DNA from: an uncultured Actinomycetes bacterium
Lineage (GTDB): Bacteria > Actinomycetota > Coriobacteriia > Coriobacteriales > RUG033
Length of the DNA: 34,295 nt
Assembly (NCBI GenBank): GCA_900314665.1
Contig: OMWF01000216.1
Coordinates: 1-34,295 of the forward strand
Direction of reading: 5' to 3'
Of the stretch, positions 1 through 34,295 are shown piece by piece. Position 1 is the stretch's first letter. Each line of letters opens with the position of its first letter. A program made the translations under genes and the position numbers. The notes beneath the pieces were generated by a model that was given only the letters and a program-made list of their open reading frames with translations, was not told the DNA's origin and made no database searches.

Positions 1-1352
1 AGCTCGTTGGGAGTGGGGGCAGGGCTTGGGTAGATATGGTAGCCGCGAGCGTCCAGGGCTTGGGCCAGGCGTTTGATGTTGCCGCCCTTTCCGGCTGCAT
101 CCCAACCCTCATATGCCACCATTACGGGAATCTTGGCCAGGTAAATGCGCTGATGCAAGTTGGAGAGCCGCTCCTGCACCTCCTTCAGGCGAGTGCGGTA
201 CTCCTCCTCCGTGAGGCTTAGGGTGTGGTCGACGTCGGCCAAAGTCGGGACCTGTACCAGATGGAAGCGGGAGACCACGTCGTCTGCGCTGGCACCGCCC
301 ACCAAGCCCACGTTCCGGGCCTGCTCCTCAAGCTCCTCGCTGCTCTCCTCGTCCTGAGCCTTGTCGGACTCCTCATCGAGCAGGGCCGCCTCGAGCCCGT
401 CTCGCTCCCGCGGCTCCTCAGCACCTGGCTGCTGGTCAAACCCGTTGTCGATGCCCGTGACCACCGACCCGTACGGTTTGAATGCGTCGGGGACGGCGGC
501 AGGCTCCTCCTGCAGCGCCGGCACCTCCTCTTGCGCAGCGGCCTCGGAAGCTGCCTTGGCCTCGGCTGCCTCGACCGCCGGCTTGAGCTTGGAGACGATG
601 GCGCGCAGAATCCCCAGGCGAGTGCCCGCCTTGTCCTCGGCATTGAGCACGAACCAGGGCGCATACGACTTGTTGGTACGAGTCAGCATCAGGTCCATAG
701 CCTGCTGATACTGCTTGTAGTACTTCTGCTGGTGGTAATCGGCGGCATCCACGTGCCAGGCGGTTGCCGGGTCTTTAAGTAGGTGCTCGATGCGCTTGGC
801 CTGCTCCTTCTTGCTGATGTGCAGGAAGATCTTCACCACCACGTAGCCGTTGTCATGGAGCTGGCGCTCAAAGACGTCGATGCTATCAAGGCGAGTCGTT
901 ACCTCGCTCACCACCTCGGAGACCTTGGTGAGCTCAAAATCGCCGCTCTCGAAGCGCTTCTTGAGCTTCTTGTTGGTCCCGACCAGCTGAGTGAGCGTGG
1001 TGACTGCATCCAAGGCAGCGGCGTAGTACCAGCTCTGATCAAAGATGGTGATGTGTCCCCGCGGCCCCAGCTTGCCCCAAAAGCGGGCCATAAACGGCAG
1101 GCGCGACTCATAGCCCACGGGATCGCCGGTCACGTGCACCTCGGTGGCGCGGGCGTCCAGGTTGGTGATGAGCTCGTTGATCCGGGAGCCTTTGCCGGCG
1201 TCCTCCCAGCCCTCAAAGACCAGCACCAGCGGCACTTTGGCGGTCACCGCCCGCTGCTGCAGCAGCACCAGCTCGTCGGTGAGCTTATCGCGCTCCTCCT
1301 TGGCCGCGTGCTTATCGGTATGGGGGGTCGAGAAGTCAATCTGCTCGAGCAT
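1..1352 (-). CDS. pap: Polyphosphate:AMP phosphotransferase, two-domain PPK2 family (C-terminal end outside window)
   Basis: PPK2 enzymes move phosphate between polyphosphate and nucleotides; the fused two-domain class typically phosphorylates AMP to ADP. About 450 codons are present and the 3' end runs off the window. Two PPK2 domains are visible. The first has a P-loop FEGWEDAGKGS near residues 46-56 and the second has a canonical YEGWDAAGKGG near residue 416. They are joined by an acidic, Ala/Glu-rich linker at roughly residues 250-350. I chose the ATG at 1352 (MLEQIDFST) because GGAGG lies 8 bases upstream; the in-frame ATG at 1358 is too close to it. The first domain reads FDQSWY where active PPK2 domains have an Asp-Arg-Ser Walker B motif, which fits the family pattern of an inactive N-terminal domain and a catalytic C-terminal one. 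Substrate choice is inferred from domain architecture. Confidence 0.88.
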   Translation of the reverse strand, partial: MLEQIDFSTPHTDKHAAKEERDKLTDELVLLQQRAVTAKVPLVLVFEGWEDAGKGSRINELITNLDARATEVHVTGDPVGYESRLPFMARFWGKLGPRGHITIFDQSWYYAAALDAVTTLTQLVGTNKKLKKRFESGDFELTKVSEVVSEVTTRLDSIDVFERQLHDNGYVVVKIFLHISKKEQAKRIEHLLKDPATAWHVDAADYHQQKYYKQYQQAMDLMLTRTNKSYAPWFVLNAEDKAGTRLGILRAIVSKLKPAVEAAEAKAASEAAAQEEVPALQEEPAAVPDAFKPYGSVVTGIDNGFDQQPGAEEPRERDGLEAALLDEESDKAQDEESSEELEEQARNVGLVGGASADDVVSRFHLVQVPTLADVDHTLSLTEEEYRTRLKEVQERLSNLHQRIYLAKIPVMVAYEGWDAAGKGGNIKRLAQALDARGYHIYPSPAPTPNE

Positions 1353-1765
1353 GAACATCGCCTCCAGATAGCGGGCGCCCCGCAGCGAGCGCCCTAGCAA
1401 AGCTCATTCAAGCGTTCAGGATACCCGAAATCTACCTGCGGCGAGCGGGCTGCAGGCCAGCTTCCTTGTCGCAGACGTGGAACAGGGCAATGCGAGCAGA
1501 CCCGACTCCCATCCAGCAGGTCAGAATGATCATTCGAGGCCGTGGGTTATCCTGTTTCAAGCTTTGGAGATGCCGTCCAAAGTCCTCCAGACCTGAAGAG
1601 GGCGAACTCCCAATGCACGAGATTTGATCTTTTGCGGGGTTTCGAGAATCCTGCCGGGGTTGGAATGTAGGAGATTTGAGCTTTACATTGCTCGACAGGG
1701 GGGAGACCCCGGAGTCGGCAGGCCGGTGCGTCCATAGTCCGTTTGCTCCCGCTCTCCGAGCGGAG
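1353..1765. other. 413-bp intergenic spacer with an imperfect direct repeat
   Basis: No gene is visible between the PPK2 gene and galU. Short frames across it on the minus strand have no ribosome binding site and are split by the repeat pair described at 1612-1685. Any promoter for the PPK2 gene should lie here, but I cannot pick a convincing -35/-10 pair. Confidence 0.6.
1612..1685. repeat. Repeat family 1: two motif copies at 52-bp offset
   Basis: A motif beginning AATG and containing GAGATTTGA then CTTT occurs at 1612-1633 and again at 1664-1685. About 18 of 21 positions match and the offset is exactly 52 bases. The 30 bases between them include two GGGGTT runs (1636-1641 and 1656-1661). 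There is no coding potential. The near-50 bp pairing resembles three other unrelated repeat families in this window. Confidence 0.6.
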
Positions 1766-2623
1766 CTACTTCTCCAGTAGGCCCTTGAGATAGGACTCAA
1801 GCGGCGGACCCAGCTTGGGGTCGCGCAGGGCAAGCGCCACGTTGCTTTCCAACCAGGACAGCGGAGTACCCGTGTCAAAGCCCTGCTCGGGGTCGATGAC
1901 CAGAGCGTACATCTCCTCTTTCGCAAGGACTTCTTCGAGGGAGTCAGTAAGCTGGATCTCTCCCCCCTTGCCCGGCTTGGCATGGCCCAACGCCTCCATG
2001 ACCGCCGGCGAGAGCACGTAGCGCCCAAAGATGGCCAGGTTGGACGGTGCCTCATCGACTGCGGGCTTCTCCACCATGTGGTTGATCCGGTATACGCCCT
2101 GGCCCAGGTCGACGCCGTCGATGACGCCAAAGCGATCGACCTCATCCCTGGGAACTGGCACCACGGCAATGACCGAAGCGCCGTCATGCTCCTGCGAGAG
2201 CTCGACCATGCGCTTCAGGACTGCGGGATCGGGCAGCACGACGTCGCCCAGCGAGACGATGAAGGGCTCGCCACCCACCTGCTGGGCAGCGCAATGGATG
2301 GCATCGCCCAGCCCCGCGGGCTCGTCCTGATAGGCAAAGCTCACCGGCAGGCTGCCGGCATGCTCGACCATCGCCGCCAACGCTTCCTTGCCCCGCCGGC
2401 GCAGCAACTCCACCAGCTCAGAATCGGGCGAGAAATGCTCGTTTATGGCCTGTTTGGAGCGAGAATTGACAATCACCACGCCGTCGACGCCTGCCGCCAG
2501 GGCTTCTTCCACAATGTGCTGGATGACCGGACGATCCACCAGCAGGAGGAGCTCCTTGGGCTCCACCTTGGTCTCGGGAAGAAACCGCGTGCCCAAGCCC
2601 GCGGCGGGGATGATCGCCTTCAT
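1766..2623 (-). CDS. galU: UTP--glucose-1-phosphate uridylyltransferase
   Basis: Makes UDP-glucose from UTP and glucose-1-phosphate in the cytoplasm, feeding cell-envelope and exopolysaccharide sugars. The 285-residue length is normal for the family. The N-terminus MKAIIPAAGLGTRFLPETK is the nucleotide-binding signature of sugar nucleotidyltransferases. PKELL, then VDRPVIQHIVEEAL follow, and later GDVVLPDP, VEKPAVDEAPSNLAIFGRY and GGEIQLTDSL match the GalU pattern. The ATG at 2623 is chosen over upstream frame extension because AGGAG sits 7 bases before it and the conserved Rossmann start follows at once. The gene lies downstream of a strong hairpin (2658-2686), so it is probably transcribed on its own. 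Confidence 0.95.
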   Translation of the reverse strand: MKAIIPAAGLGTRFLPETKVEPKELLLLVDRPVIQHIVEEALAAGVDGVVIVNSRSKQAINEHFSPDSELVELLRRRGKEALAAMVEHAGSLPVSFAYQDEPAGLGDAIHCAAQQVGGEPFIVSLGDVVLPDPAVLKRMVELSQEHDGASVIAVVPVPRDEVDRFGVIDGVDLGQGVYRINHMVEKPAVDEAPSNLAIFGRYVLSPAVMEALGHAKPGKGGEIQLTDSLEEVLAKEEMYALVIDPEQGFDTGTPLSWLESNVALALRDPKLGPPLESYLKGLLEK

Positions 2624-2657
2624 GAACCTGCTCCTAACGTTAAGGTCTGATACAGCA

Positions 2658-2686
2658 AGGCGCCGGACCAAACCGGCCCGGCGCCT
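2658..2686 (-). terminator. GC-rich hairpin after the AhbA/B-like gene
   Basis: A 9-bp perfect stem (AGGCGCCGG 2658-2666 with CCGGCGCCT 2678-2686) closes an 11-base loop 17 bases beyond the stop codon of the gene ending at 2704. The following T-run is weak, so termination efficiency is uncertain. Confidence 0.6.
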
Positions 2687-2703
2687 GAGTGCTCATCTGT
2701 GTG

Positions 2704-3840
2704 CTAGTCGGTGAAGTAGCGGGCGGGAGCGTCCTTGAGCACCTCGGTGACGAAGCAGGCGGTGTGCTCGGGAACCTCGAGATTGGCCTTCTTGAGCATG
2801 GCTGCCACCCGGTTGACAAAGGCGGTATAGTCGGCCTGCGTGCGGCCGTATAGAACGGCCAGCACGTTGCCCATGGACTCCGCTCCGCCGGCCTTGCCCA
2901 GCACCCTCGAGACCTCGGGCTGAGCCGCCAGGACGCTGCCCAGCACCGGCATCAGCTTCTCGGGGACGCTCCAGGAGATGACGGCGCTGGTCTCGAAGCC
3001 CACCTTGGCAGGATTGACCACTGCGCCCAGGCAGCGGATCACACCAGAGTCGCACCAGCGGGTGATGCGGCGGATGACTTCCTCCTCGGAGAGGTGCTCT
3101 CCGCAGGTATCGGCCGTCATCCGGGCGATGACCGAGAAGGGACGGCGCTCGCCGGAGATGTCGCCCTGCAGCACGCGGGCGATTTGGCGGTCGATGTCAG
3201 ACATCGCGGCCGGCCGCACAGAAGCCAGGCTGATGGGAGCCTGAGGGCGCTCCAGACGGCGCGGCGCGGTGGGGTCGATCTCAAAGGAGACCTGGTTCTT
3301 GAAGACGTGGGTGGGACGGAAGCAGGCCACGTCGTAGCCGGTCTTATTGGCCACCTGAGCCAGCTGGCTGTCGAGGGCTTTCTCGGAGGGCTCGACGGCG
3401 GTGAACCACAGGTTGCGCTCACCGTCCACACTCACCATGCGGGGGATGGCATGGATGCCCTTGATGGTGGAGACCACATCGGCCCGGTCCTCGTCCTCCA
3501 CGGACATCGAGCAGACCGCCACCTGGTACCCCAGGCGGCTCGGCTCGAAGGTGGCGCCCACACGGGTCAGGACATCTTGCTCGAGCAGGCGCTCTACCAG
3601 GTCGTACACCGCGCGCTCGCCAACGTTGAACTCCTTGGAGATGTTGTCGTAGGGGTAGGTGGCCACCGGGAACTCGGTCTGGAGGCGGTCGATGAGCTGC
3701 AGCGCCAGCAGACGTGAGGCATGGGCCGCGGCTTCTGCCTGACGAGCAGCCTCCTCCGGGTCGAGGGCGGCCTCATCAGCAGGGTCGGCGATGAGGGAGT
3801 CGTCCTCGGGCATACCGATCAGATCGTTGCTGAAATCCAT
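2704..3840 (-). CDS. Fused AhbA/AhbB-like protein (siroheme decarboxylase / Lrp-AsnC superfamily), probable regulator
   Basis: This 378-residue protein is a tandem of two units, each a winged helix-turn-helix followed by an AsnC-type alpha/beta domain (unit 1 about residues 45-190, unit 2 about 214-365). This is the layout of AhbA/AhbB and NirD/L/G/H heme-pathway proteins, normally two separate polypeptides. Unit 1 retains RVGATFEPSRLGY and NLWFT; unit 2 retains RCLGAVVNPAKVGF. The H-x-Y-x-R-x-H stretch that normally precedes NLWF is replaced by RMVSVDGER (residues 134-142), so decarboxylase activity is doubtful and a regulatory or heme-sensing role is more likely. The start at 3840 (MDFSNDLIG) is preceded by AGGAG; a longer frame runs upstream into the tRNA and is not real. 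No heme genes flank it. Confidence 0.7.
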   Translation of the reverse strand: MDFSNDLIGMPEDDSLIADPADEAALDPEEAARQAEAAAHASRLLALQLIDRLQTEFPVATYPYDNISKEFNVGERAVYDLVERLLEQDVLTRVGATFEPSRLGYQVAVCSMSVEDEDRADVVSTIKGIHAIPRMVSVDGERNLWFTAVEPSEKALDSQLAQVANKTGYDVACFRPTHVFKNQVSFEIDPTAPRRLERPQAPISLASVRPAAMSDIDRQIARVLQGDISGERRPFSVIARMTADTCGEHLSEEEVIRRITRWCDSGVIRCLGAVVNPAKVGFETSAVISWSVPEKLMPVLGSVLAAQPEVSRVLGKAGGAESMGNVLAVLYGRTQADYTAFVNRVAAMLKKANLEVPEHTACFVTEVLKDAPARYFTD

Positions 3841-3910
3841 CGTTACCTGCTCTCCTTCTTCAGGCGCCGTCCCGACCGGCCTGCGTGCCCGCCGTTTGTG
3901 CGCCCGCATG

Positions 3911-3940
3911 AAAAACGGGGGGACCTGCTGGTCCCCCCGT
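3911..3940 (-). terminator. Rho-independent terminator of tRNA-Ala
   Basis: An 11-bp perfect stem (3915-3925 with 3930-3940, ACGGGGGGACC arms) has a 4-base loop. On the minus strand it is followed by five T residues (3911-3915). It lies 14 bases past the tRNA 3' end, so the tRNA appears to be a separate transcription unit from the gene that follows. Confidence 0.9.
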
Positions 3941-3953
3941 CTTGACAGACGTT

Positions 3954-4029
3954 TGGTGGAGATGATGGGATTCGAACCCACGACCTCTGCCTTGCGAAGG
4001 CAGCGCTCTCCCAGCTGAGCCACATCCCC
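3954..4029 (-). tRNA. tRNA-Ala (anticodon CGC)
   Basis: A 76-base cloverleaf read on the minus strand. The acceptor stem GGGGATG pairs with CATCTCC and contains the G3:U70 wobble that identifies alanine tRNAs. The anticodon loop is TTCGCAA (anticodon CGC, codon GCG). The T-loop is GTTCGAATC, and CCA is encoded at 3954-3956. A frame crossing it in the coding direction of the next gene produces a spurious N-terminal extension of that gene. Confidence 0.97.
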
Positions 4030-4054
4030 GTCAGGTCGCCTTTCGGCACCAGTG

Positions 4055-4083
4055 ATTATCTAAGCGCACGGGAGTCTGGTCAA
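4055..4083 (-). promoter_or_regulatory. Sigma-70-type promoter for tRNA-Ala
   Basis: Read on the minus strand, TTGACC (4078-4083) and GATAAT (4055-4060) are separated by exactly 17 bases. The -10 ends 26 bases before the tRNA 5' end, leaving a short leader. Confidence 0.75.
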
Positions 4084-4121
4084 GTTGACAGGCCGCCTAC
4101 GGTGCGTGCGCCCGTGGCCGA

Positions 4122-4143
4122 TGGCGGCCGAGCCCGGCCGCCA
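4122..4143. other. Perfect 9-bp GC hairpin in the divergent spacer
   Basis: TGGCGGCCG (4122-4130) and CGGCCGCCA (4135-4143) form a perfect stem with a 4-base loop, between the tRNA promoter (minus) and the YwaF-like gene (plus). No T-run follows on either strand, so it is not an obvious terminator. It could insulate the two divergent units. Confidence 0.5.
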
Positions 4144-4231
4144 GGACGCCAAGGACCCCTTCCGCCCAGGCATTGGACTAGGATTGCCATAGAGCAAGCA
4201 GCCAAGAACAGAACCGAAAGGAGCCGGTGCG

Positions 4232-4999
4232 GTGCAGGTATCGTTTCTGGATACCGTGGAGAGCGTGCCTGACGGGGCGGGATTTGCCTACTTTGGCCCC
4301 GAGCACTGCCTCTGGCTGGCCGCCGGCGTAGCCTTCTGGGTGCTTCTTTGCCGGGGCTACCGCCGGGCGCGCGCCGACCAGCGGCGTACGATGCGGCTCG
4401 CAGTGGCCTGGCTTATTGTGGCGGACGAGTGCTTCAAGCACGCCACGTTGCTTCTGGGGCACCATTGGTGGGCCAACTACCTGCCGCTTCAGCTTTGCAG
4501 CCTGAGCATATTCATATGCCTCTGGAATGCACTGCGCCCCCGCGAGCTCAACCGTCAGCTCATCTACGCGGTGGCGGTGCCGGCGGCCCTGGCGGCGCTG
4601 CTCTTTCCCGGATGGGCGCGGGTACCCGCCTGGAGCGCCCAGGCCATCCACAGCTTCACCGTGCACGTTCTGATTGTAGGATACGGCGTGATGCAGCTCT
4701 CCGGCCACGACATCAAACCCCGCCCGAAGTGGCTTCCCGCCTGCCTGGGCGCCACCGGAGCGTCGGCGGTGGCCATCTACTTCCTCAACAAGGCGCTCGG
4801 CACCAACTTCATGTTTCTCGCCAACCCCGGCGACGCCTGGCCGCTTACAGCCTGGGAGCAGGCGCTCGGAGCTCCGGGCTACATCCTCCCGCTCGCCCTG
4901 GTAGCTGCCGCTATGGTCAGCGCCATGTATCTGCCTGAGATGATTCTCGGTGCCGTCCACCGGCTGCGGGAGCGCCCCCGCGCCTCGCGGTCGGCCTAA
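4232..4999 (+). CDS. YwaF-family (TIGR02206-type) integral membrane protein
   Basis: A 255-residue multi-pass membrane protein with about six to seven hydrophobic helices. The central HHWWANYLPLQLCSLSIF stretch is the family hallmark (a helix with P-x-x-L/H-C-S), and QAIHSFTVHVLIVGYGVMQL follows it. The C-terminus is short and arginine-rich. Members occur across Firmicutes and Actinobacteria and the function is unknown. The GTG at 4232 is chosen because AAGGAG ends 8 bases upstream. The gene stands alone: coaX begins 225 bases later and the tRNA unit is divergent. Confidence 0.8.
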   Translation: MQVSFLDTVESVPDGAGFAYFGPEHCLWLAAGVAFWVLLCRGYRRARADQRRTMRLAVAWLIVADECFKHATLLLGHHWWANYLPLQLCSLSIFICLWNALRPRELNRQLIYAVAVPAALAALLFPGWARVPAWSAQAIHSFTVHVLIVGYGVMQLSGHDIKPRPKWLPACLGATGASAVAIYFLNKALGTNFMFLANPGDAWPLTAWEQALGAPGYILPLALVAAAMVSAMYLPEMILGAVHRLRERPRASRSA

Positions 5000-5224
5000 G
5001 GCTCGGGCTTGCGGGCTTTGACGAGCGCCTGGTCAAGCTCGCATTGGGGCGCTCTCCCTCCCGGGAGCGAGGCACCGGCTCTATGACGTGCTCGGGCAGC
5101 ACACCAAACGCGCATGTACGCCCGCGGACGGCATACTGGCCGCCGACACTTGCGCAGCAGGCCGGCCGTTTTCTACCATCGTGCTGCCAATTCAGCTGCC
5201 ACCTGCATGTTTTCTGGAGATGCC

Positions 5225-5992
5225 ATGCTACTCGCCGTAGATGTCGGAAACACTCAGACCGCAATTGGGCTCTTTACCGGGCCCCAGCTCACTGGCCATT
5301 GGCGCATGGCCACCGACCAGCAGACCACAGCCGACGAGGTGCACCTCACTCTCCATGGCCTGCTCGAGCTGGCGGGCTACCGGGACGAGCAGATCAGCGG
5401 CATGGCGCTCTCCTCGGTGGTCCCGCCCCTGACCGACATCTGGGAAGAGGTCTCGGCCCGCATCTGCGGCACCGCCCCCGTGCTCGCATCGGTAGCCACC
5501 GCTCCGTGGGTCTCGCTCTCGTACGACAATCCTGAAGAGATCGGCGCCGACCGCATCGCCGACACCGTCGCCGCCTTGGACACGTACGGGGCGCCGGTGG
5601 TGGTGGTCGACCTGGGCACCGCCACCAACATCGAGGTCATCGACCGCGAAGGCAGCTTTGTCGGCGGCATCATCGCGCCGGGTCTCGTGACCTCAACCAA
5701 CGCGCTCTTCGCCGCCGCCGCGCGCATCCCCCGCTTCGACATCATCGAGCCGCGCAGCGTGCTGGGAAAGACCACCCGCGACGCTGTGCGATCGGGCCTG
5801 CTCTACGGTGAGGTAGACCGCATCGACGGGCTCGTGCACCGCATTTGGGACGAGCTCGGATACCGCACCCGGGTGATCGGCACCGGCGGCCTGGTCTCGA
5901 CTATCGCCGACCTCTCCACCACCATCGAGACGGCCGACCCCAACCTGACCCTCAGGGGCCTGCGCATCATCTACGAGCGCAATCAGGGGTAA
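5225..5992 (+). CDS. coaX: Type III pantothenate kinase
   Basis: Phosphorylates pantothenate, the first step of coenzyme A synthesis. The 255-residue size is typical. The ASKHA-fold motifs appear in order: DVGNTQ (residues 6-11, phosphate-binding), GADRIAD (107-113, with the catalytic Asp of GADR at 109) and DLGTATNIEVID (129-140, where many relatives have T-x-D, here N-I-E). The ATG at 5225 is preferred over upstream in-frame starts because GGAGA precedes it by 4 bases and the conserved first strand (LLAVDVGNT) follows directly. CoA supply is relevant to the CoA-ligase and activase genes elsewhere in the window, but no operon link is visible. Confidence 0.95.
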   Translation: MLLAVDVGNTQTAIGLFTGPQLTGHWRMATDQQTTADEVHLTLHGLLELAGYRDEQISGMALSSVVPPLTDIWEEVSARICGTAPVLASVATAPWVSLSYDNPEEIGADRIADTVAALDTYGAPVVVVDLGTATNIEVIDREGSFVGGIIAPGLVTSTNALFAAAARIPRFDIIEPRSVLGKTTRDAVRSGLLYGEVDRIDGLVHRIWDELGYRTRVIGTGGLVSTIADLSTTIETADPNLTLRGLRIIYERNQG

Positions 5993-6323
5993 CAGGGGCA
6001 GACAGCCTGGTGCAGGCGGCGGCACTCCGATGGTAGTACGCTCCTGCCGCCCCGCACCCGCTTGGCGCTTCTTTGCCGCTGCGCAGATGCTCGCACCTCG
6101 TCATGCCCCGCCCGGGACTTCCTGGTCGCCGTCCAAGCGCTCGCGCCACACCGCGGCCGCAGCCGTCCACGCTTCTCGGTCATATCCAACATGACGCCCT
6201 GGCAACAGCTGCCGAGAAGGGCTGGCTCTGTCCCAAAAAAACGTTACCTTTGATAATGGCATTGTTAAAGGTAACGGATTTCCCCTTGCAGGAGCACCCT
6301 CGTTGCACCGGATAGGAGCCCTC
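5993..6323. other. 331-bp spacer between coaX and the two-component operon
   Basis: No gene is seen. It holds the hairpin at 6242-6276, which is the only structured element I can identify. The rest is GC-rich and unstructured to the eye. Confidence 0.5.
6242..6276. promoter_or_regulatory. 16-bp hairpin / inverted repeat ahead of the response-regulator gene
   Basis: CGTTACCTTT (6242-6251) and AAAGGTAACG (6267-6276) are perfect 10-bp arms. The 15 bases between them continue to pair in plus-strand RNA as GAUAAU/AUUGUU with two G-U wobbles, closing a GGC triloop. A run of seven A residues (6235-6241) precedes it, so on the minus strand it resembles a terminator, but there the inner stem has two A-C mismatches. 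It may be an operator, a leader hairpin or an antisense terminator. Confidence 0.6.
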
Positions 6324-7034
6324 ATGAGCGACAACCCCACCCGCATCCTCGTAGTTGACGACGAGTCCTCTATCACCGATTTTGTCTCGTACAACCTGCG
6401 CAAGGAGGATTACGAGGTCGATGTGGCCAGCGATGGCGAAGTAGCCCTCGACATGGCCAAGCGCGGCAATTACGACCTCTACATCCTGGACGTCATGCTG
6501 CCCGGCATGGACGGCTATGAGCTCTGCCGCCGCATCCGCAGCTTCTCCAACGCGCCGGTGCTCTTCCTCTCCGCCCGCGACACCGAGCTCGACAAGGTTG
6601 TGGGTCTTGAGATCGGCGGCGACGACTACCTGGCCAAACCCTTTGGAGTGCGCGAGCTTATCGCCCGCATCAAAGCCCTGCTGCGCCGCGCTCCCGCCGA
6701 GAGCAACGGCGAGAACCTGGGCGAAGAGGTCATCGAGGCCTCGGGCATCCGCATCGACGAGGGCATGCACGTGGTCGAGGGCCCCAACGGCCCCATCGAC
6801 CTCACTCCGCGTGAGTTTGAGCTGCTCGCCACGCTCATGCGGCACGCCGGCAAGGTGCTCTCGCGCGACCAGCTGCTGCGCGACGCCTGGGGCTGGGAGT
6901 ATCTAGTCGAGACCAAGACCGTGGACACGCACGTCAAGCGCCTGCGCGATAAGCTCGAGGCCGCAGGCGTCGACCCCGGGCTGATTGAGACCGTCCGTGG
7001 CTACGGTTACCGCTTCAAGCTCATGAAGGCCTGA
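6324..7034 (+). CDS. OmpR/PhoB-family response regulator
   Basis: A 236-residue two-domain regulator. The receiver domain (residues 6-120) has acidic pocket VVDDE (10-14), phospho-acceptor Asp56 in YILDVMLPG and the conserved Lys105 in LAKPFG. The C-terminal winged helix (about 140-233) has PREFELLATLMRHAGKVLSRDQLL and TVDTHVKRLRDKLE. The start at 6324 has GGAG 6 bases upstream; the TTG at 6303 lacks a good site. The kinase gene begins one base after the stop, so the two form one operon. Which signal it senses cannot be read from the sequence; PhoB or WalR-like roles are both possible. Confidence 0.92.
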   Translation: MSDNPTRILVVDDESSITDFVSYNLRKEDYEVDVASDGEVALDMAKRGNYDLYILDVMLPGMDGYELCRRIRSFSNAPVLFLSARDTELDKVVGLEIGGDDYLAKPFGVRELIARIKALLRRAPAESNGENLGEEVIEASGIRIDEGMHVVEGPNGPIDLTPREFELLATLMRHAGKVLSRDQLLRDAWGWEYLVETKTVDTHVKRLRDKLEAAGVDPGLIETVRGYGYRFKLMKA

Positions 7035-7035
7035 C

Positions 7036-8127
7036 GTGGACGCCTCACACGACACCGCCCGTCGCCCTCAGGACGATGGGCTCGAAAGCACGCAGGTCAA
7101 GCTCTCACGTGCCTACCTCATAGCCACCTCCGCGTTCACGGTGGCGGTAGCCGTGGCCGTGCAGCTGAGCCTCGGCCAGCCCCTCGTCACCGCCGCGGTG
7201 GTGGTCCTGGTCTTTGCCCTGGGGATGTTTGTGAGCCGGATGGTTCTGGACCACACTTTCGCGCCCTTTGACGACCTGGTGGAGCAAGCCGAGCGCTTTG
7301 CCAAAGGCGAACGCCCAGTGGTCTTCACCGAGCATCCGTACTGCGAAGAGGTGGTCGACCTCGAGCGCTCGCTCAACCGCATCCTCTCCGAGATGAGCAA
7401 GGCCGACGAGGAGCTACGGGCTGAGGAGGAGCGGCAAGCGCAGTTTGTCTCGGACGTGAGCCATGAGATCCGCACCCCGCTGACCGCCATTCAGGGCACC
7501 GCCGAGACCCTCATGGACCCCGACATGCCCCAGGAGATGCGCGAGAAGTTCCTGAGCAACATTATCGACGAGTCACAGCGCCTTACCCGGCTGGCAAACG
7601 ACCTGCTCACCCTGAACCGCATCGAGGGCGCCAGCGGCGAGGTCGAGATGCGGCGCCTCAACCTGCGCGAGCTGGCTGACGCCACCGCCATCAGCCTGGC
7701 CGCGCTCTTTGAGGAGCGCCAGGTGAGCTTGACCGTGACCGGCGAGGCACCCGACATCATGGGCAACGCCGACCGCATCCGGCAGGTCATCACCAACCTG
7801 GCGGAAAACGCCAGCCGCTTTGCCCCCAAGAACGGGCACGTGCGTATCAAGCTGCAGGGCATCGGCGGCAACTCGGTGCTCTCGGTCTCGGACGACGGGC
7901 CCGGCTTTGGCGACGTCGACCCCGCGCGCCTGTTCGACCGGTTCTACCGGGCAGATTCCAGCCGCGCCCGCGGACGGGGCACCGGCGGAACCGGCCTGGG
8001 GCTGGCCATCGTGAAGGCGATCGTCGAGCAGCATAACGGCACCGTGGAAGCGGTGAACCTCCCCGAACGCGGCGCCTGCTTCATCACCGCCTTCCCCTCG
8101 CTCGGTCCGGCCGACGACGATCGGTAG
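7036..8127 (+). CDS. Membrane-bound sensor histidine kinase (HisKA type)
   Basis: A 363-residue partner of the preceding regulator. Two transmembrane helices (about 25-46 and 50-70) are separated by only a few residues, so there is almost no extracytoplasmic sensor; the stimulus is probably membrane-internal or cytoplasmic. After a linker resembling a HAMP helix, the H-box VSDVSHEIRTPLTAI carries phospho-acceptor His143. The ATPase domain has the N-box NLAENASRFA, G1 box DDGPGFGD and G2 box GTGGTGLGLAI. The GTG start at 7036 follows the regulator stop by one base, consistent with translational coupling. A shared terminator lies at 8164-8201. Confidence 0.92.
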   Translation: MDASHDTARRPQDDGLESTQVKLSRAYLIATSAFTVAVAVAVQLSLGQPLVTAAVVVLVFALGMFVSRMVLDHTFAPFDDLVEQAERFAKGERPVVFTEHPYCEEVVDLERSLNRILSEMSKADEELRAEEERQAQFVSDVSHEIRTPLTAIQGTAETLMDPDMPQEMREKFLSNIIDESQRLTRLANDLLTLNRIEGASGEVEMRRLNLRELADATAISLAALFEERQVSLTVTGEAPDIMGNADRIRQVITNLAENASRFAPKNGHVRIKLQGIGGNSVLSVSDDGPGFGDVDPARLFDRFYRADSSRARGRGTGGTGLGLAIVKAIVEQHNGTVEAVNLPERGACFITAFPSLGPADDDR

Positions 8128-8163
8128 GCGAGAATCGCCGCTCCCCTCAATCCCCCGGAACTG

Positions 8164-8201
8164 AAAGGGCGGACCCGCTACAACCGGCGGGTCCGCCCTT
8201 T
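8164..8201. terminator. Bidirectional terminator between kinase and bioY
   Basis: Perfect 15-bp arms (8164-8178 and 8187-8201, AAAGGGCGGACCCGC) enclose an 8-base loop. Each stem ends in AAA/TTT, so it can serve the plus-strand kinase operon and the minus-strand bioY, which converge here. Confidence 0.9.
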
Positions 8202-8223
8202 GCATGTAGCGTTCTCGCAGGCC

Positions 8224-8805
8224 CTACTTGTTGGCGGCCCTCACGAGAGGAACGGCGATGGACGTGGCAAGCGCAGCCTTGACCAGGTCGGCCAGGATGA
8301 AGGGCGCGCACCCGATGGCAAAGGCGGCGGCCGGGGTCAGACCGCCCATAACCACCAGCTGAGCCCAGCCAAAGAAGTAGGACACCGCAATGGCAGCGAC
8401 CACGCCCGCAAAGGTGGAGACCACCTTAGGCAGAGGAGTGCGCTCGAGCAGCGCGCGCAGGAAGGAGCCCGCAGCGGCGCCCGCGGCAAAGCCGTAGATG
8501 AAGCCGCCGGAAGGACCGAGCAGACGGACCAAACCGCCCACGTAGCCGGAGAAGACCGGAGCGCCCATGGCGCCGATCGCCACGTACGCCACGGTGGCGG
8601 AGATGGCCTCGCTCGGCTTCAAGGTGGCGACGGCAATGCCCAGCACCAGGGTCTGCAGGGTGAAGGGGACGGGGCCGACGGGGATGGAGATGCCAGCGGA
8701 CAGGCAGAAGAGCACCGTCACGATGCCGACGCGCAGCAGGCTGCTCGCCACGGAGCGCAGCTGCGAGCGATCGCGGGAAACCGACTGCTGTGAAGCATGA
8801 GCCAT
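8224..8805 (-). CDS. bioY: Biotin transporter substrate-binding component BioY (ECF S-component)
   Basis: BioY is the membrane S-component that captures biotin and docks onto an ECF energizing module. The protein has 193 residues and about six hydrophobic helices. Family signatures seen are PVPFTLQTLVLGI, then the YVAIGAMGAPVFSGYVGGLVRLLGPSGGF region with its G-x-P-x-F and GP-x-GG pattern, and ADLVKAALA near the C-terminus. The start at 8805 has AGGAGGT 6 bases upstream. No bioM/bioN genes adjoin it, so it probably uses the EcfA1A2T module encoded at 29020-31689. Regulation is visible: a BirA-type operator lies about 100 bases upstream and a leader hairpin lies between. Confidence 0.95.
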   Translation of the reverse strand: MAHASQQSVSRDRSQLRSVASSLLRVGIVTVLFCLSAGISIPVGPVPFTLQTLVLGIAVATLKPSEAISATVAYVAIGAMGAPVFSGYVGGLVRLLGPSGGFIYGFAAGAAAGSFLRALLERTPLPKVVSTFAGVVAAIAVSYFFGWAQLVVMGGLTPAAAFAIGCAPFILADLVKAALATSIAVPLVRAANK

Positions 8806-8840
8806 GATTGACCTCCTCGAGTGCGGGAATGAGCTGAGGT

Positions 8841-8870
8841 GCATCTCATTGCCAGACGGCAACGAGACGC
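8841..8870 (-). other. Hairpin in the bioY leader RNA
   Basis: Thirteen-base arms (8841-8853 and 8858-8870) with a 4-base loop lie between the operator and the bioY ribosome binding site. In the minus-strand transcript all 13 positions pair, two as G-U; on the plus strand those two become A-C mismatches. The asymmetry suggests an RNA structure in the bioY message. Confidence 0.55.
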
Positions 8871-8908
8871 ATCCTGTTATGCCCGTACCAGGCAAGGGAC
8901 GCAAGGCG

Positions 8909-8941
8909 ATTGTCAACCGTAATCCGCTAAAGGTTGACAAT
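8909..8941 (-). promoter_or_regulatory. BirA-type biotin operator upstream of bioY
   Basis: Perfect 10-bp inverted arms ATTGTCAACC (8909-8918) and GGTTGACAAT (8932-8941) are separated by 13 bases. TTGT-AACC/GGTT-ACAA half-sites with a spacer of this order are the known recognition pattern of the bifunctional biotin-protein ligase/repressor BirA. A possible minus-strand -35/-10 (TTGCGT, 17 bases, CATAAC) lies just downstream. The position before a biotin transporter strongly supports the call; birA is not in the window. Confidence 0.88.
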
Positions 8942-9459
8942 AGCGTCCGAGAAGGGCGACCGAGCCGCATGCGAGGGATGCCACCAGCAGGTCAGGATTG
9001 AAATCGGGTGCACGCTGCTCCCAGGACACATCACCCGTTACCGTTCTCCCTGAAACTTCGCTTCATACGAGCCGTACCTCGGGAACCATATTCATATTAA
9101 TGCATATTTACTTGTCAATATGCAGATATTTGCATCAAGTTATAAGCTTGCAGTCTGAAGGCCTCAAAAAAGCAGAGATACCTCGAAATACCGGGTATGC
9201 ATTATGTCCAAGTAAGCTCTCTGGTCCTGAGAGCTAGGCACGACCTGGGATTTCATGATGTTTGTCCACTTGAAACTGTCTGCATAACGCCTGCAGAGGG
9301 GACATTTTGAGGTATCTCTGCATTTTCAGAGGCATCTCTGATCAAAGTTGAAGTTTGTATCCAGATTTATGCATATTAACATCAGAATATGCATGTTTCT
9401 GTAATCAGTCTTTGCCCAAGCCCCGTTGTGGCCCAGAGAGGGTGCCGCCCGCCCCACGC
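8942..9459. other. Gene-free AT-rich spacer containing symmetric element copy 1
   Basis: Between the bioY operator and the 3' end of the cardiolipin synthase gene I see no gene. Base composition drops sharply to AT-rich from about 9080 to 9400, which coincides with the repeat element at 9101-9393. Confidence 0.6.
9101..9393. repeat. Symmetric 293-bp repeat element, copy 1
   Basis: Each end carries a 24-bp palindrome, TGCATATT-8 bases-AATATGCA, at 9101-9124 and 9370-9393. Moving inward there are 47 and 48 bases. Then come inverted arms: GCAGAGATACCTCGAAAT starting at 9172 on the left, and its near-complement ending at 9321 on the right. The left arm continues with 21 bases (9181-9201, beginning CCTCGAAATACC) that recur exactly in copy 2. 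The centre (about 9202-9300) is unrelated between copies and contains a small AGCTCTC/GAGAGCT hairpin. There is no transposase and no convincing frame inside. It looks like a non-autonomous (MITE-like) or regulatory repeat. Confidence 0.7.
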
Positions 9460-11022
9460 CTACAGCAACGGGGCGATGACCCTGAGCAGAGCCTGCAGGA
9501 CCCTGACCAGATAGGATTTGGGAGCATAGTGGTGCTGCACACTCAGCTCCTCGGACTGGTCAAAGATGGTCCGGATGTCGCGCTCCACTTCGCCTACGCA
9601 GCGGCTTCCATACATCCACGTGCCGCACTCAAAGTGCAAAAAGAAGCTCCGGTAGTCCATGTTGACGGTCCCCACCGTGGCCACCGTCCCGTCGGCCACC
9701 GCCAGCTTGGAGTGGATGAACCCGGGCGTGTACTCGTAGACGCGAACCCCGTTGGCCAGCAGCTGGGGATAGTGGGCGCGCGTTACCAGGAAGGTGGGCT
9801 TCTTGTCGGGTATGTGAGGCGTCACGATCCGCACGTCCACCCCGCGCTTGGCGGCCAGGCAGAGGGCGGTGGTCATGGCATCGTCGATGATCAGGTAGGG
9901 CGTGGTCATGTACAGCGTGTCCTGAGCGCTGTTGATGAGATTCAGGTAGGTGTTCTCGCCTATGTCCTCGTGGTCGAGCGGCGAGTCCCCGTAGGGCACC
10001 ACGTAGCCGTCGGAGACAAAGCCCTCGGCAACCGCCGGGTCCACTCTGAACTGCTCGTAGTCCTCCGGGCCCTCTTTGGTGCGCTGGCTGTGGCACAGCT
10101 CCCAGTTCCGCAGGAACATCACCGTGAAGGACCAGACCGCGTCGCCCTCCAGCCGCACGCCGGAGTCCTTGAAATAGCAGTTCTCGCCAAAGGGACGCAC
10201 CGCGTCGATGTACTCGTCGGCCAGGTTGATGCCGCCGGTGTACGCCACCCGCCCGTCGATAACCACGATCTTGCGGTGGTCGCGGTTGTTGGTGAGCAGC
10301 GTCAGCTGCGGCGTCAAGCGGTTGAAGGGCTCCACCTTCAAGCCCTTGTCGCGCAGGTACTGCTCGTATCCGCGGGGCGTGCGCATCAGACAGCCGATGT
10401 CGTCGTACATGAGCCGCACCTCGACGCCCTGGGCCGCCTTGCGCTCCAAGGCGTCGAGCACCTGCCCCCACATCTGCCCCGGCTCGATGAGGAAGTATTC
10501 CAGGAAGATGAAGCGCTCGGCGGACTCGATGTCGGCCAGCAGGCACGCGAGCTTTTCCTGCCCGGAGCCCAGGTAGCGGGTGGCGGTGCGGTCGTAGACC
10601 GGAAAGTGGCCGGCGTGGTAGAGGTAGCGGCCCTGCGAGAGCCCGCCCTGGCCCTGCTCCTTGAGCTCGTCCACGGCCCTGGGCTCCTGACTCATCAGCT
10701 GATCGGTGCGCTTGACGATGCGCGCCAGCCTCTTTGACTGGGGATGGCTTGCGGCCTTCTCGCCCCAGAGGATGTAGAAGAGGCCGCCAAACGCCGGAAA
10801 GACCAGGATTGAGACGCACCAGATGAGCTTGTAGGAGCGGCTCATGGGACGGCCGATTATCCAAATGACGGCGATGTACGAAAGGATGCGGGTGGTCCAG
10901 TCCACGATGGAGGCGGCCAGGCTTGCCCACATGAAAAACCAGATGAAGAGCGTTATCTGCAGGCCAATTAGGACGAAGGTGAGAAACCCGCGGCTGGTGA
11001 TGAAGCGCAGAAGCTTACGCAC
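9460..11022 (-). CDS. cls: Cardiolipin synthase (phospholipase D superfamily)
   Basis: Condenses phospholipids to cardiolipin at the cytoplasmic membrane. The 520-residue protein has N-terminal membrane helices (about 9-33, 42-58 and 66-87) of the Cls type, with the last containing a PAFGGLFYILWG stretch typical of the family. Two HKD motifs follow: NNRDHRKIVVIDG (His249, Lys251, Asp256) and FIHSKLAVADG (His437, Lys439, Asp444). Each is followed by the expected TGGIN or GTVNMD segment. The start is a GTG at 11022 with only a weak upstream AAGGCGGGG. The gene is divergent from the ior operon and followed by the AT-rich repeat element. Confidence 0.93.
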   Translation of the reverse strand: MRKLLRFITSRGFLTFVLIGLQITLFIWFFMWASLAASIVDWTTRILSYIAVIWIIGRPMSRSYKLIWCVSILVFPAFGGLFYILWGEKAASHPQSKRLARIVKRTDQLMSQEPRAVDELKEQGQGGLSQGRYLYHAGHFPVYDRTATRYLGSGQEKLACLLADIESAERFIFLEYFLIEPGQMWGQVLDALERKAAQGVEVRLMYDDIGCLMRTPRGYEQYLRDKGLKVEPFNRLTPQLTLLTNNRDHRKIVVIDGRVAYTGGINLADEYIDAVRPFGENCYFKDSGVRLEGDAVWSFTVMFLRNWELCHSQRTKEGPEDYEQFRVDPAVAEGFVSDGYVVPYGDSPLDHEDIGENTYLNLINSAQDTLYMTTPYLIIDDAMTTALCLAAKRGVDVRIVTPHIPDKKPTFLVTRAHYPQLLANGVRVYEYTPGFIHSKLAVADGTVATVGTVNMDYRSFFLHFECGTWMYGSRCVGEVERDIRTIFDQSEELSVQHHYAPKSYLVRVLQALLRVIAPLL

Positions 11023-11288
11023 GTGGTCCCCGCCTTCCCCATTCTGCCGCTCCGTCTGCCGGAGCCGCTCTCAACCCGTTTCCCTGCTCCCGATTCTACC
11101 CACAGCTCACAACGGCAGCGATTACGTCAGGCTGACGGGCGCCGTACGGTCAACAGCCGGGCTCGGTCAACGACCCGACGCGCCCGGAGGCAGTCCGTAG
11201 CCGCTAGCCAAGGTGTATCGTCTAGGACTTAGCGTGCCGTGCCATACGCGCGGTACCCCAGCCCTCAGGCGTACGGGAGGAGATGCAC

Positions 11289-13124
11289 ATGGCTACTGAG
11301 CTGCTCATGGGCAACGCCATCATCGGCTTGTCGGCGTTGGCTGCGGGCGTGGGGCTGGTGGCCGGATATCCGGGCACCCCCTCCACAGAGATCCTGGAGA
11401 CCGTGGCCGCCAACAACCCCGACGGCAAGGTGCACGTGGAGTGGTCCACCAACGAGAAGGCCGCCTTTGAGGTGGCAGCAGGCGCCAGCTACGCCGGCGT
11501 GCGCTGTATGGTGACCTGCAAGCAGGTGGGGCTCAACGTGGCCGCCGATCCGCTCATGAGCCTCAACTATGTGGGCGTCAAGGGCGGCTACGTCGTGGTC
11601 TGCGCCGACGACCCGGGCCCCATCTCATCTCAGACCGAGCAGGACACCCGCCGCTTTGGCAGCTTCTCCAAGATTCCGGTGCTCGACCCGGCCACGCCCG
11701 AGGAGTGCCTCGAGCTCGTGCCCTACGCGTTTGAGCTCTCCGAGCGCTACGCCACCCCGGTCATCGTCCGTCCCACCACCCGCATCTGCCACGCCTACAC
11801 GGGCGTCGAGCGACCGGTGCCCGTGCCCCCGGCACAGCCGGAGGGCTTTGACTACGACCCCAAATGGGTCATCTTCCCGCCGCGCGCCCTACGCGGCCAC
11901 CACGAGATAAACGATCGGCTGCCCCGCATCGCCGCCGATTTTGCGACCCATCCGCTCAATACCGTCACCCATCTGGGCCAGGGTCCAGCCGCCTGCGTGG
12001 TCTTCACCGGCGGGGTAAGCCACGGCTATGCCTTGGAAGCCCTGTCAAACCCGCAGGTCAGAGGCGATAATGCGGTCGATGTGGTGCACATCGCCACACC
12101 TTTTCCCTTCCCCGACGACTTTGCCGCCCAGGCCCTTGCGGACGCGCGCGACGTGCTCGTGCTCGAGGAGCTCGACTCCGTCATCGAGGATGACCTGCTG
12201 CGCATCGCCGGGGCCCGCCACCTGCCGGTGACCGTGCACGGCAAGCGCACCCACGAGGCCAAGGACGCAGGCGAGAACAGCGTCGAGTCCGCCGCCCGGG
12301 ACATCGCGGCGTTTCTCGGCACCCCGGCGCAAGCCGCCCTCAACGCACAGCAACCCGACGCCCCGCAGCTGCCGGTGCGCCCGCCCGTGCTCTGCGCCGG
12401 CTGCCCCCATCGCAGCTCGTTTTACGCCGTCAAGCAGGCCCTCAGGGGCAAGAAGGTCGCCTACGCCGGCGACATCGGCTGCTACACGCTGGGCAATGCG
12501 GCCCCGCTCAACACCACCGACACCTGCCTCTGCATGGGCGCCGGCATCACCGTGGCCCAAGGCGCGCACATCGCCGAGCCGGACGCCGTCAACGTGGCGT
12601 TTGTCGGCGACTCCACCTTCTTTGCCTCCGGCATCACCGGCGTGGTAAACGCCGTCTACAACCAGAACCAGCTGCTCTTGGTGGTGCTCGACAACTCCAC
12701 CACCGCCATGACGGGCATGCAGCCCCACCCCGGCACCGGCCTCACGATGATGGGCGTCAAGCACGATCCCATCTCCATCTCCGCCGTGCTCAAGGCCATA
12801 GGGCTCTCCTGCGTGGTAGAGGCCAACCCCCACGACAACGCCGCCGCCATCGCCGCGGTCAAGCAGGCTGTAGCGGCAGGTGGCGTAAGCGCCGTCATCT
12901 TCAAGGCGCCCTGCACCCACCTCGTCAAACCGGCTCCATCCGCCGTGGTCGACCCGCAGCTCTGCACCGGATGCCGCACCTGCATCAAGCAGCTGGGGTG
13001 CCCGGCCTTCATCTGGAAAAACGGCAAGCTCGTGATCGACCCGGGGCTGTGCTGGGGCTGCACCCTCTGCGAGCAGGTCTGTCCCTTTGATGCCATATCG
13101 CACCGGGAGGTGGCCGATAAATGA
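11289..13124 (+). CDS. iorA: Indolepyruvate:ferredoxin oxidoreductase, alpha subunit
   Basis: Oxidatively decarboxylates arylpyruvates (from Trp, Phe, Tyr transamination) to arylacetyl-CoA and reduces ferredoxin. The 611-residue protein starts with MGNAIIGLSALAAGVGLVAGYPGTPSTEI, the pyruvate-binding fold. A CPHRSSFYAVK segment follows mid-protein. The thiamine diphosphate site is around GDSTFFASGITGVVNAVY and VVLDNSTTAMTG. Two 4Fe-4S ferredoxin motifs lie at the C-terminus: CTGCRTCIKQLGC from about residue 559 and CWGCTLCEQVCP from about 587. The ATG at 11289 is chosen over 11283 because GGGAGGAG then has a 6-base spacing instead of none. It overlaps iorB by four bases. Confidence 0.95.
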   Translation: MATELLMGNAIIGLSALAAGVGLVAGYPGTPSTEILETVAANNPDGKVHVEWSTNEKAAFEVAAGASYAGVRCMVTCKQVGLNVAADPLMSLNYVGVKGGYVVVCADDPGPISSQTEQDTRRFGSFSKIPVLDPATPEECLELVPYAFELSERYATPVIVRPTTRICHAYTGVERPVPVPPAQPEGFDYDPKWVIFPPRALRGHHEINDRLPRIAADFATHPLNTVTHLGQGPAACVVFTGGVSHGYALEALSNPQVRGDNAVDVVHIATPFPFPDDFAAQALADARDVLVLEELDSVIEDDLLRIAGARHLPVTVHGKRTHEAKDAGENSVESAARDIAAFLGTPAQAALNAQQPDAPQLPVRPPVLCAGCPHRSSFYAVKQALRGKKVAYAGDIGCYTLGNAAPLNTTDTCLCMGAGITVAQGAHIAEPDAVNVAFVGDSTFFASGITGVVNAVYNQNQLLLVVLDNSTTAMTGMQPHPGTGLTMMGVKHDPISISAVLKAIGLSCVVEANPHDNAAAIAAVKQAVAAGGVSAVIFKAPCTHLVKPAPSAVVDPQLCTGCRTCIKQLGCPAFIWKNGKLVIDPGLCWGCTLCEQVCPFDAISHREVADK

Positions 13125-13783
13125 CGCGCAGCATCGTGCTTTCCGGCATCGGCGGCCAGGGCACCGTCCTAGCCAGCCGCCTGATTGCCAGCGTGGCGCT
13201 CTCACGCGGAGTCCCCGTGCGCACCGCAGAGACCATCGGCATGGCTCAGCGGGGCGGCACCGTGCTCACCCATGTGCGCTACGGCGACACCCCTACCGAC
13301 GTGCCACACACCTCGCTGGTACCCCTGGGCGCGGCTTCCCTGGCCATCGCCTTCGAGCCCGGCGAGGCCCAGCGGGTGCTGCCCTACCTGACACCCGATG
13401 CGGCTATGGTGGTGGCAAGACGCGCCATCCCGCCCACCACGGCCACCTTGGCCGGCGTCGACTACGACGGCTCCGATCAGCTTGCCTACCTCAAGCAGCA
13501 GGTGCCCACCCTGGTGGTGGTCGATGGCGATGCCGTCTGCCGCGCGCTTGGCAACCCGCGGGTGCTCAACGTGGTGCTGCTGGGCGCTGCCGCCGGCACG
13601 GGCATGCTGGGGATGGAGGCAAACGAGCTCGCTTGCGCCGTCGAGCGCCTGGTCAAGCCCGCCTTCATCGACATAAACAAGCAGGCCCTCGAAGCTGGCG
13701 AGCGCATTGCCCGGGCACAGAGCTCAGAGCTTGCCGGCACCGTCCCGGACCACGGGGCCCGGCGATGGCAACCCCTCGGCTAG
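13121..13783 (+). CDS. iorB: Indolepyruvate:ferredoxin oxidoreductase, beta subunit
   Basis: This is the partner of IorA, corresponding to the gamma-type domain of 2-oxoacid:ferredoxin oxidoreductases that binds CoA and helps electron transfer. The 220-residue protein shows GIGGQGTVLASRLIA near the N-terminus (residues 9-23), then TAETIGMAQRGGTVLTHVRYG, both diagnostic of IorB. The ATGA overlap with iorA implies translational coupling and equal stoichiometry. About 150 bases separate it from the CoA ligase gene, with no terminator between, so all three are likely one transcript. Confidence 0.94.
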   Translation: MTRSIVLSGIGGQGTVLASRLIASVALSRGVPVRTAETIGMAQRGGTVLTHVRYGDTPTDVPHTSLVPLGAASLAIAFEPGEAQRVLPYLTPDAAMVVARRAIPPTTATLAGVDYDGSDQLAYLKQQVPTLVVVDGDAVCRALGNPRVLNVVLLGAAAGTGMLGMEANELACAVERLVKPAFIDINKQALEAGERIARAQSSELAGTVPDHGARRWQPLG

Positions 13784-13932
13784 CCGCACCCCACTGCTCG
13801 CCCGCAGACCTTCCGGAGATGGCTGGCCGGATTGCGCTCAGCGCATCTGCCAAGGCCCAGCAACGGTTACCATAGTCACCAGGCGCCCACCCAATCTACC
13901 AGGGCGCATCTCGATAAAGGAGCGACAAGACC

Positions 13933-15174
13933 ATGGCCGTCATGACCAACGCCCAGCTCGACCTCATCAAAAACGAGTTCAAGACCCTGAAGGAGCGCAG
14001 CCCCTTCTACGCCAAGAAGTTTGCCGGCATCGATCTGTCCGACGTGCAGAGCCAGGAGGACTTTGAGAAGCTGCCCTTCTCGGAGAAGAACGACCTGCGC
14101 GAGGCCTACCCCCTGGGAATCCAGGCGGTGCCCGACGAGGACGTGGTGCGCATCCACAGCTCGAGCGGCACCACCGGCACGCCGGTCATCATCCCCTACA
14201 CCGCCCAGGACGTGAGCGATTGGGCCGAGATGTTTGCCCGCTGCCTCAAGATCGCCGGCTGCACCAACCTCGACCGCATCCAGATCACCCCAGGCTACGG
14301 CCTCTGGACCGCGGGCATCGGCTTCCAGGCCGGCGTGGAGCGGCTCGGCGCCATGGCCATTCCCATGGGCCCCGGCAACACCGAGAAGCAGCTCAAGATG
14401 ATGCAGGACCTGAAGTCCACCGTCATCACCGCCACCAGCTCATACGCCCTGCTTCTGGCCGAGGAGATCACCAAGCGCAACCTCCGCGACAAAATCTGCC
14501 TCCGCAAGGGCGTCATCGGCTCGGAGCGCTGGGGCCAGAAGACCCGCGAGCGCATCCAGAGCGAGATGGGCATCGAGATCTACGACATCTACGGCCTGAC
14601 CGAGATCTACGGTCCCGGCATCGGCATCAGCTGCGATGAGCACGACGGCATCCACATGTTCAGCGACTACGTGTACTGCGAGGTCATCGATCCCAAGACC
14701 GGCCAGGTGCTGCCCGACGGCGAGGAGGGAGAGCTGGTCCTCACCACGCTGCGCAAGCAGGGCGCCCCGCTCATCCGCTTCCGCACCCACGACCTCACCA
14801 GCATCCGTCCCGACGACTGCCCCTGCGGCCGCAACGAGTACCCGCGCATCAACATGATCACCGGCCGCAGCGACGATATGGTCAAGGTCAAGGGCTGCAA
14901 CTTCTTCCCCGCCCAAGTCGAGGAGTGCCTGGCCTTTGTGGACGGCTGCAGCTCCGAGTACCAGATCCAGATCGAGGCCATCAACGACCGCGACGTGCTC
15001 ACGCTCTTCTTTGAGACCGCGCTCACCGGCGAGGACAAGGAGCGCTGCGAGAAGCAGCTAGCAGAGGTCTTCAAAGCCAAGATCGGCTGCACCCCGAACG
15101 CCGAGGGCGTGCCCATGGGCGAGCTGCCCCGCTCCACCAAGAAGACCCAGCGCGTCTTTGACAGCCGCTACTAG
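13933..15174 (+). CDS. paaK: Phenylacetate-CoA ligase-type AMP-forming ligase
   Basis: PaaK-family enzymes interconvert arylacetates and arylacetyl-CoA with ATP/AMP. The 413-residue protein is a little shorter than the usual 430-440. The P-loop SSSGTTGTPVII (residues 76-87), YDIYGLTEIYGPG (adenylate motif), and GRSDDMVKVKGCNFFP near residue 313 (hinge to the C-terminal lid) are all present, as is a CxCGR segment. AAAGGAG lies about 10 bases before the ATG. Following iorAB, it probably acts on arylacetyl-CoA or arylacetate made by aromatic amino acid fermentation; direction (hydrolysis coupled to ATP, or activation) is not decidable from sequence. Confidence 0.9.
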   Translation: MAVMTNAQLDLIKNEFKTLKERSPFYAKKFAGIDLSDVQSQEDFEKLPFSEKNDLREAYPLGIQAVPDEDVVRIHSSSGTTGTPVIIPYTAQDVSDWAEMFARCLKIAGCTNLDRIQITPGYGLWTAGIGFQAGVERLGAMAIPMGPGNTEKQLKMMQDLKSTVITATSSYALLLAEEITKRNLRDKICLRKGVIGSERWGQKTRERIQSEMGIEIYDIYGLTEIYGPGIGISCDEHDGIHMFSDYVYCEVIDPKTGQVLPDGEEGELVLTTLRKQGAPLIRFRTHDLTSIRPDDCPCGRNEYPRINMITGRSDDMVKVKGCNFFPAQVEECLAFVDGCSSEYQIQIEAINDRDVLTLFFETALTGEDKERCEKQLAEVFKAKIGCTPNAEGVPMGELPRSTKKTQRVFDSRY

Positions 15175-15182
15175 GCGATAAG

Positions 15183-15208
15183 CCCCGGGTCAAACCAAAG
15201 ACCCGGGG
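15183..15208 (+). terminator. Hairpin after paaK
   Basis: CCCCGGGTC (15183-15191) and GACCCGGGG (15200-15208) form a perfect 9-bp stem with an 8-base loop, 8 bases past the stop codon. There is no T-run, so it may slow or protect the 3' end rather than terminate alone. Confidence 0.6.
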
Positions 15209-15238
15209 TGCACGTACAACCGCTCGCGCAGAATCGAC

Positions 15239-15281
15239 AGCGCCCGCCTGGCCGAGGACCTCCTCCCCGCAGGCGGGCGCT
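15239..15281. terminator. Second hairpin between convergent paaK and tetR
   Basis: A perfect 12-bp stem AGCGCCCGCCTG (15239-15250) / CAGGCGGGCGCT (15270-15281) encloses a 19-base loop. It lies 18 bases past the end of the minus-strand regulator gene and can act on both strands. Confidence 0.65.
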
Positions 15282-15298
15282 TCTGGTATGTGCATCCG

Positions 15299-15874
15299 TC
15301 AGCCGAAGAGGCCGCCACGAGCCAAGTCGGCCACCAACTCGCGAGCGTCCTCGCGAATCGCATCGGCAGACTCGCCTGCAGCCCGGGCGGAACTCACAAA
15401 GCTGGCGATGCCCATAATCAAGAAGGAGTTGAGCTGGCGCCGGTCATACTTGGAAGAAGTCCCGGTCGCATATGAGGACTCGAGCCGGTCCAGGTTCTTG
15501 AGCAGAAGCCGGTAGTACGTCAAGGCCACGTCCATGTTGCCCTCGCCCGCAATCAGGTCAAAGAGGTCGAGGTGGTTAAACATGATGTCGATGCAGGCGG
15601 TCGTCAGATTCTGGTAAGACGCGACCGGGCGGTTATCGGGGTTGTTCTCGGCTTGCAGCCTTCTGTAGTCCTCAATCAACAGCTCCTCTGCGGAGTGGCA
15701 GACATCGCCGAGCAAATCGTACTTATCCTTGAAATACGTGTAGAAGGTATAGCGGCTCACGCCGGCGCGCTTGCAGATGCCGGTGACCGTCATCTTTGAG
15801 AACGGCATCTCTTTTCGAAGGTCGAGCAGTGCCTCATGAAGCTTACGCTTGCCCTCGGTCATCTGTGTTCCCAT
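15299..15874 (-). CDS. TetR/AcrR-family transcriptional regulator
   Basis: A 191-residue TetR-type repressor. The N-terminal helix-turn-helix is clear: LHEALLDLRKEMPFSKMTVTGICKRAGVSRYTFYTYFKDKYDLL in sequence, with VTGICKRAGVSRYTFYTYF as the recognition segment. The C-terminal ligand domain is generic and its effector cannot be read. The start at 15874 has AGGAGAGG 6 bases upstream. It is divergent from the radical SAM gene (16422) across an AT-rich spacer and convergent with paaK. A candidate promoter (16000-16027) and a palindrome at 15959-15998 suggest autoregulation. Confidence 0.88.
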   Translation of the reverse strand: MGTQMTEGKRKLHEALLDLRKEMPFSKMTVTGICKRAGVSRYTFYTYFKDKYDLLGDVCHSAEELLIEDYRRLQAENNPDNRPVASYQNLTTACIDIMFNHLDLFDLIAGEGNMDVALTYYRLLLKNLDRLESSYATGTSSKYDRRQLNSFLIMGIASFVSSARAAGESADAIREDARELVADLARGGLFG

Positions 15875-15958
15875 GATGGACCTCTCCTCGTGGCGACTGA
15901 CGGGAGGTGGCTATCCCCTGCACACGCACACATGATAGGCAGACAGGCAGAATCGCGC

Positions 15959-15998
15959 TTGAATTAATCGATAATGATTTCAAATTGTTTTAATTCAA
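15959..15998 (-). promoter_or_regulatory. Candidate TetR operator
   Basis: Perfect 9-bp inverted arms TTGAATTAA (15959-15967) and TTAATTCAA (15990-15998) are 22 bases apart. They lie where the start of the minus-strand transcript would fall relative to the candidate promoter at 16000-16027. The arm spacing is long for a single TetR dimer, so two dimers or another protein are possible. Confidence 0.45.
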
Positions 15999-15999
15999 A

Positions 16000-16027
16000 G
16001 TATTAAATTGTGAGAGCCGTATGACAA
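16000..16027 (-). promoter_or_regulatory. Candidate promoter for tetR (15299-15874)
   Basis: On the minus strand TTGTCA (16022-16027) and TAATAC (16000-16005) are 16 bases apart, about 125 bases upstream of the start codon. The -10 is imperfect. Confidence 0.4.
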
Positions 16028-16218
16028 ATGATGTCCGTCTGCTCAAATATGTATTTTATAGGTAGTTTCCTGTATAAACGTTATCTGTATATCTCAATTC
16101 AAGCTTTTGTGCACAATTTTAGTCCCTGCCTAGATAACGGGAATATATGGCATAAAAGCTAACATTTTTTCTGAACTTGTCCTTCTCAGGTGCGACACCC
16201 GATGCCTAGCATGGGATG

Positions 16219-16360
16219 TGTCAACGGGGACGATTCTGTTTGACAACTTTTCGGAGCGGCGCCAGGTGGGGTGCCATCGATGTTGTTATGGAGAACCATC
16301 CCTGTTGACATCCCATTGACACCACCGATGTTGCCATAGAGAACCGTCCCCGTTGACACG
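16219..16360. repeat. Repeat family 2: two direct copies at 48-bp offset plus one inverted copy
   Basis: A motif CGATGTTG..AT-G-GAGAACC-TCCC-GTTGACA occurs at 16278-16310 and 16326-16358 (offset 48), about 28 of 33 bases matching. A reverse-complement core TGTCAACGGGGACG lies at 16219-16232, followed by TTTGACAAC. Inverted copies flanking a direct pair resemble the REP/REPIN arrays mobilised by IS200-like RAYT transposases, but no such gene is in the window. Confidence 0.7.
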
Positions 16361-16421
16361 TTGACAGCTGTGCGCGGCGCAAGCGCCAACAAGCATTGAT
16401 CGACAGCACGGGAGGCCCCTC

Positions 16422-17903
16422 GTGAAAATAGTCTTTATCACGCCAGCCTCGGGCCTGCGGCGTCTGCCCCCGTATCGTTGGGGCGGAAAGGTCTATGGAC
16501 AGCCCAACTCAGTCACCGGCCCGCTCATCCTGGGAGGTGTCTGCAAGCGGGCCGGGCACGAGGTGGAGGTCTACGAGGAGCTCAACGGCAGCTCACACCT
16601 CAAGCGCCTGCTCAAGGACCCTTCCATCGACCTCTACTGTCTCTCGCTCATGACCTCCAACGCGCCGCGCGGCTACCAGATTGCAGACCTGGCGCACCAG
16701 CAGACCAACGCCCGGGTCATCATCGGCGGCATCCACGCCACCGCCATGCCGGAAGAAGCGCTCTCCCATGCCGGCCAGGTTATCACCGGCGAGGGGGAGA
16801 AGGTCTTTCTGGACGTGGTCGAGGGCCGCCTCACCAACCCCATCGTGGCCGGCATCCCCTGCTGCGACCTCGACGAGGTCCCCTACCCCGACTACAGCAT
16901 CCTTAAGACGCCCTGCATGGCGGCCAACGTCATCTCCACCCGCGGCTGCACCCATCACTGCACGTTCTGCTCGTCATCGCGGATGCTCGCCCCCTACCGC
17001 GAGCGAAGCATCGACAATGTGATCGAGGAGATCCGCTCCTATAAGCAGATGGGGTTCAAGTATCTCAACTTTGAGGACGACAACTTCACGGCCAACAAGG
17101 AGCGTGCCAAGGAGATCTGCCGGCGCATGATCGCCGAGAACCTCACCTTCAAGGAGACCTTCTTCTTTGGTCGCACCGACCTGGTGCGAGACCCCGAGCT
17201 GCTGCAGCTCCTGCACGACGCCCATCTGACCCGGGTGCTCATCGGCATCGAATCGCTCAACCAGAAGGCCCTCGACTCCGTCAACAAGGGCCAGAACCTG
17301 CAGGACATCAAGGATGCCGCCCAGGCCTGCGCCGCCCACGGCATCCGCGTCATCGCCAGCATCGTACTGGGGCTCGACCAAGACTCCCGGGAGGACATGC
17401 GCCGAGCGGTCGACTTTGCCAAATCCGTCAACGCCTACCAGCTGCAGCCCGCCATCCTCACGCCCTTTCCTGGCACGCCGCTCTTCGATGAGTACGAGGC
17501 GGCAGGGCGTATCATCACCTACGACTGGTCCGGCTACGACATGATGAACGTCAATTTCATGCCCGCCAACATGACCCCGTGGGAGCTGCAGGAGGAGTTC
17601 TATCACGCCGACCGGCACTTCTATGATTTCTCGTCAATCAAAGCCATCCGCAAGGCCTTTGGATTCCAGTACGCCGTCCGCCGCTTTGGCCTGGCCATCC
17701 TTGCCCGGCTCGGGCCCTGGGGCGCGCACGTAGCCTCCAAGGTGGCCAAGACCTCGGGTTACGCCCGCATCCGCACATTTGACCCGGATGCGCCGCGGCA
17801 ACCTCTGGCCTGGCCGGTGCACCGCTTTGTGAGCGATGGGAGCCCGTGTCCCCACCAGGCAGACATGCACCGCCACCCAGCTCCGAACAACCAGCAGGGA
17901 TGA
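16422..17903 (+). CDS. Radical SAM protein with N-terminal cobalamin-binding-like domain (BchE/HpnJ-like layout)
   Basis: A 493-residue protein. Residues 1-140 have the layout of the B12-binding-like domain of BchE- and HpnJ-type enzymes: MKIVFITPASG, then VIIGGIHATAMPEEAL, with no DxHxxG cobalamin motif, so B12 binding is uncertain. The radical SAM core follows with the 4Fe-4S motif CTHHCTFC (Cys176, 180, 183), then FEDDNFT and the LIGIESLNQKALDSVNKGQ segment. The C-terminal 90 residues are basic. The GTG at 16422 has GGGAGG 9 bases upstream. The substrate is unknown. The gene is a singleton: repeats lie on both sides. Confidence 0.85.
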   Translation: MKIVFITPASGLRRLPPYRWGGKVYGQPNSVTGPLILGGVCKRAGHEVEVYEELNGSSHLKRLLKDPSIDLYCLSLMTSNAPRGYQIADLAHQQTNARVIIGGIHATAMPEEALSHAGQVITGEGEKVFLDVVEGRLTNPIVAGIPCCDLDEVPYPDYSILKTPCMAANVISTRGCTHHCTFCSSSRMLAPYRERSIDNVIEEIRSYKQMGFKYLNFEDDNFTANKERAKEICRRMIAENLTFKETFFFGRTDLVRDPELLQLLHDAHLTRVLIGIESLNQKALDSVNKGQNLQDIKDAAQACAAHGIRVIASIVLGLDQDSREDMRRAVDFAKSVNAYQLQPAILTPFPGTPLFDEYEAAGRIITYDWSGYDMMNVNFMPANMTPWELQEEFYHADRHFYDFSSIKAIRKAFGFQYAVRRFGLAILARLGPWGAHVASKVAKTSGYARIRTFDPDAPRQPLAWPVHRFVSDGSPCPHQADMHRHPAPNNQQG

Positions 17904-18248
17904 GGCGCGACGGCCCGCCGCGATATGCGCGGTCCGGGGTGAGGCTCCGCCCTCGCCCAGGCTCGAATCCCGCTCAGACCCTTCTCGTCACCCTGCCCGG
18001 CATGCCAGCGCCCCTTCCGCTCCAACTTTTGACGGCTTTGGCCAAAGCTAGTCGCTCGGAAGATACTATGGGCAGATACTCCGCAGGTAAACGCGGCGCC
18101 ATCGGGCGCAGTTCCGCACCAGGAGCCTCTGAGCTGGCCAAAGCCGTCAAAAGTTGGAGCAAAGCCCCGGCAGAACATCGTTATCCGGTCAAAACCGTCA
18201 AAAGTTGGAGCTGCGAGCGATGACGCGAAGGGCTCTCCGCATAAAGGG
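17904..18248. other. Gene-free spacer with repeat family 3
   Basis: No gene is visible between the convergent radical SAM and activase genes before the activase terminator. Frames through it consist only of translated repeats. It holds the three repeat copies at 18019-18211. Confidence 0.6.
18019..18211. repeat. Repeat family 3: one inverted and two direct copies
   Basis: The motif GGCCAAAGCCGTCAAAAG followed by TTGGAGC occurs at 18136-18160; a variant with CAAAACCGTCAAAAG is at 18190-18211. The conserved CCGTCAAAAGTTGGAGC cores are offset by exactly 51 bases (18144 and 18195). A perfect reverse complement of the first lies at 18019-18043. The inverted copies are 92 bases apart and could form a long stem. 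There are no coding features. Confidence 0.75.
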
Positions 18249-18284
18249 GCAGCCCCGCCGCCCGGTTGGGGGCGGCGGGGCTGC
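18249..18284 (-). terminator. Terminator of the activase operon
   Basis: Perfect 15-bp arms (18249-18263 and 18270-18284, GCAGCCCCGCCGCCC) with a 6-base loop lie 31 bases past the activase stop. On the minus strand the stem is followed by CCCCTTTATG, so the T-run is short. Confidence 0.8.
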
Positions 18285-18315
18285 GTCACTGCTCGCAGAT
18301 GGCATCGAGAGGCCC

Positions 18316-21300
18316 TTACCGCCTCACCTCGAGGGGCTTCTCGGCCTGCTTCTGCTCTTCGGCGGCGTCCAGGGCCGCATCCATCCTGGCCACCAGCTCG
18401 TCGACCTTCTCGGCGGCGGCGCAGGAGTGGTTGGGAGCCTGCTCGTCTTTGAAGGTGTCGAGCAGGTCGTCGGCCACCGAGCGGCCTAGAGCGGCGTTGC
18501 GCTTGGCGCGCTCGGCCATCATCCGCTCGTGCTCGGCGCGCTTGGCGGCGTCGCGCAAGGCCACGCTCTCCGGGTGCTCCTTCTCAAAGTTGGTGAAGGC
18601 CACCGCAATCATGAGCTTGATGCGGTTGAGCTGGTTAACCTCGGAGGCGCCGGGGTCGTAGTCGACGGCCACGATGTTTGAGTTGGGATGCTGACGGCGC
18701 AGCTCCTTGATTGTGGCCTTGCCGCACACGTGGTTGGGCAGGCAGCCGAAGGGCTGGGTGCACACGATGTTAGGGGCGCCGGACTCGATGAGGTCCTTCA
18801 TCTCCGCAGTCAAAAGCCAGCCCTCGCCCATGTCGGTGCAGGGGTCGATGACCTGGGCGGCCTTCTTGACCATCTGGTCGATGGGCACCGGCGGCTCAAA
18901 GCGCTTGGACTTGCGCATGGCCTTGACCATGGGGCGGCGCAAGAAGTTGACGGCCTGGATGAGCCCCCAGTTCTTGATGGCCTTCTTGACGGGTCTGCCG
19001 ATGCGCACCTGCTGAAGCTTGTTCTCAAAGGTGTACATGAAGAAGTCCACAAAGCCCGGGACCACAGCCTCGCAGCCCTCCTCCTCAATGGTCTTGACGA
19101 TCTGGTTGTTGGCGGTGGGATGGTACTTGACCAGGATCTCGCCCACCACGCCCACGCGCGGCTTCATGCGGTCGTTGGTGAGCGGCAGCACGTCAAACTC
19201 GCGGATGATCTGCGGCACGATCTTGGCGTAGGTCCGGTAGTTCATCTTTCCGCCTTCGAGAAGGACGCGGCAGCGGTCCATCCACTTGCGGTAGAGCGCA
19301 AAGGCGCTGCCCTTCTCGGTCTCATAGGGACGAGTGCGCAACAGGCAGGTCATGAGGGCGTCGCCCAGCAGCGCGCCCCAGGTCATAGCCATCAGCATGT
19401 CGAGGTTCATCTCAAACCCGGGGTTGACCTCGCCGGTGTTGGCCATGGCAAAGGAGACCACAGGGATCTCGGGGTGGCCGTCGTCCTTGAGGGCCTTGCG
19501 GATGAGCGCGATGTAGTTGGTGGCGCGGCACCCGCCGCCGGTCTGCGAGATGACCACCGCGGTGCGGGTCAGGTCGTACTTGCCGGAGTCGATTGCCTCC
19601 ATGACCTGGCCGGTGGTGAGCACGCTGGGGTAGCAGACGTCGTTGTTGACGTACTTGAGGCCCGCCTCGACCGCCCCGTGGTCCACGCTGGGCAGCAGCT
19701 CGACGTTGTAGCCCAGGCTGCGCACGCCGGCGATGATGAGCTCGAAGTGGATGGGCGAGAGCTGGGGGCAGAGGATGGTCCATCCCTGGTCGCGCATCTC
19801 CTTGGTGAACTGCACGCGAGGGAAGGCGGCAGACTTGCTGGGCCGCTCGTTGACCTCGGGGTGCGGGTCGGCGGCCTCCTGGTCCTTCAGGGCGGCAATC
19901 AGGCTGCGCACCCTGATGCGGGCCGCACCCAGGTTGCTTACCTCGTCAATCTTGAGCACCGTGTAGATTTTGCCGGAGTTCTCCAGAATCTCCTGCACCT
20001 CGTCGGTGGTCACCGCGTCCAAGCCGCAGCCAAAGCTCTGGAGCTGGATGAGGTCCAGGTCCTTGCGGGTCGTGCAGAGACGGGCGGCGGCATACAGGCG
20101 GGAGTGGAACATCCACTGATCCACCACGCGAATGGGCTTCTCGGGCTTCATCAGGTGCGAGACCGAGTCCTCGGTAAAGACGGCCAGGCCAAAGCTCGTG
20201 AGCAGCTCGGGAATGGCGTGGTTGATCTCGGGGTCGTTGTGATAGGGGCGGCCGGCCAGCACGATGCCGTGGCGGTGGTTGTCCTCAAGCCACTTGAGGG
20301 TCTCCTCGCCCTTCTTGCGCATGGCCTCCTTGAAGTCCAGGTCGGCCTGCCAGGCGGCATCGACCGCGGCCTTGACCTCGGCCTTGGAGGGCGGGTTGCC
20401 GTGATTGGCGCTCTTGGGACGATCCTTTACCAGGTACTGGTAGAGGCGCTTGGGCAGCAGGTCCTTGTGGTCGTAGGGAACAAACGGGCAGAGGAACTCG
20501 TTCTGGGGGTCGCGCAGCTCCTCGATGTTGAGCTTCAGGGCCTCGGGGTAGCTCATCACGATGGGGCAGTTGTAGTGGTTGCCGGCGCCCGGGTCCTCCT
20601 GGCGCTCCCACTTGACGCAGGGCATCCAGATGAAGTCAACCTTTTTCTGGAGCAGGTTCATGATATGGCCGTGGCTCAGCTTGGCCGGATAGCACACACT
20701 CTCGCTGGGCATCGACTCGATGCCCGCCTCGTACGTCTTCTTGGAGGAGTTGTCCGAGAGCACCACCGCGTAGCCGAGCTTGGTGAAGAAGGTGTGCCAG
20801 AAGGGGTAGTTCTCGTACATGTTGAGCGCGCGGGGGATGCCCACCGTGCCGCGCGGGGCCTCGTCCGGGTCCAGGCAGGGGCGGTTGAAGAGCAGGTCGT
20901 TCTTGAACTTGAAGAGGTTGGGGGCGTCGCTTGCCTTGCGCCCCACCCCGGCGCCGCGCTCGCAGCGGTTGCCGGTCACGAAGCGGCGGTGCTTGCCGGT
21001 GTCCGGGTCCACGCCAAAGTCGCTGACGGTGATCAGGCAGTGGTTCTCGCACAGCCCGCAGCGCACGGTCTTGTTGACCGGGGCCAGGGCTTCGAGGCCG
21101 GCCTTGTCGAGCAGCGTGGAGCCCGCGCCGGTGTTGCGCTCGCGGGCCAGGAGCGCCGCCCCGTAGGCGCCCATGTTGCCGGCGATGCTGGGACGCACCA
21201 CGTCCTTGCCCACCAGCTGCTCAAAGGCGCGCAGCACGGCGTCGTTGAGGAAGGTGCCGCCCTGGACCACGATCTTGTCGCCCATCTCCCGCGGGTCGCG

Positions 21301-23031
21301 CATCTTGATGACCTTGAAGATGGCGTTCTTGATGACCGAGTAGGACAGGCCGGCTGAGATGTCGCCAACCGTGGCGCCCTCCTTCTGAGCCTGCTTGACC
21401 CGCGAGTTCATGAAGACGGTGCAGCGGCTGCCCAGGTCGACGGGACCCTCGGCGGCGAGCGCCTCGTGCGCAAACTCCTGGATGGAAAGCCCCAGGCTGG
21501 AGGCGAAGGCCTCGAGGAACGAGCCGCAGCCGCTCGAGCAGGCCTCGTTGAGCATGATGTGGTCGATGACACCGTTGCGCACGCGCAGAAACTTCATGTC
21601 CTGGCCGCCGATGTCCAGGATCGACTCGACGTCGGGCACAAAGGCCTGGGCGCCGCGCAGATGGGCGACGGTCTCGATCTCACCCGAGTCGCAGCGCAAG
21701 GCTTCGAGCAGCATGCCTTCGCCATAGCCGGTGACGGTGGCATGGCCGATGGTCACCAGGGGCGCGCCCGACTCGTCCACCGGCAGGTCGTCGTAGAGGT
21801 CGGAGAGCATGCGTTTGGCGGCGCCCAGGACGTCGCCCTTGTTGTTGGCGTAGCTTACCCGCAAGACCTCGCCATCGCGGCCGATAAGCGCGCTTTTGAT
21901 GGTGGTCGAGCCGGCATCGATGCCCAGGTAGGCTTCGCCGCGGTAGGAGGACAGCTCAGCCAGGGGCACGGCGTCCTTGTCATGGCGCTCCTTGAAGGCC
22001 TGGTAGTCGGTCTCGTCCTTGAAGAGCGGGTCGAGGCGCACCACCTCGCTGCCCTGGGTGTCGCCCAGCTCGGAGAGGCGGCGCAGCACCTCGGGCAGGG
22101 TCACCGCGGCCTCGCGGCGCCCGGCCAGAGCCGCCCCGCTGGCCACAAAGAGGTGGCCGTTCTCGGGGATGATGGCGGTCTCGTCAGTGAGCTTGAGGGT
22201 CTCGATGAAGCGCTCGCGCAGCTGAGGCAGGTACTTGAGAGGGCCGCCCAAGAAGGCCACGTGTCCCCGGATGGGACGGCCGCAGGCCAGGCCGGAGATG
22301 GTCTGCGTGACGACGCTTTGGAAGATGGAGGCGGCGATGTCCTCGCGACGGGCGCCCTCGTTGAGGAGCGGCTGGACGTCGGTCTTGGCAAAGACGCCGC
22401 AGCGGCTGGCGATGGGATAGATGGTCTGATACCCCTCGGCCAGGGTGTTGAGCCCGGTCGCGTCGGTGTCGAGCAGGGCCGCCATCTGGTCGATAAACGC
22501 CCCGGTGCCGCCCGCGCAGGTGCCGTTCATGCGCTGCTCGATGCCGTTGTCGAAGTAGATGATCTTGGCATCCTCGCCGCCCAGCTCGATGGCCACGTCG
22601 GTTTGGGGGATGAAGGTCTCGACGGCGGTCTTGTCGGCCACCACCTCCTGTACAAAGGGCAGGTCGAGCCACTGAGCCAGGAGCAGGCCCCCCGAGCCGG
22701 TGATGGCCACGGTCATGGGCTCGTCGCCCAGCACCTCGATGGCCTCGGTGACGAGGTCGGTGATGGTGGCCCGGATGTCGGTGTGATGGCGGCGGTAGAC
22801 CGAGTAGCGCACGTCCTTGTCATCATCCATGACCAGCAGCTTGACGGTGGTCGATCCCACGTCCACGCCCAGGTGCAGATGGGCGGCGGAGGGCTGGGCG
22901 TCGCTGGCGGCAGGCTGCTGGGTCAGCTCCCCGGGCTTGTAGCTGGTAACCTTGGCGTCCAGGTCGACCGCGTCGGTGTCGGCGAGGGCAGAGGCGTCGG
23001 TGCTCAACGGTGCAGAGGTCGTATCAGTCAT
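18316..23031 (-). CDS. Giant acyl-CoA dehydratase activase-related protein (two BadF/HgdC ATPase domains + DUF2229 + activase-like C-terminus)
   Basis: A single 1571-residue polypeptide. Two ASKHA ATPase domains lie in tandem: LGVDVGSTTVK near residue 54, with MNGTCAGGTGAF near 168, and LGIDAGSTTIK near 369, with LNEACSSGCGSF near 495. The Cys-containing GTCAGGTG and ACSSGCG loops match those that hold the 4Fe-4S cluster in HgdC activators. A DUF2229-type region follows (TVGIPRALNMYENYPFWHT, then PSESVCYPAKLSHGH), then an activase-associated domain with CPQLSPIHFEL and NNDVCYPSVLTTGQ, and a charged tail. HgdC-type proteins feed high-energy electrons to 2-hydroxyacyl-CoA dehydratases by ATP hydrolysis, but no dehydratase subunits adjoin. 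The ATG at 23031 is preferred to the GTG at 23040 because AAAGGGG lies about 10 bases upstream. It follows a tetR gene by 15 bases. Confidence 0.88.
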   Translation of the reverse strand: MTDTTSAPLSTDASALADTDAVDLDAKVTSYKPGELTQQPAASDAQPSAAHLHLGVDVGSTTVKLLVMDDDKDVRYSVYRRHHTDIRATITDLVTEAIEVLGDEPMTVAITGSGGLLLAQWLDLPFVQEVVADKTAVETFIPQTDVAIELGGEDAKIIYFDNGIEQRMNGTCAGGTGAFIDQMAALLDTDATGLNTLAEGYQTIYPIASRCGVFAKTDVQPLLNEGARREDIAASIFQSVVTQTISGLACGRPIRGHVAFLGGPLKYLPQLRERFIETLKLTDETAIIPENGHLFVASGAALAGRREAAVTLPEVLRRLSELGDTQGSEVVRLDPLFKDETDYQAFKERHDKDAVPLAELSSYRGEAYLGIDAGSTTIKSALIGRDGEVLRVSYANNKGDVLGAAKRMLSDLYDDLPVDESGAPLVTIGHATVTGYGEGMLLEALRCDSGEIETVAHLRGAQAFVPDVESILDIGGQDMKFLRVRNGVIDHIMLNEACSSGCGSFLEAFASSLGLSIQEFAHEALAAEGPVDLGSRCTVFMNSRVKQAQKEGATVGDISAGLSYSVIKNAIFKVIKMRDPREMGDKIVVQGGTFLNDAVLRAFEQLVGKDVVRPSIAGNMGAYGAALLARERNTGAGSTLLDKAGLEALAPVNKTVRCGLCENHCLITVSDFGVDPDTGKHRRFVTGNRCERGAGVGRKASDAPNLFKFKNDLLFNRPCLDPDEAPRGTVGIPRALNMYENYPFWHTFFTKLGYAVVLSDNSSKKTYEAGIESMPSESVCYPAKLSHGHIMNLLQKKVDFIWMPCVKWERQEDPGAGNHYNCPIVMSYPEALKLNIEELRDPQNEFLCPFVPYDHKDLLPKRLYQYLVKDRPKSANHGNPPSKAEVKAAVDAAWQADLDFKEAMRKKGEETLKWLEDNHRHGIVLAGRPYHNDPEINHAIPELLTSFGLAVFTEDSVSHLMKPEKPIRVVDQWMFHSRLYAAARLCTTRKDLDLIQLQSFGCGLDAVTTDEVQEILENSGKIYTVLKIDEVSNLGAARIRVRSLIAALKDQEAADPHPEVNERPSKSAAFPRVQFTKEMRDQGWTILCPQLSPIHFELIIAGVRSLGYNVELLPSVDHGAVEAGLKYVNNDVCYPSVLTTGQVMEAIDSGKYDLTRTAVVISQTGGGCRATNYIALIRKALKDDGHPEIPVVSFAMANTGEVNPGFEMNLDMLMAMTWGALLGDALMTCLLRTRPYETEKGSAFALYRKWMDRCRVLLEGGKMNYRTYAKIVPQIIREFDVLPLTNDRMKPRVGVVGEILVKYHPTANNQIVKTIEEEGCEAVVPGFVDFFMYTFENKLQQVRIGRPVKKAIKNWGLIQAVNFLRRPMVKAMRKSKRFEPPVPIDQMVKKAAQVIDPCTDMGEGWLLTAEMKDLIESGAPNIVCTQPFGCLPNHVCGKATIKELRRQHPNSNIVAVDYDPGASEVNQLNRIKLMIAVAFTNFEKEHPESVALRDAAKRAEHERMMAERAKRNAALGRSVADDLLDTFKDEQAPNHSCAAAEKVDELVARMDAALDAAEEQKQAEKPLEVRR

Positions 23032-23046
23032 GGGTGTCACGCCCCT

Positions 23047-23754
23047 TTAGCGGACAGTGGTGGATGCGGTCGGGTGCGACGCGGACGCAGCTTGGGAGGC
23101 GTCTGCGGGACGAGCCGGAGCGTCCGGCTCGGGGTGCTGCTCGGAGAGCGAGATCTTATCGCCCAGGCGCATGAACATGATGGAGAGCACCATGCGAGCC
23201 ATCTGCTCGGAGCTCTCCTGCATGCCCCGTTCTAGCCAGTGCTGGATGACGCCCAGATGCGCCGAGGCAAAGTAGGCGATGTAATACTCGGTGAGGGTGT
23301 TCATCTCGGTGCGGTACGCCTCTGTAAGTACCGATTGCACCAGGTAGCGGCTCACGGTGTCGCGCAGGCGCACCTGAAATCCGGCGTCTCCGTACGGGCC
23401 CAGCAGGGCCTTGATGAAGTCGCCGTTCTCGCGCAAGAAGTCGTAGAGCGAGACGGCAAAGGCCAGCGGCTTGTCTTCCATCACCGCCTCGAAGGCGTCG
23501 TCGAAGGTCACCGTCTGGATGCTCTGCTGCAGCTGCTCGACCTGGGCGAGAAACTCGCCCTCGCAACTGTGGAGCAGGTCGTTTTTGTCCGAGTAGTGGG
23601 CATAGAAGGTGCCACGGTTGAGGTCCGCTCGCTCGGTGAGCTCGGCCACGGTCACGTTGTCGATGCCGTGCTTCTCCTCGATGAGCTGCGCCAAGGCGCT
23701 GCGCAGCATCCGCTTGGTGCGCTGCACGCGCCGATCGTCGCTGGTAGATGACAT
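23047..23754 (-). CDS. TetR-family regulator, probable controller of the activase gene
   Basis: A 235-residue TetR-like protein. The N-terminal HTH reads VTVAELTERADLNRGTFYAHYSDKNDLL (in two blocks of the family pattern), and the C-terminal half has the layout of the DhaS/TetR_C-type domain (YYIAYFASAHLGVIQHWLE). The tail after residue 205 is low-complexity, rich in Ala/Ser/Pro. The start at 23754 has AAGGAG 10 bases upstream. It is cotranscribed with the giant activase (15-base gap), so it probably regulates that operon and itself, perhaps through the repeats at 23845-23874. Confidence 0.88.
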   Translation of the reverse strand: MSSTSDDRRVQRTKRMLRSALAQLIEEKHGIDNVTVAELTERADLNRGTFYAHYSDKNDLLHSCEGEFLAQVEQLQQSIQTVTFDDAFEAVMEDKPLAFAVSLYDFLRENGDFIKALLGPYGDAGFQVRLRDTVSRYLVQSVLTEAYRTEMNTLTEYYIAYFASAHLGVIQHWLERGMQESSEQMARMVLSIMFMRLGDKISLSEQHPEPDAPARPADASQAASASHPTASTTVR

Positions 23755-23844
23755 GCGATAAGGCTCCTTGCTGTGGCCGTGCGAGGTGCGGAGAACCGTC
23801 CTCGTCCAATTGTGCAGAGGTTAGGATAACCTCATGTCATGACG

Positions 23845-23874
23845 GTTTATCAACACCATGGTTGTTTATCAACA
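23845..23874 (-). promoter_or_regulatory. Candidate operator for the tetR-activase operon
   Basis: GTTTATCAACA occurs twice as a direct repeat (23845-23855 and 23864-23874, offset 19). The second copy is part of a short palindrome GTTG-TTTAT-CAAC (23861-23873). They lie about 90-120 bases upstream of the tetR start codon in an AT-rich patch. Confidence 0.5.
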
Positions 23875-24106
23875 AAGTGTTGGTTTTCTTAGGGTAGCGG
23901 TGGCAGCGGGACGTCCGGTCCGGTCCAAACGCACGTCCCAAGCCCGCACTCCCGGCCCAACCTGGCCTGCGCCTGTGGCAGACCGAGGTTCGCGCACCGG
24001 CAGCCAACACACTCCCGTGCCTCCGGCAACCTGGCCCCCGCCGGCGACCGGCCATGGATCCGCCCCACTGTGCAGGCGCCGGACCCCTCGCCCCGCTCCC
24101 TCTGTC

Positions 24107-24362
24107 GCAAATGTAACAAAACGCGAAGATTCTGAAGCTCGGAGGCTCAGCGCTGCTGCAAATGTAACAAAACGCGAAGATTTTCAGCTCCGGACACCGT
24201 GCGGAGGGGCCCGCGAGGGCCTCCGCCGATGCGAATCCTGGGCTTTTGCTGGAGGCGCCCCCGCGTGGCAGGGTCCCGGGCGGTGAAAACTTCGCGTTTT
24301 GTTACATTTGCAGCACGGGGACGGCACCACGGCCCCAAAACTTCGCGTTTTGTTACATTTGC
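24107..24362. repeat. Repeat family 4: two direct and two inverted copies, pairs at 51-bp offset
   Basis: GCAAATGTAACAAAACGCGA then AGATT (25 bases) is present identically at 24107-24131 and 24158-24182. The reverse complement, differing at one base, is at 24287-24311 and 24338-24362. Both pairs have an offset of exactly 51 bases, and the pairs face each other across 104 bases, so the whole 256-bp block is a dyad of dyads. There is no coding sequence and no transposase. Confidence 0.85.
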
Positions 24363-24848
24363 ATCAATGCCCGCTGCCCCGCCGGCCGGGTCGCGAGGCC
24401 TCTGCGCGGGCAGCGTATGGGTTTCGAGGTTTGCGGGGTTCGGTTCCTCGCTCGGACGGGCGACGTGCGAGACCTGCGCCTGCGGGGGGCCTTTCGCCCA
24501 GACGACACCTTCAATCAGGCGAAAGCCTCACAGCGCACGGGGTTGATTCCATCTCCAAAGAACCCGTCGCCGCCAACCGCTGAAATCTGGATCGATAAGC
24601 TATGGGGGGCACCCCCGGTGGCAACATGGCCTGCACCCCAGCAGCCGTTGCAGGCCGCCGCGCCTCTGGCTGGCGCGAGCCCGCACGCATTCCTCCAAAC
24701 TCACGCCCCGCCGTCCGCCCCGGCAACCGCACCGGGGCCGTCTAGCAGCGGCTCGCGCGTGTATCATGAAGCCTTAACCAAACATATCCAGCACCCGCAA
24801 GAGAATCTGTTCCGTCGCGGGCGAGCCTGTTACCAGTGAGGAGTCACC

Positions 24849-26213
24849 GTGCGCATCACACCGCAAGACGTGGCCGATACCAACTCCATGGTCACTCAGC
24901 AGAACCTGGACATCCGCACCATCACTCTGGGCCTCTCGCTGCGAGACTGCGTAGATGAGGACCTTGAGACCCTCTGCCGCAAGGTCTACGACCGCATCAC
25001 CACCGCCGCCGAGCAGCTCGTACCCACCGCCGAGCAGCTCGAACGCGAATTTGGAATCCCCATCGTGCATAAGCGCATCTCGGTGACCCCAATCGCCGAA
25101 ATCTGCGCCGCCTGCCCTGAGGAGGACCTCTCCCCCATCGCCGCCGCCATGGACAAGGCCGCCCAGGCGGTGGGCGTCAACTTCATCGGCGGTTACTCCG
25201 CCCTGGTGCAGAAGGGCATGACTGACGCCGACCGGCGCCTCATCGAGTCCATCCCCGCCGCCCTGGCCACGACCGAGCTGGTCTGCTCGTCGGTAAACGT
25301 GGCCTCCACCCGCGCCGGCATCAACATGGACGCCGCCTTCAGGCTGGCCCAGATCGTCCTCAAGGCCGCCGAGCTCACCAAGGACAGGAGCTGCCTGGCC
25401 TGTGCCAAGCTGGTGGTCTTTGCCAACATGGTGGAGGACAACCCCTTTATGGCGGGTGCCGTGCACGGTTCCGGCGAGGCCGGCGAGGTCATCAACGTGG
25501 GCGTCTCCGGCCCCGGCGTGGTGCGCGCCGCCCTCGAGATGCTTCCTGAGGACGCCGACCTGACCGCGGTGGCCGAGACCATCAAGGCCACGGCCTTCAA
25601 GATCACCCGCGCCGGCGAGCTCATCAGCCGCGAGGCCAGCAAGCGCATGGGCGTCGCCCGCGGCATCCTCGACCTCTCGCTGGCCCCCACCCCCGCGGTG
25701 GGCGACTCCGTCTCCGACATCCTCGAGGCCATCGGCGTGGGACAGACCGGTGGCCCCGGCACCACCGCCGCCCTGGCGCTGCTCAACGACTGCGTCAAGA
25801 AGGGCGGCGTGATGGGCTCCAGCTCGGTAGGCGGCCTGTCCGGCGCCTTCATCCCCGTGTCCGAGGATGCCGGCATGATCCGCGCTGCTCAGGATGGTTC
25901 CCTGCGCATCGAGAAGCTCGAGGCCATGACCAGCGTCTGCTCGGTGGGCCTCGACATGATCGCCATCCCCGGCGATGTCGACGCCGAGACCATCTTTGGC
26001 ATCATCGCCGACGAAGCCGCCATCGGCGTCATCAACAACAAGACGACTGCGGTCCGCGTCATTCCCGCCATTGGCAGGAAGGCCGGCGAGATGCTCGAGT
26101 TTGGCGGGCTTCTCGGCAGCGCCCCCATCATGGATGTGGGTCGGACCGCCGGCCATGTGCTGGCTCACCGCGGCGGCCGCTTCCCCGCCCCCATCAACAG
26201 CCTGAAGAACTAG
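24849..26213 (+). CDS. UPF0210 (DUF711, PFL-like fold) protein
   Basis: A 454-residue cytoplasmic protein of the UPF0210 family, whose fold resembles pyruvate formate-lyase but which lacks a glycyl-radical motif; its function is unknown. Recognisable family blocks are [12 protein letters not shown] at the N-terminus, [56 protein letters not shown] and the C-terminal [13 protein letters not shown]. Length is standard. The GTG start has GGAG 5 bases upstream. In many genomes an ACT-domain protein precedes this gene; none is present here. It is followed by a strong terminator and converges on the amidohydrolase homologue. Confidence 0.9.
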
Positions 26214-26243
26214 CCTCCTTTGATTTCAAGCCATGCGAGAAGG

Positions 26244-26271
26244 ACGTGCCCCCGGTATATCGGGGGCACGT
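26244..26271 (+). terminator. Terminator of the UPF0210 gene
   Basis: Perfect 11-bp arms (26244-26254 and 26261-26271, ACGTGCCCCCG) with a 6-base loop are followed by TTGTT, 30 bases past the stop codon. Confidence 0.85.
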
Positions 26272-26297
26272 TTGTTGGAGCTGCTAACGGTGGGATA

Positions 26298-26355
26298 GCC
26301 TGCGGATGCGGTTCGGACCGGCCTGCGGATGCCGGACGGACCGGCCTGCGGATGC
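26298..26355. repeat. 23-bp tandem repeat, about 2.5 copies
   Basis: GCCTGCGGATGC recurs at 26298-26309, 26321-26332 and 26344-26355, an exact 23-base period. The second and third copies are also preceded by GGACCG. The block is purely intergenic. Confidence 0.8.
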
Positions 26356-26436
26356 CCTCGAGCGCTCATGCCACCGACCTGCCCATCGACCTCTCTCCCG
26401 CCCCGCTCATTCAGATTCCAAACACATCCAGAATAT

Positions 26437-26718
26437 TGCATATCCAGGCTTGTATATGCATGTATCTGCATGCATCTCGCTATCCGTCCCTGCGACGCTT
26501 CCAAAAAAGAAGAGAAGCCTCGAAATACCGGGTATGCAAACGGCATTTTTGGGTACACATCAGAAAAACCCCAGGTAACGTTGAGCGCAAAGGAAGCAGG
26601 TAGCCTCCATAAGCACACTGCATAACGGTATTTCGAGGCTTCTCTTCTTTTTTTGGGCATTCAAAATACCGTTTTGCTTTATTAATCATAGTTCAGTATA
26701 TAATCACATTTTTATGCA
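26437..26718. repeat. Symmetric 282-bp repeat element, copy 2
   Basis: The left-end palindrome TGCATATC-8 bases-TATATGCA (26437-26460) is followed after 48 bases by arm GAAGAGAAGCCTCGAAATAC (starting 26509). It includes the 21 bases at 26518-26538 that are identical to copy 1. The right arm (26625-26652) is its near-perfect reverse complement, so arms of about 35 bases pair with one A/T length difference. After 47 bases a degraded end palindrome sits at 26695-26718 with the outer half TATGCA kept. The middle 80 bases are unrelated to copy 1. The spacing conservation between copies is the strongest evidence that this is one element. Confidence 0.72.
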
Positions 26719-26820
26719 TTATATTGCATATGTAAGCTCCACGTTGGCCACGCCTGAGGGGATGGCGGCTCAGGCGACCGCGGCTGATGGGCAATCCCCG
26801 ACCGCACATGGGAGGCAAGC

Positions 26821-26905
26821 GCGGTTGCCGAGCGGGGATGCGCTTCCGCGAAGCTGCCGAGCGGAGGTGCACCTCCACCGCGGTTGCCGAGCCGGGCTGC
26901 GCTCC
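26821..26905. repeat. GC-rich imperfect tandem repeat of about 30 bp
   Basis: Three units begin at 26821, 26848 and 26880, each with a TGCCGAGC core followed by GG-rich then TGC-CTCC-like sequence. The middle unit contains the perfect 14-base palindrome GGAGGTGCACCTCC (26863-26876). It abuts the 3' end of the amidohydrolase homologue and may contribute to its termination. Confidence 0.55.
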
Positions 26906-26907
26906 CC

Positions 26908-28038
26908 TTACAGAACCTGAACGCCACCGCAGTAGACGGCCTTGATGCTGCCAGCCTCAAAGAGATCGCCTTCGCACAGCACCAGGTCAGCGTCTTTGCC
27001 CTTGCTGATGGTGCCGCACCGCTCGTCGGCGCCGGCAATGCTCGCGGCAGTAGCAGTGACGGCCCTCAGGGCATCAAAGTGGCTCATGCCCTGCTTGATC
27101 GCCGCCCGCGCATAGTCGGCCAGGCCGCACTCGCGGGTCAGACTCAGGTTTCCGGAGGCGATGGCCGGTTGCGCGCCAGCACTCGCAAAGGCGGACGGCG
27201 AGCGCCAGCCCTCCGGCTCAAGGACGGCAGTGTTATGGCTGTCCGCCTCGGGCACCAGCACGATCGGGGCGCCGGAAGCCGCCAGCTCCTCCACCGCCTG
27301 AGGCGCATCGACCTGGTACTCGAGCACCACCTTGAGCCCAAACTCCCTGCCGATGCGCTGGGCCGTGAAGAGCAGGCTTGAACTTGTCGCATGGACGCGC
27401 AACGGCATCAGCCCCCGCACCACGGGGAGCAAGGCGTTCATGCGGATGTCAAACTCGGGGAGCTTCTCGGGGTTGGCGCGGGTCTCGCCCGACTTCTTGG
27501 AGACCGGCTCCATCGCCGCATCCACCCGCTGCGCGTACTCACGCGCCTTGAAGAGCTCCTCGCGCAGCAAGGCCGCGTCTTCCATCCCCGTCTCCTCCGC
27601 AAATGCGCACTCCATGGCGGCGGCAGAGCGCACCACCATGTCATCGATGCGCTTGCCCAGGGCCTTGTATGTCACCGACGAGCCCCCGATGACGCTGGTG
27701 GTCCGGGGTCCCGTGCAGATGGTGGTCGCCCCGGCAGCCACGGCGCCGGCCAGCCCCGGGTCAAAGGGGCTCACCCCGTCGAGGGCTCGAGTCTGCGGCG
27801 TGCAGGCGTTGCTCCCGACCGTGTTGAGCCGGCTGCGGTCCTCGCCCAGCCCCAAGGAGCTGGAGCAGTCCACCAGGCCGGGATACACGTTGAGCCCCGA
27901 GGCGTCGACCACCTTGGCGCCCTGCTGGTCGATGCTGGGAGCCACCCGGGCGATCTTGCCCTCCTCCACAAGAATGTCAGCCTTGTAAGGGTAATGGGTC
28001 ACGGCGTCATTGATGGTTCCGTCCTTGATGATCAGCAC
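26908..28038 (-). CDS. Amidohydrolase-family protein lacking metal ligands (probable pseudoenzyme)
   Basis: A full-length 376-residue member of the dihydroorotase/imidazolonepropionase-like amidohydrolase family: MLIIKDGTI and VVDASGLNVYPGLVD at the N-terminus, VIGGSSVTYKALGKRIDD in the middle, and ISKGKDADLVLCEGDLF at the C-terminus. The metal sites that active relatives carry are all changed: the HxH after PGLVD reads DCSSSLG (57-63), the HAH pair reads HAT (216-218), the later DH reads EY (240-241), and the catalytic Asp region reads SGNLSL (295-300). The frame is intact, so it is kept as a protein but is unlikely to hydrolyse by the family mechanism. The GTG start at 28038 has GAGGAGG 7 bases upstream. 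It is divergent from the ribU operon. Confidence 0.85.
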   Translation of the reverse strand: MLIIKDGTINDAVTHYPYKADILVEEGKIARVAPSIDQQGAKVVDASGLNVYPGLVDCSSSLGLGEDRSRLNTVGSNACTPQTRALDGVSPFDPGLAGAVAAGATTICTGPRTTSVIGGSSVTYKALGKRIDDMVVRSAAAMECAFAEETGMEDAALLREELFKAREYAQRVDAAMEPVSKKSGETRANPEKLPEFDIRMNALLPVVRGLMPLRVHATSSSLLFTAQRIGREFGLKVVLEYQVDAPQAVEELAASGAPIVLVPEADSHNTAVLEPEGWRSPSAFASAGAQPAIASGNLSLTRECGLADYARAAIKQGMSHFDALRAVTATAASIAGADERCGTISKGKDADLVLCEGDLFEAGSIKAVYCGGVQVL

Positions 28039-28147
28039 CAGGGGCCTCCTCGAAAGAGATGGAATCGGCTCTTATCAGTGTACCGCGAGACCTGCCTCGG
28101 AGAAGGGGCCGCAGAGCCAGCGATCGAGCAGCCCCACCGTTCACCGG

Positions 28148-28176
28148 TTGACAGGGTCCAAGCTCATGACTACGGT
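28148..28176 (+). promoter_or_regulatory. Promoter of the ribU-ecf operon
   Basis: A perfect -35 TTGACA (28148-28153) and a -10-like TACGGT (28171-28176) are 17 bases apart. The start point would fall about 28183, just before the FMN riboswitch, which supports the assignment. Confidence 0.6.
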
Positions 28177-28187
28177 TTGAGGCGTGA

Positions 28188-28320
28188 TCTGTTCAGGGCG
28201 GGGTGCGATTCCCCACCGGTGGTGATGGGCCTTCGGGCCACGAGTCCACGAGCTCGAGTAACGCGGGGCAGAATCGGTGCGAACCCGATACCGACGGTAT
28301 AGTCCGGATGAAAGAACAGA
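28188..28320 (+). ncRNA. FMN riboswitch (RFN element)
   Basis: The closing stem P1 is TCTGTTC (28188-28194) with GAACAGA (28314-28320). The invariant blocks are present in order: AGGGCGGGGTG...TTCCCCACCGG, a variable hairpin with GGGCC-TTCG-GGCC, GCGGGG, and ACCGACGGTATAGTCCGGAT followed by GAAAGAAC. FMN binding normally turns the downstream gene off. Its position before ribU identifies that gene as riboflavin uptake, and the terminator at 28367-28400 is the likely expression platform. Confidence 0.97.
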
Positions 28321-28366
28321 GCATGTCGCTTGAGACCTCGCTGGTCGAGCTCATAGAGATGTGCCG

Positions 28367-28409
28367 ATGCCCGCAGATGCAAACCTGGCGGGCATTTTTT
28401 GTGCCCGCC
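28367..28409 (+). terminator. Riboswitch expression platform: terminator with overlapping alternative hairpin
   Basis: ATGCCCGC (28367-28374) pairs with GCGGGCAT (28388-28395), followed by six T residues: a classic intrinsic terminator. The same 3' arm, read as GGCGGGCA (28387-28394), can instead pair perfectly with TGCCCGCC (28402-28409), putting the T-run in the loop. The two hairpins exclude each other. Confidence 0.8.
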
Positions 28410-28431
28410 CCAACCAGAAAGGGGCACTACC

Positions 28432-29013
28432 ATGGCACGAACCAGCACCACCCTGAGCAACGCCAAACCCACCTGGGACACCCGCACGATGGTGACCCTT
28501 GCTCTGCTGGCCGCAATCGGCGCACTTCTCAGCTTCCTCGAGATCGGCAACTTTGGCGGCTTCCTCAAGTACGACGCCTCCTTTGTGCCGGCCATTATCG
28601 GCGGCTTTGTCTACGGACCCATCCCCGGCTTTGTGATCGGGCTCATCTCGGTCATCATCCACGCCTTGGTCTCGGGCAACTTCTGGGGCGCCCTCATGAA
28701 CCTCTGCGGCGTGGCCGCCCTGGTCATCCCCGCCGCGCTCATCTTCCGCCCCAAGGGCACGCGCGGCCGGGCCGTCGCCGCCCTCATCGTGGGGTCGGCT
28801 CTGAGCGTGGTCGTGCTCATCGCCTTGAACCTGGTGGTCACCCCCATCTACACCGGCATGCCCGTCTCGGCCATCATCGCCATGATCCTGCCGCTGCTCC
28901 TGCCCTTCAACATCTTCAAGGCCGCCGTCAACGCCGTGCTGGCCTTTCTGCTCTACGGGTCGGTGGGCAAGATGGCGCAGTCCAAGAAGGCCAAGAAGGC
29001 AAAGCAGGCGTAG
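28432..29013 (+). CDS. ribU: Riboflavin transporter S-component RibU
   Basis: RibU captures riboflavin in the membrane for the ECF transporter. The 193-residue protein has about five to six helices, with LALLAAIGALLSFLEI at the first helix and LKYDASFVPAIIGGFVYGPIPGFVIGLISVIIHAL covering the family's P-x-x-x-x-G-x-x-x-G-P stretch. The C-terminus is a lysine-rich tail. The FMN riboswitch upstream settles the substrate. The ATG at 28432 has AAAGGGG 7 bases upstream. The three genes of the energizing module follow directly. Confidence 0.95.
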   Translation: MARTSTTLSNAKPTWDTRTMVTLALLAAIGALLSFLEIGNFGGFLKYDASFVPAIIGGFVYGPIPGFVIGLISVIIHALVSGNFWGALMNLCGVAALVIPAALIFRPKGTRGRAVAALIVGSALSVVVLIALNLVVTPIYTGMPVSAIIAMILPLLLPFNIFKAAVNAVLAFLLYGSVGKMAQSKKAKKAKQA

Positions 29014-29019
29014 CCACCC

Positions 29020-29967
29020 GTGAGCATCACCGAGAACAACGCTTCGAGCAGCACCAGCTCGGTCGCGGACATCAACGCGACGTCCTCCGAGAGCTCGTCG
29101 CTCTCGTCCCCGAGCAGCACCGGCTCGGCCGCCGGCATCGAGGCGGCGGCCGAGCCGGCCATCACCTTCGACCACGTCTCCTATCGCTACAGCGATGAGG
29201 ACGGCAACGTGGTCGACGACCTCACGCTGTCCATCGCGCGCGGCGAGTACGTGGCCATCGTGGGCAGCAACGGCTCCGGAAAGTCCACCGTAGCCAAGCT
29301 CATGAACGGCATCTACCAGCCCGACGAGGGAGTGGTCCGGGTGATGGGGCGGGACACCTCGGACGAGAGCCAGCGCTTCTACGTGCGCCAGCACGCGGGG
29401 CTGGTCTTCCAGGACCCCGACGACCAGATGATTACCTCGGTGGTAGCCGACGACGTGGCCTTTGGCCCGGAGAACCTGGGGATGGAGCCGGCCGAAATCG
29501 CCCGCCGGGTAGAGACCTCTCTGACCGCCGTGGCCATGCAGGACTTCTCCTCTCGCGAGACCGACAACCTGTCCGGCGGGCAGAAGCAGCGGGTGGCCAT
29601 CGCTGGCATCCTGGCCATGACCCCCGACGTGCTCATTCTCGACGAGCCGGGCGCCATGCTGGACGTGCGCGGACGCCGCGGCATCAGGCGCGTCAGCCAC
29701 GAGCTCAACGCCCAGGGCATCACCGTGGTGCTCATCACCCACTTCATGGACGAGGCCATCAGCGCCGACCGGGTCATCGTGCTCGACCGCGGGCGCATCG
29801 TGACCCAGGGCTCCACCACCGAGGTCTTCACCCACCACGAGCTCATGAGCAGGCTGCGCCTGGAGGAGCCCTTCTCGGTACAGCTCACAGCCGCGCTCCG
29901 CCGCCGCGGCACGTACGCCCCCTTCACGGTGGACGAAGACCTGCTACAGGACGCGCTATGCCGATAA
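29020..29967 (+). CDS. ecfA1: ECF transporter ATPase EcfA1, with Ser-rich N-terminal extension
   Basis: One of two ABC ATPases of the shared ECF module. Walker A GSNGSGKST is at residues 82-90, the Q-loop is FQDPDDQM, signature LSGGQKQR starts at 184 and Walker B VLILDEP is at 204-210. The DEPGAMLD and H-loop ITHFMDE match EcfA1. Unusually, residues 1-46 are a low-complexity Ser/Ala-rich extension before the normal ABC start (ITFDHVSYRY). No in-frame ATG lies between, and the GTG at 29020 has no strong ribosome binding site, so translation may depend on ribU six bases upstream. It overlaps ecfA2 by ten bases. Confidence 0.93.
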   Translation: MSITENNASSSTSSVADINATSSESSSLSSPSSTGSAAGIEAAAEPAITFDHVSYRYSDEDGNVVDDLTLSIARGEYVAIVGSNGSGKSTVAKLMNGIYQPDEGVVRVMGRDTSDESQRFYVRQHAGLVFQDPDDQMITSVVADDVAFGPENLGMEPAEIARRVETSLTAVAMQDFSSRETDNLSGGQKQRVAIAGILAMTPDVLILDEPGAMLDVRGRRGIRRVSHELNAQGITVVLITHFMDEAISADRVIVLDRGRIVTQGSTTEVFTHHELMSRLRLEEPFSVQLTAALRRRGTYAPFTVDEDLLQDALCR

Positions 29968-30887
29968 CCTTTGAACATGTGAGTTACAACTACAACCCGG
30001 CCGACGCCAAGAAGCGCGGGGCCTCCATCCCCCAGGCCCTCGACGATGTGAGCCTGACCATCCCCGACGGGCAGTTCCTGGCCATCATCGGCCACACCGG
30101 CAGCGGAAAGTCGACGCTGGTGCAGCACATGAACGGCCTGCTCCAGCCCACCTCGGGCAGGGTGCTGGTAGATGGGTTGGACCTGGCCGAGAAGGCCAAT
30201 CGCCGCGCGGTCCGCCGCTACGTGGGCTTGACCTTTCAGTACCCCGAGTACCAGCTCTTTGCCAACACGGTGGCGGAGGACGTGGCCTTTGGCCCCCGCA
30301 ACCTGGGGGTCGACGAGGACGAGGTGCAGCGCCGGGTCAGAAGCGCCCTCGACCACCTGGGGCTCTCCTATGGCGAGGTGGGGCAGCAGAGCCCCTTTGA
30401 GCTTTCCGGCGGGCAGCAGCGCCGGGTGGCGATCGCAGGGGCTCTCGCCATGCACCCCAAGGTGCTGGTGCTCGACGAGCCCATGGCAGGGCTGGACCCG
30501 CAGGGCCGGATCGAAATCATGCAGCACGTGCACGAGCTCCACGACGAGCTGGGGCTCACCATCGTGATGGTGACCCACAGCATGGAGGATGTGGCCGAGA
30601 ACGCCCAGTCGGTGCTTGTGCTCAACCGCGGGCGTGTCTTTATGCACGGCACCCCGGCCGAGGTCTTTAGCCATGCGGCCGAGCTGCACGACATCAACCT
30701 GGGCGTTCCCCGGGCGACCAAGTTTGCCGACGAGCTGCGCGGACGCGGGTTTCCGCTGCCGCCGGACATCATCACGCTCGAGCAGCTGGCCGATGCCATC
30801 GCCAGTCGAATCGGACCGCGCACCAAGGAGCAGTACCTGGCGTTGATGCAGGCCGGCGAGGCGGACGGAGGCGAGCGCCGTGGATAG
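29958..30887 (+). CDS. ecfA2: ECF transporter ATPase EcfA2
   Basis: The second ABC ATPase of the module, 309 residues. Walker A GHTGSGKST is at 45-53, the Q-loop is FQYPEYQLF, signature LSGGQQRR starts at 149, Walker B is VLVLDEPMAGLD and the H-loop VTHSMED. The Q-loop and MAGLD are typical of EcfA2. The gene starts inside the end of ecfA1 (10-base overlap) and overlaps ecfT by eight bases, so A1, A2 and T are translationally coupled. Confidence 0.95.
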   Translation: MPITFEHVSYNYNPADAKKRGASIPQALDDVSLTIPDGQFLAIIGHTGSGKSTLVQHMNGLLQPTSGRVLVDGLDLAEKANRRAVRRYVGLTFQYPEYQLFANTVAEDVAFGPRNLGVDEDEVQRRVRSALDHLGLSYGEVGQQSPFELSGGQQRRVAIAGALAMHPKVLVLDEPMAGLDPQGRIEIMQHVHELHDELGLTIVMVTHSMEDVAENAQSVLVLNRGRVFMHGTPAEVFSHAAELHDINLGVPRATKFADELRGRGFPLPPDIITLEQLADAIASRIGPRTKEQYLALMQAGEADGGERRG

Positions 30888-31689
30888 CAACCGGATGCTC
30901 GTCTTTGGCAGCTACTACGCCACGGACTCCGTGCTGCACCGCATGGATCCGCGCATCAAGCTCACCATCGCGGTGGTCTACATGATCACCGCCATCATCG
31001 CCGTGACCTTGCAGGGCATCATCCCCCTGGCCGTGTTCACCGTAGTGGCCGTGAGCCTTTCCAACATCCCCTGGCGCGAGCTCTTCAACTCGATAAAACC
31101 GCTGCTCTTCATCATGGCGCTGGCTGCCATCTTCAACATCGTGGCCACCAACGAGGGTACGCTCTACTGGCAGTGGGGTTACTTTGCCATCAGCTCCGGC
31201 GGCTTCTATAACGCCCTGGTCTTCACGTTGCGCATCGGGCTCATGCTCTTTGCCGCATCGCTTCTGACCCTCACGACCTCGCCCATCGACCTGGCAGACG
31301 GTCTCGCAGCCATCATGCGCCCGCTAACCCGCCTGGGCGTGCCGGTGCAGGAGCTCTCGATGATGGTGAGCATCGCCTTCCGCTTCCTGCCCACCTTCCT
31401 CGATGAGTACTACAAGGTCAAAGGGGCGCAGGAGAGTCGCGGCGCCTGTTTTGACCAGGGCGGTCTTATCAAGCGGCTCAAGCTACTGATGCCCCTTCTG
31501 GCCCCGCTCTTTGCGAGTGCCTTCCGCCATGCCGAGAAGCTCGCCCAGGCCATGGACAGCCGCTGCTACCGGGGAGGAGCCGACCGCACGCGCCTACACC
31601 CGATGTCAGTTGGACGCGCCGACGTGCTGGCGCTGCTGTTCACGGCCGCCATGGTGGCCGGCCTCATCGTCATCCGGGTGTTCTGGTAG
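30880..31689 (+). CDS. ecfT: ECF transporter transmembrane component EcfT
   Basis: EcfT spans the membrane and couples the two ATPases to S-components. The 269-residue protein has an N-terminal FGSYYATDSVLHRMDPRIKL (the family's P-R-x-K entry motif), about five hydrophobic helices, and the two ATPase-contact arginine motifs AQESRGACFD and AMDSRCYRGG. The GTG start at 30880 has GGAGG about 8 bases upstream. It is the last gene of the riboswitch-controlled operon. As the only energizing module in the window, it is the likely partner of BioY too (inference). Confidence 0.95.
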   Translation: MDSNRMLVFGSYYATDSVLHRMDPRIKLTIAVVYMITAIIAVTLQGIIPLAVFTVVAVSLSNIPWRELFNSIKPLLFIMALAAIFNIVATNEGTLYWQWGYFAISSGGFYNALVFTLRIGLMLFAASLLTLTTSPIDLADGLAAIMRPLTRLGVPVQELSMMVSIAFRFLPTFLDEYYKVKGAQESRGACFDQGGLIKRLKLLMPLLAPLFASAFRHAEKLAQAMDSRCYRGGADRTRLHPMSVGRADVLALLFTAAMVAGLIVIRVFW

Positions 31690-31761
31690 GTGCGATAAGC
31701 TGACGTAGCCGGGCGCGTGCGGAGGTCGCCAGCTCGAAGGCGCTCTCAGGCCCGAGCCGCG

Positions 31762-32499
31762 TTACAGGTGAAGTGCCTCATGGACGGCGCGGACTTGGCG
31801 GCGCGAAACCGGCACGCTGACACTCCCCAGCTCGACCCGCGTCCCCTCCGCACCGCGGACGATCCCGCTCACTTTGGGAAGATGCACCAGGTACGCGCGG
31901 TGCACCCGCAAGAACTCCTGCTGCCCAAACGCCCCTTCGAGTTCCGAGAGGGTGGCATCCACCTGGTACGTGCCTTCCTCGGTGTATGCGTAGACGGTCT
32001 TGCGCTCGGCTTTGAAGTACAGCACATCGTCGATCATCAACGGCACTCGCACCGCGCCGCGGGTGGCAGGCATGCGTCGCATAGCTCGCGATTCGCTGTT
32101 GAAGAGACGCGCCATCTGCTGGCGATGAGCGATGACCCCGCGCACCCGAGCCACCATCTCCGCAGGATCGACCGGCTTGGCGGCACACTGCTGCGCACCC
32201 TGCTCAAAGGCCAAAGCGCGCTCGGTGGCGTCGGATCCATCCATCAGACAGATGACCGGCACCGGAATGTAGCGGGCGTCGCGCCTCAACTCGATGAGCA
32301 GCTGCCAACCCTTGCCGGCATAGGCGTGCGGGTCCAGCACCACCACCGGCGGCACGTGCTGGTCCATTGTCTTGACCAGCAATCCAGGCGAGAAAAGCTC
32401 CACCACCCGCAGCCCCGCCCCCGTGAGCGCCTTCTGTACCAGCGCGTTTGAGGTGCGGTCGTCATCAGCCAGCAGGATGGCGTTGGAGAGGGTGGACAT
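31762..32499 (-). CDS. LytTR-family response regulator
   Basis: A 245-residue regulator with a CheY-like receiver (residues 6-120) and a LytTR DNA-binding domain (about 140-240). The receiver has ADDD at 11-14, Asp56 in VVLDPHA and Lys108 in AAKPVD, so phosphorylation is possible. The LytTR part shows DDVLYFKAERKTVYAYTEEG and FLRVHRAYLVHLPKV, characteristic of AgrA/LytR-type binding domains. No histidine kinase lies nearby. The start at 32499 has AGGAG 10 bases upstream. It follows the NUDIX gene by 12 bases, apparently in the prs-pth operon. Typical targets (virulence, competence or envelope genes) are not shown here. Confidence 0.9.
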   Translation of the reverse strand: MSTLSNAILLADDDRTSNALVQKALTGAGLRVVELFSPGLLVKTMDQHVPPVVVLDPHAYAGKGWQLLIELRRDARYIPVPVICLMDGSDATERALAFEQGAQQCAAKPVDPAEMVARVRGVIAHRQQMARLFNSESRAMRRMPATRGAVRVPLMIDDVLYFKAERKTVYAYTEEGTYQVDATLSELEGAFGQQEFLRVHRAYLVHLPKVSGIVRGAEGTRVELGSVSVPVSRRQVRAVHEALHL

Positions 32500-32511
32500 T
32501 GGACGCTGCTC

Positions 32512-33129
32512 CTATCCAATAGCGTGTGTGAAGCGCAAGTAGGCGTCGGCAATGATCTGCGCGTGGTCAAAAGCAAAGCCCTTAGCCTGACCCATCCCTG
32601 CGCGAGGGGCGCTGTACGCCTGCGGTATCAGATTGAATTCGCAGGTAAGGACCGTGTCACCGTCCTGCGCCAGGAGATGCCTCACGCCCGTGCCCTTCTC
32701 AGTCACCTCAAGCGAGAACCACCGGGCGTCGGCCGCATCGTCGCCTGCCCGCGCTCTCATCCCGGCATCATCCACGCCGAGAAACGCCGCACTCACCACC
32801 CAAGCCCGCGGGTCGCGCCCGGGCGAGCTGTAGAGCCCAAAGGGCTCGAGGGCCAGGCCGACAAGGCCCGTCTCCTCGGCAAGCTCCCGGCGAGCGGCGG
32901 CTGCTGCATCCTCACCCTCGTTCACGAAGCCTCCGGGCAGCGCCCAGCAGCCTAGGAAGGGATGCCCTCCCCGCCTGATGAGCAGCACCTGGAGCTGGTC
33001 TGCAAAACCGGAGGCGCCGCGCCTAAAGAGGACGATGTCGGCGGTCAGCGAGGGTCGCGGATAGTCTTTCTGCCGATAAGCGGCCAGAAACTGGGCCTCG
33101 GTCAGGCCGTTCTTGTCGACAAGCCCCAT
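32512..33129 (-). CDS. NUDIX hydrolase
   Basis: A 205-residue hydrolase of nucleoside diphosphate-linked compounds. The Nudix box (residues 67-89), G-F-V-N-E-G-E followed by RELAEETGL, matches GX5EX7REUXEEXGU fully. The N-terminus has YPRPSLTADIVLF and the C-terminus AFDHAQIIADAYLRF, a pattern seen in ADP-ribose-type NUDIX proteins. Unlike NrtR regulators it has no C-terminal winged helix. It lies 48 bases after pth and 12 before the LytTR gene. Substrate is not assigned. Confidence 0.9.
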   Translation of the reverse strand: MGLVDKNGLTEAQFLAAYRQKDYPRPSLTADIVLFRRGASGFADQLQVLLIRRGGHPFLGCWALPGGFVNEGEDAAAAARRELAEETGLVGLALEPFGLYSSPGRDPRAWVVSAAFLGVDDAGMRARAGDDAADARWFSLEVTEKGTGVRHLLAQDGDTVLTCEFNLIPQAYSAPRAGMGQAKGFAFDHAQIIADAYLRFTHAIG

Positions 33130-33177
33130 GGTTTTGGCTCCCTTCCGGTCAACGCCCGAGACCGCGCGGCCGCCTGC

Positions 33178-33759
33178 TCAGCGCTTGCCGCCATATGCTC
33201 GCAGGGCCTTCTCGGCACCGTGCTCCACTGCATAGACCGCTATGTCAGCGCCCAGGGCCACCTCGACGGCAAAGTCCTCGGCATCCCGGTTCCTCAGCGG
33301 TTGCAGCACGTAGGCGGCCGGGTCCATCCGTCCCGGAGGCCTGCCGATACCCATCCGCACCCGGGAGAAGTCGCGGCTCGCGGTCTTCTCGATGAGCGAG
33401 CGCAAACCGTTGTGGCCCGCATGGCCACCACCCTGCTTGAAGCGCACCTCGCCGGCGGGCAGCTCCAACTCGTCGTGAACCACCAGCAGCTCGGCTGGGG
33501 TTACGCGGTACTGGGCAAGCAGCCGTTTGAGCGGACCGCCGCACTCGTTCATGAAGGACTGGGGCTTGGCCAGGATGATCTGGCCCTCGGGGCTGGCCTC
33601 GCAGGAGACCTGCGCCACCAGGCAGCCGCACTGCTGCTTCCAATACGTGGCATGGAGGCGGCCAGCCAACTCGTCAATCACCTGATATCCGGCGTTATGC
33701 CTGGTATTCGCATATTCGGCACCGGGATTTCCCAACCCGGCCACCAGCTTGATGCCCAT
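33178..33759 (-). CDS. pth: Peptidyl-tRNA hydrolase
   Basis: Releases stalled peptidyl-tRNAs by cleaving the ester bond. The 193-residue protein carries the catalytic set: GLGNPGAEYANTRHNAGY with Asn11 and His21, KPQSFMNECG with Asn71, VVHDELELP with Asp96 and GGGHAGHNGLRS with Asn118. The ATG at 33759 is chosen over an upstream frame extension because AGGAGG precedes it with 6 bases spacing and the conserved LVAGLGNPG follows. The prs-pth order is common in Gram-positive genomes; a hairpin lies between them here. Confidence 0.96.
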   Translation of the reverse strand: MGIKLVAGLGNPGAEYANTRHNAGYQVIDELAGRLHATYWKQQCGCLVAQVSCEASPEGQIILAKPQSFMNECGGPLKRLLAQYRVTPAELLVVHDELELPAGEVRFKQGGGHAGHNGLRSLIEKTASRDFSRVRMGIGRPPGRMDPAAYVLQPLRNRDAEDFAVEVALGADIAVYAVEHGAEKALRAYGGKR

Positions 33760-33792
33760 CGGCCCTCCTTTGGCACCGTATCCCGGATACAC

Positions 33793-33821
33793 CACGGGCG
33801 CCCCTTGCCGGAGCGCCCGTG
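33793..33821 (-). terminator. Hairpin between prs and pth
   Basis: A perfect 9-bp stem CACGGGCGC (33793-33801) / GCGCCCGTG (33813-33821), extended by GATAC/GTATC flanks with a bulge, lies 22 bases after the prs stop. No T-run follows, so it may attenuate rather than stop transcription into pth. Confidence 0.55.
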
Positions 33822-33842
33822 TATCGCCTGCTGCCTGCTGTC

Positions 33843-34295
33843 TTACAGCTGGAAGTCGGGGTCGAAGAACTCGGAGACCGAGGTCTCGGTGTAGACGTTG
33901 TGGATAGCGCGGGCAAAGAGGTCGGAGACCGAGATGACCTTGATCTTGGGGCAGTTCTGAGCGGCCTCAGAGAGCGGCACCGTATCGGTGACCACGACCT
34001 CGTCGCAGACGCTGGCGGCAATGCGCTCCACCGCCGGGCCGGAGAACAGGCCGTGGGTGGCGCACACGTGGATGGACTTGGCGCCGGCCTCCTTCAGGGC
34101 GGCCATGCTGGCGCAGATGGTGCCGGCGGTGTCGATCATGTCGTCGTTGACCACGCAGTTCTTGCCCTCGACGTTGCCGATGACCGTACTCACCTCGGCC
34201 TTGTTGTGCTCGGGGCGGTTCTTGGCCATGATCGCCAAGTCGCAGTCGAGCAGGTCGGAAAGCTTCTTGGCGGCCTTGGCGCGGCCCACGTCGGG
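33843..34295 (-). CDS. prs: Ribose-phosphate diphosphokinase (C-terminal part; N-terminus outside window)
   Basis: Makes PRPP from ribose-5-phosphate and ATP for nucleotide, His and Trp synthesis. About 150 C-terminal codons are present; the 5' end lies beyond the window. The PRPP-binding loop NDDMIDTAGTI (canonical DDMIDTGGT, with one Gly to Ala) is clear, preceded by GRAKAAKKLSDLL and AIMAKNRPEHNKAEV. ATHGLFSGPAVERI and VISVSDLFARAIHNVYTETSVSEFF complete the family C-terminus. Confidence 0.96.
   Translation of the reverse strand, partial: PDVGRAKAAKKLSDLLDCDLAIMAKNRPEHNKAEVSTVIGNVEGKNCVVNDDMIDTAGTICASMAALKEAGAKSIHVCATHGLFSGPAVERIAASVCDEVVVTDTVPLSEAAQNCPKIKVISVSDLFARAIHNVYTETSVSEFFDPDFQL

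Follow-up and report, generated by a model that had tools for sequence, protein, structure and literature searches.

Miniature inverted-arm elements with a common centre and a linked DUF559-like gene in Coriobacteriales, a possible counterpart of REPIN/RAYT systems

In E. coli, BIME-1/RIP elements consist of inverted REPs around an IHF site and prefer the 3′ ends of genes, and short derivatives of IS50 show a roughly helical periodicity, since both ends have to be brought together over a short loop. REPIN/RAYT pairs are the best-studied long-lived miniature repeats tied to a single-copy enzyme, and what sustains such pairs is an open question. REPINs are REP doublets forming hairpins, for which RAYT-driven movement in trans has been proposed (PMC3116915). 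Two further systems are close in parts: the ends of IS21, which are bipartite with two direct-repeat binding sites per end about 23 bp apart (PMC10122671), and the EDxHD homing endonucleases, e.g., I-Bth0305I, whose dimers work on DNA targets of almost 60 bp (PMC3943268). In the literature we found no paper on the repeats described below, whether by host group or by sequence, and nothing linking DUF559 with inverted repeats; the element population is apparently undescribed so far.

The window, i.e., the whole stretch of 34,295 bp from an uncultured member of the Coriobacteriales (the source genome) that was analysed, had initially been annotated with two copies of a symmetric element. The 24-bp palindromes (confirmed in the sequence at 9101-9124, 9370-9393 and 26437-26460), the 21 bases identical between the copies (9181-9201 and 26518-26538) and the mirrored arms were all present. 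An inverted-repeat scan brought the total in the window to five elements: two of family A, one of family C, and cousins E and F.

9101..9393, minus strand (orientation of the centre): family A element, copy 1 (sequence and covariance model)
9101..9124, no strand: copy 1, outer 24-bp palindrome TGCATATT-8-AATATGCA (sequence)
9167..9201, plus strand: copy 1, inner arm, holding the 21 bases common to copy 2
9240..9253, minus strand: copy 1, conserved centre AAATCCCAGGTCGT
9301..9326, minus strand: copy 1, inner arm, inverted
9370..9393, no strand: copy 1, second outer 24-bp palindrome (sequence)
26437..26735, plus strand (orientation of the centre): family A element, copy 2
26437..26460, no strand: copy 2, outer palindrome TGCATATC-8-TATATGCA (sequence)
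26503..26538, plus strand: copy 2, inner arm
26565..26574, plus strand: copy 2, conserved centre AAAACCCCAG
26618..26653, minus strand: copy 2, inner arm, inverted
24103..24366, minus strand: family C element, four sites of ~28 bp at 24103, 24154, 24286 and 24337
24236-24246, minus strand: family C element, centre AAAAGCCCAGG
18019..18211, minus strand: family E cousin, 51-bp direct-repeat spacing like family C (inverted-repeat scan)
16218..16359, no strand: family F cousin, inverted arms GTGTCAACGGGGACG..., without the CCCAG centre (inverted-repeat scan)

The right outer site of copy 2 is degenerate and lies about 15 bp past the end first annotated for this copy, and 28 bp of this copy's inner arm (26503-26530) are perfectly complementary to 26626-26653. 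As had been claimed, the gene context is tandem for copy 1 (a BioY-family gene and a PLD/cardiolipin-synthase-like gene) and convergent for copy 2 (DUF711 and amidohydrolase genes). In the family C element the outer and inner sites are 51 bp apart, with 147 bp between matched 15-mers. The centre of the family E cousin differs (TACCTGCGG, 18081-18089 on the minus strand); further family E copies were seen at L165, L163 and L305 (13836-14002 and ~15530), some copies being nested within elements of families C and D and a near-identical pair flanking a DUF559-like gene. Repeats of family F with GGGGACGGTTCTC-like arms, again without the CCCAG centre, were also seen at L313:9966-10114 and L318:3710-3808, and resemble repeats common in Firmicutes. 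The window also holds short GC-rich tandem repeats (units of 22-29 bp) on either side of copy 2 (26300-26345 and 26820-26900), an FMN riboswitch (28185-28323) upstream of a gene for an ECF transporter substrate-specific component, and a tRNA at 3957-4029 on the minus strand.

The initial annotation described the centres of the two copies as unrelated, but both share a motif (AAATCCCAGG at 9244-9253 on the minus strand and AAAACCCCAG on the plus strand), which had been missed because the cores of the two copies lie in opposite orientation. Copies oriented by this motif all align, and a consensus taken from 75 non-identical centres of many genomes reads C-[AG]-N-AAAA-[CG]-CCCAG-[GT]-T-[CG]-G-C, an oriented, non-palindromic site of about 18 bp that is the most conserved part of the elements. 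Among these 75 centres no flanking column pair behaved as a conserved hairpin, and because consistent flanking pairing was lacking the centre looks like a linear DNA site.

Further copies were sought in the source genome, a draft of 2.27 Mb. A search for the 21-mer with up to 3 mismatches returned 14 sites, in comparison to none with a reversed control, and a covariance model (A1) built from 12 oriented copies identified about 23 strong family A copies, a census that is incomplete; given these counts, the likeness of the loci is not a chance product of low-complexity AT content. Several extra matches of the model had the same centre and spacing with different arms. The arms of families B, C and D (GTKACATYTGCRACA) were found at 85 sites, arranged as four-site arrays, vs. 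none in controls, and within 404 kb of the source genome there were 30 long inverted repeats, nearly all belonging to a few such families, vs. one in shuffled sequence. The C-family copies are nearly identical to each other, and a family E cousin is nested in a family C element with no clear duplication seen there. Copies were enriched between convergent genes and scarce in divergent spacers, their centre lies on either strand relative to the genes, and many of them stand at contig ends. Among the candidate identities set aside were a known structured RNA, as Rfam gave no match to the elements at gathering or permissive thresholds, and a phage or plasmid origin, as no matching elements were found in phage and plasmid sequences and none of 39 exact centre matches in viral contigs had flanking inverted arms.

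The same centre recurs with arms that differ in each genome across families of the Coriobacteriales (Eggerthella, Olsenella, Collinsella). An exact 15-mer of the centre (AAAANCCCAGKTSGC) occurred in 35 of 101 Coriobacteriales genomes at about 80 sites, far above the reversed pattern, some of the centre matches within the order not being elements. In a set of 297 genomes across the phylum the 15-mer was near chance outside the order, except in one actinobacterium (G305, loci L467-L471) with eight near-identical 90-bp elements that carry the same centre and flanking arms; no linked nuclease gene was found close to them. Two other arrangements were observed. In G005 and G038 about ten palindromes per genome, CTGGGGTTTT-NN-AAAACCCCAG, hold the centre motifs head to head, possibly a different arrangement of the centre site, and in genomes of different families (L084, L089 and L106, near position 1500) the centre is found in a long conserved intergenic region without long inverted arms.

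The arms are 25-30 bp long and often doubled at 51 bp. Those of the source genome read AGAGATACCTCGAAATACCG in family A, with A-tract/T-tract, and TGTCGCAAATGTAAC plus a variable half in families B-D. Eggerthella arms are without outer T-tracts; E. lenta has its own arm, TATGCACGATT, as does Eggerthella G095, TATGAACGATT, the latter genome holding three arm families (GTGGCAAAATCGGGTTTTTGGCA, TGGCAGAGATCGCACGATATGAACGATTTT and GGGCGCAAAACGGCACCCATGACAATTT). Spacing is rigid, with cores of 150-152, 162 or 173 bp in family A and distances of 146-147, 136-138 or 126-128 bp in families B-D, and 71-74 and once 84 bp in Eggerthella family b; the earlier remark that distances are kept where the sequence is not thus holds, in steps of 10-11 bp. 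When shared lengths were counted as single events, six independent-looking spacing shifts remained, each close to a multiple of 10.5 bp (P ~0.001 vs. random indels of 3-25 bp), and this stepping points to a helical phasing of protein-bound DNA. The two arms of an element are also more alike than arms of different elements (identity 0.916 vs. 0.766; 0 of 5000 shuffles), an excess that is absent within the recent family C alone, and either selection for pairing or quasi-palindrome correction can produce such matching.

One gene family recurs beside elements. In E. lenta two elements (L432) enclose a 310-codon gene (L432:3910-4839) whose DUF559 match is weak but above the cut-off, as it is weak in most family members, and relatives of this gene were found at no more than a handful of loci in all the sequence examined. 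The gene also lies between two elements in G095 (L346, 728 kb), in three species of the Olsenella/Tractidigestivibacter clade and on contig C119 of the source genome, where the two elements surrounding it are near-identical; it lies 45-100 bp from one element in G095 (L341, 2.76 Mb) and on source contig C240, and about 550 bp from one on source contig C147. Because most of these pairs come from loci fetched on account of an element, three loci were picked by the gene alone. At the first, in G095 (794 kb), a canonical element ends up 44 bp ahead of the start codon. The other two are in C. aerofaciens: at L474 an inverted repeat of 209 bp that lacks the canonical centre follows the gene at a distance of 39 bp, and at L473 no element of this kind is present. 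Among 622 ORF families near elements, the DUF559-like family recurred most (6 genes vs. 4 for the next, a large transporter-like family) in a test that was rerun, as an adjustment after the first result, without a codon filter that had dropped several nuclease genes. The putative catalytic residues (E, D and an E...H motif) are invariant in 11 proteins, and a search with the nuclease profile reached PDB 3r3p (‘Mobile intron protein’) at an E value of 0.0012. We take this entry to be I-Bth0305I. The linked protein, which has a large N-terminal region without a match, resembles EDxHD/Vsr homing endonucleases and is a putative nuclease. An AlphaFold model of the Olsenella protein was set aside as support for the fold because of its pLDDT of 32, and no copy of the gene turned up in phages.

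Comparisons between relatives were made at several loci. One element stands at the same place in G059, which we take very likely to be E. lenta DSM 2243, and in G095, with an identical centre in the same orientation and with both arms changed (...TATGAACGATTTT to ...TGCACGATTT); the letter concerned is genome-specific, being A in 37 of 37 matches in G095 and C in 11 of 11 in G059. Another element of E. lenta is lacking at the corresponding spacer of two relatives, but in E. lenta it sits within about 440 bp of further DNA that cannot be aligned. The initial annotation had proposed a comparison of strains for empty sites and target duplications: inspection by eye gave no consistent target-site duplication, and no simple empty site was found. 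Downstream of DUF711 an element is common to Tractidigestivibacter scatoligenes and Olsenella sp. kh2p3, and in the MAG RUG11916 the core at this locus is inverted relative to these two relatives, a flip seen once and between species. Two elements of bacterium OL-1 (‘Jeddahella massiliensis’) appear to have recombined with each other, with loss of the gene that lay between them. The early suggestion of a recombination cassette has limited support, from one orthologous pair with the core inverted between the arms and one locus with a lost gene.

The element families, their geometry, the conserved centre, the genome-specific arms and the gene association are all directly observed; the best reading, with about an even chance in our judgement, is a Coriobacteriales-wide, REPIN-like population of miniature elements in which a DUF559-like, Vsr-type nuclease takes RAYT's place. 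In each element inverted, protein-site-like arms flank the asymmetric centre, and often a side holds two sites at a distance of 51 bp; we propose that the DUF559-like protein or a lineage-specific paralogue would bind these arms and pair both ends across a short DNA loop, which would account for the spacing steps of about 10.5 bp. The centre would probably bind a conserved host factor, e.g., a DNA-bending protein, bending the loop so that the ends meet, while the nuclease would nick or cleave DNA and elements would be copied to new intergenic places. The target length of EDxHD dimers fits such large symmetric sites. Each family's paralogue would act on its arms in trans, and the elements could thus persist as populations. 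The reading first offered, of a non-autonomous mobile element, agrees with the many dispersed copies, the rigid spacing and the linked nuclease-gene family, from which we infer mobility; the linked nuclease probably spreads or maintains the elements. More tentatively, and at somewhat less than even chances, a Vsr/EDxHD-type nuclease copies and maintains the elements in trans, with an arm specificity that diverges per paralogue and a host-factor site at the centre that is constant over the order, as a new selfish or domesticated system and an independent counterpart of REPIN/RAYT.

Several other explanations were weighed. That the elements are fixed regulatory or architectural binding sites of the DUF559-like protein, drifting with its specificity and not mobile, is unlikely but accords with the orthologous Eggerthella element in which both arms changed alike, the genome-specific letter on every matched copy and the rigid helical phasing; copy number and places that differ between relatives, the family E cousin nested in family C and the near-identical pair around the C119 gene are easier explained by copying. 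A pair of operators forming a loop, as initially suggested, is unsupported as the main function because the genes next to the copies are many and unrelated and few copies fall in divergent promoter regions. Ordinary MITEs, with a parental DDE transposase that has been lost or missed and the nuclease gene as a chance neighbour or passenger, would have the nearly identical C-family copies, the nested insertions and the two direct-repeat sites per end ~23 bp apart, like IS21-type ends (PMC10122671). We consider them distinctly improbable, since one centre across families with unrelated ends is not predicted by this explanation, target duplication was not found, and no wide arm pair around a transposase was seen among 85 B/C/D sites in the draft of the source genome or 37 family b sites of G095; an IS21-derived MITE in particular was rejected, as neither the source genome nor G095 has a true IstB-type helper.

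The remaining two explanations take the arms as hairpins or as recombination sites. RNA elements or bidirectional intrinsic terminators, i.e., long A/T-tract hairpins between convergent genes, would suit the convergent enrichment and divergent scarcity, the A-tract/T-tract arms of family A and the strong folding energies, but are very unlikely given a linear centre that forms no consistent hairpin and lies on either strand relative to genes, spacing shifts by helical turns, Eggerthella arms lacking outer T-tracts and the absence of an Rfam match. Phase-variable invertons, in which a recombinase would flip the core at the arms, are the most improbable of all: the RUG11916 inversion and the arms that match within an element speak for them, but a single flip was seen, which passive hairpin-loop flipping also explains, Eggerthella orthologues share their orientation, and many copies lie between convergent genes, where inverting a promoter would have little effect. 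If the REPIN-like reading with a nuclease in RAYT's place is true, there would be a second miniature-repeat/enzyme system, with an unrelated enzyme and in culturable gut species, which would make the question of persistence testable, and part of the DUF559 family would gain a role. The arm specificity shifts genome-wide and the core does not, so that the coevolution of a DNA-binding enzyme with its sites would be recorded in nature, and such repeats probably fragment draft assemblies of these bacteria.

Compared with the described systems, the elements share with BIME-1/RIP a pair of inverted arms with a site between them to which a bending protein of the host could bind, but the sequences are unrelated, there is no RAYT, the centre is not the IHF consensus and the spacing is rigid over several helical turns. 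The bipartite ends with direct-repeat sites about 23 bp apart recall IS21, whereas the elements are ~100-300 bp long without a transposase or IstB and conserve the centre instead of the ends. The linked protein is like EDxHD homing endonucleases such as I-Bth0305I in a weak profile match and a common acidic/His motif, but has the large unmatched N-terminal region, and its gene sits between non-coding symmetric elements and not in an intron. With REPIN/RAYT systems the elements have in common that they are inverted doublets of fixed length and spacing, dispersed in many copies between genes, with compensatory changes in the arms and several families per genome, and that each family is tied to a gene flanked by its sequence. 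REPINs in the strict sense were rejected because RAYT (PF01797) is absent from the source genome (94% complete), as it is from G059/E. lenta, G095 having one. None of the arms is a known REP sequence. In contrast to REPIN/RAYT, the repeat-flanked gene encodes a DUF559-like, EDxHD/Vsr-like putative nuclease instead of a RAYT, the arms are 25-30 bp and often doubled, and an asymmetric centre is common to families and genera.
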